Source: Bacteroidota bacterium (lineage in GTDB: Bacteria; Bacteroidota; Bacteroidia; SXHM01). Taken from it: 64,000 nt of DNA. The DNA lies in contig CANKAM010000007.1 of the NCBI GenBank assembly GCA_947479755.1, forward strand, positions 58,057 to 122,056. Direction: 5' to 3'. Below, one piece after another: positions 1-64,000 of the stretch. The notes under the pieces are model-generated. The model was not told the DNA's origin, made no database searches, and worked only from the letters and a program-made list of their open reading frames with translations. How positions within the stretch are numbered: the stretch's first letter is position 1; each line of letters begins with the position of its first letter. A program made the translations under genes and the position numbers.

Positions 1-1
1 A

Positions 2-520
2 ACCGTTGGAATAATAGGCTACGGAAACATGGGAACTGCTTTTGCGCGGAGGCTGCAGAGTTTCAGTGTAATGGTATTAGCTTATGATAAGTACAAAGAA
101 AATTTTGGCGATGATTTTATTATTGAAGCCAACATGGATGCCATTTTTGAAGAGGCAGAAGTTGTCAGCCTGCATGTTCCGCTGACAGAAGAAACACAGT
201 ACTTAGTGAACGATGAATTTTTAAGTCGTTTTAAAAATCCGATTTACCTCATCAATACTTCACGCGGGAAAGTGGTGAATACAGAAGATTTAGTGAAGCA
301 CATAAAATCAGGAAAAGTGTTAGGAGCTTGTCTGGATGTTCTGGAGTATGAAACCTCATCACTTGAAAAATTAGAACCAAAAGATTTACCACCTGCGCTT
401 AAATATCTTTACGAAAGCGATAAGGTAATTCTCTCGCCACACATTGCCGGCTGGACATTTGAAAGCAATCAACGCATTTCATTGGTATTGGCAGAAAAAA
501 TTGCGAAAATCTTAAAATAG
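2..520 (+). CDS. D-isomer-specific 2-hydroxyacid dehydrogenase, C-terminal part (5' truncated by window edge)
   Basis: Frame is open from base 2 (TVGIIGYGNMGTAFARRL, Rossmann motif); NTSRGKVVNTEDL and LSPHIAGWT motifs typical of the family. Confidence 0.9.
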   Translation, partial: TVGIIGYGNMGTAFARRLQSFSVMVLAYDKYKENFGDDFIIEANMDAIFEEAEVVSLHVPLTEETQYLVNDEFLSRFKNPIYLINTSRGKVVNTEDLVKHIKSGKVLGACLDVLEYETSSLEKLEPKDLPPALKYLYESDKVILSPHIAGWTFESNQRISLVLAEKIAKILK

Positions 521-589
521 GTTTCTTCACAAATATTTAATGCAAGGCTGAAATAGGTTTAAATACCTTTGGCAAAATTTTTTCTGAAA

Positions 590-1669
590 ATGGACAAACT
601 TCTCTTCACACCCGGACCTTTAACCACTGGCAAAACCGTTAAAGAAGCTATGCTTCACGATTACGGCTCGCGCGATTCCAAATTTGTAAACATGGTGAAA
701 GAGGTGAGGGCAAAGTTGTTGACTCTTGCCGGAGTCTCACAAGAAAAAGGATATGAGACAGTTATTATCCAGGGCTCAGGCACGTTTGGAATCGAAGCAA
801 CTATTTCCTCCTCTGTTCCCCGCGATGGACATTTGTTGATTGTTATAAATGGCGCGTATGGTCACCGCATGGCAAAGATTTGCAGTGTGCATGGTATAAA
901 ACATACTTCACTTGTTTTTGCAGAAAATGAAATTCCGACTATTGAGAAAACAGAAGCTGCATTGAAAAATGACAGCAGTATAACACATATCGCAATCGTT
1001 CACAGCGAAACAACCACGGGAATATTTAACCCTATTAAAGAGTTTGGCGCACTTGCTGCAAAATATAACAAGACTTATATTGTTGATGCCATGAGCAGTT
1101 TTGGTGCTGTTCCTGTTAATGTTGCTGACTTCAATATTGATTTTCTGGTTTCATCTTCCAATAAATGTATTGAAGGAGTTCCGGGGTTTTCTTTCATTAT
1201 TGCTAAACGCGAGAAGCTGATGCAATGCAAAGGACAGGCGAGAAGTCTTGTTCTGGATGTTTTTGCCCAATGGGAAGGTTTGGAAAATGATGGGCAATTC
1301 CGTTTTACACCACCTACTCATAGCATTGCTGCATTTCACAAAGCACTGGAAGAATTAGAAAAAGAAGGTGGTGTTTCTGCACGTGCCGCCCGCTACAAAG
1401 AAAATTACCATACCCTTATTGCAGGAATGCGCAAACTGGGTTTCAAAGAATACCTTGAGCCCGAAAAACAAGGTTATATCATCACCTCATTCCTCTATCC
1501 TGAGGGCAATTTCAACTTCAAAGAGTTCTATAACTCATTAAATGATAGAGGTTTTGTTATTTATCCCGGCAAGCTAACTCAGGCAGATGCATTCCGAATT
1601 GGGAATATTGGTCAGCTGTACAAAAAAGATGTGGAGGCTTTATTACAAGCGATAGAATCGCTCTTATAA
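590..1669 (+). CDS. phnW: 2-aminoethylphosphonate--pyruvate transaminase-like class V aminotransferase
   Basis: LLFTPGPLTTGKTVKEAMLHDYGSRD, GSGTFGIEA, VDAMSSFGA, SSSNKCIEGVPGFSF; ATG at 590 preferred over TTG at 569. Confidence 0.88.
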   Translation: MDKLLFTPGPLTTGKTVKEAMLHDYGSRDSKFVNMVKEVRAKLLTLAGVSQEKGYETVIIQGSGTFGIEATISSSVPRDGHLLIVINGAYGHRMAKICSVHGIKHTSLVFAENEIPTIEKTEAALKNDSSITHIAIVHSETTTGIFNPIKEFGALAAKYNKTYIVDAMSSFGAVPVNVADFNIDFLVSSSNKCIEGVPGFSFIIAKREKLMQCKGQARSLVLDVFAQWEGLENDGQFRFTPPTHSIAAFHKALEELEKEGGVSARAARYKENYHTLIAGMRKLGFKEYLEPEKQGYIITSFLYPEGNFNFKEFYNSLNDRGFVIYPGKLTQADAFRIGNIGQLYKKDVEALLQAIESLL

Positions 1670-1810
1670 TTATTAAGTCTTATTGTCGTTTATACCCGAT
1701 TCTCGTCATTTAAACGATTAACACCCTAATTGTTAGCAAATTTTAACACCCCCCTTGAACTTTCGGGCAGGATTATTGTTAATGTTACAACATCATTTAA
1801 AAAGTACATT

Positions 1811-1957
1811 ATGACCAAGCCGAAAAGAAAAATTAGCAAAACGCCACAAAAGAGGATTAAAGTGCAGTTGGATTACAAAACCATCATCACTATTAACAGA
1901 ATGGAATCCCTGAAACTTTGGCTCGAAAGATACCCGGAAGCAAAGGTTCTTGCATAA
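1811..1957 (+). CDS. Small basic hypothetical protein (~48 aa)
   Basis: ATG-initiated open frame MTKPKRKISKTPQKRIKVQLDYKTIITINRMESLKLWLERYPEAKVLA. Confidence 0.45.
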   Translation: MTKPKRKISKTPQKRIKVQLDYKTIITINRMESLKLWLERYPEAKVLA

Positions 1958-2099
1958 GAACCAAAAATTTATCTGACAGGAAAGCTATTTTGTCATGTTT
2001 GACATGCTTCCTAATCTATTATCAGTTCTTGATATAGATTTCTATCAAAGAAGACTATTAATATTGGCTTTTAACTCTAAAAGCTAATTATTTTATATT

Positions 2100-2981
2100 T
2101 TATCGCTTAATAATCAATTTGCCCGTAGAAATCTGAATTTCTCTTCTATCAGAAACTCTGTAAATATATGTTCCATTGGTAAGATGAGCGATATTTACAT
2201 CTTGCTTATTTTCACTAACCTGAAATAATCCGACTTTTCTTCCTGTAACATCAAACAATTCAAGATTTGCATCTGTTTTTAAATTTATAATATGCAATGT
2301 GTTTTGAGCAGGGTTGGGTCCAATACCAACCTTTAATGTTGTTGAGTGATTTTGAATTCCTGTATTATCAAAAGCAAAAGCTAAATCGTCTATAAATAAG
2401 GTGGATCCCACAATTCCATGGTCGCCTGCACATGAAATTAAAACAATAACTGCGGTGTCGGGAGTTGCACCTGAAACATATTCAATAGAATCCACAAATT
2501 GTTGGTAGCTGGTAGTATTCTGGATAAACTCAATACGTGTATGCCCTACAACATCACGTGATGTCCCGTTCCATTTACTCAATGTTACTTCTACAGAGCC
2601 GGTATCCCCATTAACAGGGTTATAAATATACCAGCCTGTCATGGAAACAGGGCGTTGATCATACGCTATTCCTCCGCTGATACTTCCATCTGTGTTAATA
2701 ACTCCGGTTGCACATATTCCGGGGACAATAAAAGTGGAAATTGTTTTTGTTACTAGTCTAATTGCACTTGAACCACTATGAATTTCACCTGCTGTAGTGG
2801 TTTTTATTGCCGTTCCTCCGGGTAATACAGATGCTATTAATGAATTAATAGTGCCCCAACCATTGGGGTCGTCATAGCCTGGTCCGGCTGTCCAATCTTC
2901 AAAACCAGGATTAGGTATAGATTGTGATTTTGTATCAATTGAAAAAAAGGCTAATAAAATTATTGGTATTAATTTTTTCAT
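2100..2981 (-). CDS. T9SS type A sorting domain protein, PCMD-like N-terminal domain
   Basis: Signal peptide; GFEDW...GWGTIN...GWYIYNPVNGD; C-terminal PNPAQNTLHI...GTYIYRV...LIIKR; paralogue of 10517..11404. Confidence 0.8.
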   Translation of the reverse strand: MKKLIPIILLAFFSIDTKSQSIPNPGFEDWTAGPGYDDPNGWGTINSLIASVLPGGTAIKTTTAGEIHSGSSAIRLVTKTISTFIVPGICATGVINTDGSISGGIAYDQRPVSMTGWYIYNPVNGDTGSVEVTLSKWNGTSRDVVGHTRIEFIQNTTSYQQFVDSIEYVSGATPDTAVIVLISCAGDHGIVGSTLFIDDLAFAFDNTGIQNHSTTLKVGIGPNPAQNTLHIINLKTDANLELFDVTGRKVGLFQVSENKQDVNIAHLTNGTYIYRVSDRREIQISTGKLIIKR

Positions 2982-3017
2982 ATTTTTTTTGTTTGGTATT
3001 AAAATTAAAGGGATGTT

Positions 3018-4655
3018 TTATTTTATAACTATTCGCTGAACAGATTGATAATTCCCGGCTGAGATTGCGACCAAGTAGATCCCTGCTGCATATTTCTCAG
3101 GGAATTCAATTTCATCTAAATAATTTCCGGCAGGTTTATTTTTTTGAGTCATCAGCAGTGATTTTTCGCCCAAAACGTTAATGAGTTCAACTTTAAGATC
3201 TGAAGTAGTTGGTAAAATATAATTCATCGAAATCATATCTGATGCAGGATTTGGAAAGACAGTTACTTTAAGAGGATTACTATCAGGATTATCAATACCC
3301 GATAACAAGTCTCCATAAATATATTGAAAGCCCATTACCATCATTTCCTCTTCAGAAGTTAACCCCCAATAAATGGTATCAGAGGTGTAATTTCTATATC
3401 GGGCGCGGTGTATCCAACCTAAACGGGGGTCAACCTGTAGAAAATTATCATAAAATCTAAATGTAGCATCCACACCAAAACGGTGATAACCTACATTAAA
3501 GTCCTGCTCATAGCTGTACCAGCTTTCATATTCCTGTGTACCCATTGTTCCGTCAGGATTACGAAGAAAGATATCATAGTCGGTTCCGTATTTGTGCGTG
3601 TGTCCATATAGTTGCCATACTTTCCAGTATTTGGTTTCATTTACATCGTTTGCTACCTCAACAAACTCATGTTCTATATTATCCGGAGGAATGGCAATAC
3701 TAAAAACCGGATAATTTCTGATAAGCATAAAATCTGAAGCAGTGCCAATGGGTTGCGTGTAAATGTTCATATAAAGATCGCAAGCCATAACGGTGTCAGG
3801 GTTTGGGTTGCGTATATGAAGGTTGAGATCAAGAACAGAGTTTTGCGCCCAAAAATAGGCAGTTCCTGTAGGCAAATCATATTCCCACATATTGGGTCCT
3901 GTTCCTATTCCATCCGTAACATCAGCATGTGAACTCAGTGCTTCTGGTCTTAATCCTTCAGCATAGTTATTCTCACCACCGGGAGAAAATTTATAAATTA
4001 CGAAGTGATGTGTGTTTGATGGGAGCAGAGTAACAACTTTTGGTATTTCAATATTGCTTGATAAACGTGGGTCATGTTTAATATAATAATAATCTTCAGT
4101 GGCCGGGGGCACTAAGATTTTTCCGATATAAATCTGGAAGCCTTCTCCGCTTGCGGGTGGAGTTGGATTTGGATAAGAATCATCTTTCCCGGCTCCGCTG
4201 TAATACAAATCTATTACATCAGTATCCACAACTGTTCCGGTTTGAGGTGCACCTCGCAAAATCCATTGGCGCATCAGTTCAATTTCTTCCTTCGCTAATG
4301 AAGTAAGACCGCTGGGCATATTATTTCCTTCTGTTCCCGCCAGAGTCATGTGAATATTATTTTCATTTAAACCATGTACAATTTTGCGTAAAAGAAAACT
4401 ACGGTCAACATATCCGGGTGTTATTAGTTTGTCACCTTTTGCAGCAGCAGTGGGATTAACCGGAGTTGCATTTACCAAAGCTGAATACAGTGCAGATTCA
4501 GAAAGAGTAACATTGAACGTTGGTGTAACTCCACTATGACAGCTTGCGCCTGCACAGTTGGTTTGAAGGAGTTGATGAATCTGTGTAAATGTGCTTTGTG
4601 ACTTTACATTGATGGAAAGAAGCGCGAAGAAAATAACGGGTAAAATATTTTTCAT
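3018..4655 (-). CDS. Secreted cytochrome c-like + PHM-like (type II copper monooxygenase-fold) protein with T9SS sorting domain
   Basis: NCAGASCHSG (CX4CH), distal NNMPSG; HHFVIY, LDLNLHI, YGHTHKYGTDY copper-site-like His motifs; PNPASDMISMNY CTD. Confidence 0.72.
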   Translation of the reverse strand: MKNILPVIFFALLSINVKSQSTFTQIHQLLQTNCAGASCHSGVTPTFNVTLSESALYSALVNATPVNPTAAAKGDKLITPGYVDRSFLLRKIVHGLNENNIHMTLAGTEGNNMPSGLTSLAKEEIELMRQWILRGAPQTGTVVDTDVIDLYYSGAGKDDSYPNPTPPASGEGFQIYIGKILVPPATEDYYYIKHDPRLSSNIEIPKVVTLLPSNTHHFVIYKFSPGGENNYAEGLRPEALSSHADVTDGIGTGPNMWEYDLPTGTAYFWAQNSVLDLNLHIRNPNPDTVMACDLYMNIYTQPIGTASDFMLIRNYPVFSIAIPPDNIEHEFVEVANDVNETKYWKVWQLYGHTHKYGTDYDIFLRNPDGTMGTQEYESWYSYEQDFNVGYHRFGVDATFRFYDNFLQVDPRLGWIHRARYRNYTSDTIYWGLTSEEEMMVMGFQYIYGDLLSGIDNPDSNPLKVTVFPNPASDMISMNYILPTTSDLKVELINVLGEKSLLMTQKNKPAGNYLDEIEFPEKYAAGIYLVAISAGNYQSVQRIVIK

Positions 4656-4689
4656 AAAAATATTGGTTTAGGGTAAAGTTTTAAGTTCG

Positions 4690-6345
4690 TTATTCAAAAA
4701 TAATTTTTGCGGTTTGATTTCCTGAATTAGTTGAAATGGTCATGGAATAAAATCCCGGAGTAAGACCTAATGCGCTTTGACTTAGCTGCAGTTTTTGTTT
4801 GCCTTCGGTTATTGAAATGTTTTTAGAATAAACTTCTCTGCCCATCATATCCAAAAGAAGAATCGTGCCTTCTGAAGAATTGTCGCAGTTGAATGAAAGG
4901 TTAATAATATCTCGTGAAGGGTTGGGATAAACATTAAAATAATTAAAAACACTTTCTTCTTCTTTAACACCGATGGTTACAGGTTCTGTGGTGTATTGAA
5001 TATATGAAACAAACATTTCATCGGTAGTTCTCAGTCCGAAATAAACCGGATCCGGGCCGGGGTTATTATACATGGTTTCATGTATTAAACCATCAGAAAA
5101 ATCAACTTCCAGCATGGGGTCAAATGTGCGGAAAGGTGGATGCGCCCAGTCGTAATACCCTTGGTTAAAAGTATAGTCAGTATTATAATGCCCGTCATAA
5201 ATAAGGTCACCTTTAGTGCCGTCTGAGTTGCGCATCCAGATATTGTATTCTTTACCTAATTGGTGTGTGTGAGCCATTATTGACCAGATATACCAAGTAT
5301 AAGCCGAGTCGGCATTAAAATGATTTATAGTATAGATTGAATCGAGTCCGGTTCCCGGAATAACAAGGTTTGTTGGATCATCTCCACCATAATAGATTGG
5401 ACCGGCAATCATTTCGGTTTGGGCTGTGCCAATGGGTTGTGTATAAACATTTGAATATACTTCGGCAGGAAGGATTGAATCTTGATTGTAATTTGGAATG
5501 TGGTAATTCAAGTCAATAACAGAATTTGCTTCCCAACTAAATGCTGTACCCTCAGGAAGAAGAAGGTCTTGACTGTTGGGCCATTGACCTAAAATGTTAC
5601 TGGTGTAATAAACGCCTGCTGCATCAAGAACGGTGTTCACCGGTCTTAATCCGGGAAGAAAATTTGAATCTTGTTGGGGGTAATATTTATAAAGTGCGGT
5701 GTGATGTGAGTATTCATTAATTTCGGTATTGATACGATATACCTCTTTTGCCGCAGGCATCTTAGTGGCATATTTATAGAAAACCTCTTTTTCTGTTGCG
5801 GGAGCTAAAAAGAAGGGCCCATAATGAACCTGAAAACCTTCTGATGGGTCAGGTGGGGTAAGACGAGGAATTCTTGGCATTCCAGGTCCGCTGTAATAAT
5901 CAGCCAATACCTGGATGTCAATATAATGATTAGTATCACCAGCTCCCCAAAGAATCCACTGGCGGATAAGTTCAATGTCTTTGTTGGCCATTGCTGGTTG
6001 TCCGCTGGGCATTGGATTTCCCATTTGATTGGTCAGATGATTAACACCCACATCTATAGCATTTGCCACCTTTTTGAAAAGAAAACTGCGCTCGGGATAA
6101 CCGGGGTCAACTAATTTATAACCGGCTGTATTTGCTGCCGGGTTTACAGGGGTAATATTTATCAGGTTTTGATAAACTGATGAAGTGGAACCTGACAGGT
6201 TTAATTGTGCAGATGGGCTTCCACCACTATGGCAGCCTGTTGTACATTTTGTTTGAAATAGAGTATGAACTTGCTCAAAAGTTGATTGCGCAAAAAGGTA
6301 ACTTGATAAACTAATTAGCTGAATTGAAAGCAGAAATTTTTTCAT
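4690..6345 (-). CDS. Secreted cytochrome c-like + PHM-like copper protein with T9SS sorting domain (paralogue of 3018..4655)
   Basis: KCTTGCHSGG (CX3CH), GNPMPSG; HHTALY, IDLNYHI, AHTHQLGKEY; PNPSRDIINLSF CTD; MKKFLLSIQ signal-peptide start at 6345. Confidence 0.72.
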   Translation of the reverse strand: MKKFLLSIQLISLSSYLFAQSTFEQVHTLFQTKCTTGCHSGGSPSAQLNLSGSTSSVYQNLINITPVNPAANTAGYKLVDPGYPERSFLFKKVANAIDVGVNHLTNQMGNPMPSGQPAMANKDIELIRQWILWGAGDTNHYIDIQVLADYYSGPGMPRIPRLTPPDPSEGFQVHYGPFFLAPATEKEVFYKYATKMPAAKEVYRINTEINEYSHHTALYKYYPQQDSNFLPGLRPVNTVLDAAGVYYTSNILGQWPNSQDLLLPEGTAFSWEANSVIDLNYHIPNYNQDSILPAEVYSNVYTQPIGTAQTEMIAGPIYYGGDDPTNLVIPGTGLDSIYTINHFNADSAYTWYIWSIMAHTHQLGKEYNIWMRNSDGTKGDLIYDGHYNTDYTFNQGYYDWAHPPFRTFDPMLEVDFSDGLIHETMYNNPGPDPVYFGLRTTDEMFVSYIQYTTEPVTIGVKEEESVFNYFNVYPNPSRDIINLSFNCDNSSEGTILLLDMMGREVYSKNISITEGKQKLQLSQSALGLTPGFYSMTISTNSGNQTAKIIFE

Positions 6346-6391
6346 TATTGAAATTAATTTTGTGTAAATATATTTTTTTCTATTGTATTTA

Positions 6392-7129
6392 TTATTTACC
6401 TGACACAATCATTCTTTTTGTAATGCGTGTCTTGCCGTTGGCTATGGTATAGAAATAAGTGCCCGGAGCAAGCTTTTCAGCACTGTAATTAATGGAGTTT
6501 ACTCCGCTTACTGCATTAATCTTACTGCTGTGCACGGCTCTGCCAAGCATATCAAACACATAAAAAGTAACAGTTTCCGATGTTGGGCTGTTGAACTTAA
6601 TGGTTGTAGTGCCGCTAAAGGGGTTTGGTATGTTTTGTATCACATCAAATTTGGAGGTGTTGAGTGTTTGAATACCCACATTACCAACATATAGTGTAAA
6701 TACATCAAGTGAGTAAGGAAGCTCAACCGTATCTAAATCTAATAGACCATAAACTATTACATCAAATAGTATGGGATAAACACCTACGGTATCATTTACT
6801 GTTCCGTTAATAATAAAGCATCCCTGTGTTCCACCGGGGTAGGTGCAGGTACCCAAAGTGCTGTTGCATTGGAAGGAAAGCCCTACGGGCATTCCGGTTA
6901 TGGAAGCCAGTTTAATACTGTCAATATGAACGGTAACAACAGAAATGGTGGTATCGGTTGGAACGGTTACGGTCATAGTCTGGTTATAGGTTTCACCGGG
7001 GTTTACAATACTGTCGGGCAGCATGGGGTAAACTAATCCTACAGCATTGGGGTCGGTTGTGCATACCTGGGTAAAGCCGGTTGCCGAAACTGCGATAATA
7101 AGTAAGAGTGCGAGGTAGATTTTTTTCAT
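6392..7129 (-). CDS. T9SS type A sorting domain protein
   Basis: Signal peptide; IQNIPNPFSGTTTIKFNSP...GTYFYTI...KRMIVSGK C-terminus. Confidence 0.8.
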   Translation of the reverse strand: MKKIYLALLLIIAVSATGFTQVCTTDPNAVGLVYPMLPDSIVNPGETYNQTMTVTVPTDTTISVVTVHIDSIKLASITGMPVGLSFQCNSTLGTCTYPGGTQGCFIINGTVNDTVGVYPILFDVIVYGLLDLDTVELPYSLDVFTLYVGNVGIQTLNTSKFDVIQNIPNPFSGTTTIKFNSPTSETVTFYVFDMLGRAVHSSKINAVSGVNSINYSAEKLAPGTYFYTIANGKTRITKRMIVSGK

Positions 7130-7162
7130 TTTGGGTTTGGTTGTTTATTATTGATTTGTTCT

Positions 7163-8836
7163 TTAAATTTTTACTGCGTTTATAAAAAAATTGGTTTGGT
7201 TACCTGAAATTTTTATGCGGTATGAACCCCGTGGTATGTTGAGTTGAAGCACGTTTAACTCAAACTGCTGTTTACCCGGCTTTGTAACAGTTATGTTTTC
7301 TTCAACCAATTTTTTACCCAACAGGTCAGTCATTTCCAATTGATATATCCCTGTTTCGGTTACGGTAAACTCTATTTGTGCTGTTTCTGCAAATGGATTA
7401 GGAAAAATGTGTGCATCATTCAGCGTGTTTTGCCCCTCATTTATTGCGGCTGGGTATTGCTTGAGTATTGTAAATTGATCCTGTATAACACCACCGGCAG
7501 TTAGGTAATGCGCATCAAGGCGGTCACCATCAATATCAATAAAAAGTGAACCTAAGCAGGTGTCGCACAGTTGCATGGTAAACATTGACGCTATTTCAAC
7601 CGGGTTATAGGCGCTGTTACTGCTGCTGTTACCTGCTATTGCATAAACAGTTCCTTTTCCGGCCTGCGGCCCTGTAAGATATTTAACGTATGCCTCGCCT
7701 AAAGCATCGTTTCCGCTGGTGCCGTTAACTAACATGTCTGAAGTAAACGAGGCATTTAGTCCATAATGTCCGTTAATCAAATGGCTGCGCTGGTAGCTGT
7801 GGTCGTGTCCGTTAAGCACCAAATCAACGCCATACTTTTCAAGTATTGGGTTAAAATGCCTGCGGCTGGATTTGCAAAAGGGCGACCAATCAGTAACAAA
7901 CTGTGCTGCACTGTAAGGCATCTGATGCCAAAAGGCTATTTTCCATTTTTTGGTAGTGGCTGCAAGATCGGCTTTCAGCCATGCTATCATGGGCGAAGTA
8001 AAACTGGTATCTGAATCGGTTACCCCTAGCCAATCAAAGGTAGAATCTTGTGAGCCAATCTCTGAATTGAGTGAAATGAAGTGGATATTACCGTAATCAA
8101 ATGAATAAAATATTTTGAGGTTAGAAGGCACACCACCTAATTCACCATGTGTTGGAGGGTCAATAATATCAAGATACGGACCTGTGTGAGTGGCAGGATC
8201 TAAGGTGCAAAAATCCGGCTCCCAGGGGCAAATGCTGTTGTAATCATGATTGCCTGAGGTAGAGGCAAAAGGCAACTTTGGAAACAGATGATGATACCCG
8301 TAGATACTGTCAAATACTTTTACGGTATATTCTGAATCGGTGCCATCGTAATAAGCATTATCGCCCAACCAAAGCCAAAGGTCGGCAGGTTTGGTAGCGG
8401 CAGCGTGTTCAATATAAGATTCGCGCACCAATGCTTGTCCGTCATTTCCATGTCCCATATCACCCATAGCCCAAAGCCTTACAGGGGTAGTGGTGTTGGT
8501 ATCGGGTGCGGTGGTAAAATAATAGTTAGAATTGGTTGCCCCCAACATTGCTGCGCTACTGCCTACGTTGTAAAAATATTTGGTGTGAGGCGCAAGCGCA
8601 GTAATTTTTACGCGATGCTCGGTAGTAACATTTGCACTGTCAATAATAAAATCGGTTGAGCCCAACGTTGAACCATAATAAACGCGGCTGTCGGTAGCCA
8701 CATCTGTGCGCCAGCGCAAAATCATGCTGGTTTGTCCGGGACTTTGCAGATAGGGTCCGCGGATGAGAGTTTGAGATTGCGCCTCAGAAATTACAGCTAA
8801 AAAAAGGAAAAATAAGATAATGTGTTTCAGTTTCAT
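7163..8836 (-). CDS. Purple acid phosphatase-like metallophosphoesterase with T9SS sorting domain
   Basis: N-terminal LIRGPYLQSPGQTSMILRWRT FN3-like domain; GDMGHG, GDNAYYDG, GNHDYN, FWHQMPYS, NGHDHSYQRS; IFPNPF CTD. Confidence 0.88.
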   Translation of the reverse strand: MKLKHIILFFLFLAVISEAQSQTLIRGPYLQSPGQTSMILRWRTDVATDSRVYYGSTLGSTDFIIDSANVTTEHRVKITALAPHTKYFYNVGSSAAMLGATNSNYYFTTAPDTNTTTPVRLWAMGDMGHGNDGQALVRESYIEHAAATKPADLWLWLGDNAYYDGTDSEYTVKVFDSIYGYHHLFPKLPFASTSGNHDYNSICPWEPDFCTLDPATHTGPYLDIIDPPTHGELGGVPSNLKIFYSFDYGNIHFISLNSEIGSQDSTFDWLGVTDSDTSFTSPMIAWLKADLAATTKKWKIAFWHQMPYSAAQFVTDWSPFCKSSRRHFNPILEKYGVDLVLNGHDHSYQRSHLINGHYGLNASFTSDMLVNGTSGNDALGEAYVKYLTGPQAGKGTVYAIAGNSSSNSAYNPVEIASMFTMQLCDTCLGSLFIDIDGDRLDAHYLTAGGVIQDQFTILKQYPAAINEGQNTLNDAHIFPNPFAETAQIEFTVTETGIYQLEMTDLLGKKLVEENITVTKPGKQQFELNVLQLNIPRGSYRIKISGNQTNFFINAVKI

Positions 8837-8930
8837 TGTGTCAAATCTGCCTCAATAAACCGGTAAGGCAAAAACTTTTTTGTTTAGTTTTGTACGAGTT
8901 GCTTAATCTTAATAAGAGTAAAAATACAAT

Positions 8931-10421
8931 ATGAAAAAACAAGACGAAGCCTTATTTCAATTAATAGAATCACTCAGCACCAATGAAAAAGGACATTTTG
9001 TAAAATACACCTCAGCCCTGCCGGGAATAAAAGGGTTACGGTATATGCAGCTATTCAACATCTTGAGTAAAATGAAAGACTATGATGAAGGACTGCTTCA
9101 AAAAAGACTTACTAAACTCAGTTTCACTAAACAAGCGCATCGCGTTCGACATTATTTGTACCAGTTGCTGCTCAATTTTTTAGAAAGCTACCACCGTAGT
9201 GAAACAGAAACAGAAACAAACTTAAAACTGCTGCTAAGGGCTTCTATATTGAGTAGCCGCAGGCTCTACAACCAGTCAAATAGTTTGTTGCGAAAGGTGG
9301 AAGCATCAGCAAAAGGAACGGGTATGCGCTCACAAAAAATTGAAGCCCTGAAATTGCGTTTACATAATGAGCAAGGGCTTAATAATTCTCATGCCGAGCA
9401 TCCCATACTTGAAGAAATAAACAGGGAAGCAATGCTGAACTATTGGGTTTCGGAAATCAATAAACTAAACACGTTTTTTTATGACCGATATGAGCAGATT
9501 GGTAGTGCAAAAACAAAAGAAGAAAAGGAAAAATATATGCTTCTTTTCAACAGGGTAAATACCCTAATTGATGAAGAAAAAATGGACCCTACAGGACTGA
9601 TAATTTTGCTTAACCTGCGTTTTATTTATGGAGTAATGATTAATGCCAAAAAATTTTCGCAGAAAGCCTTGGATCAAGGATATCACCTTATTATGACTAT
9701 CCCTGATTTACAGAAAAATAAAAAATTATTTTCCTTTTTCAGTGATAATTATATGTATTATTTTCTTCATCTGAAAGCGTTCAGTAAAGTGAAGAAAAAA
9801 TTGGTAGAATTAAACCAATGGTTAGATAAGCAACACTTCACAAAAGAAGAACACGATACCATAAGGCGTATCATTTATTTACAAAAATTTGACCTCCTTT
9901 TAGCCGACCATAATCTGCTTGCTGATACTGATTTTATAACCGAATTATTCAACTGGTTTGATACCCATAAATTGATTGATATTTATGAAAACCATTACCA
10001 CTTTAATAAGGTTGTTTACCACCTGTACACAGACCAGTCCAAAGAAAGCCTAAAGTATATAAACCTGTTGCGCAACAACCGTGAGTATAGTTTGCAGCAT
10101 CCGCAGCAAAGCACAGAACTTGAGTTTCTGAACATAATTATACACTGTAAGTTAGGCAATATTGAACTGATGGAAAGCCTTGTAAGTAGTCTGAAAAGAA
10201 AAACAATCCGGGCAGCGGTTGAACATTCTGTTCCTCATTCCGACATGGTTGAACTGTTTGCTAAGTATTTCAATAGCCATTCTTTACAAAACACGGCCAT
10301 CCTGCAAGCTGCGTGGGAAGAAGAGCTAATCACCGATTTAAAGAAACTGTTCCCGAAAACACCGCAAAAAATAGAGCCTCTTACCTTTGATTATGTGTGG
10401 TATTTTGAAGAGGTGTTTTAA
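8931..10421 (+). CDS. Hypothetical helical protein (496 aa)
   Basis: Long ORF, coding-like composition, predicted all-helical; no family recognised with certainty. Confidence 0.7.
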   Translation: MKKQDEALFQLIESLSTNEKGHFVKYTSALPGIKGLRYMQLFNILSKMKDYDEGLLQKRLTKLSFTKQAHRVRHYLYQLLLNFLESYHRSETETETNLKLLLRASILSSRRLYNQSNSLLRKVEASAKGTGMRSQKIEALKLRLHNEQGLNNSHAEHPILEEINREAMLNYWVSEINKLNTFFYDRYEQIGSAKTKEEKEKYMLLFNRVNTLIDEEKMDPTGLIILLNLRFIYGVMINAKKFSQKALDQGYHLIMTIPDLQKNKKLFSFFSDNYMYYFLHLKAFSKVKKKLVELNQWLDKQHFTKEEHDTIRRIIYLQKFDLLLADHNLLADTDFITELFNWFDTHKLIDIYENHYHFNKVVYHLYTDQSKESLKYINLLRNNREYSLQHPQQSTELEFLNIIIHCKLGNIELMESLVSSLKRKTIRAAVEHSVPHSDMVELFAKYFNSHSLQNTAILQAAWEEELITDLKKLFPKTPQKIEPLTFDYVWYFEEVF

Positions 10422-10516
10422 TAAAATGGAGCACGTTAACTTTTACCACAATAAATTTGGTTTATTAAAAAAAATTACATTAGCAGCCATTATTAACTAC
10501 AAAAACAAAAACAAAA

Positions 10517-11404
10517 ATGAAAAAACTTTTACTTTCAGCATCGGTTTCAATTCTTTTCTCTGGAATTGTATCTGCACAAATTAACAACGGAGGGTTTGAA
10601 ACATGGGCGGCTGATGGCAGCAACTGTCAGTCTCCGGTTCAATGGGGAACACTTAACGGCAGCACAAGCGTTTTAGGTATCTGCACAGCAACAAAAGAAA
10701 CTGTAAATATTCATGGAGGTGCAGCGGCACTTAAGTTAACAACAAAATTTATCGGTTTCCCTATTAACCAAATGGCACCCGCTCTTTGCACAAATGGCGT
10801 TATTAATACTACCACACAGGCTATTGATGGAGGAGACCCTTTCACAGAAAGACCTGTTGCATTTACAGGTTGGTATTTAGCAGCACCATTAAGCGGTGAC
10901 CAATATTCTTTTGAAGCTGCTTTAACCCACTGGAACGGTTCTTCAAGAGACACTATAGGCAAAGCAACTTTTTCAGGAACGGCTACAGTTAGTGTTTACA
11001 CGCAATTTACTGCAACAGTAATATACACCGATGTTATTAATCCCGATACACTTATTGTAGCTCTGCTTCCAAGTAATCCTGTAACACCTGTAGCTAACAG
11101 CTCTGTTACATTTGATGATTTGGAATACACAAGTTCAGGTGTTGGTATCAATGCTGCCGATGCTAAGGAACGCATTACTGTTTACCCTAACCCGGTTTCT
11201 GAAAACCTGTATGTAAACATGGCAGGTATCTTAGGTGCAAATGTTTCAATCTTTGACATCACCGGCAAAAAAGTTGCTCAGCAAATTCTTACCGAAAAAC
11301 TTAATAGCGTTAACGTTGCTTCATTGGCAAACGGAATGTATGTTTATCAGGTAAACAGCAACACAAACGGAACTTTGAAAACAGGTAAGTTTATTGTGAA
11401 ATAA
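10517..11404 (+). CDS. T9SS type A sorting domain protein, PCMD-like N-terminal domain
   Basis: Signal peptide; GGFETW...WGTLN...GWYLAAPLSGD; VYPNPVSENLYVNM CTD; intrinsic terminator downstream. Confidence 0.8.
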   Translation: MKKLLLSASVSILFSGIVSAQINNGGFETWAADGSNCQSPVQWGTLNGSTSVLGICTATKETVNIHGGAAALKLTTKFIGFPINQMAPALCTNGVINTTTQAIDGGDPFTERPVAFTGWYLAAPLSGDQYSFEAALTHWNGSSRDTIGKATFSGTATVSVYTQFTATVIYTDVINPDTLIVALLPSNPVTPVANSSVTFDDLEYTSSGVGINAADAKERITVYPNPVSENLYVNMAGILGANVSIFDITGKKVAQQILTEKLNSVNVASLANGMYVYQVNSNTNGTLKTGKFIVK

Positions 11405-11409
11405 ATTCC

Positions 11410-11472
11410 GTCATGCTGAACTTGTTTCAGTATCTCTGATATAAAAGACCCTGAAACAAGTTCAGGGTGACG
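11410..11472. repeat. BIME-like REP pair, copy a
   Basis: gtcatgctgaacttgtttcagtatct ... gaccctgaaacaagttcagggtgacg. Confidence 0.85.
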
Positions 11473-11480
11473 AACAAAAC

Positions 11481-11510
11481 AAAAAGGGAGCCAATTTCGG
11501 CTCCCTTTTT
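11481..11510 (+). terminator. Intrinsic terminator
   Basis: aaaaagggagcc aatttc ggctcccttttt perfect inverted repeat with T-run. Confidence 0.92.
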
Positions 11511-11526
11511 GTTTTGCTTTAATCCA

Positions 11527-11534
11527 TATCTTTG
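11527..11534 (+). promoter_or_regulatory. Candidate Bacteroidota -7 box TATCTTTG
   Basis: tatctttg 60 bp upstream of bacilliredoxin start. Confidence 0.5.
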
Positions 11535-11593
11535 CAACAAAATAAGATTGCAGTTGTTAAATCAATCACCAACTAATTAAATCACTAAATAAT

Positions 11594-12007
11594 ATGTATC
11601 CCGAAGAAATTGTAATACCAATGAAAAAAGACCTGACCAGTGCAGGTTTTACCGAACTAACAAATCCCGATGCAGTTGATGCAGCTATAAAAGCAGAAGG
11701 CACTACACTGGTTGTAGTTAATTCTGTTTGCGGATGTGCAGCAGGAGCTGCCCGTCCGGGAGCTAAACTTGCTATTCAGAATTCAGGCAAACGTCCTGAC
11801 AGAATTACAACTGTTTTTGCTGGTTTTGATACCGAAGCAGTTGCACGTGCCCGTCAATACTTTGCTCCATATCCTCCATCTTCACCTGCAATGGCTTTAT
11901 TTAAAGATGGCAAACTGGTTCACTTCATCGAGCGTCACCATATTGAAGGTCGCTCGGCCGAAATGATTGCACAGAACCTGATGGGGGCTTTTGAAGAGTA
12001 TTGCTAA
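11594..12007 (+). CDS. BrxA/BrxB (YphP/YqiW) family bacilliredoxin
   Basis: MYPEEIVIPMKKDLTSAGF, VVVNSVCGCAAGAARPGA (CGC active site), FAPYPPSSPAMALFKDGKLVHFIERHHIEG. Confidence 0.95.
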   Translation: MYPEEIVIPMKKDLTSAGFTELTNPDAVDAAIKAEGTTLVVVNSVCGCAAGAARPGAKLAIQNSGKRPDRITTVFAGFDTEAVARARQYFAPYPPSSPAMALFKDGKLVHFIERHHIEGRSAEMIAQNLMGAFEEYC

Positions 12008-12016
12008 AATTTCATA

Positions 12017-12076
12017 GCCACTAATTACACTGATTTACACTAAATTCATTCGTGCTAAATTCGTGCAATTAGTGGC
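12017..12076. repeat. Imperfect palindromic element, second repeat family, copy 1
   Basis: gccactaattacactgatttacac ... gtgcaattagtggc; terminal inverted repeat gccactaatt/aattagtggc; related to 14759..14816. Confidence 0.7.
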
Positions 12077-12092
12077 AAAACAAAACAAATAA

Positions 12093-13265
12093 GTGCAATT
12101 AGAGTTTGGTCTTTTCGCACTCATCTTATTGGGTGTTGCATTATTTCACAGGCACACGCTTAAGGTTGCATTAGCAGGGCTTACAGCCCTGCTTTTTTAT
12201 AAGCTTTTTTTTACGGCTGACTCTAGTTTAGCTCAGTTGCTTGCCCACGAATGGAAAAGCCTGGTAAACCTTTTTGGTTTGCTCCTGGGTTTTGCCATTC
12301 TTGCCAAACAGTTTGAGTTGTCGGGTATTCCGCGTATGCTGCCCAAGTATTTGCCTGATGACTGGAAAGGCGGCTTTGTATTGCTATTGCTGATTGCGGT
12401 TATGTCTTCATTCTTAGACAACATTGCTGGCGCAATGATTGGCGGAACAATTGCCTTGGTTGTTTTTAATGGAAAGGTTCACATCGGGTATCTTGCTGCT
12501 ATTGTTGCAGCCAGTAATGCAGGTGGTGCAGGCAGCGTAGTGGGTGATACTACTACAACCATGATGTGGATTGATGGTGTTAGCGCATTGGATGTTACCC
12601 ATGCTTATGTGGGAAGCGCGGTTGCCATTTTAATCTTTGGAATCATTGCTTCCATTCAACAGGATAAGTACCAGCGGATAGAAAAAGATGGTTTGAATAA
12701 TGTAACCATTGACTACAAAAAATTAGTTGCAGTTGCGCTTGTTCTTGTCGGAGCAATTCTTGCAAACATTTGGTTAGATTTTCCCGCAGCAGGTGTTTGG
12801 GTTGCTATTTTATTGGCAACACTTTTTACAAAAACTCCCTGGAAAGAAGTTAATCATGCCCTCAGCGGTGCTGTGTTTTTGCTGGCCTTGGTGCTGTGCG
12901 CATCCATGATGCCGGTAAATGATTTGCCTTCTGCTTCATGGCAAACTACTTTTGGTTTGGGCTTTGTTTCGGCAGTGTTTGATAATATTCCGCTTACGGC
13001 ACTTGCATTGAAACAGGGTGGCTACGATTGGGGAGTTCTTGCTTTTTCAGTAGGGTTTGGCGGTTCCATGATTTGGTTTGGTTCTTCTGCAGGTGTTGCA
13101 ATTTCCAATATGTTTCCCGAAGCAAAATCAGTTAGCGGGTGGATAAAAAACGGATGGCATGTAACGCTTGCTTATATTATTGCGTTCTTTGTAATGTTGT
13201 TGGTGATGGGTTGGAATCCACACGCTCCGCATAAAGAAAATGTACAACACCATTCCTCTGAATAA
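12093..13265 (+). CDS. Citrate transporter/Na+:H+ antiporter (ion transporter superfamily)-like membrane protein
   Basis: About 10 TM helices; SSFLDNIAGAMIGGT, AASNAGGAGSVVGDTTTTMMW, VFDNIPLTALAL repeat signatures; GTG start. Confidence 0.75.
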   Translation: MQLEFGLFALILLGVALFHRHTLKVALAGLTALLFYKLFFTADSSLAQLLAHEWKSLVNLFGLLLGFAILAKQFELSGIPRMLPKYLPDDWKGGFVLLLLIAVMSSFLDNIAGAMIGGTIALVVFNGKVHIGYLAAIVAASNAGGAGSVVGDTTTTMMWIDGVSALDVTHAYVGSAVAILIFGIIASIQQDKYQRIEKDGLNNVTIDYKKLVAVALVLVGAILANIWLDFPAAGVWVAILLATLFTKTPWKEVNHALSGAVFLLALVLCASMMPVNDLPSASWQTTFGLGFVSAVFDNIPLTALALKQGGYDWGVLAFSVGFGGSMIWFGSSAGVAISNMFPEAKSVSGWIKNGWHVTLAYIIAFFVMLLVMGWNPHAPHKENVQHHSSE

Positions 13266-14023
13266 TGCTTAACATACTTCACGATATTTTAGGAAACGAT
13301 ATACAGGCTGCGCTGCTTATAATTCTCAATTTAATTATTCTGGAGTGTTTGCTTTCTATTGACAATGCCGCTGTGTTGGCCACCATGGTGTTGGATTTGC
13401 CCGAAAAACAAAGAGGCAAAGCATTGAAATACGGTATCATCGGAGCTTATATTTTTCGTGGCATCTGTCTGATATTCGCGTCTTACCTTATTCAGTTTAT
13501 GTGGCTGAAAGCGGTGGGCGGCATTTTTCTTATCTGGTTGTGTGCCGATTATTTTATCACAAAAAAAACACCCGAAACCGAAGACGATTTACTGAACAAA
13601 AAAGAAAACCATTTTTACAAATGGATACATAAACACTTTGGCAAATTTTGGTCAACTGTAGCCTTGATTGAGGTGATGGACTTAGCCTTTTCAATGGATA
13701 ATGTATTTGTTGCTGTAGCTTTTTCTGATAATATTTATCTTATCTGGACGGGTGTTTTCATAGGCATATTAGCCATGCGTTTTGTGGCGCAGGGTTTTGT
13801 AAAGTTGCTGGAAAAATTTCCGGAACTTACCGCAGTAGCTTTTATTGTTATTGGAATTTTAGGTGTGAAGCTGGTTGCTTCATTTGGCTGCGATTTTTAT
13901 CCCGAATATGGCTTCTGCCAATTCCTGAACGGGCACAATGCAGACATGATCATATCCGGCTTTACCGTTGTTATGTTTTTGGCACCTGTGGTTTACAGGC
14001 TGCTGATTAAGAAGGATAATTAA
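13265..14023 (+). CDS. TerC family/DUF475-like integral membrane protein
   Basis: LECLLSIDNAAVLATMV and EVMDLAFSMDNVFVAVAFS twin motifs; start overlaps previous stop (TAATG). Confidence 0.85.
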   Translation: MLNILHDILGNDIQAALLIILNLIILECLLSIDNAAVLATMVLDLPEKQRGKALKYGIIGAYIFRGICLIFASYLIQFMWLKAVGGIFLIWLCADYFITKKTPETEDDLLNKKENHFYKWIHKHFGKFWSTVALIEVMDLAFSMDNVFVAVAFSDNIYLIWTGVFIGILAMRFVAQGFVKLLEKFPELTAVAFIVIGILGVKLVASFGCDFYPEYGFCQFLNGHNADMIISGFTVVMFLAPVVYRLLIKKDN

Positions 14024-14712
14024 ACTCCCACCGCACTCAGCAGCGAGCGGAAAATAAACTGCCCGTCCGTATTGTTTAGAACCGGATCCGAAGCACGCTC
14101 AGGATGTGGCATCATTCCAAAAACATTGCGCCCTTCGTTGCAAACTCCTGCAATATTTTCAAACGAACCGTTAGGGTTGGCTTCGTCAGTTAGGTTTCCA
14201 TTTTCATCGCAGTAGCGGAAAAGAATTTGCTTGTTGGCATTCATCTTTTTCAGCGTTTCGGTGCCAGCAAAAAAACGGCCCTCACCATGCGCAATAGGTA
14301 TTTTCAACGCTTTAGTTAATGGAATTTCAGCAGTTACCAATGACTCATTCGTCTCTGCTTTTATAAAAACATTTTTGCAGATAAATTTATGGCTGGTATT
14401 ATGCAACAAAGCTCCAGGAACCAGATGCGCTTCGCACAAAATCTGAAAACCGTTGCAAACTCCCATCAGGTAGCCGCCTGCGTTGGCATGTTCAATCACC
14501 TTTTCCATGATGGGCGAAAAGCGCGCAATAGCACCCGAACGCAAATAATCACCGTAAGAAAAGCCTCCGGGTAATACAATAAAATCACAACCTTTCAGGT
14601 CTTTGTCTTTGTGCCAGAGTTCTTCCACCAGTTGCCCCATACCATTACGTAGGGTATAAATCATGTCCTGATCGCAGTTTGAGCCCGGAAATATTACAAC
14701 GCCAAATTTCAT
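14020..14712 (-). CDS. purQ: Phosphoribosylformylglycinamidine synthase subunit I (glutaminase)
   Basis: [49 protein letters not shown]. Confidence 0.96.
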
Positions 14713-14758
14713 TTTTCTTTGAATTTTATCGCGCAAATTTATCGTTTTAAAAATAGTT

Positions 14759-14816
14759 GCCACAGATTACACTGATTTTCACAAATTAATCTGCGCTAAT
14801 CTCTGTAATCTGTGGT
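14759..14816. repeat. Imperfect palindromic element, second repeat family, copy 2
   Basis: gccacagattacactgattttcac ... ctgtaatctgtggt; related to 12017..12076. Confidence 0.7.
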
Positions 14817-14905
14817 AAAACACACCGTTTTCAACTATTCGTCTAAAGCAGGTAACTAATTGAATAATCATCAGTAAAACGTCTTTGATAAAATTGAATC
14901 GCCAA

Positions 14906-15832
14906 ATGAAGTTTTTCTACGCTATAGTTTTTTTACTGTTCAGTATCACTGCATTCTCACAGACTTCCGAAACCTACAAAGGCAGAAAAGTAAACGAAAA
15001 AGATGCCGCAGGACAAAAGCAGGGGCATTGGGTAATCCTAAACGCAGGCGGAAAATTTCCCGGTTTTGCTGAGGGCGAACTTACCGAAGAAGGCGATTAC
15101 CTCGACAACAAAAAAATTGGCATCTGGACAAAATATTACCCCGGTGGAGTTAAAAAACATGAACTCACCTTCACCAACAACCAACCCAACGGCTACGCCA
15201 AATTCTATTATAAAGACGGATTGCTGCAGGAAGAAGGAATGTGGAAAGACAACAAATGGGTAGGCGAGTACCGCTACTATCACGAGAACGGAAACCTCTT
15301 CTATAACTGGGTTTACAATGCATCCGGCAAACGTGAAGGCACACAACAATATTTTCACGAAAACGGAAACCTGATGATTGAAGGTTCCTGGAAAGAAGGT
15401 TCAGAAAGCGGTTTGTTGAAGGAGTATTATGAAAATGGTTCAGTAAAAGCCGAGAAAACATTTGCAACCGGAAAGATTGAAGGTGCCACCGTTAAAAACT
15501 ACGAACAGAGTAAACAGTTTGACGATAATGCGCCCAAAGCCAAAAAGCTGGCAGAGAGCATCAGACAGCAACATCAGACAAAAGGTGTAAGCGCATCAGC
15601 CGATAAAAACATTTCTGTTGTTAAAGAAGAAAAAACCGCCAACGTAGGTATGATTGGTGACGGACAAAAAACCACCTACAATAAATTTGGCAAGCCTTTA
15701 CTTTCAGGTGTTTTTCGCAACAGTATGCTTATTGACGGTAAAGAAAACGTCTATGCCGAAGACGGCACCTACCTTAAAACCTACATTGTTAAAGAAGGTA
15801 AACGTGTAAGTGAAGAGGTGAATAAACCTTAG
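14906..15832 (+). CDS. YwqK/MORN-variant repeat secreted protein
   Basis: Signal peptide; repeated GxWxxYYxNGxxKxExxFxxGxxxG units. Confidence 0.85.
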   Translation: MKFFYAIVFLLFSITAFSQTSETYKGRKVNEKDAAGQKQGHWVILNAGGKFPGFAEGELTEEGDYLDNKKIGIWTKYYPGGVKKHELTFTNNQPNGYAKFYYKDGLLQEEGMWKDNKWVGEYRYYHENGNLFYNWVYNASGKREGTQQYFHENGNLMIEGSWKEGSESGLLKEYYENGSVKAEKTFATGKIEGATVKNYEQSKQFDDNAPKAKKLAESIRQQHQTKGVSASADKNISVVKEEKTANVGMIGDGQKTTYNKFGKPLLSGVFRNSMLIDGKENVYAEDGTYLKTYIVKEGKRVSEEVNKP

Positions 15833-15845
15833 AAATAATTAGCCC

Positions 15846-15906
15846 CGTCACCCCGAACTTGTTTCAGGGTCTGATGATAAGATGCTGAAACGAGTTCAGT
15901 ATGACG
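15846..15906. repeat. BIME-like REP pair, copy b (inverted unit order)
   Basis: gtcaccccgaacttgtttcagggtct ... gatgctgaaacgagttcagtatgacg. Confidence 0.8.
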
Positions 15907-15926
15907 AAAATTTTCCTTTCCTTTGA

Positions 15927-15991
15927 AGTCCTTTTTTGAGCGTTGTAAAAAATCAGTTTTGATTTTTTACAACGCTCAAAAAAAAAGGACT
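15927..15991. repeat. Near-perfect long hairpin (29-bp arm, 4-nt loop) ending 12 nt before cysS ATG
   Basis: agtccttttttgagcgttgtaaaaaatca / tgattttttacaacgctcaaaaaaaaaggact; arms differ only by homopolymer length (6 T vs 9 A). Confidence 0.95.
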
Positions 15992-16003
15992 CTTTTTATT
16001 GTT

Positions 16004-17473
16004 ATGACAGAGCAGAAACTTGTAATTTACAACACCCTCACCCGCCAGAAAGAAGATTTCAAACCCATCAACCCGCCATTTGTTGGCTTGTATGTATGCG
16101 GTCCTACGGTTTACAGCGATGTACATCTGGGCAACGCCCGCACCTTCGTTTCCTTTGATATGATTTACCGCTACCTGGTGCATCTTGGTTACAAAGTGCG
16201 CTACGTGCGCAACATAACCGATGCCGGACATCTGGAAGGCGACCGCGATGAAGGCGATGATAAATTTGCCAAAAAAGCAAAGCTCGAACAATTGGAGCCA
16301 ATGGAAATTGTTCAGAAATATACCAACGGTTTTCATGAGGTGATGCGCGAGATGAACACACTTCCGCCAAGCATTGAACCCACTGCCACGGGCCACATCT
16401 GCGAGCAGATTGAAATGGTAAAAAAAATTCTTGCAAAAGGATATGCCTATGAAATAAACGGCACCGTTTATTTTGATGTAGAAAAATATAACAAGGAGTT
16501 CCCTTATGGACAACTCACCAACCGCAAACTCGAAGAATTGTTGGAAGGCACACGCGAGTTAAGCGGACAAGACGAGAAAAAAGGTCGTCTTGATTTTGCA
16601 TTGTGGATAAAAGCAAAACCGGAAACACTCATGCAATGGCCATCACCTTGGGGCCCCGGTTTTCCGGGTTGGCACATTGAGTGCTCGGCTATGAGCAGCA
16701 AATATTTGGGCGATACGTTCGATATTCACGGAGGCGGAATGGATTTGCAGGCAACGCACCACACCAACGAAATTGCACAGTCGCAGGCATGCAACCATAC
16801 AGCACCTGTTAATTATTGGATGCACACCAACATGCTTACCGTAAATGGTGTGCGCATGTCAAAAACTGCCGGCAACGGTTTTCTTCCGGGCGAATTATTT
16901 ACCGGAAATCATCCGCTGCTCGACAAAGGCTATGCGCCCATGGCAGTCCGCTTTTTCATGATGCAGACACATTACGGAAGCACGCTCGATTTTTCTAACG
17001 AAGCTTTGCAGGCATCAGAAAAGGGCTATGCCAAATTGATGAATGCAATGAAAACAGTAGACAGTTTAAAAGCATCTGCAACATCAACTTCAAACATTAA
17101 AGAGCTGCAACAAAACTGCTACGATGCCATGAACGATGATTTCAATGCACCGATAGTTGTTGCCAATTTATTTGAAGGCGTGCGCATCATCAACTCGGTA
17201 AACGATGGAAAAGAAACTATTACAGCCGATGACCTTGCCTTGCTTAAAACCACCATGCAGGATTTTGTTTACGATGTGCTGGGCCTGAAATCAGAAAACT
17301 CAAACACCGCCAACGACAAAGCTTTACAGGGTGTTATGGAAATGATTCTCTCCATCCGCAAAGACGCAAAGCAAAATAAAGACTTCGCCACTTCCGATAA
17401 AATCCGCAAGGAACTGGAAGCAATCGGTATCCAAATCAAAGACTCAAAAGAAAAAACAGAATGGAGTTTTTAA
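16004..17473 (+). CDS. cysS: Cysteinyl-tRNA synthetase
   Basis: YVCGPTVYSDVHLGNARTFVSFD (HIGH-type), WPSPWGPGFPGWHIECSAMS, HGGGMDLQATHHTNEIAQS, RMSKTAGNG (KMSKS). Confidence 0.97.
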   Translation: MTEQKLVIYNTLTRQKEDFKPINPPFVGLYVCGPTVYSDVHLGNARTFVSFDMIYRYLVHLGYKVRYVRNITDAGHLEGDRDEGDDKFAKKAKLEQLEPMEIVQKYTNGFHEVMREMNTLPPSIEPTATGHICEQIEMVKKILAKGYAYEINGTVYFDVEKYNKEFPYGQLTNRKLEELLEGTRELSGQDEKKGRLDFALWIKAKPETLMQWPSPWGPGFPGWHIECSAMSSKYLGDTFDIHGGGMDLQATHHTNEIAQSQACNHTAPVNYWMHTNMLTVNGVRMSKTAGNGFLPGELFTGNHPLLDKGYAPMAVRFFMMQTHYGSTLDFSNEALQASEKGYAKLMNAMKTVDSLKASATSTSNIKELQQNCYDAMNDDFNAPIVVANLFEGVRIINSVNDGKETITADDLALLKTTMQDFVYDVLGLKSENSNTANDKALQGVMEMILSIRKDAKQNKDFATSDKIRKELEAIGIQIKDSKEKTEWSF

Positions 17474-18507
17474 GAAAATTGACACTTTGTCACACTGAGC
17501 GTGTCACCCTGAGCGTAGTCGAAGGGCGAAGGGTCTTATTATTATCCTTTGTTGTCATTTTCTTTGCTGCTTGCCAACCAGACAAACCCAAACCCGTTGA
17601 CATCGCCGTTCCTCCCGCCAAAGTTGTCCCAACTCCCGACTTCAACCAGGACTCCGCTTTTCAATTTGTAAAAAAGCAAGTTGACTTCGGTCCCCGCGTT
17701 CCCAACTCTGCAGCTCATGCAAAGTGTGCTGATTACCTCACTGCAAAATTCAAAGAATACAAAGCTGACGTAATCGTTCAACAAGCCGATGCCAAAGCCT
17801 TTGACGGAAAAGTGCTGAAGATGAAAAACATCATTGCGCAATGGCAGCCCGAAAAACAAAACCGCATCCTGCTCTGCGCCCATTGGGATACCCGTCCCTT
17901 TGCCGATCAGGACAAAACAGATTTAAACAAACCCATTGACGGTGCCAACGATGGTGGCAGCGGAGTAGGAGTGCTGCTCGAAATCGGTCGTCAGCTTGCA
18001 GTTCTGCAACCCAATATCGGTGTAGATATCATCCTCTTCGATGCAGAAGATTACGGCCAGCCCGATGGCGGTATGCAGCAGGAACAGCAGAACTCCTATT
18101 GCCTTGGCTCACAATACTGGGCTACCAACAAACACAAACAGGATTATTTCCCGCGCTACGCAATTCTGTTAGACATGGTAGGTGCTAAAAATGCAACCTT
18201 TACCATGGAAGGCGGCTCTATGCACTATGCCCCCACAGTTGTAAAAAAGGTATGGGACACCGCTTTGCGCCTCGGCTATTCATCATACTTTGTTTACGAC
18301 CAGACCAACCCCATTACTGACGACCATTACTACCTCAACACCTTAGCCGAAATTCCTTCCATAGATATCATCCACTACGACCCCGCCACCAAATATCACT
18401 TCGCTCCCGTGTGGCACACCCATAATGATAATATTGACAACATTGACCCTAAAACACTGAAAGCAGTAGGGCAAACATTGCTGGAGGTTGTGTATTCTTC
18501 GCACTAA
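17461..18507 (+). CDS. M28 family peptidase / glutaminyl cyclase-like lipoprotein
   Basis: Lipobox FFAAC; LLCAHWDTRP, GANDGGSGVGVLLE, FDAEDYG, WHTHNDNIDNID. Confidence 0.9.
   Translation: MEFLRKLTLCHTERVTLSVVEGRRVLLLSFVVIFFAACQPDKPKPVDIAVPPAKVVPTPDFNQDSAFQFVKKQVDFGPRVPNSAAHAKCADYLTAKFKEYKADVIVQQADAKAFDGKVLKMKNIIAQWQPEKQNRILLCAHWDTRPFADQDKTDLNKPIDGANDGGSGVGVLLEIGRQLAVLQPNIGVDIILFDAEDYGQPDGGMQQEQQNSYCLGSQYWATNKHKQDYFPRYAILLDMVGAKNATFTMEGGSMHYAPTVVKKVWDTALRLGYSSYFVYDQTNPITDDHYYLNTLAEIPSIDIIHYDPATKYHFAPVWHTHNDNIDNIDPKTLKAVGQTLLEVVYSSH
17489..17535. repeat. Repeat of the TGTCACNCTGAGCG(N)AGTCGAAGGG type inside the 5' end of a CDS
   Basis: tgtcacactgagcgtgtcaccctgagcgtagtcgaagggcgaagggtc; encodes CHTERVTLSVVEGRRV. 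Confidence 0.7.
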
Positions 18508-18529
18508 GGGTGTTTAAGTATCGGTAATT

Positions 18530-18892
18530 CTATGGATACTTAACTATGTGCAACAATTTCATTTTTGTAAATTGCAATAAGAGAACTCTCTTTAAGGAGG
18601 AACTGATTTTCCCCAACTGAAGATCAAAAAGGCGTATCAATTCTGCATTACTTATGTTTCCCTTTTTCACCAATACTAGTTTAGAAGGCTTACCCTCGAG
18701 TAAAAATGATTCTAAAAAATCATTGTCTTTGGTAATAATAATTCTGTTTTCGGTTTCAGCAATAGTATTTATGGGATTATCCTGTGTTTTGTTTTTGTCG
18801 GGAAGTTCAAGCGTATGAATTGAATCAAATCCCTTTAACCGTAAAAAGTCTGAAAGTGATTTTGGAAGCTGAGCATCAAGAATAAATTTCAC
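18530..18892 (-). CDS. DUF5615 PIN-like protein (putative toxin)
   Basis: MKFILDAQLPKSLSDFLRLKGFDSIHTLEL, IITKDNDF. Confidence 0.85.
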   Translation of the reverse strand: MKFILDAQLPKSLSDFLRLKGFDSIHTLELPDKNKTQDNPINTIAETENRIIITKDNDFLESFLLEGKPSKLVLVKKGNISNAELIRLFDLQLGKISSSLKRVLLLQFTKMKLLHIVKYP

Positions 18893-19125
18893 GAAGCAAT
18901 TTTGTAAATACTTTTTATTTGAGTCAGCTTTGCAGCATATTCAATACAAGCAAGAAAATCTTCCTTTTGAAGGTCAGCATAATCTGCAAGTAGTTCTTCT
19001 ATACTCATCCCCGAAGTCATCATTTCAAGCATACTGTCAACAGGGTAACGAAGCTCGCGAATAGTAGGCTTTCCATGACATATATTTGTGTCAATGGTTA
19101 TCTTGCGCAATAGATTTTCTGTCAT
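18889..19125 (-). CDS. DUF433 protein (putative antitoxin)
   Basis: ITIDTNICHGKPTIRELRYPVDSMLEMMTSGMSIEELLADYADL; 4-bp overlap with downstream DUF5615 gene. Confidence 0.88.
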   Translation of the reverse strand: MTENLLRKITIDTNICHGKPTIRELRYPVDSMLEMMTSGMSIEELLADYADLQKEDFLACIEYAAKLTQIKSIYKIAS

Positions 19126-19170
19126 TGCTTAAATTATTTTCATCAAAGATAAACTAGTGCATTTAAAAAA

Positions 19171-19202
19171 TAAAATCCCGCTTTTGGCGGGGTTTTATTT
19201 TT
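19171..19202. terminator. Bidirectional intrinsic terminator-like hairpin
   Basis: taaaatcccgc ttttg gcggggtttta flanked by A- and T-runs. Confidence 0.7.
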
Positions 19203-19284
19203 GCAGTAGTAAATAACACTGCTGCTGTAAAAAGTAGTTATGTTTTCATTTTTTTTCGGGTTGTTTAGTTATTTGTGGTAAGCA

Positions 19285-19318
19285 GCAAAACCTTCGCGTA
19301 TTTACGCGGAGGTTTTGC
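19285..19318 (-). terminator. Strong hairpin after the T9SS gene at 19338
   Basis: gcaaaaccttcgcgta tt tacgcggaggttttgc. Confidence 0.65.
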
Positions 19319-19337
19319 CAAAAACATTGAATTTCAA

Positions 19338-20768
19338 TTACCTCGCCACCATCAGCTTATGCATAATCTGCTCACCGTTGGATGCAGTAATGCCTATGAA
19401 ATAAAACCCTGAAGGATATTCTGAAACCGAAATAGTTTCGGTGTTAAGGTCACCCGCAACAATTGCTTTGTTGTCAGCAACGTTCCGGATTAAACGACCT
19501 GAAACATCATACACACCTACTGTTACCGTAACATCATCAGTAAAGCTGTAGTTAACAGTTGCCTGTGATGAAGCAGGATTTGGGAATATAGTTGACATAG
19601 TTTCTTCGCTTAATTCAGTAAATGATTCTTCTTCGTCTGTTTTGTTAGAGCCGCATGCACCTAACACCCAACCTTGATTAAGGCGCGTAGGAACCTGTGA
19701 TGTGTTTACGCAACTAGTGCTGTTGTTCCTGCACATATATACTTTGTTACTTCCGCAACGGATATCCAGTACACGCACCTGCGCTACATCTTGTTTTACA
19801 CATCCGCGTGCATCGGTTACGGTAAGTGTGTAGTTGGTTGTTACGTTAGGGCTTACAGTAATAGAAGCAGTAGTAGCTCCGTTGCTCCACTGATAAGAAT
19901 AAGGAGGCATGCTTCCGTTTCCGCTACCCGAGAGTGTAACACTCTGTGAACCGTAACCGATGTATTTTGTTTTATCAACACCTGCATTAGCCACCGGAGG
20001 CTGGTAAACAACAACCGATTTATAATCGCTGCTTGATAAACCGTTTGCATCGGTAACAGTTAAAAGGTAAAGCTCATTGGAAGTAGGAGAAACCGTAACG
20101 TTTGCAGTTGTTCCCACAACCGCAGGAACATATTGCGCTTCCCATAAATAAGTATAGGGAGCAGTTCCACCCGATACCGTTGCGCTTAATATAGCGCTGC
20201 CACCCAGGCAATAGTAAGCAGTGTTTCCTGCATCAACAACTGGACCTGATAAGTTGATAACCATCTCAGGATTTCCGTTGCAACCGTATGGCGGAACACC
20301 AACACCTGCTGCTTCAGCACCCATAAGGGTCATGCTGGTAGGCGCACCTACAGTAACATAGGTAAAGGTAACGCAAGCCGCACCTGCAGGACCACATACA
20401 CACGTCCATGCATTAGGAAAAGGAAAGGTTGAATTAACCGGCCATGAAATAGCATCGTACACTAAAATCTCCGGACCGTAGCTGCTGTTATCAGCACCAT
20501 AAACGGCAGCAGTCTGCGGGCTGGTAAGCGAAGCCGGAAACGAAGAAAAGGTTGCACCGCCATCAAGCATAACTGCCCAAAGACCTGTTTGTCCTTCGGC
20601 ACCGCCCGTACCTCTGCCTGCGCAAAAGGTAACAGTGTATTCATGTAAACCACCGCCAAGGTCGGTATGCGAGTTAAGCGTGAACGATGAGTTATCACAC
20701 GCCTGTGAATTAAATGCGCCTGCAACTGTTAGTGCAAGGGCTGTTAAGATTGAGTAAAGTGTTTTCAT
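19338..20768 (-). CDS. T9SS type A sorting domain protein with PKD/Ig-like repeats
   Basis: MKTLYSILTALALTVAGAFNSQA signal peptide at 20768; YSYQWSNGATTASITVSPNVTTNYTLTVTDARGC; IFPNPASSQATVNYSF CTD. Confidence 0.83.
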   Translation of the reverse strand: MKTLYSILTALALTVAGAFNSQACDNSSFTLNSHTDLGGGLHEYTVTFCAGRGTGGAEGQTGLWAVMLDGGATFSSFPASLTSPQTAAVYGADNSSYGPEILVYDAISWPVNSTFPFPNAWTCVCGPAGAACVTFTYVTVGAPTSMTLMGAEAAGVGVPPYGCNGNPEMVINLSGPVVDAGNTAYYCLGGSAILSATVSGGTAPYTYLWEAQYVPAVVGTTANVTVSPTSNELYLLTVTDANGLSSSDYKSVVVYQPPVANAGVDKTKYIGYGSQSVTLSGSGNGSMPPYSYQWSNGATTASITVSPNVTTNYTLTVTDARGCVKQDVAQVRVLDIRCGSNKVYMCRNNSTSCVNTSQVPTRLNQGWVLGACGSNKTDEEESFTELSEETMSTIFPNPASSQATVNYSFTDDVTVTVGVYDVSGRLIRNVADNKAIVAGDLNTETISVSEYPSGFYFIGITASNGEQIMHKLMVAR

Positions 20769-20812
20769 AATTGTTTGTTTTAAGTGATTACTGTTCGTCT
20801 TGTTTGGGAGAG

Positions 20813-20883
20813 CAAAACTACGGGGCTTGTAAGCGGTATTTTTAACGCAATGGATAGATGAAAGGCGTGTTTGTATAAGTGTA
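20813..20883 (-). promoter_or_regulatory. Conserved promoter/operator module, copy 1
   Basis: Minus strand TACACTTAT...TCCATT...TAGTTTTG; ungapped alignment with 22354..22424. Confidence 0.65.
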
Positions 20884-20934
20884 CCCGTTTTAAGAAAAGG
20901 TGTGTTTGATGTACCGATGAACGACATTGTTACC

Positions 20935-21030
20935 GTCACCCTGAACTTGTTTCAGGGTCCTTTTATCAGCACAGGCTGGCTCAATGTTCCCCAGACATTG
21001 CCCAGATGCTGAAACAAGTTCAGCATGACG
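20935..21030. repeat. BIME-like REP pair, copy d (extended spacer)
   Basis: gtcaccctgaacttgtttcagggtcc ... agatgctgaaacaagttcagcatgacg. Confidence 0.85.
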
Positions 21031-21035
21031 TTAGG

Positions 21036-21074
21036 AAACAAAAAACCGTCCGGCGCTCGCGGTACCGGACGGTT
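21036..21074 (-). terminator. Intrinsic terminator for 21120..22328
   Basis: aaccgtccgg cgctcgcggta ccggacggtt; minus strand continues into ttttttgttt. Confidence 0.88.
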
Positions 21075-21119
21075 ACTCAATCATCACCCGCCATGAAAAC
21101 GAGAGATGAACCACAAAAA

Positions 21120-22328
21120 CTAATCTTTGATTAGCCTGAGTGTCTTGCCCGAATTTAATTCAGTAATGAAATAAATGCCGGGTGCAAACTGTTCCATGTT
21201 CAGCGTTTGTTTTTGCTGAACAGGAACACTAAGCAATGTTTCGCCCAAAACAGTGCTCAATGTAAAATAACCGGGTGTTGCCGTTTCAACCGTTATGTTG
21301 CCTGATGATGGATTAGGATAAACAGAAACAGATTCAACGAAATTGTTTTCATCAACACCTACACAAGAACTTACGGTTACTATAACCGAGTCGGTATACT
21401 GTATGTTGTTATTGTCATACACGCTGGCATAAATAATATGTTCACCATCGCCCAAAACATTACCGTAAATGGAATTGGTGGCATCGTTATCACCGTTGCT
21501 CCAGTTGTAATCGCACTGCTCGCTGGGAGCGGTAACGTTTGTAAACTCATTGTCATTGCAGATAGAAATAGAACCTGCTGAAATGAAATCATAATGACTG
21601 TTGAACAATGCCCCTATCTGAATATCAACTAATGCAGCATTCCAGAAACGCAGGTCATCAATTGCTCCGTTAAAGTAGGCGTTGGTGCCGCTTCCGTTTA
21701 CACCACTTCCTATTTTACCGGCAGTACCCGAAATCATGTAATAATATAATGAGTTTCCTGATCCTGAATAAGTAACTGCATCGGCTACACCGTTTACATA
21801 TATATCAATATCGGAGAGTGAGTTAAAAACCACAGCAATGTGATACCAGCTTCCGGCAACAAGCTGCGTAGTTCCTATTGCACTTATTCTTGAGGTTGGC
21901 CCCGGAAGTCCACCGTTTCCTATACTTGCAATTACTTCACCTGTTTGCAAAAGATTAATCCATGCTCCCGAATAATACGAACCATTGTCTTCATTCATAA
22001 AAATAGGATTACGTGCTCCTATTGCGTTTGATTTAATCCATGCCGAAAATGTAAAAGGAAACTGACATTTGAATTCACCGGATATGTCATTGTAAAGGAA
22101 AACAGTTCCACTGGTGGTGTTCAATGCACTGGCGGCATTACCATGGCGGTCGGTTTCAAAGGTTGGTGTGCCGTAAACATAAATGGATTGATTGTATGCA
22201 GATGAATCAGCCGTTGAGTTCTGCATTTTTAAATCAACTACTAAGGATGTTGAACTTGCGCATTGCGAGAAGGCATTGTTGGCAAGCAACATGGTGCCTG
22301 TCATAAATAGTGTGTAGAGTTTTTTCAT
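21120..22328 (-). CDS. T9SS type A sorting domain protein with LamG/concanavalin-like domain
   Basis: FTFSAWIKSNAIGARNPIF, WYHIAVVFNSLSDIDIYVNGV, GAIDDLRFWN; VYPNPSSGNITVE CTD. Confidence 0.88.
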   Translation of the reverse strand: MKKLYTLFMTGTMLLANNAFSQCASSTSLVVDLKMQNSTADSSAYNQSIYVYGTPTFETDRHGNAASALNTTSGTVFLYNDISGEFKCQFPFTFSAWIKSNAIGARNPIFMNEDNGSYYSGAWINLLQTGEVIASIGNGGLPGPTSRISAIGTTQLVAGSWYHIAVVFNSLSDIDIYVNGVADAVTYSGSGNSLYYYMISGTAGKIGSGVNGSGTNAYFNGAIDDLRFWNAALVDIQIGALFNSHYDFISAGSISICNDNEFTNVTAPSEQCDYNWSNGDNDATNSIYGNVLGDGEHIIYASVYDNNNIQYTDSVIVTVSSCVGVDENNFVESVSVYPNPSSGNITVETATPGYFTLSTVLGETLLSVPVQQKQTLNMEQFAPGIYFITELNSGKTLRLIKD

Positions 22329-22353
22329 ATTGTGGATGAGTTTTAGTTTGAAG

Positions 22354-22424
22354 CAAAACTATCGTTATGAAGAGCTACTCTTTTATGCTAATGGAAAGGT
22401 GAGGAGAATGAATTAATAAGTGTA
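22354..22424 (-). promoter_or_regulatory. Conserved promoter/operator module, copy 2
   Basis: Minus strand TACACTTAT...TCCATT...TAGTTTTG with the same spacing as 20813..20883. Confidence 0.65.
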
Positions 22425-22456
22425 GAGAATTGCGGGAAATCTGTGATGCAGGTCAC

Positions 22457-22523
22457 GTCATGCTGAACTTGTTTCAGCATCTCTCACAAAATAAAAAGAC
22501 CCTGAAACAAGTTCAGGGTGACG
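22457..22523. repeat. BIME-like REP pair, copy e
   Basis: gtcatgctgaacttgtttcagcatct ... gaccctgaaacaagttcagggtgacg; followed by partial acttcagtatgacg. Confidence 0.9.
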
Positions 22524-22604
22524 GGACTTCAGTATGACGATTATTACCAATTAACAACCGTTGCGTCAACTATTATTACCTGTATGCCTTTTGCAAATAT
22601 CTGT

Positions 22605-23345
22605 TTACAGATTTTTCAGAAACTCAAGCAGCTTCTCGCGCTTGCGCACCGAAACGGGAATGTTGATACCGTCACTCATTTCAATGGAACCTCCATCTGT
22701 TTTATCTATGCGTGTGATGAAGTTTACATTCACCAAATGTGAATTGTGAACGCGGATAAAATGATTACCCAGCAAGTCTTCGTACTCTTTCAGGTTTTTA
22801 GAAACCATAATGCTGGGGCGGTTAACAATGTAAAACCGTGTGTAGTTTCCGTCTGCCTCACAGCGCATGATGTCGTCTAATTTAATGAGGTGTATAGACT
22901 CCATGTCTTTCAATAATATCTTGCGACTGCCGCCTGTGAGTTGTTTTAAGTTTTGTTCCAGCAACTCTAATTTTGTTCCCAGGTTTTCTTTGTCAATCTT
23001 CTCCAATGCTTTGTTCACAGCTTCTGTCAGCTCAATCGGGTCAACGGGTTTAAGCAGGTAATCAATAGCGCTGAGGCGCAATGCTTCAATGGCATATTTT
23101 GCAAAAGCAGTGATAAAGATTACTTCAAACGAGCGTTGTTCCAGTTTGCGCAAGAGGTCAAGCCCGGTGCCGTCATTCATTTCCACATCAAGGAAAACAA
23201 GGTCGGGATGCTCCGTTGCAATCAGCTTCAAACCTGTTGCAACGCCATCTGCTTCTACTATTTCAGCTTCAGGAAAATTATGTTGCAGCATCAACACAAT
23301 GCCTTTGCGCACTTCGTTTTCATTGTCTATAACTGCAAGGATCAT
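22605..23345 (-). CDS. LytTR family response regulator
   Basis: Receiver domain (VFLDVEMNDGTGLDLLR, FITAFAKYAIEALRLSAIDYLLKPVD) plus LytTR DNA-binding domain (FIRVHNSHLVNVNFI). Confidence 0.95.
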   Translation of the reverse strand: MILAVIDNENEVRKGIVLMLQHNFPEAEIVEADGVATGLKLIATEHPDLVFLDVEMNDGTGLDLLRKLEQRSFEVIFITAFAKYAIEALRLSAIDYLLKPVDPIELTEAVNKALEKIDKENLGTKLELLEQNLKQLTGGSRKILLKDMESIHLIKLDDIMRCEADGNYTRFYIVNRPSIMVSKNLKEYEDLLGNHFIRVHNSHLVNVNFITRIDKTDGGSIEMSDGINIPVSVRKREKLLEFLKNL

Positions 23346-25324
23346 ATCGGTAAGTTTATCAGCACGGTTACACCAACTCCACCGTTGGCTGTATTGTCTA
23401 TTACTTCAAAGTTCGCATTTTTCTTTTTTGTCTTTCCAAGCAACTTCAGTCGCTCCCAGGTTATATCCATTGCCCGTGATTTATGTTCACTTGGTTCTTT
23501 CTTCTCACTCAAACCTGTTCCGTTATCTTCAATTTTTATCTGCAAAGCATTATCCACTTCAGTGATAAGGATGTTGATTTTCCCTTTGCGGTCACTCAGT
23601 TCTTTAAAGCCATGTTCAACTGCGTTCTCCAGAAAAGGTTGTGTAATCATGGATGGAATCAACACATCACGCAGGTCGTCATCCATTTCAATTTCATAAT
23701 CAAAACGGTTGCCCATTCGCACCTTCTGTATCTCCAGATAATTCTCCATCAGTGTCTTTTCTTCTGCCAGACTCACCTGATTGTCAAGCGTGTTTTCCAA
23801 AATCTGTCGCATCAACTTTGATAAACGAGAGAGATAACCCGCAGCTTTGTTAGGGTAGCTCTTATCATAAAAGAAACCCTGCACCGAGCCCAGCGCATTG
23901 AACAAAAAGTGAGGATTAATCTGCGCACGATAAAACCGTTGCTTCAAATCCAGCAACTCAAATTCTTTCTTAATCCGGTAGCTGCGAAACACAAGGAATG
24001 CTATTACCAGCAACACAACAACACCAACAATTACTGACAACAACTGTATGTTGCGTTGGCGTATTAACAAGTCTTTTACTTCTGCTTCGGTGGTGATGCG
24101 TTTTATTTCTTCTTCCTTTTTTTCGGTTTCGTATTTCACCAAAAGCTGTTGCAAATTCTTTTCCGTTTCTTCTTTTTTAATAGAGTCCGAAACCGCAATA
24201 CTCTTCTCCAGCCATTCGGTTGCTTCCTTGTATTTACCAAGCCCGCAAAGCGATACATACTTCTCTTTATACACCTTTGCAAGTTTATCAACTCTGTTTT
24301 TCTTTTTCGAAAGCGCTATCAGTTCATCTTCCTTTGCAAGTGCTTCAGTGTATCTTTTCTCTCTGTTAAATGCGTAACAAAAGTTAATCAGCAAATCAAA
24401 ACGCTGCAGTTCAAAATTCAACTCGCGTGATATCTTATCCGCTTCTTCAAGGTGGGCAATAGCTTCTTTTACCTTGCCCATATCACTTTCAATTGCCGAT
24501 AAAATCGTAAGGTTATTTACCAGGCCCTCCTGATTTCCCATCTTGCGGTTCAACTCAATTCCTCTCGTCTGATAATAATAAGCTGAGTCAAAATTCTTTT
24601 CGGTGTTGTGATAAATAGCCATGTTGGCATAGCACTTGGAACTGGCCAAATCATTTTTAAGAACCAGACTCTTCTGCAAAGCCTGAAGCATGTATTTCTT
24701 TGCTTCTTTAACATCATTGATTTTAAAGTGCAGGCTTGAAATAGCAATCAATCCAGCCATTTCCGGGAAGTCTAATTTGTTTTTACGTGCAAACTCCAGC
24801 GCTTTAAGTCCATAACTCATGGCCTCGTCATTCTTATCCATGTAGTTATAGGCAGTTGACATTCCGCGCAGCAACAACTCATATATTTCTTTGTAACGTT
24901 TGTTGGCTGTGTCTTTTTCTACTTCAAGGGCTTTCAATCCCTTTTTCATATTCACAACGGCATCATCAAACTTGCTCTTCCGGTTATCAATAGAACCTTG
25001 CAGGTGATATGCTTTGGCAAACAGAATAGGTTGTTTGGCTTTTTCAGCATACTGTAAACAGATTTCAAAATGCGCGGTTGCAGAATCAATATTCACCTTC
25101 ATAAACGAAGTGCCAATCCAGTGATGCGCCTGCGACATATTACTGTAATCACCCGGCTTTACAATCGTGTTCAGCCTTTGGTAAACAAGTTTAATTGCCG
25201 AGTCGGCTTTTGTAAGATGTATCTTTTGAATGTCGCGCCACAGACTATCGCTTGGCATTTGTGCAGATGCAAAACCGGAAATTGTGAACGAAAGGATTAT
25301 TAGAATTTGTATTATCATTTTCAT
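23342..25324 (-). CDS. TPR-containing LytS-like sensor histidine kinase
   Basis: TPRs, one TM, RAQINPHFLFNALGSVQGFFYD, PSMITQPFLENAVEHGFKEL; 4-bp overlap with response regulator. Confidence 0.95.
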   Translation of the reverse strand: MKMIIQILIILSFTISGFASAQMPSDSLWRDIQKIHLTKADSAIKLVYQRLNTIVKPGDYSNMSQAHHWIGTSFMKVNIDSATAHFEICLQYAEKAKQPILFAKAYHLQGSIDNRKSKFDDAVVNMKKGLKALEVEKDTANKRYKEIYELLLRGMSTAYNYMDKNDEAMSYGLKALEFARKNKLDFPEMAGLIAISSLHFKINDVKEAKKYMLQALQKSLVLKNDLASSKCYANMAIYHNTEKNFDSAYYYQTRGIELNRKMGNQEGLVNNLTILSAIESDMGKVKEAIAHLEEADKISRELNFELQRFDLLINFCYAFNREKRYTEALAKEDELIALSKKKNRVDKLAKVYKEKYVSLCGLGKYKEATEWLEKSIAVSDSIKKEETEKNLQQLLVKYETEKKEEEIKRITTEAEVKDLLIRQRNIQLLSVIVGVVVLLVIAFLVFRSYRIKKEFELLDLKQRFYRAQINPHFLFNALGSVQGFFYDKSYPNKAAGYLSRLSKLMRQILENTLDNQVSLAEEKTLMENYLEIQKVRMGNRFDYEIEMDDDLRDVLIPSMITQPFLENAVEHGFKELSDRKGKINILITEVDNALQIKIEDNGTGLSEKKEPSEHKSRAMDITWERLKLLGKTKKKNANFEVIDNTANGGVGVTVLINLPI

Positions 25325-25415
25325 ATTGCAAGTATAAACAACTTTGATTTGAGCGATTCCACATTTTCAGGTTAAATAAATGTGAACTTTGCGCTCGAAT
25401 AATTCTATTGTAAGT

Positions 25416-25781
25416 ATGAATTCACACCGTATATTTTCATTGCTGAAAGGCAAATGCCCCAAATGTGAAACAGGAGCTATCTTTTCTGATAAAGGAAACC
25501 TGTTTGTTTTCAGAATGCCTGTAATGCACGAGAATTGCCCGCATTGCGGACATAAGTTTGAGCGTGAACCGGGGTACTTTCTCGGGGCAATGTATGTAAG
25601 CTATGCGTTAACAGTTGCCGTAGCAGTTGCCGTATTTGTACTATGGGAATTGTTTATGCCCGGACAGTATGATTACCGCGTTATTGTACTTATTGTAGTA
25701 GCGCAGGTATTACTCTGGTTTGTCAACTTCCGCTTATCGCGCATTATCTGGATGTACTTTTTTACCAGTAAAGAAGGTTAG
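25416..25781 (+). CDS. DUF983 family membrane protein
   Basis: LKGKCPKCETGAIF...CPHCGHKFEREPGYFLGAMYVSYA. Confidence 0.9.
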   Translation: MNSHRIFSLLKGKCPKCETGAIFSDKGNLFVFRMPVMHENCPHCGHKFEREPGYFLGAMYVSYALTVAVAVAVFVLWELFMPGQYDYRVIVLIVVAQVLLWFVNFRLSRIIWMYFFTSKEG

Positions 25782-26503
25782 TCACTCCTTCTGCGAAAGA
25801 GACCAATTGCTAATTGCACACCTGTATTCCAGCTATAAGTATCGTTATCTACAGGGTCGTTAAAATAGGTAGTCGGGTTTATCCATTCGTTAACTCTGTA
25901 TATATCCGTTTTAAGATATGGGAACTGAACATAAGGACGGATAAAAATTCCACCCGGAAGATTTTCAGTGGAAAGAATAATCTGCACAAAAATTGAACTT
26001 CCTACCAGCAGGTTCTTCTGTATCTCCTCAAATTCTGCCGGGTTAAAAACACCGTTTTCACCAACACGAGTAAACACACGTTCATAACCAAAGTCAAATG
26101 ATAGTCCAAGATTTACTCTTAACTTACGGGTTTGACCAAGTGCTGCTCCAAAGCCTACGTTAAAGGAATTCATCCTCCACTTCAACTCCCGTTCTCCATA
26201 CATTCCATTAATAGGTTGTACTCCACCACCATTTCTCGTCATGTGCCGCCCTACCCAGGTTATATCATACATCAGTTTTCTGCTGCTTCCTCCCAGAGAA
26301 GCACAAAAACCATTTGGAAAAGTAAAGTTACCCATCGGCTTGGTCAGCCAGGTTCTTGTTTCGTTGTAACGACCTACCACATAGTTGAGCCCGCCCATCT
26401 TTGCATAACCAAGGTTATAGCCAAAATTCAGGTAGAAATGAGATTGCGAAAACGTTGTTGTAAAAGAAAAAAGTGCTGCTGTGAGAAGTAGATATTTCTT
26501 CAT
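25778..26503 (-). CDS. Outer membrane beta-barrel-like protein
   Basis: Signal peptide, alternating beta pattern, C-terminal barrel-like strands. Confidence 0.6.
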   Translation of the reverse strand: MKKYLLLTAALFSFTTTFSQSHFYLNFGYNLGYAKMGGLNYVVGRYNETRTWLTKPMGNFTFPNGFCASLGGSSRKLMYDITWVGRHMTRNGGGVQPINGMYGERELKWRMNSFNVGFGAALGQTRKLRVNLGLSFDFGYERVFTRVGENGVFNPAEFEEIQKNLLVGSSIFVQIILSTENLPGGIFIRPYVQFPYLKTDIYRVNEWINPTTYFNDPVDNDTYSWNTGVQLAIGLFRRRSD

Positions 26504-26540
26504 GTTATTGGTTTTTGTTTAATCAAAAATAGACAAAAAC

Positions 26541-26571
26541 AAACAACCCCTGCAAAATGCAAGGGTTGTTT
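26541..26571 (-). terminator. Intrinsic terminator for 26597..29503
   Basis: aaacaacccctgca aaa tgcaagggttgttt; minus strand continues into gttttttg. Confidence 0.75.
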
Positions 26572-26596
26572 AGTGAACAATGTATGGTGGAAAACC

Positions 26597-29503
26597 TTAG
26601 TCTTTTGCAATCATCATCCGTTTGGTTGCTCTTACTTCTTTATTGCTTAATGTATAGAAGTAAACTCCCGCAGGAAGATTTCCAGTAAAGAACTCGATTT
26701 TATTGAACCCTGCTGATGCCTGCACCTGACGGGTTTCTAAAAGTTTGCCTTCAATAGTAGTAACAGTAAATACATAATCACCCGGAAGGTCAGAAACAAA
26801 GTTAATCACCGTACTGCTGTTAAACGGATTAGGGATGTTTTGCAACAGATTAAAGCCTGCTGTTCCGTTTTCTTCAATGCCGTTTGGTGGCTGAGTAATT
26901 ACAACCGTAAGCGTACGTGTACAGTTTGCATCGGTAACAGTGATGGTGTAAGATCCTGCTGCTACGTTAAACAAGTCTTCAGTAGTAGCACCGTTGCTCC
27001 ACGAAAGGGTAAAAGGCTGCGATGCTCCCGTTACCTCTACATCAATAAATCCGTTGGAGCCGTCAAAGGTGGTTACGTTTTGCGCCTGAATAGAGTCAAT
27101 TGAAATGGTACAGGTCAGTTCAGGGAAACAGTTTCTGAGGTAAACAGAGTCGCGCTGACCAAAGCCTGAGCAGGTTTCAACAATGGCAGGAAACTCGCCC
27201 GGCACCGGAGGAACAACCAATTGAACCGACTCTGTTTGTCCGGGAGCTAAATCAATATTAAGCTCATCAAATGTATACACCTGATCTTCTGTAATCAGGT
27301 TACAGCTATCTGCATAGTTTATAATCTGGAATGGCGGTACAACAACCGATACAGCTCCAACGCCAATATTGGTTGCCGAAATAATCCATGTTCCGTTGGG
27401 GTCACCGGGGAAAAGTCCGGTAAGCGGAATACAAGGCAATGTTCCGCCCGGCAAAATACTAATCAATTGCTGCGTAATAACAATGTGTGTTCCGGGCAGA
27501 TACTGGTCGTTTACATTAAACGATGTTCCGTCAGGGAAAATAAACACCAGCGGGTCAAGCGCCCAGCCGCTGTCGCCTGTAATGATTGGACAAATTACCA
27601 TGCTTGGACGGCAATAGGCGGTAAGTGTATCCCAAACAACAGGTGTTATATTAGCTTCTTCTGCAATAAAAGGTGTGATGTAATACCAGCCTTCTTCCAA
27701 GCTGTCGGTAAGGTTGGCGCACTGACGCTGAACTGAATAAGATGAGTCATTCAATCCCGGGAAAATATAGCCTGCATCATTAGCTGCAGTTGCCTGTTGC
27801 TGATTGGTGACAGGACCAAAGTCTGAAGGCGTTACTGCCCATGCTACATTAAATCCGGGACTTGCCACAAATCCTTCTGAAATTACCTGAGCAAGATCAC
27901 CACAGCAAAGTGTGTCTTTAGAAACAGATGCAATGCCACCTGCTAAGCAAAGTGTAAAAGGAAATGATTCGCTTGAACAGCCTATAGGAGTTGTAAACGT
28001 TGCTGTGTAAGGTCCGGCTGTGGTTTGTCCGCCAAGGGTATTGCCGGTTGAGTCAACAACTTCAACTCCGTTATTATACCATGTTACATCATACAGTCCG
28101 CTGTTGTTGTTGGTGATTTCCAATGCGTCTATGCCCGGATTAAAAGTAATGAACGGCTGAGCAGGGTCATTTACAAATGATACACGGATTGAGTCTGCAC
28201 GGTTTAAACAGAAGTTGGTGGTGTCGGTAATCAAAAGGTTGTAATATCCTGTAGGACCGGGAACACTTACCCAGACTGCTTCGCTGTCTGAGATGAATGT
28301 TTCGCTTTGCGACCACTGGTAGGTATAAGGACCTGAACTGGTAGTAAGCAATAATGAATCACCAAGGCAAACGCTGTCGTTAGGTAATGCAATCATTGGC
28401 GGCACGGGAGGGTTTGCAAAAACGGTAATGGTATCTTGTGTCTGATAAGTGGTGTCCAGCGCTAAAGCAATGGTATAGGTTCCGAATGTTTCGGGTGTTG
28501 TGAAGTTGAATGTTCCGGGAGCAGAAACATAGGTAGGATAGTTTCCAAGATTATCATTCTGCGATGTTCCGTCCTGGTCCCAGAAGTTCAGACTGAAGGC
28601 AGGATTTTCAAGTACAAGACCAAGGTTGCTCCATGAGTTGGAAAGGTTATTGCTTCCGGCTGATGAGGTATAGTTTTGCGTTCCGTTGGTGAAAGCGAAA
28701 TACAAATCAGGCGCACCTTGACAAACTCCGAAGAGGCTTACTTCTTCAATATCACCACACCATCCTGAACCCGAAGCGGTAACAGTTACATCTGTTAATA
28801 CATAATTGTAAACGGTAGTAGTTAGGCTTGGATAATAATCACCGGGTGTGGTGTAAGATTGCACCGGAGGATTTTGCTGTGTTGAAGTATTTCCGTTGTC
28901 GAAATCCCAATCGTATTCAGTAACCTGGTTAGGTGAGAAATCAAGGTATGCCTCATAAGTAACATCTAACTCACCGCAAGCTGAAGGAGGATTGAAACCG
29001 AAATAAGGATTGCCGCCCGGAGCAGGCTCAACAATTAAAAACAACGAGAAACTTGCAGGGTTGTTAATGGTTCCTATTGGGGTAGTAACGTTTGCCACTA
29101 CCGATACCACTACGTTGTAGTTTCCGGGAACGGTGGGTGTTCCGCAGATTTTAACGCAACCGCGGCTATCCGCTGTTACAGTGTACGCGCAGCCGGGCTG
29201 GTCGCAACTGTAGGCAAGTCCCGCAGGCATACCAACGATTTGGGTAACGGTAATTCCGTTAAGGGTTACGTTCTGTCCGCTTCCCTGGTCAACAAAATTA
29301 CGGGGCATAAAAAAGGTCAGGTTCTGGTCGTAAGGCTGGTTTTGAATGGCATTGGGCAACACAGCCGGACAAAGGGTTGGCGCCACAGGGTTTATACCTA
29401 CTCCGCATTGAGTGTCAATGATGCAACCGGGGCATTGGGCGTAGGAAGTTATGAGTGATAAGTTAAGCGTTATAAGTGCAAACGCAAGTAAGAATTTCTT
29501 CAT
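26597..29503 (-). CDS. Large T9SS type A sorting domain protein with PKD and SprB-like domains
   Basis: YDWDFDNGNTSTQQNPPVQSYTTPGDYYPSL; LQNIPNPFNSSTVINFVS...GVYFYTLSNKEVRATKRMMIAKD. Confidence 0.88.
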   Translation of the reverse strand: MKKFLLAFALITLNLSLITSYAQCPGCIIDTQCGVGINPVAPTLCPAVLPNAIQNQPYDQNLTFFMPRNFVDQGSGQNVTLNGITVTQIVGMPAGLAYSCDQPGCAYTVTADSRGCVKICGTPTVPGNYNVVVSVVANVTTPIGTINNPASFSLFLIVEPAPGGNPYFGFNPPSACGELDVTYEAYLDFSPNQVTEYDWDFDNGNTSTQQNPPVQSYTTPGDYYPSLTTTVYNYVLTDVTVTASGSGWCGDIEEVSLFGVCQGAPDLYFAFTNGTQNYTSSAGSNNLSNSWSNLGLVLENPAFSLNFWDQDGTSQNDNLGNYPTYVSAPGTFNFTTPETFGTYTIALALDTTYQTQDTITVFANPPVPPMIALPNDSVCLGDSLLLTTSSGPYTYQWSQSETFISDSEAVWVSVPGPTGYYNLLITDTTNFCLNRADSIRVSFVNDPAQPFITFNPGIDALEITNNNSGLYDVTWYNNGVEVVDSTGNTLGGQTTAGPYTATFTTPIGCSSESFPFTLCLAGGIASVSKDTLCCGDLAQVISEGFVASPGFNVAWAVTPSDFGPVTNQQQATAANDAGYIFPGLNDSSYSVQRQCANLTDSLEEGWYYITPFIAEEANITPVVWDTLTAYCRPSMVICPIITGDSGWALDPLVFIFPDGTSFNVNDQYLPGTHIVITQQLISILPGGTLPCIPLTGLFPGDPNGTWIISATNIGVGAVSVVVPPFQIINYADSCNLITEDQVYTFDELNIDLAPGQTESVQLVVPPVPGEFPAIVETCSGFGQRDSVYLRNCFPELTCTISIDSIQAQNVTTFDGSNGFIDVEVTGASQPFTLSWSNGATTEDLFNVAAGSYTITVTDANCTRTLTVVITQPPNGIEENGTAGFNLLQNIPNPFNSSTVINFVSDLPGDYVFTVTTIEGKLLETRQVQASAGFNKIEFFTGNLPAGVYFYTLSNKEVRATKRMMIAKD

Positions 29504-29549
29504 GATTTTTATTAAAATTTAGAACGCGAATGTATAAAATTTTGGCATC

Positions 29550-30158
29550 TTGCGCTGCCTTATGCCTGCGAAAAAAATGATAGCCGTAAAAGATACCCTT
29601 GTAAGTGATGAAATATTGTCTAAAAAATTTGTGTGCGACCTTGGCGCCTGCAAAGGTGCATGCTGTGTGGAAGGCGAAGGAGGAGCACCCCTAGACGAGG
29701 AAGAAGCACTCATACTTGAGCAGATTTATGAGCAGGTAAAACCCTTCATGAACGAAACGGGCATAAAAACCATTGCGAAAAAAGGTAAATGGGTTAAGAA
29801 TGAAGCCAACGAACTGGAAACGCCTTTGAACTCACGCAACAAACATTGCGCTTACGTTGTGTTTGACGAGAATAAGATAGCCAAGTGCGCCATTGAAATG
29901 GCCAACCGTGCCGGCAAAATAGATTTCAAGAAACCCGTTTCGTGTCACCTCTACCCCATCCGCACCAAGGATATGAAAAGCTACATGGCTTTGAACTACG
30001 AGAAGTGGAGCGTATGCAAACCCGCCCTGAGTTGTGGCGAAAAACTCAATGTGCCCGTTTACAAATTCCTGAAAGAACCTTTAATCCGCAAGTTTGGAAA
30101 GGCTTGGTATAAGGAGTTGGAGGAGATTGCTGCGGAGTGGGAGAAGAATAAAGAATAA
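29550..30158 (+). CDS. DUF3109 family protein
   Basis: FVCDLGACKGACCVEGEGGAPLDEEEA, HCAYVVFDENKIAKCAIE, PVSCHLYPIR. Confidence 0.9.
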   Translation: MRCLMPAKKMIAVKDTLVSDEILSKKFVCDLGACKGACCVEGEGGAPLDEEEALILEQIYEQVKPFMNETGIKTIAKKGKWVKNEANELETPLNSRNKHCAYVVFDENKIAKCAIEMANRAGKIDFKKPVSCHLYPIRTKDMKSYMALNYEKWSVCKPALSCGEKLNVPVYKFLKEPLIRKFGKAWYKELEEIAAEWEKNKE

Positions 30159-30177
30159 TATTTCTGATTTAGTGCAG

Positions 30178-30286
30178 TCGGCAATCGTTGACTGCTATGT
30201 CGAGGGCAATTTACTGTGGTCAGCGACTGCCGACTGCTATGCGGAGGACGATTTATTATGGTCAGCGATTGCCGACTGCGATGCGG
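30178..30286. repeat. 42-nt tandem repeat, about 2.6 units
   Basis: Units 30178-30219, 30220-30261, 30262-30286 (tcagcgaYtgccgactgc...); outer 14-nt perfect inverted repeat gcagtcggcaatcg/cgattgccgactgc. Confidence 0.85.
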
Positions 30287-30287
30287 C

Positions 30288-31478
30288 TTATTCCCGTATA
30301 GCCTTCACCCCCGGCAACTCAATGCCTTCCATGTATTCAAGCAGTGCGCCACCGCCTGTAGATACATAGCTCACCTTATCAGTGAGGTGAAACTGGTTGA
30401 CGGCAGCCACCGAGTCGCCACCGCCTACTAAGGAGTAAGCGCCTTTGGCTGTTGCGGCAGCCACTGCCAGTGCCACTTCTTTGGTTCCGCTTTCAAAGCT
30501 GCTCATTTCAAAAACGCCCATGGGTCCGTTCCACAAAATGGTTTTTGAGTTTTCAATAACCGAGGCATATTCCTCAGCCGCCTGCGGACCAATATCCAGA
30601 CCCATGTAGCCATCAGGAATTTCAAACGAAAGGCAGTGAACGGTTTTAGCGGCATTGTCAAATTTATCACCGCAAATGGAATCGCTTGGAAGGTAAATCT
30701 GTACTCCTTTTTCTTTGGCTGCTTTAAGAATATCTAAAGCCGTTTGCAACTTGTCGTCCTCTACCAATGAAGAGCCAACCTGTTTGCCCATCGCTTTAAA
30801 AAACGTATAGCTCATTCCGCCACCTATAATAATGTTGTCAACCTTATCCAGCAAATTGGTGATGATGGATATTTTGCCCGAAACCTTTGCACCACCCATA
30901 ATGGCAGTGAAGGGACGCTCGGCATTTTTTAAAACTTTGTCAATGCTGTTCAGTTCACCACTCATCACATAACCAAACATTTTTTCTTCAGGGAAGAAAT
31001 GGGCAACAATAGTTGTAGAAGCATGGGCGCGGTGTGCCGTGCCGAAGGCATCGTTGATATACACATCGCCCAGCGAGGCGAGTTGTTTGGCAAAGTCCTC
31101 TGTTCCTGCCTCTTCCTGCTTATGAAAACGCAGGTTTTCCAGTAAAAGAACATCGCCCGGCTTTAAAGCAGCGGCAGCAGAAGTTGCTTTTTCGCCAATG
31201 CAATCCTCAGCAAACTTTACATTTAAAGAAAGCAGTTGCGAAAGATGCGCAACAATATGTTTCAGCGAATATTTGTTGGCTGGCCCGTCCTTTGGTCTTC
31301 CCAAATGCGACATCAGAATAACCGAACCACCACCGCTAAGCACCTTCTTTATAGTAGGTATGGCAGCACGTATGCGGGTATCATCGGTAATAACATGCTC
31401 GGCATTCAGCGGCACGTTAAAGTCAACGCGTATCAGGGCTTTTTTGCCGCTGAAGTTATAGGTGTCAATGTTTTTCAT
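30288..31478 (-). CDS. pgk: Phosphoglycerate kinase
   Basis: [58 protein letters not shown]. Confidence 0.97.
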
Positions 31479-31524
31479 GCACGCAAAAGTAAAAGAAAAA
31501 GATTGCGGAAATGTGGTTTAGTAC

Positions 31525-31573
31525 TCTGCTCTCCTCTCCTTTTTTCAAAGAGAGGGGTAAGGGGCTGAGGTCA
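31525..31573. repeat. Third repeat family (minus orientation): cccctta-cccctctctttgaaaaaaggagagg
   Basis: Shares CCCCTWACCCC...TTGAAAAAAGGAG with 52544..52578. Confidence 0.6.
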
Positions 31574-32758
31574 CTCCACCGCCTTCAACCTCCTACCCAC
31601 CACAATACAAAGCAAGGTAGCCGCAATAGCCAAGTAACCGGCATACTGATAATTCAGCATTCTGCCCGAAGCATCAGTCATTACTATCATACCGCCAATC
31701 ATAGAAGCGCCTGCCGAAGAAAACTGTTGCACAGCAGAATTGATACTCATAAAACTGGCGCGATGCTGTGGCTCAACAGCGCTTGTAATCATAGTCATAC
31801 CCGGAACGGTGCGCCCCGAAATAAAAACAAAAAACAAAACCGAAACCACCAGCACAATCCACAGCGGAGTTGCCTGCACATTGGTAACAATAAACAGCGG
31901 AATAACCGAAAGTAAGGCAAGAATGGTAAACACCTTTGGCTTGCCGTATTTGTCTGAAAGCCTTCCAATCCAGGGCGAGGTAAAGAAGGTAGCAGTGCCG
32001 CCCAGCAGGTAAACATACGTCAGTTCTTTTTCAGAAACGCCCATGTTACTCACCATATACGGACTGATAAACGGTATCACCACAAACTGCCCCATCACCA
32101 TCAGAAACATAAAGAGTAATGCTTTCAGTAAGTTGGGAGTTCGGCCAATGTTGAGGAGAAAATCAAAGATGCGCTCGTCTTTATTACTCTTACCAATATG
32201 AGCGTGCAGGGTAGGAATGTAAAAATAAATTCCCGCTGTAATCACTACACCCGCCAGACCTAATGCATGAAAAGGCAAATGCCAGTCGGCAATAGAGGCC
32301 AGAAACAAACCCAGCGGAACACCTACTGCCGAAGCAAAAGAAAACGATGCCATCACTACGCCCATTGCCCCTGCCCTGCGCTCAAAGGGAAAAGCATCGG
32401 CAATGATGGAATAAACCAACGCATTCATTACACCGCCAAAAGCACCGGTAAGAATGCGGGCTGCCAGCAAAAATTCATACGAGTTGGCAAAGCCGCACGA
32501 AAAAGTTCCAACCGTAAAACAGATGTATGAAAACAGCAGCACTTTCTTGCGGTCGAACCTGTCGGCCACAAACGCAAACATAAAACCAACAACCCCTGCG
32601 CTAAACGTATAAGACGAAACCATCAACGCAAACTGCTGCGGATTCATTTCCAGCAAACGCATCAGCTGCGGACCCAAGGGCATCACAATCATAAAGTCCA
32701 CAATGTGCGTGAACTGAATGGCTGCGAGAAGGAAGAGAAGGATTTTTTCTTTGCTCAT
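31571..32758 (-). CDS. MFS transporter
   Basis: 12-TM pattern; FAFVADRFDRKKVLLF, WIGRLSDKYGKPKVF. Confidence 0.9.
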   Translation of the reverse strand: MSKEKILLFLLAAIQFTHIVDFMIVMPLGPQLMRLLEMNPQQFALMVSSYTFSAGVVGFMFAFVADRFDRKKVLLFSYICFTVGTFSCGFANSYEFLLAARILTGAFGGVMNALVYSIIADAFPFERRAGAMGVVMASFSFASAVGVPLGLFLASIADWHLPFHALGLAGVVITAGIYFYIPTLHAHIGKSNKDERIFDFLLNIGRTPNLLKALLFMFLMVMGQFVVIPFISPYMVSNMGVSEKELTYVYLLGGTATFFTSPWIGRLSDKYGKPKVFTILALLSVIPLFIVTNVQATPLWIVLVVSVLFFVFISGRTVPGMTMITSAVEPQHRASFMSINSAVQQFSSAGASMIGGMIVMTDASGRMLNYQYAGYLAIAATLLCIVVGRRLKAVE

Positions 32759-32847
32759 AAAATGGAGGGCGGCAAAGCTAAATGTATTTTGTTTGAAATG
32801 AATTGAGCAGCGTAAACAAATACATCGTTACTTTTGTTTTCTATAAC

Positions 32848-32907
32848 GTCATGCTGAACTTGTTTCAGCATCTTAAAATAAAAACCCTGAAACAAGTTCA
32901 GGGTGAC
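32848..32907. repeat. BIME-like REP pair, copy f
   Basis: gtcatgctgaacttgtttcagcatct ... accctgaaacaagttcagggtgac. Confidence 0.88.
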
Positions 32908-32921
32908 ACCCCGAATACAAA

Positions 32922-33590
32922 ATGAAAAAACTACTACTCTTTGCATTCTTAACTTATAACTTATCACTTATAACTTCTTCCACCCACGCACAAAGCTTTG
33001 GCGGGGGTTTAATAGCAGGTGCCACTTTTAGTCAGTTGCTCGGCACAGATATTTATGGTTTTCAAAAAGCGGGTTTTGTTGGCGGTGTGTATGCCAACCG
33101 CAAAATCAAAACCAAATCAGCGGTTCAGATTGAAATGGTTTTTGTGCAAAAGGGGCTCAGAAAATTTTATAAAGACACTATTAGTGGGGGAACACGCTTT
33201 GTTAACCGCAATCTTAATTACATAGAAGTTCCGTTAGTATTTAAATCAAAACTGATAGGACGTTTTGACTTTGAGCTTGGACTATCGGGAGCAGTATTGA
33301 TAAGCACAAAATTCAGAAACGAAAATGGTGAAGGTGAACTGTATGATTTCAACCAACAAACCTTCAATCGTTTTGAGTTTGGCTGCTTGGGCGGCCTTAA
33401 CTTCCGCATCTCCGATAGTTTTGACCTTAACCTTCGCTACTTGAATTCTATTCTCCGCGTTCGCAAACACCAGGCAGGGCAAACACAGATGTATGGCGGC
33501 CTGCGCCTAAATAATGGCGAATACAATTCGGTACTACAGGTGAGCTTGCGCTACAAGTTCAATAATAAAGAAGAGACCAAAGCTGAATGA
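32922..33590 (+). CDS. PorT-like outer membrane beta-barrel protein
   Basis: Signal peptide; GGLIAGATFSQLLGTDIYGFQKAGFVGGVYANRKI; barrel-like C-terminus. Confidence 0.75.
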   Translation: MKKLLLFAFLTYNLSLITSSTHAQSFGGGLIAGATFSQLLGTDIYGFQKAGFVGGVYANRKIKTKSAVQIEMVFVQKGLRKFYKDTISGGTRFVNRNLNYIEVPLVFKSKLIGRFDFELGLSGAVLISTKFRNENGEGELYDFNQQTFNRFEFGCLGGLNFRISDSFDLNLRYLNSILRVRKHQAGQTQMYGGLRLNNGEYNSVLQVSLRYKFNNKEETKAE

Positions 33591-34156
33591 GTAAACATAA
33601 AATAGTTGTAGCCGTTACCGGTGCCAGCGGAGCCATTTATGCCAAAGTGCTGTTTGATAAACTGCAACAACTGCACGAACAGATTGAAGATGTTGGCCTG
33701 GTGATGAGTGACAATGCGCGTGATGTCTGGAAGTTTGAGTTAGGTAATACCGATTATGAAAAGCTGCCATTCAAGATTTACAGCAAAAGCGATTTCTTTT
33801 CTCCTTTTGCATCTGGCTCGGCAAAATATAACACCATGATTGTTTGTCCTTGCAGCATGGGAACACTGGCAAGAATAGCGAGTGGCATCTCCAATGACCT
33901 AACCACCCGCGCAGCTGATGTTATTTTAAAGGAGCGGAGAAAATTAATCCTCGTTCCCCGCGATACGCCTTACAGCTTGATTCACATCAACAATATGAAA
34001 ACCATTACCGAAGCAGGTGGAATTATTTGCCCTGCTTCGCCATCATTTTACAGTCAGCCAAAAAACTTTGAAGACCTTGCCGCCACCGTTGTTGACCGTG
34101 CTCTGGATTTAGCAGGGTTGGAAATAAAAAGTTTTCGCTGGAAGGAAAATCAGTAA
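33587..34156 (+). CDS. ubiX: UbiX family flavin prenyltransferase
   Basis: VVAVTGASGAIYAKVL, SGSAKYNTMIVCPCSMGTLARIASGISNDLTTRAADV, RRKLILVPRDTPYS. Confidence 0.95.
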   Translation: MSKHKIVVAVTGASGAIYAKVLFDKLQQLHEQIEDVGLVMSDNARDVWKFELGNTDYEKLPFKIYSKSDFFSPFASGSAKYNTMIVCPCSMGTLARIASGISNDLTTRAADVILKERRKLILVPRDTPYSLIHINNMKTITEAGGIICPASPSFYSQPKNFEDLAATVVDRALDLAGLEIKSFRWKENQ

Positions 34157-34164
34157 GTTTGGGC

Positions 34165-35217
34165 ATGAGAAACCTCTGGCTGCTATTTTTATTACTCCTT
34201 GCTTCCTGTGCTGCAACCATTCTTGACGAGCCAACCATTATCACCACTTTTCAGGAAAGCGGGCTTGATTGTTCATGGGATCCATCGGGCAGCAACCGCA
34301 TACTCTACTCGCAAAAAGGAACTGACACTTATTATGATATTCACATGTCCTATCCTGACGGAACGGAAGATACGTGTTTAACCTGCGACCATCCTGCTTT
34401 ACCCAACAAGCATATCGCCAACATGGCATGGAGCTACGATGGCAAATGGTGCATTTTTGTTGCCGAAAAAGCGGTGCATCCGGGCACCTCTACCGATGCT
34501 CTTCCGGGATTTGGTGCTTACTGCGATATCTGGATTATGCGCATTGACAGCAGTGCCATCTTTAAAATCGTTGACATACCGAATGATTATGATCACGGTG
34601 TTATTTGTCCGCGCTTTTCGCCCGACATGACAAAGATTTCATGGACAGACAGAGTGGAAGCACCCAATGTTTTGGACGGTAAAAAACTTGCAGGTTATTG
34701 GGTAATTAAAATGGCTGATTTTGCTTTTGACTCAACAGGTGTTCCGGTGGTAAGTAATGTTCAAGTAGTACCAACTGGCGAACCTTCGTTTTATGAGTGT
34801 TACGGCTTTTCGCCCGACAACCAGCGGCTGATTTATTGCAGCAGCGTTAATCAGCCTTCATTTTGGGATCAACACATTTATACCATTAATGTTGACGGAA
34901 CCAATATTCAAAAACTCACCGACAAAAATTATAACGAACATGGGCACTACCGTCATGACGGAAACAAAATTGTGTGGATGAGCAACACCGAAAGCAAAGC
35001 CGGTGGCACCGACTGGTGGATAATGAACTCTGATGGCAGCGACAAGAAACGCCTTAGCTACATGAATGAACCCAAGAACGGACAATATGCAGGACACGCT
35101 CTGTGGGCAGGCCTTGGCTCATTTGACCCCAACAATCAAAACCGCTTTATCAGCGGAATGCAATTAGACCTCATTACACAGGAAGGTAAAATTGTGATTG
35201 TGGAAATTCTTCCCTGA
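34165..35217 (+). CDS. TolB/WD40-like (PD40) beta-propeller lipoprotein
   Basis: Lipobox LLLASC; repeated WSYDGKW, RFSPDMTKISW, FSPDNQRLIY, DGTNIQKLT motifs. Confidence 0.85.
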   Translation: MRNLWLLFLLLLASCAATILDEPTIITTFQESGLDCSWDPSGSNRILYSQKGTDTYYDIHMSYPDGTEDTCLTCDHPALPNKHIANMAWSYDGKWCIFVAEKAVHPGTSTDALPGFGAYCDIWIMRIDSSAIFKIVDIPNDYDHGVICPRFSPDMTKISWTDRVEAPNVLDGKKLAGYWVIKMADFAFDSTGVPVVSNVQVVPTGEPSFYECYGFSPDNQRLIYCSSVNQPSFWDQHIYTINVDGTNIQKLTDKNYNEHGHYRHDGNKIVWMSNTESKAGGTDWWIMNSDGSDKKRLSYMNEPKNGQYAGHALWAGLGSFDPNNQNRFISGMQLDLITQEGKIVIVEILP

Positions 35218-35325
35218 AAATTATTTTTTGGTTTTTTGTAACGAATGACTGTTACATGTATTATGTGAGTATAACCCACATACTATATGATGCAATTCTA
35301 CGTTAACTAATTAAAACCAATCAAC

Positions 35326-36564
35326 ATGAAAAAATGTATCATCGTTTTTGCAATTGTGATTACACTTTGCGGAAACATCCAATCACAACCGGTACAACGT
35401 GCCAACGTTTATTTTAAAAACAACAGCGCAGAACTGACCGCAACCGTTACCGGTTTGCTCGATACCATTTATTCCAAACTGCCCGAGGGCAAAAAAATTC
35501 GCATTGGTCTGGTAGGTGATGGCGAAGATTTTTCGATGACACGTTTCAGCGATGAACGTTTCAATAGCGTTCAGCAATACCTGACTTCAAAAAATGTTAA
35601 GCCTGAATTTATCCGTTATGAAATTACTGCATCGGGTGGTGAAGCGGTGATTGAAAAAGAAGTAGTTATTTCTGCGAAAAGCATCTTGGGTATTGGTGAT
35701 TATTTCGCGAAGAACATTCAATCATTTACCATCAATCCTGCCGAAGAGAATACCATACGCGGGGAGAAAGGAACTGAGATTACTTTTCCCGCTTATGCTT
35801 TTCTGTGCGCTGTCGGTTCAGAGCCCGGAGATAAAATCCGCATTGAGTTGCAGGAGTTTTACAGCCGCGGTGACTTGCTGAAAGCCGACCTGCACACCAT
35901 GTCGGGCAGCAATATTCTGGAAACCGGTGGCACTGTTCATATCGCAGCTTTTTGCGGGAATGAGGAGGCGCAACTTGCAGAAGGTGCTCAAATGACTTTA
36001 GCTTTTCCTTACAAACAATACAAAGAAGGAATGCAAACGTTCAATGGTTTTGCTGAAGACGGAAATCTTGATTGGGTAGCTTCGGGTGAACCAGTTGATG
36101 CACCCGTTTCAGAAGAAGACATGTATTACGACCCGGAAACCGAACAGTATTATAGCAACATCGGTGATGTATATTTTCAGGTGAATAAAAACGAAGCAGG
36201 TTTAGACAGCTATTTATTAAGCAGCGGCTCATTGGGTTGGATTAACTGCGACCGGTTTTATGATGATAATACCGAGAAAATGGAAATTGTTGTGAGCATT
36301 GATACTGCCTTGCATCCATCCGTGCGTTTGGTTTTCAAAAACATTCAATCGGTAATGTCGGGCTATTCAGATGAGACCGGGAAAATACGTTTTGAAGGAA
36401 TTCCGCAGGGCAGTGAAGTGAGTTTGGTTGCCTATAGCATCGTGGATAACAAACCCTACATGGCTATGAAAAACATTGCTGTAACTGCCAACACCGAAGA
36501 AAAAATGATGCTTGCCGAAACCAGCAAGAAATGGATGGAGCGGGAGTTATTAAGCCTCAAATAA
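35326..36564 (+). CDS. Secreted protein with OmpA-like N-terminal region
   Basis: VYFKNNSAELT..., SDERFNSVQQYLTSKNVKPEFIRYE. Confidence 0.6.
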   Translation: MKKCIIVFAIVITLCGNIQSQPVQRANVYFKNNSAELTATVTGLLDTIYSKLPEGKKIRIGLVGDGEDFSMTRFSDERFNSVQQYLTSKNVKPEFIRYEITASGGEAVIEKEVVISAKSILGIGDYFAKNIQSFTINPAEENTIRGEKGTEITFPAYAFLCAVGSEPGDKIRIELQEFYSRGDLLKADLHTMSGSNILETGGTVHIAAFCGNEEAQLAEGAQMTLAFPYKQYKEGMQTFNGFAEDGNLDWVASGEPVDAPVSEEDMYYDPETEQYYSNIGDVYFQVNKNEAGLDSYLLSSGSLGWINCDRFYDDNTEKMEIVVSIDTALHPSVRLVFKNIQSVMSGYSDETGKIRFEGIPQGSEVSLVAYSIVDNKPYMAMKNIAVTANTEEKMMLAETSKKWMERELLSLK

Positions 36565-36566
36565 AA

Positions 36567-37064
36567 TCAGGCTTTCCTAATCTTTTCCTCAATGGCTGAA
36601 GTAGAAAATCCCAGCACAAAGTCAATGGTCTTTACTTCGCCATGGTAGGTTTGCAGAATATCGTAGCCAACGATTTGTTCGGGTTTATAGTCGCTGCCTT
36701 TTACAAGCACAGCAGGGTGGATGAGGGAGATAAGGTTGTAAGGTGTGTCCTCATCAAACAAAACCACGGCATCCACAAATTGGAGCGAAGCAAGAATGGT
36801 GGCGCGTGAGTTTTCGTCCTGCAAAGGGCGATGTTTCCCTTTCAGGCGTTTTACTGAACTGTCGGTATTGAGGCCGACAATTAATACATCGCCTAGGTCT
36901 TTGGCTTTTGAAAGATAGTCCACATGTCCGTAGTGCAATAAATCAAAACAGCCGTTGGTAAATACAATCTTCTTTTCATAAAAACGCCAACGGTTCAGTG
37001 CCTTCTGAAGCGAATCGCCTGATAGAATTTTAGACTGTATAATTTCAAGTTTACTTTTCTGCAC
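36567..37064 (-). CDS. rfaE2: D-glycero-beta-D-manno-heptose 1-phosphate adenylyltransferase
   Basis: VFTNGCFDLLHYGHVDYLSKAKDLGDVLIVGLNTDSSVKRLKGKHRPLQ. Confidence 0.93.
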   Translation of the reverse strand: MQKSKLEIIQSKILSGDSLQKALNRWRFYEKKIVFTNGCFDLLHYGHVDYLSKAKDLGDVLIVGLNTDSSVKRLKGKHRPLQDENSRATILASLQFVDAVVLFDEDTPYNLISLIHPAVLVKGSDYKPEQIVGYDILQTYHGEVKTIDFVLGFSTSAIEEKIRKA

Positions 37065-38064
37065 CTTTGGTTTTATTGAAATACGGCACTAAAATTAACG
37101 AAGCAAGACCAACTACCAAAAGCACCAACGTTTGTGAGGTCCATGCCAGCCAGCCAAACGCAAAACCGGTTGTTTTGGGTGTGCCATACAATTCGAGCGA
37201 AAGCATAAGAATAACTGGGTAAGCACCAATTCCACCCGGAATGGCAATAATGCCAAAGGTGCAAAAGACAAAGGCTGCCAGCACCGCACCAAAAGGCAGG
37301 GTTGCCGTTTCAGGAAAGGCATAAAAGCAGATGTAGAACATAAACACATACATTACCCAGATAAATACTGAATGAAAAATAAATGCGCCTTTGTTGTGGA
37401 TGTTTCGGATAGTGATTAAGCCCTCGGCAAAGCCTTTAAACATGCCCATCAACTTTGTATAAATAGCCTGAAACTTTGCTTTCAGAAAATAGAAAATCAA
37501 ACTGCCTGTCACTACTACTATAATTACTACTATGGCAAGAAAAACAGCATTGTTTTGCAGCCCGCTGAACTTAGAAAGCAAGGGCGTTAAAATCTTCTCG
37601 GCCATAAAGCCCGAAAGCAATCCATATTGCGTAGCTATTACAATAAAGGTGAGCAGAAAAAGAAAGAAAACGTCAATCAGCCGCTCCAGAAACACCGTTC
37701 CCAGTAGGGCGGGAAATGGCACTTTTTCATAACGGTTCATTACGCCACAGCGGGTTACCTCGCCCAAACGCGGTACCGCAAGATTAACCAGATAACCAAT
37801 GGTGATAGCAAAAAAGCTGTTCATGAATTTTGGTTTGTAGCCCAATGGCTCCAGCATCATTTGCCAACGGTAGGCACGGCTCATCAGTGGGAATAAACCC
37901 GCCAGAACAGAAATAAATATCCAGCCATATTGCGCATTCTGAAATGAAGCGGTGATTTCGCTTATTTCTTTCTCCGTAAGTTTGCGCATAACCAGCCAAA
38001 CCAAAAACAAACCGAACCCGAGGGAAACAGTTATTTTCAGGATATTAGCTAGAGTTTTGTTCAA
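37051..38064 (-). CDS. Lysylphosphatidylglycerol synthase TM region/UPF0104 flippase-like protein
   Basis: Multi-[37 protein letters not shown]. Confidence 0.9.
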
Positions 38065-38414
38065 ACGGTTAGTTTGTTCGCAGCTGTATCAGGAAAAACC
38101 AACGATGGTTTATGGTTTCTAGCTTCTTCAAAATCCACAAAACCATAGCCGATGATGATGATGATATCGCCCGTTTGTACCTTGCGTGCTGCAGGTCCGT
38201 TCATGCAAATAACGCCCGAACCGCGTTTGCCTTTTATCACATAGGTTTCAAGACGCTCACCATTGTTGATGTCCACCACCTGCACCCGTTCGTTCTCTAA
38301 TAGGTTAGCTGCATCCATCAAATCTTCGTCAATAGTTATACTGCCAATATAATTAAGGTCCGCCTGAGTAACAGTTACCCGGTGGATTTTGGATTTCATT
38401 ACTTGTATCATCAT
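38061..38414 (-). CDS. panD: Aspartate 1-decarboxylase
   Basis: [30 protein letters not shown] (GS self-processing site), [30 protein letters not shown]. Confidence 0.97.
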
Positions 38415-38427
38415 AGCGGTCGCAAAA

Positions 38428-39273
38428 CTATGGAAATATTAACAGATTATCTATCAGCCTCACATCTCTTATCCAAATGGCAACACAACCTACGGCCTTC
38501 CTTTCAGAATTCCATTCCAGAAGAGGTAGAAGCGTTTCAGAATCAACAATTTCAAAATACTCAAATTTGAAAATGGGATTATGGCTGATGCTGTTTTCAA
38601 AAAACTCCTTTACTTTTTGAGGCGGAAAGGATTTAGCATTCTCTTTTGCTTCAAGCATTGCTTTATAAATAGCTGCGGCTTCAATCTTCTCTTCTTCGGT
38701 AAGGCGCATGTTACGCGAACTCATTGCCAAGCCGCTGGCTTCTCTCAGCGTTGGGCAGCCGATTACATTAACGGGCAGTAGCTCAGCTTTAACCATATAT
38801 CTTATAATAGCCAGTTGCTGAAAATCCTTCTCACCGAAATAGGCATTGTTGGGCTGCACAATTTCAAAAAGCCGTTTTACCACCATAGCAACCCCATTAA
38901 AATGTCCGGGACGGAATTTGCCTTCCATTAAGTTATCTAAACCACCTAGGTCAAAAATAGTGTTGTCCTTTTCAGGATAAATTTCCTCCACCGAAGGAAA
39001 GAACAAAACATTGCAACCGTGTTTTTCCAATAAAGCTTTATCGGCTTCTATTGTGCGTGGATATTTCTTTAAATCATCGGGGTTATTAAATTGGGTTGGA
39101 TTTACAAATACACTTGCCACCACCACATCATTCCCCTGCTTTGCTTTATTAATGAGTGAAATATGTCCGCTATGCAATGCCCCCATAGTGGGAACAAAGC
39201 CCACAGATTTGCCATTTGCCCGCCCCAAGGCAAGAAATTGGTTCAGTTCAGCCGCTTTTTCAAATACCTTCAT
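38428..39273 (-). CDS. panC: Pantothenate synthetase
   Basis: [55 protein letters not shown]. Confidence 0.97.
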
Positions 39274-39383
39274 GAATAATAATTAGGAGCAGAAACTACT
39301 GTAAATCAAGCAAAAACGAAATTATATTTCACAAAAAACCGTTCAAAGCTATATTAAAGTTTGAATTGTCGTTTTTTATTGCT

Positions 39384-39391
39384 TACTTTTG
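39384..39391 (+). promoter_or_regulatory. Candidate Bacteroidota promoter (TTG-N20-TACTTTTG)
   Basis: ttg at 39361 and tacttttg at 39384..39391. Confidence 0.55.
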
Positions 39392-39420
39392 CATACTTAT
39401 TTCCAAAAGCCTGTTGTTCT

Positions 39421-39480
39421 ATGAAGTCCAAAAATCTCTCCCCGGAACAACCAGAAATAAGCAAAACATTGGCAGAATAA
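39421..39480 (+). CDS. Possible 19-aa leader peptide ORF
   Basis: MKSKNLSPEQPEISKTLAE* between the candidate promoter and the GT5 start codon. Confidence 0.3.
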   Translation: MKSKNLSPEQPEISKTLAE

Positions 39481-39509
39481 TTCACAAATTGTTAAACTAA
39501 ATACAACAC

Positions 39510-40337
39510 ATGAAAAAAGCTAAAGTATTATTCGTTTCATCAGAAATTACGCCTTACTTAGAGGAAAGTCCAATCGGAACTATCGGAAGAAAACTTCCGC
39601 AGGGAATTCAGGAGAGAGGTAAAGAAATCAGAACTTTTATGCCGCGCTTTGGTTGCATTAATGAGCGCAGAAATCAGTTGCACGAGGTTATCCGTTTATC
39701 AGGTATGAACCTTATCATCAACGATAACGACCATCCGCTTATTATTAAAGTAGCTTCTATTCAATCTGCACGCATGCAGGTTTATTTCATAGACAACGAA
39801 GAATATTTTCAGCGCAAACTTACGTATGTTGACAGCGAAGGAAGCCTTTTTGAAGACAGCGATGAGCGTTCTATTTTCTTTTGTCGCGGGGTAATTGAAA
39901 CCGTAAAAAAACTAGGATGGGCTCCCGATGTTATTCATTGCCATGGCTGGATGACCAGTATGTTGCCTTTGATGGTTAAAAAATCATACAGCGAAGATCC
40001 TATTTTTGCAGAATCAAAAATTGTTTATTCCGTTTATGACGATGCTTTTACAGGTCAGATGAACGCTAAAACCGCTCAGAAACTGAAACTGGAAGGTATG
40101 AACGATAAAGACCTTAAGCATTACAAAACACCAAACTATATCAACCTTACCAAATCTGCAATTGACCATAGTGATGCAGTAATCAAAGGAAGTGAAGCTA
40201 CCGAGAAAGAAATCAATACCTACCTCCGCGCTTCAGGCAAACCGGTTCTGGAATACCAAAGCCCTGAAGATTACATGGATGCTTACTCAGAATTTTATGA
40301 TGCCGTTCTGGAAGAAGAAGGCGTTTTGGCTGACTAA
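39510..40337 (+). CDS. Glycogen/starch synthase catalytic-domain-like (GT5 N-terminal domain only)
   Basis: KVLFVSSEITPYLEE...IGRKLPQGIQERGKEIRTFMPRFG, PDVIHCHGWMTSMLPL; no GT5 C-terminal Rossmann domain. Confidence 0.85.
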   Translation: MKKAKVLFVSSEITPYLEESPIGTIGRKLPQGIQERGKEIRTFMPRFGCINERRNQLHEVIRLSGMNLIINDNDHPLIIKVASIQSARMQVYFIDNEEYFQRKLTYVDSEGSLFEDSDERSIFFCRGVIETVKKLGWAPDVIHCHGWMTSMLPLMVKKSYSEDPIFAESKIVYSVYDDAFTGQMNAKTAQKLKLEGMNDKDLKHYKTPNYINLTKSAIDHSDAVIKGSEATEKEINTYLRASGKPVLEYQSPEDYMDAYSEFYDAVLEEEGVLAD

Positions 40338-40370
40338 GAATTGAAATCAAAAACTTTGTAAATAATTATT

Positions 40371-40407
40371 TTGCGGTCTTGCCTACAGGCGAGACCGCAA
40401 TTTTTTT
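40371..40407 (+). terminator. Strong terminator-like hairpin, 8 nt before the next start codon
   Basis: ttgcggtcttgcc taca ggcgagaccgcaattttttt. Confidence 0.88.
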
Positions 40408-40415
40408 AAACCCAT

Positions 40416-41741
40416 ATGCAAAACATTTTTTCAGGTAAGAGTTCAGGGTTATTAAGTGCTCTTTTTTTATTTCTGTTAGTTTTTAATTCCTGCAAAAAAG
40501 CAGATACTGTTGGTTTGGAAGTATTGCCGGAAGAAGATCGCCTGCAAGGAGAGCATACAGACACGATTACTGTTTGGGCTTATACACTACGGGAAGATTC
40601 ATTGAGTACAACGGGAACTTCTTTTAATATTGTAGGAAGCCACAACGACCCCATTTTTGGATTATCGAAAGCAAGCATTTACACGCAACTGAAACTTTCT
40701 GCAGCTAATCCTGCTTTCGGAACTAATGCTACAGTTGATTCGGTAGTTCTTTCATTAGCATATGCCGGCTACTATGCAGATATTATGAAATTAGCAGGTG
40801 AGCAAAGTTTCAGCATTCACAGGGTGCTTGAAGACATGGGTGATTCAACCACTTATTATTCAGATGACACGCTTGATTACCAAAAATTACCGTTGGGAAC
40901 TTATACCGGATTGATTGACACACGCGACAGTGTTTTAGTAAACGGCACAAATGAGCCGCCTCAAATGCGAATTCGCCTGAATGACAATTTTGGAAATGAA
41001 CTTTTAAGCTCAACAGCACTTACTTCGGATGAAAGTTTTTTAAGCGACTTCAGAGGTTTTTATATTACTCCAACTACACAAAATTTATTGACAGGTCAGG
41101 GTTCTCTACTCTACATCAGTCCTAGCTCTCCGTATACAAAAATGACATTGTATTATCACAATGATGATACCACAGCGCAGCAAAATTTCAATTTTGTAGT
41201 AACCGCAAACACGGTGCGGTTTAATAATTTCTCACACAATTATTCCAATGCGTTTGATGTTGCTGCTCAGTTGGCAGATTCAACACTTGGTACAGAACGT
41301 TTATACCTTCAGTCCATGCAGGGATTAAAAGCAAAAATCACTTTTCCGCACCTGAATAATTTAGTTGCCAACGGACAACAAATTGCAATCAATAAAGCTG
41401 AATTGATTTTCCCGATTGCGGATGGAACAACTTCGCGGTTAAGCCCCTCTTCAAGACTTGTTGTAGTAAAAAAGGGAACCGATGGAAAAGATAAAGTGCT
41501 TGACGATAACATCAGCGAATCTCCTGAATTTGTTGGCGGCTACTATAACTCAACCAAGTTAGAGTATGCTTTTAATATTCCAAGACATATTCAGGGATTA
41601 CTAAAAGATACAACAGCAGACAAATCAATTTATCTGCGCGTGGCAGGGGCTTCAGTTAGCGGAAACCGTGTGGTTATAAATGGAACCGGAAACGCAGATA
41701 AGCCATTAAAACTTCGTTTGACATATACAATTTTAGAATAA
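40416..41741 (+). CDS. DUF4270 lipoprotein
   Basis: Lipobox VFNSC; GLEVLPEEDRLQGEHTDTITVWAYTLREDSLST...VGSHNDPIFGLSKASIYTQL. Confidence 0.9.
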   Translation: MQNIFSGKSSGLLSALFLFLLVFNSCKKADTVGLEVLPEEDRLQGEHTDTITVWAYTLREDSLSTTGTSFNIVGSHNDPIFGLSKASIYTQLKLSAANPAFGTNATVDSVVLSLAYAGYYADIMKLAGEQSFSIHRVLEDMGDSTTYYSDDTLDYQKLPLGTYTGLIDTRDSVLVNGTNEPPQMRIRLNDNFGNELLSSTALTSDESFLSDFRGFYITPTTQNLLTGQGSLLYISPSSPYTKMTLYYHNDDTTAQQNFNFVVTANTVRFNNFSHNYSNAFDVAAQLADSTLGTERLYLQSMQGLKAKITFPHLNNLVANGQQIAINKAELIFPIADGTTSRLSPSSRLVVVKKGTDGKDKVLDDNISESPEFVGGYYNSTKLEYAFNIPRHIQGLLKDTTADKSIYLRVAGASVSGNRVVINGTGNADKPLKLRLTYTILE

Positions 41742-41767
41742 ATTTGCCTCATTAAATACAAATTAAG

Positions 41768-43606
41768 ATGTGTGGAATTGTAGCATATATCGGTAAAAAA
41801 GAAGCCTATCCTATAGTAATAAAAGGATTGCACCGTTTAGAATATCGCGGTTACGACAGCGCAGGAGTTGCGCTCATAAACGGCAAATTGAACATTTACA
41901 AATGCAAGGGAAAGGTTGCCGACCTTGAAAATTTTACCAAAGACAAAGACAAATCCGGAACGCTTGGAATGGGACATACCCGTTGGGCAACACACGGAGA
42001 ACCAAATGATGCAAATGCGCATCCGCACGTTTCGCAAGACGGGAAAATTACCATTATTCACAATGGTATAATAGAAAATTATCATCCGCTTAAAGAAGAG
42101 CTTATTAAACGAGGTCATACTTTTAAAAGCGATACAGATACCGAAGTACTGGTTCACCTTATTGAAGACATTCAGAAAAATGAAAAAACCAATTTGGCAG
42201 AAGCTGTTAGAATTGCGTTGAATGAGGTGATTGGCGCTTATGCAATTGTTGTAATTTCTCAGGAAGAGCCAAACCAATTAATAGGAGCCAAAAAAGGAAG
42301 TCCTATGGTAGTTGGAATTGGAACGGATGAATTTTTTATTGCTTCGGATGCAACCCCAATTGTAGAATTCACCAAGAATGTAGTGTATCTTGAAGATGAA
42401 GAAATTGCTATTATCCGCAGAGGCGAAGAACTGAAAATAAAAACCATCAAGAACAAGGATAAAACTCCTTATGTTCAGGAATTGGAGCTGCAGCTTGAAG
42501 CATTGGAAAAAGGCGGTTATGACCACTTTATGCTGAAAGAGATTTATGAACAACCGCGCTCTATTATGGATAGTATGCGCGGCAGACTGAATGCAAAAGA
42601 AGGTATTGTCAGGCTCGGAGGTTTGCGCGATTACGAGCAGAAAATGATAAATGCCGACCGCTTTATTATTGTTGCCTGCGGAACTTCATGGCACTCAGGT
42701 TTGGTTGGCGAATATTTGATTGAAGACTTGGCACGAATTCCGGTTGAGGTGGAATATGCTTCTGAATTCCGTTACCGCAATCCCATTATCACCGAAAAAG
42801 ACGTAGTTATAGCTATTTCGCAAAGTGGCGAAACTGCTGATACGCTTGCAGCTATAGAACTTGCAAAAAGCAAAGGCGCAACCATAATTGGAATTTGCAA
42901 TGTAATCGGTTCAAGCATTCCAAGAATGAGCCATGCAGGTTCTTATACACATGCTGGCCCCGAGATTGGTGTGGCATCAACAAAAGCATTCACTTCGCAG
43001 GTTACTGTTTTAACATTAATGGCTCTTTCGCTTGGGCGCAAAAAAGGAACAATTCCTGAATCGCGTTTCCGTCAATTGCTGAGCGAATTGGAATTAATTC
43101 CTTCAAAAGTTGAAAAACTTTTGAAAGCCAACGACCAGATAGAATACATTGCTTCTCTATTTAAAGATTCGCGCAATTTCCTTTACCTGGGAAGAGGTTA
43201 CAATTTTCCGGTTGCGCTGGAAGGCGCTCTGAAACTGAAAGAGATTTCTTACATCCATGCTGAAGGTTACCCTGCAGCAGAAATGAAACACGGACCAATT
43301 GCATTGATTGACGAAGAAATGCCCGTAGTTTTTATCGCCACTAAAAAAGGTGCTTACGAAAAAGTAGTAAGCAACATTCAGGAAGTAAAAGCCCGCAAAG
43401 GAAAAATTATTGCAATAGTAACCGAAGGCGACACCACTGTAAAAAGCATGGCAGATTTTGTAATTGAAATTCCAGAAACGGAAGAAGAATTAATGCCGAT
43501 ACTTTCTGTAATTCCACTGCAACTGCTCTCTTACCACATTGCCGTTATGCGCGGTTGTAATGTTGACCAGCCTAGGAATTTGGCAAAAGCTGTCACGGTA
43601 GAGTAA
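41768..43606 (+). CDS. glmS: Glutamine--fructose-6-phosphate aminotransferase (isomerizing)
   Basis: MCGIVAYIGKKEA, HTRWATHGEPNDANAHPH, ISQSGETADTLAA, DQPRNLAKAVTVE C-terminus. Confidence 0.98.
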   Translation: MCGIVAYIGKKEAYPIVIKGLHRLEYRGYDSAGVALINGKLNIYKCKGKVADLENFTKDKDKSGTLGMGHTRWATHGEPNDANAHPHVSQDGKITIIHNGIIENYHPLKEELIKRGHTFKSDTDTEVLVHLIEDIQKNEKTNLAEAVRIALNEVIGAYAIVVISQEEPNQLIGAKKGSPMVVGIGTDEFFIASDATPIVEFTKNVVYLEDEEIAIIRRGEELKIKTIKNKDKTPYVQELELQLEALEKGGYDHFMLKEIYEQPRSIMDSMRGRLNAKEGIVRLGGLRDYEQKMINADRFIIVACGTSWHSGLVGEYLIEDLARIPVEVEYASEFRYRNPIITEKDVVIAISQSGETADTLAAIELAKSKGATIIGICNVIGSSIPRMSHAGSYTHAGPEIGVASTKAFTSQVTVLTLMALSLGRKKGTIPESRFRQLLSELELIPSKVEKLLKANDQIEYIASLFKDSRNFLYLGRGYNFPVALEGALKLKEISYIHAEGYPAAEMKHGPIALIDEEMPVVFIATKKGAYEKVVSNIQEVKARKGKIIAIVTEGDTTVKSMADFVIEIPETEEELMPILSVIPLQLLSYHIAVMRGCNVDQPRNLAKAVTVE

Positions 43607-43689
43607 TCCCGAAAATCTGTTTTCTGCAATTTTTTTAACTCCTTTTTAGCTTGTCATACTAGGCTAAAATTGTCATTTGTCGTTGATTA

Positions 43690-43747
43690 GGAATTCTTGC
43701 CGACAGAATACTTCCTTTCATCGGCAGTATTCCTTTTGTTTTTTATT
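43690..43747 (+). terminator. Intrinsic terminator after glmS
   Basis: ggaattcttgccga ... tcggcagtattcc followed by ttttgttttttatt. Confidence 0.75.
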
Positions 43748-43796
43748 ATAACATACCTTGCCCCTCTTATTAAACCACTAACAATTATCTTTTACC

Positions 43797-46700
43797 ATGA
43801 AAAACTTTTACTTTTCACTTCTCACTTTACTTTCGTTTTTAATAGTATTTATTCCGGATGATGCGAATGCTCAATCTTGCACTGCTTTTACATCACAACA
43901 AAATGCAACCTGCAATGGCGGATGCAATGGCTCAGGTACTGTAACATTTTTCTTTGGTGGTGGTGGTGGTACTCCAGCATACTCATGGAATACAAATCCT
44001 GTTCAAACTACAGCAACAGCAACTAACTTGTGTGCTGGAACTTATGTTGTTACTGTAACGGGCAACAACGGCTGTGTTGACCAGGCATCAATTACTATTA
44101 CCCAGCCACAGGCAATTAGCGCTACTACAAGTCAGGTTAATGTATTGTGTTATGGAGGAACAACCGGCTCAGCTACAATAACAGTAAGCGGAGGAGGAAC
44201 TTATACTTATTCATGGAATACCAATCCTGTGCAAACAACTCAAACCGCAACTGGGCTTACAGCGGGAACTTATACCGTAATTGCAACAAATACTAATTCA
44301 GGTTGCACGGTTACCAGAACTGTTACCATTACTCAGGGGCCTCAAATAACAGGAAGCATCTCTACAACACCTTCAGACTGCGGACAAAGCACCGGAACAG
44401 CAACTGCTTTAGCAGCAGGTGGAACGAGTCCATACACCTATTCATGGAATACAAATCCGGTTCAGACTACCTCAACAGCTACAGGACTTGCAGCAGGTGA
44501 CTACATCGTTACTGTTACCGATGCAAATGGATGCACCCAAACTGGTCCAGCGACAGTTGAAAATATCGGAGGCCCTGAACTATCTGCTTCAGTAACAAAT
44601 ATAAACTGCAGTGGTGGAGATAATGGAACTGCTACTGTTACCCCAACAGGAGGGACAGCACCTTACTCCTACTCCTGGAACACCTCACCCGTTCAAACCA
44701 CTCAAACTGCTATTGGATTAACAGCAGGAACTTACACCGCAACAGTTACAGACGGAGAAGGCTGTTACGAAACTATTGATGTTACAATTATTGAGGTAAA
44801 TTCAATGATTGTAACTACCACTCAGATTAATATCTCCTGCAATGGAGGAGCATCGGGTTCAGCTACGGCCACAGGTGCCGGAGGAACAGCGCCTTATTAC
44901 TATTTATGGAATACTGTTCCTTCACAAAATGGGCCAACTGCATCAGGGCTTACAATTGGAACTTATACGGTTACAGCAGTAGATGCAAACAGTTGTTCAG
45001 CAACTGCAACGGTAACAATTACACAGGCTGATGTATTTGTTACTACAACCGATCAAAACAACCTAAGTTGCAATGGCGAAAATGACGGAACAGCAACTGT
45101 AAATGTTTTTGGCGGAAATCCCCCTTACCAATTCTCATGGAACAGTAATCCTGTTCAAACTACACAAACCGCAGTTAATCTTGGCGCAGGAAATTACACG
45201 GTAACAGTAACAGATGTAAGCGGGTGTGTTACTACTGCGGGTGTAACAATTACTCAACCGGCTGCAATAACTTTAAGTGCAAGCGCTACAACTACATCTT
45301 GCGGACAAACAGCAGGAACAGCTACTGCAACAGCCAGCGGAGGAACCGGACTTCTCAGTTATTCATGGGATACTAATCCTGTGCAAACAACTGCTACAGC
45401 AACAGGGCTTTCAGCAGGTACTTATACTGTAACTGTTACGGATGAAGGTAATTGTACGGCATCTGCGTCAGCAACCGTAACCTCACCGGGCGGACCATCA
45501 TCTACAACTACACATACTAACGTTAGTTGTAACGGTGGAAATAATGGAACAGCAACTGTTACAGCAACAGGAGGCTCACAACCTTATACTTATTCATGGT
45601 CGGGCGGACAAACCACACAAACTGCATTTGGTTTAACTGCAGGAAACTATACAATTACCGTTACTGATCAGTCAAACTGCACCACACTTTCTACTGTAAC
45701 TATTACAGAGCCACTGCCGCTTTCTATCAGTATTGAAAGTGAAAACGTTCCGTGCAACGGATTGTCTTCCGGCTCAGCAACAGCAACCGTTACAGGAGGT
45801 GTTTCAGATTACTCTTATTCATGGGATACACAACCTGAAGAAACTACCGTTGCAATAAGCGGATTGGATGCAGGCACATACACTGTAACGGTTACAGATA
45901 ATAATGGATGTGAAGCAACAGCCTCTGCAAGCATCACTGAACCGGCTGAATTAACAGCCGCCACTATTCAAACGCATGTATCGTGCTTTGGAGAAACAAA
46001 TGGTGCAGCAACTGTAAATCCTGTGGGAGGAACACAGCCATATTCTTATTCATGGAATACTAATCCTGTGCAAACAACTCAAACAGCTATTGCTTTAACG
46101 GCAGGCGGCTATTCGGTTGTGGTTACAGATGCCAACGGATGTACTGTTACCAAACAAGTAACCATTACACAGCCATCGGCTTTAACTACTAACTATACAA
46201 CAACGCCTGAAGATTGTGGTCAAAGCAACGGAAGTATTGCTGCAACGGTTAGCGGAGGAACAGGTGCTTATTCATATTCATGGAACACTAATCCTGTTCA
46301 AACAACAGCAACAGCAACAGGACTTTCTTCAGCAACCTATACCTTAACGGTTACAGATGAAAACGGATGTGTTGCCACACTTAACGTAAACCTTCCTAAC
46401 GCAGGCGGACTTAATGCAGAAGCTACCAGCACGAACGTAAGTTGCAATGGAGGCGCCAACGGAACGGTAACAGCTAATGCTTCAGGAGGAGCTCAGCCTT
46501 ATTCTTATGCCTGGAACACAAACCCGGTTGAAACTACACAATCAGTTACAGGCTTATCAGCAGGAACATATACAGGAACCGTAACGGATGACAACGGTTG
46601 TGTATTTACTGTAACAGCAACAGTTACTGAACCGGAAGCCCTTACAGTAAGCGCTGAATTTGAAAATATCCTGTGCAATGGTCAGGCAACAGGCTCCGCA

Positions 46701-48062
46701 ACTGCAAACGTTGTTGGCGGAACTACTCCTTATGCATATGCATGGGATACTGAACCAAGCCAAACCACATCAGCAATTTCTACCCTTACTGCCGGCATTT
46801 ACACTGTTGCGGTAACAGATGACAATGGATGCGTTGCTTCTGCAACAGTAAATATTACACAACCGGCAACTGCGCTTACCGCAAGTGTTATAAAAACCAA
46901 TGTTTCGTGCAATGGTGGAAACAACGGAGCGGCAACTGCCAACCCTACAGGGGGAACAGGACCTTACACCTATAGCTGGAATACTGTTCCTGCTCAATCT
47001 GCACAAACCGCTTTTGGTTTACCTGCCGGAAGTTATACGGTTGTAATTACCGATGCCAACGGTTGCACCATTTCAAAAAACACAACCATCACCCAGCCTG
47101 CAGCAGTTGAAACAAGTCTAAGTGTTGTTCCTGCTGCCTGCGGTCAACCAACCGGCTCGGCAACAGTTACAGCAAGCGGTGGGGTGGGTAACTTTACCTA
47201 TTCATGGAACACAACACCTGAGCAAACTACCGCAACGGCTTCGGCACTTGAAGCCGGAATTTATACCGTTACTGTTACCGATGGAAACGGATGCGTTTCA
47301 ACTGAAACAGCAACCGTAAATAATGAAAATGCTCCGCTGTTAGATGCTACAGCTACTAACGCAAGTTGCTTTGGTGCCGACAACGGTATAGCAACAGTAG
47401 CAGCATCAGGTGGTTCATCGCCTTACACCTATTCATGGAACACAAATCCGGCACAAACTACTTCTACTGTTACAGGTCTTGCACCGGGCAGTTATGTGGT
47501 TAGTGTTACAGACGATGGAGGATGTACATCATTTGCAACTTTAGCCATTATAGAGCCAACCGCTATTACCACTTCTACAAGCAGCAGCGACCCAACCTGT
47601 GATGTGTGTGCTGACGGAAGTGCAACTGTAAATGCTTCAGGCGGAACTCCTGGATACACTTATATTTGGAGCAACGGACAAACAGGTGCTACAGCTTCTA
47701 ACCTTGCCGAAGGAACGTATTGTGTTACCGTTACCGATGACAATGGCTGCGAAACCAATACCTGTGTTACCTTAACGGCTCTTGTTACCGGTGTTGTTAA
47801 TGCATCGCTGTCTGAAAACTCATTTACAGTTTACCCTAACCCAACTTCAGGTTCTGTAACTGTTGAACTGGAAACTTCACAGCTTTCAACTATTACCTTA
47901 ACACTTACAAACATGCTTGGACAAAACATCGTGAGCCAGCAAAGTGAAGTAAATGGTTTATTCAAACAAGTGTATGACTTATCTGCTTTTGCAGAAGGGC
48001 TTTACTTTATTACTGTGCGTTCAGAAAATGAAACGTTGTTGAGGAAGGTGATTAAAAAGTAG
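43797..48062 (+). CDS. SprB-repeat (about 17 units) adhesin-like protein with T9SS sorting domain
   Basis: 17 units of ~77 aa: ...CNGGxNGxATVxxxGGxxPYxYSWNTNPVQTTxTAxGLxAGTYTVTVTDxNGCxxxxxVTITQP; FTVYPNPTSGSVTVEL CTD. Confidence 0.95.
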   Translation: MKNFYFSLLTLLSFLIVFIPDDANAQSCTAFTSQQNATCNGGCNGSGTVTFFFGGGGGTPAYSWNTNPVQTTATATNLCAGTYVVTVTGNNGCVDQASITITQPQAISATTSQVNVLCYGGTTGSATITVSGGGTYTYSWNTNPVQTTQTATGLTAGTYTVIATNTNSGCTVTRTVTITQGPQITGSISTTPSDCGQSTGTATALAAGGTSPYTYSWNTNPVQTTSTATGLAAGDYIVTVTDANGCTQTGPATVENIGGPELSASVTNINCSGGDNGTATVTPTGGTAPYSYSWNTSPVQTTQTAIGLTAGTYTATVTDGEGCYETIDVTIIEVNSMIVTTTQINISCNGGASGSATATGAGGTAPYYYLWNTVPSQNGPTASGLTIGTYTVTAVDANSCSATATVTITQADVFVTTTDQNNLSCNGENDGTATVNVFGGNPPYQFSWNSNPVQTTQTAVNLGAGNYTVTVTDVSGCVTTAGVTITQPAAITLSASATTTSCGQTAGTATATASGGTGLLSYSWDTNPVQTTATATGLSAGTYTVTVTDEGNCTASASATVTSPGGPSSTTTHTNVSCNGGNNGTATVTATGGSQPYTYSWSGGQTTQTAFGLTAGNYTITVTDQSNCTTLSTVTITEPLPLSISIESENVPCNGLSSGSATATVTGGVSDYSYSWDTQPEETTVAISGLDAGTYTVTVTDNNGCEATASASITEPAELTAATIQTHVSCFGETNGAATVNPVGGTQPYSYSWNTNPVQTTQTAIALTAGGYSVVVTDANGCTVTKQVTITQPSALTTNYTTTPEDCGQSNGSIAATVSGGTGAYSYSWNTNPVQTTATATGLSSATYTLTVTDENGCVATLNVNLPNAGGLNAEATSTNVSCNGGANGTVTANASGGAQPYSYAWNTNPVETTQSVTGLSAGTYTGTVTDDNGCVFTVTATVTEPEALTVSAEFENILCNGQATGSATANVVGGTTPYAYAWDTEPSQTTSAISTLTAGIYTVAVTDDNGCVASATVNITQPATALTASVIKTNVSCNGGNNGAATANPTGGTGPYTYSWNTVPAQSAQTAFGLPAGSYTVVITDANGCTISKNTTITQPAAVETSLSVVPAACGQPTGSATVTASGGVGNFTYSWNTTPEQTTATASALEAGIYTVTVTDGNGCVSTETATVNNENAPLLDATATNASCFGADNGIATVAASGGSSPYTYSWNTNPAQTTSTVTGLAPGSYVVSVTDDGGCTSFATLAIIEPTAITTSTSSSDPTCDVCADGSATVNASGGTPGYTYIWSNGQTGATASNLAEGTYCVTVTDDNGCETNTCVTLTALVTGVVNASLSENSFTVYPNPTSGSVTVELETSQLSTITLTLTNMLGQNIVSQQSEVNGLFKQVYDLSAFAEGLYFITVRSENETLLRKVIKK

Positions 48063-48082
48063 GCTGAATTAGTTTTGATTAC

Positions 48083-48118
48083 AAAAAAGGACGGAGCACA
48101 TCGCTCCGTCCTTTTTAT
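48083..48118 (+). terminator. Intrinsic terminator after SprB-repeat gene
   Basis: aaaaaggacggagc acatc gctccgtccttttt. Confidence 0.93.
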
Positions 48119-48618
48119 TTATGCTGTAGTAGAATAGCTTTAACATAGTTTCTAAAAGTGCTTTATCATTAGGCTTAGGTTGTACGTGCATGAAGAATAG
48201 TAATCCACTAATAATCTGTATAAGCTTAGAAATTTTCATTTAAGATTGGCTCATACTTAATTGCTTTAAACACCTTTGGTTTCAAATTGTGCAGAAGAAT
48301 GACAAGTGGCACAAATTTAAATAACACAGTGCATTTTCACATGTAGCAATAAACTCTTCAATGGGTTAATTTTGCTTACTTATACCAAGTCCATTCTTAA
48401 AGATATGTATACTAAAACTAAATATTCAAACCAAAATGGCAGAGTTCATTTTCAATCGATTAACTTGGTCTGCTTGAATAGAAATCTCACTTTGCATGAA
48501 AGATCGTGATTTTTATTGTCAAACTTTATAGGTCACCAACCGTACCCTTTTTCCTACTTTTCTAATATTACTTAACGTATCTATATTTCAGAAGATATTG
48601 AGCGATAAGGTCTTTTTT

Positions 48619-48626
48619 TACCTTTG
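48619..48626 (+). promoter_or_regulatory. Candidate -7 box TACCTTTG
   Basis: gatattgagcgataaggtctttttttacctttg; aligns with 49622..49655. Confidence 0.55.
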
Positions 48627-48656
48627 ATCTTCAATCAAAAAATAAACCCTAATAAA

Positions 48657-49091
48657 ATGAAAAAACATCTTCTCTTTTGTATAGGGTTACTTCTTTTCTC
48701 ATTACCCCATTCATTTGCAGGCAACACACTTATTGATTCACTTCAATCGGTTCTGAAAGATGCAAAGGAAGATACCGTAAAAGCATTTTTATTAACTGAA
48801 TTAAGCTGGGAGCGACTTGTAACCGGTGATTTCAGAAGCGCACTTCAAAATGCTGACAGTGCTCTTGCTCTCTCAAAAAAATTAAATTACCGTTGGGGGA
48901 TTGCAACAGCATATAACAGAAAAGCCGGAGCGCTTGAAGAGTTTGGAAATTATGCTGAAGCATTGAAAAATTATGAAGCTTCACTGAAAATAAATATCGA
49001 AACGGGTAATAAAAAAGGTATAGCCTCGAACACAGCAGAAATTGTATTTCTGCTTTTTATTTATTTTAGCTGCAAAATATTAACACTATGA
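48657..49091 (+). pseudogene. Truncated TPR protein (probable remnant or very short TPR protein)
   Basis: Signal peptide + ~2 TPRs, then sequence switches to TAEIVFLLFIYFSCKILTL encoded by a terminator-like hairpin. Confidence 0.55.
49034..49062 (+). terminator. Terminator-like hairpin inside 3' end of the truncated TPR ORF
   Basis: agcagaaa ttgta tttctgct followed by tttttattt. Confidence 0.6.
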
Positions 49092-49555
49092 TAAGCAACA
49101 CCCGGCAACAGGCAGTAAACAAACTAAGTCCATACCTTGATAAAGCAGAGTTATTTATGGCAGCATTTATTCTTATTGCCCTTGTTTTTAAAATACAACA
49201 TTGGCCGGGAGCGGGTATTATGCTTACTGTTTTATTATCAACGCTTGCTGTTATTTATTTCCTTAATGCTTTTGCGCAAGACACTAATCCGCAGTCACAG
49301 AAGATGGATATTTTCTTTACTAAACTAATGTATTGGGGGCTTGCCATAGGAGCGCAAGGTTTATTATTTGTGCTGCAACATTGGCCGGGAGGTGATATGA
49401 TGATACTTATCAGCAGCATCAGCTCCGTAGCAAGTATTGTCTATGTACTTAAAGTAAAAAAAGAGCGTGCCGAAGCAGCTGTTTTCAGTAACAGAGTGTT
49501 ATTGCGCCTTATTGTTTTTGCAGTGATTTGTATTACGGCTGTTGTCGGCTATTAG
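49088..49555 (+). CDS. GldL-like membrane protein with two HWPG motifs
   Basis: FKIQHWPGAGIMLTVLLSTLAVIYFLNAF and VLQHWPGGDMMILI. Confidence 0.65.
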   Translation: MISNTRQQAVNKLSPYLDKAELFMAAFILIALVFKIQHWPGAGIMLTVLLSTLAVIYFLNAFAQDTNPQSQKMDIFFTKLMYWGLAIGAQGLLFVLQHWPGGDMMILISSISSVASIVYVLKVKKERAEAAVFSNRVLLRLIVFAVICITAVVGY

Positions 49556-49647
49556 ATAAGGTAACCAACCCTGACAGGTTTACTTCTCATTTAACACTTC
49601 TTAACATCTTCAATTTTCATAAGATGTTGAACGTTATGCCCTTTTTC

Positions 49648-49655
49648 TACCTTTG
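49648..49655 (+). promoter_or_regulatory. Candidate -7 box TACCTTTG upstream of M16 peptidase
   Basis: ttg at 49627; tacctttg at 49648..49655. Confidence 0.6.
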
Positions 49656-49684
49656 CCACGCAAATTAAAAAACCCAAAAACAAA

Positions 49685-52540
49685 ATGAAAAGAATTTTAG
49701 CATTTGTTGCAGCCGTTACCTTTCTGGTATCGTGCAACAACAACACTACTACCAAGTTCGGAACCAAGCTGGTAGAAGAAGTAAAAAAGAAAGGCGATGA
49801 TATCGTTATTCCTTATCAGAAATATGTGTTGCCTAATGGCTTAACACTATTGGTTCACGAAGATCACAGCGATCCGATTGTACACGTAGATGTTACCTAT
49901 CACGTAGGTTCATCACGCGAAGAATTAGGACGTTCAGGCTTTGCTCACTTTTTTGAGCACATGATGTTCCAGGGTTCTGATCACGTTGCAGACGAACAAC
50001 ACTTTAAAGTTGTGTCTGAAGCAGGTGGCGAACTGAACGGAACTACCAACAGCGACCGCACTAACTATTTTGAAACATTGCCTTCTAATCAATTAGAAAC
50101 TGCATTGTGGTTAGAAGCTGACCGTATGGGCTTTTTGTTAGATGCTGTTACTCAGAAGAAATTTGAGAACCAACGCGCAACTGTTAAAAACGAACGCGGA
50201 CAGAGTTATGATAACCGTCCTTATGGTTTGATTGGTGAAAAAGTTACTCAGGCAATGTATCCTCAGGGACATCCTTATTCATGGCCTGTTATCGGTTACT
50301 TAGCTGAATTGGACAGAGCAAATGTTGATGATTTGAAACATTTTTTTCTGCGTTGGTACGGACCGAACAATGCTACCTTAACTGTTGCCGGTGATGTTGA
50401 CCCTAAACAAGTAGTTGAGTTGGTAGAAAAATATTACGGACCAATTCCTGCGGGACCGGAAGTAAAACCAATGAAGGTTGAAAAAATTACCCTTCCTGAA
50501 GACCGTTATATTTCTTACGAAGACAATATCCGTTTCCCATTAATTCAATTTGCTTACCCAACCGTTGGCAACCGTAACCCTGACGAAGCTCCTTTGGATA
50601 TTCTTGCCGACATTATGGGCGGAGGAAAAAACTCAATCTTTTACGAGAACTTTGAAAAACCACAGTTAGCTGTACAGGCAAATGTTGCTCACCCTTGCAT
50701 GGAACTTGCAGGAGAATTTCAATTAACTGTTCTTCCTTTTCCCGGAAAAACACTGGCTGAAATGGAAGCAGTTATCCGCAAATCAATTGATGAATTTGAA
50801 ACACGCGAAATCAATGATGACGATTTGAACCGCACCAAAGCCATGATTGAAAATCAGCTGATACAACAGTTGGCAAGCGTTGACGGAAAAGCAAGTCTGC
50901 TGGCTAGCTACCAAACCTTTACAGGCAACCCTAACTACATACAAGCTGAATTGAAGCGTTATGCTGATGTTACCAAAGAAGATGTAAAACGTGTTTTCAA
51001 TACCTATATTAAAGGTCAGAAAGCAGTTATCCTTAGTGTTTATCCTAAAGGTCAGCCAACACTTGCTGCAAAGGCAGACAACTACACACCAAAATTTGTT
51101 GACTCAACTTTTGTTCCTAATGACGAACAATACAAAGGTTTGGTTTACAACAAAGCAAAAGATGCTGATGGATTCGATCGCAGCAAACAACCTGCAGCAG
51201 GACCAAATCCTACTATTAAAGTTCCTGATTACTGGACCGAAAATTTTGACAACGGTCTGGCTGCTATAGGAGCAAAGAATGATGAAGTACCAACGGTAGC
51301 CTTGCGTATTTCTATCCGTGCAGGACACCGTTTTGAAGACGCTTCAAAATCAGGTATTGCTAACCTTACTGCTGACCTGCTTGGTGAATCAACACAGAAT
51401 TATACCGGTGAAGAAATTGCAAACAAACTGGAAGTGTTGGGAAGCAACATTGATATTTATGCAGGCAATGAAGAGATTGTAGTAAGTGTTTCTTCACTGA
51501 AAAAGAATTTGGATAAAACACTTGAGTTGGTGGAAGAAAAACTGTTGAAACCTAAATTTTCAATGGAAGATTTCAACCGTCTTAAACAACAACAGATGGA
51601 AGGTATTGCCAACCAGGCAACACAACCAACTGTTATTGCCGATAATAATTTCAAAGAAGCGCTTTACGGAAAAGGCCACATCATGAGCATACCTTCAGTT
51701 GGAACAATTGAAACGGTAGCAAGCATTACATTGGATGATGTGAAAGCCTATTACGAAAGCAAATTCTCTCCTTCTATTTCTAAATTAGTGGTAGTAGGTG
51801 ATGTGGAAAAAGATGAAGTAATTGGTAAACTTGGCTTCCTGAAATCATGGGCTAAAAAAGATGTTCAGTTTGCAGAAGAAAAACCAACACCTGCCATTGA
51901 GAAAACCAAAATTATTCTGGTTAACAAACCACAGGCTCCTCAAAGCGAAATCCGTATCGGATATATTGCAATGCCTAAAGATGCAACAGGTGATTATTAC
52001 AAATCAGGCATTATGAATTTTCCGCTTGGTATGGCCTTCAACAGCCGTATTAACCTTAACCTGCGCGAAGACAAAGGCTGGACTTACGGTGCACGCTCCT
52101 ACTTTCAGGGAAGTAAATTTGCAGGACCTTACCTAGCTTCAGCAGGTGTTAAAGCTAATACTACCGACAGCTCCGTGGTTGAGTTTATGAAAGAGATAAA
52201 CAACTATGCAACCAACGGAATTACAGAACAGGAATTGTCTTTCACCAAAAGTTCAATCGGGCAAAGTGATGCACGTAAATATGAAACATCACAAGATAAA
52301 GCTCAGTTTCTGCAACAGATATTGGATTACAACCTTGACAAAAATTTTGTTGACGAGCAAAACAAAATTCTTGCAAACATTACCAAAGCTGATATTGATG
52401 CACTGGCAAAATCTAAATTGCCTGCGGATAAAATGGTGATGGTAATTGTTGGTGATAAAGATTTGATTTATCCCGGATTATCAAAATTGGGTTACGAGAT
52501 TGAAGTGCGTAACATGTCACTGGATATGGTGAAGAAGTAA
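49685..52540 (+). CDS. M16 family zinc metallopeptidase (insulinase-like, two-module) lipoprotein
   Basis: SGFAHFFEHMMFQGS (HXXEH), downstream Glu region, lipobox FLVSC, second inactive-like module. Confidence 0.96.
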   Translation: MKRILAFVAAVTFLVSCNNNTTTKFGTKLVEEVKKKGDDIVIPYQKYVLPNGLTLLVHEDHSDPIVHVDVTYHVGSSREELGRSGFAHFFEHMMFQGSDHVADEQHFKVVSEAGGELNGTTNSDRTNYFETLPSNQLETALWLEADRMGFLLDAVTQKKFENQRATVKNERGQSYDNRPYGLIGEKVTQAMYPQGHPYSWPVIGYLAELDRANVDDLKHFFLRWYGPNNATLTVAGDVDPKQVVELVEKYYGPIPAGPEVKPMKVEKITLPEDRYISYEDNIRFPLIQFAYPTVGNRNPDEAPLDILADIMGGGKNSIFYENFEKPQLAVQANVAHPCMELAGEFQLTVLPFPGKTLAEMEAVIRKSIDEFETREINDDDLNRTKAMIENQLIQQLASVDGKASLLASYQTFTGNPNYIQAELKRYADVTKEDVKRVFNTYIKGQKAVILSVYPKGQPTLAAKADNYTPKFVDSTFVPNDEQYKGLVYNKAKDADGFDRSKQPAAGPNPTIKVPDYWTENFDNGLAAIGAKNDEVPTVALRISIRAGHRFEDASKSGIANLTADLLGESTQNYTGEEIANKLEVLGSNIDIYAGNEEIVVSVSSLKKNLDKTLELVEEKLLKPKFSMEDFNRLKQQQMEGIANQATQPTVIADNNFKEALYGKGHIMSIPSVGTIETVASITLDDVKAYYESKFSPSISKLVVVGDVEKDEVIGKLGFLKSWAKKDVQFAEEKPTPAIEKTKIILVNKPQAPQSEIRIGYIAMPKDATGDYYKSGIMNFPLGMAFNSRINLNLREDKGWTYGARSYFQGSKFAGPYLASAGVKANTTDSSVVEFMKEINNYATNGITEQELSFTKSSIGQSDARKYETSQDKAQFLQQILDYNLDKNFVDEQNKILANITKADIDALAKSKLPADKMVMVIVGDKDLIYPGLSKLGYEIEVRNMSLDMVKK

Positions 52541-52543
52541 CAC

Positions 52544-52578
52544 CACCCCCTAACCCCCTCCTTGAAAAAAGGAGGGGG
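52544..52578. repeat. Third repeat family (plus orientation): ccaccccctaaccccctccttgaaaaaaggaggggga
   Basis: Related to 31525..31573 in opposite orientation. Confidence 0.6.
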
Positions 52579-52584
52579 AACAGG

Positions 52585-52614
52585 AGCCCTGCCGTATTGC
52601 GGTGGGGCTTTTTT
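52585..52614 (+). terminator. Intrinsic terminator after M16 peptidase
   Basis: agccctgccg tattg cggtggggct tttttt with G-U pairs. Confidence 0.75.
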
Positions 52615-52696
52615 GTTGAAAAGTTTTCAATTACTCAACCTTTGCTTTGTATAGTTTTGTTACCCTCAAAAAACGTTAAACCTTTTTATAAAAATC

Positions 52697-53521
52697 ATGA
52701 AGAAAATTATCGTATCGCTTTTTTGTTCAGTTGTTGCAGTTTCTGCTTTTGCATTAAATCCGGTGCGCGAGTATGCCGTTACTCCTGACGAGTATGGCAT
52801 TGAGTATGAAGAAAAGAAAATAACCACAGAAGATGGGGTAACACTGAATGCATGGTGGTTTAAACCACAGAATAAATCAGGAGCAAAAGCCATTATTATT
52901 GCTGATGACGGTGACGGAAACATGGCTGATAATATTGAGCTAATTACTAAATTTACTTCATTGGGGTATCACGTGTTGGCATTTGATTACCGCGGTTACG
53001 GCAAAAGCGATGATTTTAAAATCAATCCTAAAATGATTTGCTATCCGCAATTTGAAAAAGATGTGAAGGCAGTGATGGATCATGTGAAAAAAAATCACGC
53101 CAGCATGTCGAGCAATCTTTACGGAAAAGGAATTGGCGCATCGCTTTTATTAGCTGCTGCTGCAAACCGCACCGATGTTCGCAAAGTAATTGCCGACACC
53201 CCTTTTCTGAAATTAGAGACCTACAAAGCTGCCGTAAAAGCAAAAAGAAGCGAAGATTTAATTGTGCCTATCGGTTACAACAAATTTTTCATGGAGCCTT
53301 TCTTCGCATTGACTGAAAAAGGTGCACACCTTTATGGTATTCTTCTCATTTCGGGCGAAAAAGATGATGTGATTACACCTGACGACATGAAAGAATTAGC
53401 TAAACTTCAGAAAAGTATTACTCAGTATAAAATGATTAAAGGCGTTGGTGCAGCTGATACTTACAATACAGATAAGGATGCTTACTTTGGATTATTGCAA
53501 ACGTTTTTAGAAGCGAAGTAA
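52697..53521 (+). CDS. Alpha/beta hydrolase
   Basis: LNAWWFKPQ, VLAFDYRGYGKSDD, GKGIGASLLLAAAA. Confidence 0.88.
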   Translation: MKKIIVSLFCSVVAVSAFALNPVREYAVTPDEYGIEYEEKKITTEDGVTLNAWWFKPQNKSGAKAIIIADDGDGNMADNIELITKFTSLGYHVLAFDYRGYGKSDDFKINPKMICYPQFEKDVKAVMDHVKKNHASMSSNLYGKGIGASLLLAAAANRTDVRKVIADTPFLKLETYKAAVKAKRSEDLIVPIGYNKFFMEPFFALTEKGAHLYGILLISGEKDDVITPDDMKELAKLQKSITQYKMIKGVGAADTYNTDKDAYFGLLQTFLEAK

Positions 53522-53527
53522 TTTACA

Positions 53528-54313
53528 TTACTCAGTAACAGGCAGCGAGGCATTGCGGAATACAAGCAATGCCTCGCTGCTGTTTTTTTCGGCATTATCG
53601 AAAAGCATAACAAGGCGTTTGCGCTTACGGTTTTTACTATCGTAAAACCAGATTACAAAGTGCGGAGTAATCATATAGGGTATTCCTTTTACAAAATTAA
53701 TTGAACTGATTTTGTCGCGCATAATAAGCGGTGTGGTTGAATTTCTGAATGACGTAACAATTGAAAACAGGGAAACAAGTGCAACAAGTGCGGGAGTTAG
53801 CATTTGCCAGAAATCACCTTCCATAGCTTCGGTAAAAAAATAAACTCCCATAGCAAAGAACAGGGTAAACTGTAAAATCAGAGTGCCTATAATCTTGTTT
53901 CCTTCTTTATAAGCAGAAACATCTTCCAGCGTTTTAGAATTTGCAAAAATGATGCGGTCCGGAAGTATGTGGCAATAACCGTATTTAGTCTGAAAATAAT
54001 TTTTGCTTTCCTGTATGTGTGAAAAATCTGCTTCGTCAAGAATAGGAGATGATTCGGGTTCTTCAGGCTTTGCAGCTATCAATAATAAAAAGCCTCTGCG
54101 ACCAAGGTAATAAACCATGGCAGCCATAAAGATGTAAGTAAGAATTCCGAACAGCGCGTCTTTAAGGATATCACCATCGCAACCTTCAGTAATGCATGAA
54201 TAGAATAAAGTGAAATAGGAAGTTGCCTGTAAAATGGTAACAACGATAGAGAAAACCAAAATGATTGCTACCGCAATCAATAGTATTCCAAAAAGCCTGC
54301 GAAACCAGATCAT
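53528..54313 (-). CDS. Hypothetical membrane protein
   Basis: TM helices; coding-like ORF. Confidence 0.65.
   Translation of the reverse strand: MIWFRRLFGILLIAVAIILVFSIVVTILQATSYFTLFYSCITEGCDGDILKDALFGILTYIFMAAMVYYLGRRGFLLLIAAKPEEPESSPILDEADFSHIQESKNYFQTKYGYCHILPDRIIFANSKTLEDVSAYKEGNKIIGTLILQFTLFFAMGVYFFTEAMEGDFWQMLTPALVALVSLFSIVTSFRNSTTPLIMRDKISSINFVKGIPYMITPHFVIWFYDSKNRKRKRLVMLFDNAEKNSSEALLVFRNASLPVTE
53543..53589 (+). terminator. Intrinsic terminator for 52697..53521, located inside coding sequence of convergent gene
   Basis: cagcgaggcattgc ggaatacaa gcaatgcctcgctg ctgttttttt; 14-bp perfect stem. Confidence 0.92.
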
Positions 54314-54322
54314 GCCAGGAGA

Positions 54323-54955
54323 TTAATTCTCCATCTGCATATAGGTTTTCGGAACAGTAAACAGGCTGTTGTCTAATTTTTTCTCTGTTATCTGAAGTAC
54401 TTCCAGTCTTCCTTTTTCGTTTCGCTGAACATCGCGTTCAACAGCATCAATCGGGAAATAACCTTCGCGATCAGGGATTGATAGATAATACATTGCAAAG
54501 CGGTCTTTACGACCCAACACACCCAGCAATGGGAGAAAGAAATCATAATTGCCTTTGGTAACCCAGTAACTGATTTCAGTATTCTCGCTCTCATTTTTTA
54601 CACGCCATTGCTCGCAATCATATCCGCCAATAAAACGATGATTACCTGAACGAACTATTTTAGGTGAGCCAGCAATACGTTCTGTAGTTTTTGCTTCGCG
54701 TTTCATATACAATTTGCGTTCGTGGCTAAGAGCAAGTATTTCTTTTGATCTGAGGTCAACCAACAGTGTTGCTATTATGCTTTTCCCGTCTTCACTTTTT
54801 TCGTCAATGCACACTTTGTTTCCTTTTACAGAATAGCTGTAATAAACTTTTTCATCACCGCTGGTTTTGCGAAAATCAATTACTCCTTCAAACGATTGTG
54901 CGAACGAAGAGATTATAAATCCGGCTGCAATAAAAGTTAGAAAAAGTTGTTTCAT
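54323..54955 (-). CDS. DUF4412-like secreted protein
   Basis: FEGVIDFRKTSGDEKVYYSYSVKGNKVCIDE; GGYDCEQWRVKNE. Confidence 0.6.
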   Translation of the reverse strand: MKQLFLTFIAAGFIISSFAQSFEGVIDFRKTSGDEKVYYSYSVKGNKVCIDEKSEDGKSIIATLLVDLRSKEILALSHERKLYMKREAKTTERIAGSPKIVRSGNHRFIGGYDCEQWRVKNESENTEISYWVTKGNYDFFLPLLGVLGRKDRFAMYYLSIPDREGYFPIDAVERDVQRNEKGRLEVLQITEKKLDNSLFTVPKTYMQMEN

Positions 54956-55099
54956 GGGGTGCTTTTATAAAATTATACGCGCATTTAAACCACATTAAAG
55001 GTAAAATAGTTACACGTTTTTTGATTTTCAACGGATAAACAGAACAAATGGCAGAACTTTTCAACCCTTTGCTGCCAAAATTGCTCAGGTTGCAGACAC

Positions 55100-55483
55100 T
55101 TATTGTTTAGATCCGGCAAACTGTTCGGCATTGTTATTATAGTCATAGGCAATTGTAATGGGGCTATGACTAAGGTCGAACGTTAATTGGTTTGTAGTGC
55201 AGTTTGTGCAGGTAACGGATGTTGACGAAGGTTTCATAATATCCTGTTCCCAGGTTGCTGCCTCGCTGCCTTGCGGTGAAATTCGCACTCTTGTGCTGCT
55301 TACTCTGGAAACGGTAACGGAGTAATTTGCATTTTGATACGATGGTGAAAGTACATTCATAGCTCCAACATACGTTCCGGTAATACCATCGGTAAGATCG
55401 GGAACATCATCATTGTTATTACAGGATGTGTTTACAATACTGATAACAAAGGCAAGCAGGACGATGCTGAAGAAGTTTTTCAT
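55100..55483 (-). CDS. Hypothetical lipoprotein
   Basis: MKNFFSIVLLAFVISIVNTSC lipobox. Confidence 0.6.
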   Translation of the reverse strand: MKNFFSIVLLAFVISIVNTSCNNNDDVPDLTDGITGTYVGAMNVLSPSYQNANYSVTVSRVSSTRVRISPQGSEAATWEQDIMKPSSTSVTCTNCTTNQLTFDLSHSPITIAYDYNNNAEQFAGSKQ

Positions 55484-55546
55484 GAGAGAAGAATTTAAAA
55501 TGTATTTCAAAGATAGGATTAAAACCCATTTATTAACTTTTGTCTT

Positions 55547-56497
55547 TTACAGTATAATCTGCGCCACAATCAGGTAAATAAAAATACTGAGAATATCCTG
55601 GATAATGGTAGCAAGCGGACCTGAGCCAAAGGCGGGATCTTTGCCAAGCCGCATTAAAAGCCAGGGAAGAAATAATCCTATGCTGGAAGCCACCATTCCG
55701 GCAAGGGTTATGGTAATGCCTACTACCAATGCTATTCTTATGTCAAATCCTCCGATGAGTGCCATGGGTAAACTGAGCACACCAAGTATAAGACCTATCA
55801 TAAGACCGGTAAATAATTCCTGTTTCAGAATTTTTGCGAAGCTTGTCCAGCTGAGTGTTAGCCCTCTGATTACAATGGTTTCGGTTTGTGTGCCTATTGC
55901 ATCGGCAAGGTAAACTATGCCGGGAATAAAAAATGCGAGTGCAATGTTACTGTTCAGTATTTCTTCATAGCGTGCCATAATAAAGGTGGCTAAAAAAGTA
56001 CCGACAAGTCCCACCAGTAGCCAGGGAAGGCGGTGTTGTATCTTGCGCAGCGGAGGTTCTTTTACTGCTTTGCTTGCCCGAGAAGTTTCTTTATGAATAC
56101 CGGCAATTTTATGAAGGTCTTCAACATGTTCGTTTCTCAGCGTTTCAATAATGGTAAGGGTGGGTATTATGCCCATGAACACACCTTGCTTGCTTGTAAC
56201 GGGCACTGACTGCAGTTTTTTATAAATAGCATGGGTTGCAACATATTCAAGCGACTTATCAATATCCACCGGATTGCATTCCGAAATTAGTTTATCAACT
56301 GTATCGGAGTCTTTGCTTTTAAGCAGTATATCTAAACTGACAAAACCCAGCAAAATATTTTGTTCGTCAACTACAAAAATTTGCTGCGTATCATCAAAAT
56401 CATTCGTCTTGATTTGGTTCAGCACCTTAAGAACAGTATCACCGGTATTGGCGAGCGGAACTTTTAAGGTGATGTAATCATTCAGTGTTTTTTTCAT
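55547..56497 (-). CDS. MgtE-like magnesium transporter (CBS pair + TM domain, lacks MgtE N-domain)
   Basis: Two CBS motifs; RLPWLLVGLVGTFLATFIMARYEE, FIPGIVYLADAIGTQTETIVIRGL. Confidence 0.88.
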   Translation of the reverse strand: MKKTLNDYITLKVPLANTGDTVLKVLNQIKTNDFDDTQQIFVVDEQNILLGFVSLDILLKSKDSDTVDKLISECNPVDIDKSLEYVATHAIYKKLQSVPVTSKQGVFMGIIPTLTIIETLRNEHVEDLHKIAGIHKETSRASKAVKEPPLRKIQHRLPWLLVGLVGTFLATFIMARYEEILNSNIALAFFIPGIVYLADAIGTQTETIVIRGLTLSWTSFAKILKQELFTGLMIGLILGVLSLPMALIGGFDIRIALVVGITITLAGMVASSIGLFLPWLLMRLGKDPAFGSGPLATIIQDILSIFIYLIVAQIIL

Positions 56498-56582
56498 GGC
56501 AGAAAAGTATAACAGTATTTTGCGCAATGACGCAATTCTGCTGTGTTATTTTCCCTGCTAAGATACGCAATATCAGGTATCC

Positions 56583-57131
56583 TTATTTAAGCACACGCTC
56601 GGCTTGCTGTATATGCCTGTCGATATGATAAACAAGAAAACGAAAGGTATCGCCAAGACGCAATTTTACAAGGTTGCTGAGTGAAATAGCTGATTTTGTT
56701 TTGGTGAGGTTAATGGTTTTTGACTGCGTGAGTAAAGAGGCAAGCAGTTGTTGCTGTTTCAAAAAACGGTCAATAGTGGTAAAAGACAACTGAGAGTTGA
56801 GAGGGTTTTTGTCTTTAGGCGATTGCATCTTTTTGACTTCACCGTTCTTTACCTTCATGAGGTTGGCAAAGTAATTTCCAAGCAATCCACTTTTAACGGT
56901 TGAAGCGATTGAAACTTTTTCTGCTTTAAGAATCTGTTTCTGAATTTCGGGTAAATAGAAATCGCCATAGAGGTTAAGGTGTTCTATACATTCCAGTATA
57001 CTCCATGATTCGGGGCTCTTTTTATAGTTGAGCTGAGTTAAAGAAAGTTCTTTGAATTTTTTTACTGCACTGTTAGTGTCTTCAATAATTACGAGCAGCT
57101 CGTCAATTAAAAGGTTGTTGGTTGTTTGCAT
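56583..57131 (-). CDS. DinB family protein
   Basis: SPESWSILECIEHLNLYGDFYLPEIQ, FLVYHIDRHIQQAERVL. Confidence 0.85.
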   Translation of the reverse strand: MQTTNNLLIDELLVIIEDTNSAVKKFKELSLTQLNYKKSPESWSILECIEHLNLYGDFYLPEIQKQILKAEKVSIASTVKSGLLGNYFANLMKVKNGEVKKMQSPKDKNPLNSQLSFTTIDRFLKQQQLLASLLTQSKTINLTKTKSAISLSNLVKLRLGDTFRFLVYHIDRHIQQAERVLK

Positions 57132-57188
57132 GGGTTTAAATTTTTATGCAAAGATTGGAGAACCTTTTTTTGTGGTTATTGATTGAAA

Positions 57189-57728
57189 TCAAGAATTCCG
57201 GATGCGGCTTAATGTCTCAGGTGTCATGCGCAGATAGGAGGCAATATATTTAAGCGGAATGTGCTGAAACAGATTTGGTCTGCGTTGCAACACACGGTTG
57301 AGGCGCTCAACAGGTGAGGTTATCATTAAATCTACTTCACGGTCGATCTGCTGGGTAACGAGGGCTTCAAGCAGCTGTATATATTGTTGCTGGCTCTGGT
57401 TGTCTTCATTCACCAACTCCTGAAGCTTTTCTTTTGAAATAAATTTAACCGTTGTTTTGCGAATGGCCTGTATGTAAAACTCGGAAGGTGTGCCTTTAAG
57501 AAATGATGAAAGCGAATTAATAAACGAACTTTCATACCCAAAGCGTATTGTTTGTTCTTCAAACTCTGATAAATAAAAAACTCTTATGGCGCCTGCCATA
57601 ACAAAATACAGGTTTTTCTCTACCTCCCCTTCTTTAATAAGAAACTGTCCTTTTGAAATTACTTTTTTTTCTGCTGCTTTTTCAAAAGAGTTTATCAGCT
57701 TGCGTGTGAAGTCAGGCTCGTTCTTCAT
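57189..57728 (-). CDS. Crp/Fnr family transcriptional regulator
   Basis: cNMP-binding fold pattern FLIKEGEVEKNLYFVMAGAIRVFYL; C-terminal HIPLKYIASYLRMTPETLSRIR HTH. Confidence 0.93.
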   Translation of the reverse strand: MKNEPDFTRKLINSFEKAAEKKVISKGQFLIKEGEVEKNLYFVMAGAIRVFYLSEFEEQTIRFGYESSFINSLSSFLKGTPSEFYIQAIRKTTVKFISKEKLQELVNEDNQSQQQYIQLLEALVTQQIDREVDLMITSPVERLNRVLQRRPNLFQHIPLKYIASYLRMTPETLSRIRNS

Positions 57729-57750
57729 TTAAGAATTAGAATGTTTTAGT

Positions 57751-58281
57751 CTATTCAACTATGATACTATCATTTTCTTTGCGTACCGAATAGCCAAAGG
57801 TTTTATAAGGTTTTGTTGCGTACCGGTCTTTGTATACTTCTACTAAATAGTTTAAACGGGGATAATGAATTCGCTCGGTTGAAGTGCCTTTTTCAAAATT
57901 ATCAGCAATGGAACGGGGAAAATTTCTCTCGTTATTCTGATAATGTGATTTTACAAATTCTTTTACCATATCAGGGTTTGCTGAAAGAGTTGCAGGCAGT
58001 AACTCTTCCTGCATTAAAATTGGTTCACCATTTAATTTGGCATCTGAAACCATTTCACCTGCTCTTTGCTGAATCTGTTTGTTCACAGAATTAGCTTTTG
58101 GTTTTACAGCGGTTGCGTCAACTTTGACAACAACTTCTTTAACAGTATCAACAGGAACTGATAGTGGCAAAGCAGAAATCTGAACAGTTGTATCTGCTGA
58201 TACAGAATGTTGTTCAGTGCTGCTATTGCTGCAGGCTACTACAAAAAATGAAATGCAAAAAAGCAGTAGCTGTATTTTCAT
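57751..58281 (-). CDS. Hypothetical lipoprotein
   Basis: LLLFCISFFVVAC lipobox. Confidence 0.6.
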   Translation of the reverse strand: MKIQLLLFCISFFVVACSNSSTEQHSVSADTTVQISALPLSVPVDTVKEVVVKVDATAVKPKANSVNKQIQQRAGEMVSDAKLNGEPILMQEELLPATLSANPDMVKEFVKSHYQNNERNFPRSIADNFEKGTSTERIHYPRLNYLVEVYKDRYATKPYKTFGYSVRKENDSIIVE

Positions 58282-58587
58282 CTATTGAATTTTTTTCAGA
58301 ATGGTATGGTCAATATAAAATGTTCCGAAAGGTATGAAAGAAGCCAGTAAAACTTTCCAGGTGGTTTGGGTAAACTTCCATTGGTTTTCTGCGGCAATAC
58401 TAAATGCATAAGCAACATAAAGCAGAAATAAAAGACCATGGACAGGGCCAATTGATTTTACCAATGCAGGGTTGCCTGACATGTATTTGAGCGGAACGCC
58501 AATGAACATTAGCGCAATGAGCGAAACACCTTCAAGAAAGGCAAGTATTCTGAAGCGTCCGGTGTTGGTTTTTAAAAGGTTTTTCAT
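58282..58587 (-). CDS. DUF3817 membrane protein
   Basis: RFRILAFLEGVSLIALMFIGVPLKY...GPVHGLLFLLYV...PFGTFYID. Confidence 0.88.
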   Translation of the reverse strand: MKNLLKTNTGRFRILAFLEGVSLIALMFIGVPLKYMSGNPALVKSIGPVHGLLFLLYVAYAFSIAAENQWKFTQTTWKVLLASFIPFGTFYIDHTILKKIQ

Positions 58588-58605
58588 TTAGGGTTTAAAT
58601 TAGTA

Positions 58606-59175
58606 TCAGCGTTCAATTTCAATATCGTATTTATCCAGAAGGCCTGCCACGCCTAAGAGAGCGAACTTAGCCTTTTTTATTTTGTTGCCATCGGGGTTAA
58701 TGGAATAGTTATATGCGGAGCGCAAATCTGTTTTTTGTAACAAGGTATTTTCAAACTTTGCATTCAGCAAATCACAATTGTCAAAAACAGCGCCAGTTAA
58801 ATCACACTGGGTAAAATCAACCTCGTGCAATTGTGTGCTTTTAAAAACTGTTTTCTTGATTTTTGTTTTGTAAAAAGATGAATGACTAAGATTGCAGGTG
58901 TCAAAGCTAACGCTTAATCCAAACTCATTACACTTATCAAAGTGCAGACCCAGCATTTTGCAATCTTTAAATGTTACATCGCGTAAGGTTGTTCTCAACA
59001 GTCTTGCAAGACTTAAATTACAAGCTATAAACTTACAGTCAATAAACTTTACATCAGTAAGGTCGGTATTTGAGAGCTCGCAGTTTTTGAACACGCAATT
59101 CTCGTACTCGCCTTTGGTAACCGGGGTTGTGGTGAAGTTTTGTTTATCAAAGGTTTTATCTTGCTGATATTCCAT
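58606..59175 (-). CDS. Pentapeptide repeat protein
   Basis: Successive A(D/N)LXX-type units: CVFKNCELSNTDLTDVKFIDCKFIACNLSLARL. Confidence 0.9.
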   Translation of the reverse strand: MEYQQDKTFDKQNFTTTPVTKGEYENCVFKNCELSNTDLTDVKFIDCKFIACNLSLARLLRTTLRDVTFKDCKMLGLHFDKCNEFGLSVSFDTCNLSHSSFYKTKIKKTVFKSTQLHEVDFTQCDLTGAVFDNCDLLNAKFENTLLQKTDLRSAYNYSINPDGNKIKKAKFALLGVAGLLDKYDIEIER

Positions 59176-59220
59176 TAGCAGAAAAGAGAATGCTGTGAAG
59201 ATTAATGTCCGGCAACTTTG

Positions 59221-60402
59221 CTACTTTTTTATGTAGTTAATACTAATCTCGGGCTCGTAATTAATAGGTCCGAAGAGAATGAGAAAGCGTGTTTTCCAGT
59301 TTTTGTTCATCCGCAATTCATAAATAATACGGGCAGGGCCTCCAAAAATAACACGCAGCGGGTTCATGTAAATAGCAGGATTATTAGTCCAGCCGATTGC
59401 AGGAGGCTGAACAGGAGGATCTACAAACGTTCCGAAAATGCGGTCCCATACCAAAAACATTCCTCCTCCCAAATTTGCCATCTGGTGCTCTTTGGCAGAG
59501 GAGTGGTGAACATAATGGTAAGCACCATGACCTCCAAAAAACTGGGTAAGAAAACGTAGCACTGCATACTTTCTTATAAAGTTGTAATGCACCGTAGTAT
59601 GATTGAATATTTCAAAATTATACATCAGCAGTGAGTAGATGCCCATTTCTAAAATAAGTGGTTCGGTGTAAAACAATTTAGAAAGTACGGCCATTGAAAT
59701 AATTTTTGGAAGAAGTAAAACAATATCAAAGGTAAAGGCAAGCGGCACGCCAATAGGATGCAGAAATTCGGGAAGGTGATGCGGCCCATGCGCCACATGC
59801 CACAAAAAGCGCGATACGTGTGTAAGGTAATGCATAAAATAGGCAGTAAATGAATACACAGTAAGGGTAAGCAATAGCGCTAAAATTTTGGAATGCGTGA
59901 CAAACAGTGTTGGTATATACCTGCTGATGCCGGCTGAAAGATATGTTTCGGTTTTTGTAATAAACATAGCGCCATCTGCAAAGCTGTAGCCTGATGCAAG
60001 AAAGATTAATCCACCTGCAAGCAGAAGCACTATACTTGCTGCCAGACCAATAATTCCTGAGGTTGTATATACCAGAAAACTGCGGTAAACAAGTGCACGG
60101 TTTGTTATTTTACTTTTTATAAAAAAGCCGTAAACCGATACAAACTGCCGTGTTAAAAAGGTGATGATGAGCAATGAAACGAATAAAATAAGTACAGTGT
60201 TATTTTTATCAGCATCATTTTGATTCAGGTAATCTTTAAATTCTGAAACGGTTAAAAATTCAGGAAGGGAAGGCAGGATGAGCAGTTCCATGGCTATATA
60301 CCCGGCTGATAAAATAATAATGAGCACAGGCAGCCAGGTAAACTTAGCAGCCTGCTCAGTAGTAATTTCAAAATTCCAGATTTGTTTAAGCACGCGCATC
60401 AA
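59221..60402 (-). CDS. Sterol desaturase/fatty acid hydroxylase family protein
   Basis: Histidine clusters HYLTHVSRFLWHVAHGPHH, NHTTVHYN, GAYHYVHHS within multi-TM protein. Confidence 0.88.
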   Translation of the reverse strand: MMRVLKQIWNFEITTEQAAKFTWLPVLIIILSAGYIAMELLILPSLPEFLTVSEFKDYLNQNDADKNNTVLILFVSLLIITFLTRQFVSVYGFFIKSKITNRALVYRSFLVYTTSGIIGLAASIVLLLAGGLIFLASGYSFADGAMFITKTETYLSAGISRYIPTLFVTHSKILALLLTLTVYSFTAYFMHYLTHVSRFLWHVAHGPHHLPEFLHPIGVPLAFTFDIVLLLPKIISMAVLSKLFYTEPLILEMGIYSLLMYNFEIFNHTTVHYNFIRKYAVLRFLTQFFGGHGAYHYVHHSSAKEHQMANLGGGMFLVWDRIFGTFVDPPVQPPAIGWTNNPAIYMNPLRVIFGGPARIIYELRMNKNWKTRFLILFGPINYEPEISINYIKK

Positions 60403-60420
60403 TTGCTTTAATTCAATGTT

Positions 60421-61998
60421 CTATTCTTTTATAAAGCGCTGCACTTCATTGCCTGTTTCAATAAAGTAAATACCCTTTGCAAAACTATTTGTTTTAAGAT
60501 TTGTATTTCTATCAGTAATTATTGTCTGCATTATTTTTTTTCCTTCAGAAGTATAAACCAAAATTTCATTGCCAATCATTTCGGGTGAAACTGCAACATT
60601 CAGCTCTTCGCTTACAGGATTTGGGAAAATACTCCATCTGTTTTTGTCACCATCTAATAAGGTTACTGTTACGTTGGTATTACTGCTGACAATGGTTTTT
60701 ACAAACCAGATATTCATTTTAGTGCTGCGGGTATCGCCCCACACGCTGTAAAGTGTATCGCCACTATAGGTGCAGCTCATAAAATCATTTCCGTTTTCTG
60801 CGATAAGTGAATCAAACTCAATAAACTCGCTCGATAGTTTTTGATTGGGAGAGAATGTTTGTCCGTTATCGGTGCTGGTTGCATAATAAAAATCATAGCC
60901 GGCACTCCAGAAACCGTTGGTTCCTGAATTGCGCCTGTCGCGCCAGGTTACGGCTATATTTCCCTGTTCGTTATAAGCGCCCCATACCATGTCCTGTGCT
61001 TTTCCGTTTGCAAGCGCGTCATCATTTACACGAACGGGGCTGCTCCATGTTTGTCCTTCATCGCTGCTGCGAAATGCCTTAATATCGGCATCTCCGTTTT
61101 GTGCATCAGGGGTTAAGAATACTAATTTGTTAGCATCCGAAGGATGAGTAATGAGCTGATAACCGTTTTTGAAATTGGTATCGTTGGCAGCAGGCAGGGC
61201 AGCATAAACGGTGGAGTATGAAAAGCTTTGTCCCTGATTTGCAGAACTTGCAAAGTAATAGGCAGGATAGATATTCTGCGATGAAACATAACTGGGATAT
61301 ATGGCACAAAATTTTCCGTTAACAGTGGTGGCCGGGGCTGCCATAGGGGCTGCAATTGCATTTCCAATCAGGTGAGTTCCACCTTCAAGGGATGCTATAG
61401 TAGTCCAGGTGTGTCCGCTATCAGCTGAGGCTTTAAAGTAATTGCGGTTTGGCGGTGCAATCCAGGGTGCGGGTTTGGTGGTGATGTAAAGTATTCCTTC
61501 GTTTTCGGTGTTAGAATTATCAACCACCAGCCAGGGACGATCAATAGGACGCTTATTTATAACATCGTACATATCAAATGCCTTGGAAGGTGTATCCCAG
61601 CTTAAGCCCCCGTTGAGTGAGCGGGCTAGATATATACCGCCACTGTCGGGCGCCTGCCTGTAATCAATATAGGAGATGTATAACAATCCGTTTTTTTCAA
61701 ATGCCATAGACACATCAGCTGAGCCATAGCTGCTGCCGAAGTGAGGAAGCACAGCCGCTGTGCTCCAGGTTGTTCCGCCATCAAAGCTTGCGCGTGTTTT
61801 TATGGCAATGCGGAATAAGCCGTTTGTAAACTTCATGCCCATCCAGGCAGCTACTAAGTTTTGATTATTGGTTGGGTTTATGGCAAGGTAAGGCTCACCG
61901 TCAAAAATTACTCCGTTGCTGATATTTGTATTTACTGGTTGGGCGTTTGCTATTTGAACGAAAAGAAAGACTATAAAAAAGAGGATGAGTTTTTTCAT
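60421..61998 (-). CDS. BNR/sialidase-like beta-propeller with T9SS sorting domain
   Basis: Repeated Asp-box-like SFDGGTTW, SLNGGLSW, SADSGHTW, SSDEGQTW; IFPNPVSEELNVAV CTD. Confidence 0.9.
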   Translation of the reverse strand: MKKLILFFIVFLFVQIANAQPVNTNISNGVIFDGEPYLAINPTNNQNLVAAWMGMKFTNGLFRIAIKTRASFDGGTTWSTAAVLPHFGSSYGSADVSMAFEKNGLLYISYIDYRQAPDSGGIYLARSLNGGLSWDTPSKAFDMYDVINKRPIDRPWLVVDNSNTENEGILYITTKPAPWIAPPNRNYFKASADSGHTWTTIASLEGGTHLIGNAIAAPMAAPATTVNGKFCAIYPSYVSSQNIYPAYYFASSANQGQSFSYSTVYAALPAANDTNFKNGYQLITHPSDANKLVFLTPDAQNGDADIKAFRSSDEGQTWSSPVRVNDDALANGKAQDMVWGAYNEQGNIAVTWRDRRNSGTNGFWSAGYDFYYATSTDNGQTFSPNQKLSSEFIEFDSLIAENGNDFMSCTYSGDTLYSVWGDTRSTKMNIWFVKTIVSSNTNVTVTLLDGDKNRWSIFPNPVSEELNVAVSPEMIGNEILVYTSEGKKIMQTIITDRNTNLKTNSFAKGIYFIETGNEVQRFIKE

Positions 61999-62151
61999 TT
62001 TGTAAGAATGTACAGGCATTTTATTTTGCACAGAATGTATTTTGTGAAAGCAAATTTAGGAAAAGCCAACAACCACAAAATTGAATTGCTTTGAATAAAT
62101 ATCAGCAGTCTGAAAAGAGAAAGTGTTAGACTTTCTTTCCGGCATTCATCT

Positions 62152-63636
62152 TTAGTTCTTAATGAGTTTTGTCGTCTGTGTCGAATTGCCTTTATATATC
62201 CTTAGAAAATACAAGCCATTTGTCAATGATGAAAAATCATGATTATTAATTTGTTTACCCGTCCAAATTGTTTGTCCTGTTGAATTTAATAATTCATAAT
62301 ATTCGTTTTCCACTTTACCCTCTATATTGATTGAATTAGTAAATGGGTTTGGATAAACATTTAAACTTTTTTGAGCTTCGATGTTTTGTATACCTGAAAC
62401 TGAACACATCTTTAGCATATTGAAAACACCGGTATCTACAACACAGTTTTGCAATTTCATATTGACAATAAAACTATCAATACCGTTTTGCATTTCTAAG
62501 GGAGTTACGATTGGCGAATTATAAGTTGCCCATAACATTGTATTGTTCCAATCAGTAGGATTGTTTACGTTAAGACTATGTGGATTCTGAAAGCCTACTG
62601 TTACAGTTTTCCATGTCCAGAATGCTTGACCGCTGATTTTATTTTCGAGATTTCTTAAAATAGTTGTCAATTTATTCTGCATTCCACCTAAAGTATCTTC
62701 GCCCCATTCGCCACACCAAATTGGAACATTTAAAGAGTTAGAAAGTGCTGTCCAAGCCGGTATATCGGGAGCACTGAAAAAGAAAGTGTAATAATGAAAT
62801 TGGAAACAAATATTTGAATCAGGCAATGAGGTGAAAATAGAGAACTCCTGAGCGTAATTATTCCCTTCAAGCATTATCATGTGGTTGGTGTCAACCATGC
62901 GAATGCTGTCAATTATATTATCATATAGATTAACTAAATCAGGCCACCACCAAATATTTGGCTCGTTTAATAAATCGTAAGCTGCAATTATTCCACGATT
63001 TTTATACCTATCTGCAATTGCCTTCCAGAGTTGAATCGTTCTGTTCTTATTCACGGGTGAGTTCCATAAATCTATAGAATCCGGATCCGCTATAAAATGA
63101 GTTGCCTGTCCACCCGGTGCAGCATGCATATCCAAAACCGCATAAACATTATAGTCTTCACACCATTTCAAAACACTGTCCAAAATTTCCCAACCTTCAG
63201 GTTTGTAGACAAAGGGATTTGCATCGTCTTCTAACAAATTATGATTAAAAGGAATGCGAACTACATTATAACATTCTTGTGAAATCCTTTCTATATCTGC
63301 ACGGGTTATGTAGTTTTTATAAACCGAGTCTTTGAAATTATTAAATGCAACAGGTCCAATAATTGATGTCATTTTATTGGTAATATCTTTTTCAGAAATC
63401 AGTCCACCGCCCCACATCAACCCTTCCCACATTAACCATGAGCCAATATTCACTCCATCAAGATTAATTGCTGTGTTTTGCCCATTATGTATTTTTTGCC
63501 CGTTGCGATGAACGAAAGAAGTATTGTCCCAAATAGCTTGTGCTTGGATTTTATTTATTGAAATTAGAAATACTAACATTAAAAGCAGATTTCTTGTCAG
63601 TCTAAATACTGCTCTTTTTCTCAATGTTTGTTTCAT
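62152..63636 (-). CDS. Glycoside hydrolase family 5 (cellulase)-like enzyme with T9SS sorting domain
   Basis: NVVRIPFNHNLLEDD, VYAVLDMHAAPGG, AAYDLLNEPN, WCGEWGE; VYPNPFTNSINIEG CTD. Confidence 0.92.
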   Translation of the reverse strand: MKQTLRKRAVFRLTRNLLLMLVFLISINKIQAQAIWDNTSFVHRNGQKIHNGQNTAINLDGVNIGSWLMWEGLMWGGGLISEKDITNKMTSIIGPVAFNNFKDSVYKNYITRADIERISQECYNVVRIPFNHNLLEDDANPFVYKPEGWEILDSVLKWCEDYNVYAVLDMHAAPGGQATHFIADPDSIDLWNSPVNKNRTIQLWKAIADRYKNRGIIAAYDLLNEPNIWWWPDLVNLYDNIIDSIRMVDTNHMIMLEGNNYAQEFSIFTSLPDSNICFQFHYYTFFFSAPDIPAWTALSNSLNVPIWCGEWGEDTLGGMQNKLTTILRNLENKISGQAFWTWKTVTVGFQNPHSLNVNNPTDWNNTMLWATYNSPIVTPLEMQNGIDSFIVNMKLQNCVVDTGVFNMLKMCSVSGIQNIEAQKSLNVYPNPFTNSINIEGKVENEYYELLNSTGQTIWTGKQINNHDFSSLTNGLYFLRIYKGNSTQTTKLIKN

Positions 63637-63824
63637 TGTCTGTAGTCTTTTAAGGTTGCGGCTAACATTTATAATGCGAAACAAATCTACACCATAGATT
63701 TTTAATTATAAAACAGGTTTTCAACAACTGCTATTAAAAATATTTATAAAAAACTACCATAAATGGTAACCCTACATATTGACCGATTACAGATTTTTGT
63801 ATAAACCAAAAAACCAAAATCAGT

Positions 63825-64000
63825 ATGAAAAAAGTAAAAGCCGTTAAGAAAAAAATAATAACCCCACGAATAATTGATATGGTAATTGTTTCAAAAGCAA
63901 ACCTGAATATTAAATTAATACGTGAAGCAAAAGAGATACCGCAAAAAGATTTGACGGCAACTTTAGGTTTAAACTGTGCCAAATACGAAAGCGGGAAAAA
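63825..64000 (+). CDS. HTH (XRE/Cro-like) DNA-binding protein, 3' truncated by window edge
   Basis: MKKVKAVKKKIITPRIIDMVIVSKANLNIKLIREAKEIPQKDLTATLGLNCAKYESGK; IREAK..PQKDL..TLGL...YESGK HTH_3 pattern; absent from ORF track because the frame runs off the window. Confidence 0.65.
   Translation, partial: MKKVKAVKKKIITPRIIDMVIVSKANLNIKLIREAKEIPQKDLTATLGLNCAKYESGK

Follow-up and report, generated by a model that had tools for sequence, protein, structure and literature searches.

In an uncultured Bacteroidia bacterium, what controls two neighbouring genes for predicted T9SS-exported proteins that are preceded by the same spaced sequence module and lie directly beside a LytTR response regulator and a histidine kinase? 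LytTR regulators are numerous in Bacteroidota. The literature searched contained no study linking them to T9SS cargo, and the papers it yielded on LytTR together with T9SS were genome descriptions and transcriptome studies only. A first-pass annotation of the window (the whole stretch of 64,000 nucleotides that was analysed) had described the pair as an orphan system, had divided the module into three separate blocks, and had offered LytTR control of the two genes as an inference.

Repeat structure and promoter geometry of the upstream modules

The kinase and regulator genes overlap by 4 bp and, according to Pfam, have the layout of a two-component system, with a receiver plus LytTR regulator encoded together with a His_kinase-family sensor (Table 1). 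By eye, the kinase sequence shows an N-terminal signal-like segment and the TPR region, and what looks like a single membrane segment precedes the kinase domain, so that the signal perceived would probably be periplasmic. The C-terminal sorting domain PF18962 scored above the cutoff in both genes A and B, marginally so in gene B (27.6 vs. a cutoff of 27 bits). A third T9SS-type gene lies nearby (window positions 26597–29503; 968 aa with PKD, SprB, and sorting domain) and is 90% conserved in the genomes G002 and G003 introduced below; an operator of the kind described here was not found upstream of it.

Table 1. Genes and putative regulatory elements of the locus, with positions in the window
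Feature	Position	Strand	Description
Sensor histidine kinase	23342..25324	-	N-terminal TPR region, then His_kinase PF06580
LytTR response regulator	22605..23345	-	PF00072 (Response_reg) + PF04397 (LytTR)
Third putative operator copy	22554..22605	-	AACAGATAT-N12-TACAGGTAA-N13-AACGGTTGT, then TAATTGG; first base coincides with the end of the regulator's stop codon
Putative operator of gene B	22395..22445	-	three half-sites, 21-bp pitch
Half-sites of gene B	22437-22445; 22416-22424; 22395-22403	-	CACAGATTT; TACACTTAT; CTCACCTTT, then CCATT
-7 box of gene B	22354..22361	-	TAGTTTTG; 42 bp from proximal half-site start, as for gene A
Predicted T9SS cargo gene B	21120..22328	-	402 aa; Laminin_G_3 + PF18962
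Putative operator of gene A	20854..20904	-	three half-sites, 21-bp pitch
Half-sites of gene A	20896-20904; 20875-20883; 20854-20862	-	CACACCTTT; TACACTTAT; TTCATCTAT, then CCATT
-7 box of gene A	20813..20820	-	TAGTTTTG; 42 bp from proximal half-site start
Predicted T9SS cargo gene A	19338..20768	-	476 aa; SprB-like repeat + C-terminal sorting domain PF18962

The blocks were present at the positions and offsets reported in the first-pass annotation, with TACACTTAT and TAGTTTTG 63 bp apart upstream of both genes. Aligned without gaps, the two modules are identical at 44 of 76 positions including the -7 box and at 34 of 63 without it (binomial p ~2e-6); by ungapped identity alone they are the best pair in the window by a narrow margin (34, next 33). 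For the two-block pattern including its spacing, 100 shuffles gave an expectation of 0.00, whereas the window contains it twice, and a genome-wide search with it (3.9 Mb, up to 3 mismatches) returned exactly these two matches and none for the reversed control.

The shared module is therefore real, and it is longer than had been described: anchoring on TACACTTAT and then scanning for the same 9-mer elsewhere revealed a further half-site 21 bp upstream at both genes (the outermost half-sites in Table 1). Across eight operators from four genomes, offset -21 scored equal to the box itself and offset +21 (in some, +22) was also raised, from which it follows that each operator consists of three half-sites at a 21-bp pitch. 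Instead of three unrelated blocks, the repeat unit is thus a 9-mer that fills three slots. TCCATT had been placed correctly and was rejected as a separate element, being merely the end of the third half-site. The half-sites are imperfect 9-bp direct repeats with the approximate consensus (A/T/C)AC(A/G)(C/G)NT(A/T)T (matrix consensus AACAGTTAT), fit the broad LytTR consensus ACCACTTAT, and are degenerate in the proximal slot at both window promoters. In both window operators the pitch of 21 bp is the sum of a 9-bp half-site and a 12-bp spacer, 11–13 bp having been the range looked for. Published LytTR operators (PMC6193735) have the form ACCACTTAT-12 bp-ACCGCTTAT, in most cases with a 12-bp spacing and a distance of ~10 bp to the -35 element downstream. 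The operator copy at the regulator's stop codon, which had been overlooked, has a proximal gap of 13 bp and is followed by a hairpin repeat, and no -7 box was found behind it. One period upstream of the gene A operator, GTCGTTCAT is a weak match to a possible fourth half-site and was not counted as one.

Paired hairpin repeats (GTCACCCTGAACTTGTTTCAGGGTC ... GCTGAACTTGTTTCAGCATGACG) are located between operators and genes at window positions ~20932–21033 and 22457–22526. Their core, CTGAACTTGTTTCAG, has eight matches in the window when both strands are counted, and G003 has a similar element at another of its LytTR loci (L136), where it separates the regulator from the cargo. The hairpin repeats are a REP-like dispersed element.

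At both genes the half-sites start 42, 63, and 84 bp ahead of the -7 box TAnnTTTG. As this box is placed at -12 to -5 (PMC9723704), the half-sites would start near -54, -75, and -96 relative to the transcription start predicted from it, with the proximal pair centred near -60. Between the end of this pair and the place where, given a 17-bp spacer, a -35 element would start there are about 10 bp, which is also the most frequent distance among published LytTR operators (PMC6193735). The absence of a -33 box, from which an activator-dependent promoter had been suggested, was confirmed, neither window promoter having TTG at -33; taken alone it says little, because only 4 of the 17 TAnnTTTG sites upstream of window ORFs have TTG there. 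In their half-site length, sequence type, 12-bp spacing, and promoter position, the modules would qualify as LytTR operators.

We consider it very probable that the adjacent LytTR two-component system activates genes A and B via these modules. The TPR histidine kinase would phosphorylate the LytTR regulator, which would bind the direct repeats at their 21-bp pitch and, through contact with RNA polymerase, recruit the sigma-A enzyme to TAnnTTTG promoters that have no -33 box, thereby switching on two predicted T9SS-exported surface proteins. The earlier suggestion of LytTR control is strongly supported by features of the sequence, namely half-site type, spacing, promoter position, conservation with the regulator and the T9SS genes, and recurrence of the geometry at non-orthologous LytTR genes. 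The direction of control is unreadable from sequence, and the regulator might instead repress, its bound repeats blocking the promoters until a signal releases it. We regard repression as unlikely, however, as the half-sites keep a fixed register ahead of the core promoter, neither gene has a -33 box, and LytTR operators described at such a position activate (PMC6193735).

Conservation of the cassette with its regulator

Among 388 genomes of the class, orthologues of the regulator were identified in G002 (95% identity), G003 (91%), and G014 (88%), the next best match reaching 51%. All three are metagenome-assembled genomes; G002 and G003 share the genus of the source genome (G000), and G014 belongs to another family. 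In these three genomes and our own (four of four), an operator is located at the stop codon of the regulator. G014 has the gene order A-kinase-regulator-B, with the gene B orthologue directly after the regulator, and its stop-codon operator is gene B's own. Full-length gene A orthologues occur alongside the regulator in G003 and G014, the G014 promoter having CAACTTCG in place of TAnnTTTG. Gene B is absent from G003, and in G002 gene A is a 49-residue tail remnant and other genes follow the regulator. In surveyed genomes without the 88–95% regulator, no full-length orthologues of gene A or gene B were found. It is above all the phased 9-mers that are conserved from genome to genome. The description of the LytTR pair as an orphan system accordingly had to be given up, since conserved putative targets adjoin the regulator.

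In G002 (L033 8500-10500), small genes fill the slot behind the LytTR promoter, whose -7 box TAAGTTCG is at the expected 42 bp. None of these replacement genes had a Pfam match, and an exchange of cargo is possible.

The regulator is much more conserved than kinase or cargo. From G003 to G014, identity decreases from 91 to 88% for the regulator, from ~71 to 64% for the kinase, and from 73 to 57% for gene A, whereas the cysteinyl-tRNA synthetases of G000 and G003 are 95% and those of G000 and G014 54% identical. Because the drop within the cassette is small compared to the 54% of the tRNA synthetase, these values suggest that the cassette may have moved horizontally as one unit.

The same comparisons bear on which LytTR protein would act at these sites. 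Searched with the regulator, the source genome yields 13 matches, so that the operators could be real and yet be bound by a paralogue, or be shared by several; in addition, the regulators of G057 and of a second G014 locus (48–50%) use near-identical half-sites (AACACTTAT/AAC(A/G)GTTGT), and paralogue specificities may overlap. The action of a paralogue is nevertheless improbable: in each of the four genomes an operator begins at the stop codon of the adjacent regulator itself, and the occurrence of the T9SS genes follows this regulator and not its paralogues.

Matching sites and other LytTR loci

The putative operators were further tested out of sample. A matrix trained on G002, G003, and G014 only, with the box registers of the training set picked by eye before the tests, ranked the three window sites first to third of ~128,000 positions (scores 21.9, 21.0, and 19.5; next 17.7). 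The reciprocal matrix test recovered the sites, one of them (G014 gene B) weakly. One of 60 random-sequence controls reached a score of 21.5, so that one high score alone decides little, whereas the three highest ranks falling within 1.7 kb are decisive.

The source genome was also searched by pattern, and a triple half-site pattern was run on nine genomes. In the source genome, the sole extra match is directly upstream of a degraded gene A paralogue (G000:C2, L133 ~6970-7660; 72% identical, three in-frame stops), a copy that has kept the operator but has lost the -7 box together with the 5' part of the gene. In G014 (contig C5), the pattern matched upstream of an unlinked gene whose 1624-aa product is a subtilase carrying SprB repeats as well as a T9SS sorting domain, and the -7 box of this gene, which was not in the search pattern, is exactly 42 bp from the half-site. 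Matches to a pattern of two boxes plus the -7 box were no commoner than those of the reversed control at 2 mismatches; genome-wide prediction from this pattern is therefore weak, and it was rejected as a regulon finder.

The 21-bp pitch is also seen at other LytTR loci. Self-comparison downstream of 68 LytTR genes gave a peak of repeats only at 21 bp (27 loci vs. 2–12), and when repeated with 81 loci the 21-bp rise was present in 37%, compared to 17.5% after other ORFs. In a survey of ~77 more distant LytTR genes, with non-orthologous loci scored by the orthologue-group matrix, paired half-sites once more preferred 21 bp; as the surveyed loci are partly interrelated, p-values are optimistic and significance is overstated. 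A 21-bp half-site pair was detected at 25 non-orthologous loci, and all 12 of the -7-like boxes behind paired half-sites were at 41/42 or 62/63 bp. The half-site profile peaked at -42/-63/-84 and -41/-62/-83 from the -7 box; in the 62/63-bp class the third slot is mostly degenerate and the visible pair stands one period farther out. At the loci of G057 and G014:C23, AACACTTAT-N12-AAC(G/A)GTTGT is followed at 42 bp by TACACTTG, and the genes behind it encode LamG/T9SS proteins. A more distant pair of loci, in G001 and G003, has a different half-site, ACCGTTCATGAA, likewise at 21 bp and ahead of a LamG/T9SS protein.

The next same-strand gene had a T9SS-like end in 21 of 54 LytTR cases (odds ratio 5.7 relative to background ORFs, 40 of 398), a count that takes in related loci and thus overstates significance. 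Of 38 genes following LytTR regulators that were run against Pfam, 19 carried the sorting domain. Tandem LytTR genes were observed at L041 2709-4100, L169, and L172, the second gene being short (~161 aa) and probably without a full receiver domain.

It is conceivable that genes A and B inherited a common ancestral promoter, and the third match in the source genome, which precedes the gene A paralogue, is homologous; the similarity could then simply go back to the duplication of a T9SS promoter and say nothing about the regulator. This is very improbable given that cross-genome conservation is concentrated in the phased 9-mers, that the 21-bp pitch emerges from self-comparison at other LytTR loci, and that the unlinked and unrelated protease gene of G014 shows the same layout. 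Recent duplication as the sole cause was rejected outright, the phased 9-mers being conserved across genomes and recurring at unrelated genes. We lean slightly towards the broader view that such LytTR systems form a recurrent class in Bacteroidota, in which the regulator is followed by a three-slot operator-promoter with fixed registers (-42/-63/-84 from the -7 box) that drives the next gene, very often one for a T9SS surface protein, and whose cassettes move from lineage to lineage and swap cargo.

Relation to known regulatory systems

The HdrR/BrsR operators of Streptococcus mutans resemble the putative operators described here in that they are 9-bp direct repeats of the ACCACTTAT type with a 12-bp spacer, at a fixed distance just upstream of the core promoter. 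These systems, however, have a membrane inhibitor protein and act on their own operon and on bacteriocin genes (PMC6193735), whereas the present system consists of a two-component pair, its putative operators have three slots and adjoin a Bacteroidota promoter, and its likely targets are T9SS cargo genes downstream. AgrA of Staphylococcus aureus, acting at P2/P3, is likewise a LytTR response regulator with tandem repeats centred near -60 and a suboptimal core promoter, but has two repeats instead of three, other targets, and belongs to another phylum (PMC4227749).

PorXY-SigP (PMC4800418, PMC7712824) is also a Bacteroidota two-component system linked to type IX secretion, in which the cargo-type protein PorA appears to feed the sensor. 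PorX differs in not being a LytTR protein and in acting on the secretion machinery together with an ECF sigma factor, whereas the likely targets of the present system are individual cargo genes. PorXY-SigP controls T9SS component genes in Porphyromonas gingivalis (PMC4800418, PMC7712824), yet it is very improbable that the promoters studied here belong to SigP or another alternative sigma factor, as they have the usual sigma-A core box TAnnTTTG, the conserved blocks are too far upstream and are tandem repeats, and the adjacent regulator has a LytTR domain, unlike PorX. Where a member of the PorXY-SigP regulon would have a non-LytTR regulator and an ECF sigma-type promoter, we found a LytTR regulator and a TAnnTTTG box; the present system is not the PorXY-SigP pathway.

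For LytTR-dependent activation of genes A and B, and for LytTR systems of this kind, the registers translate into testable predictions of the controlled gene, the binding place, and the transcription start of a given system. They also suggest a second layer of control beyond PorXY-SigP, which acts on the machinery: the choice of which T9SS cargo is displayed.
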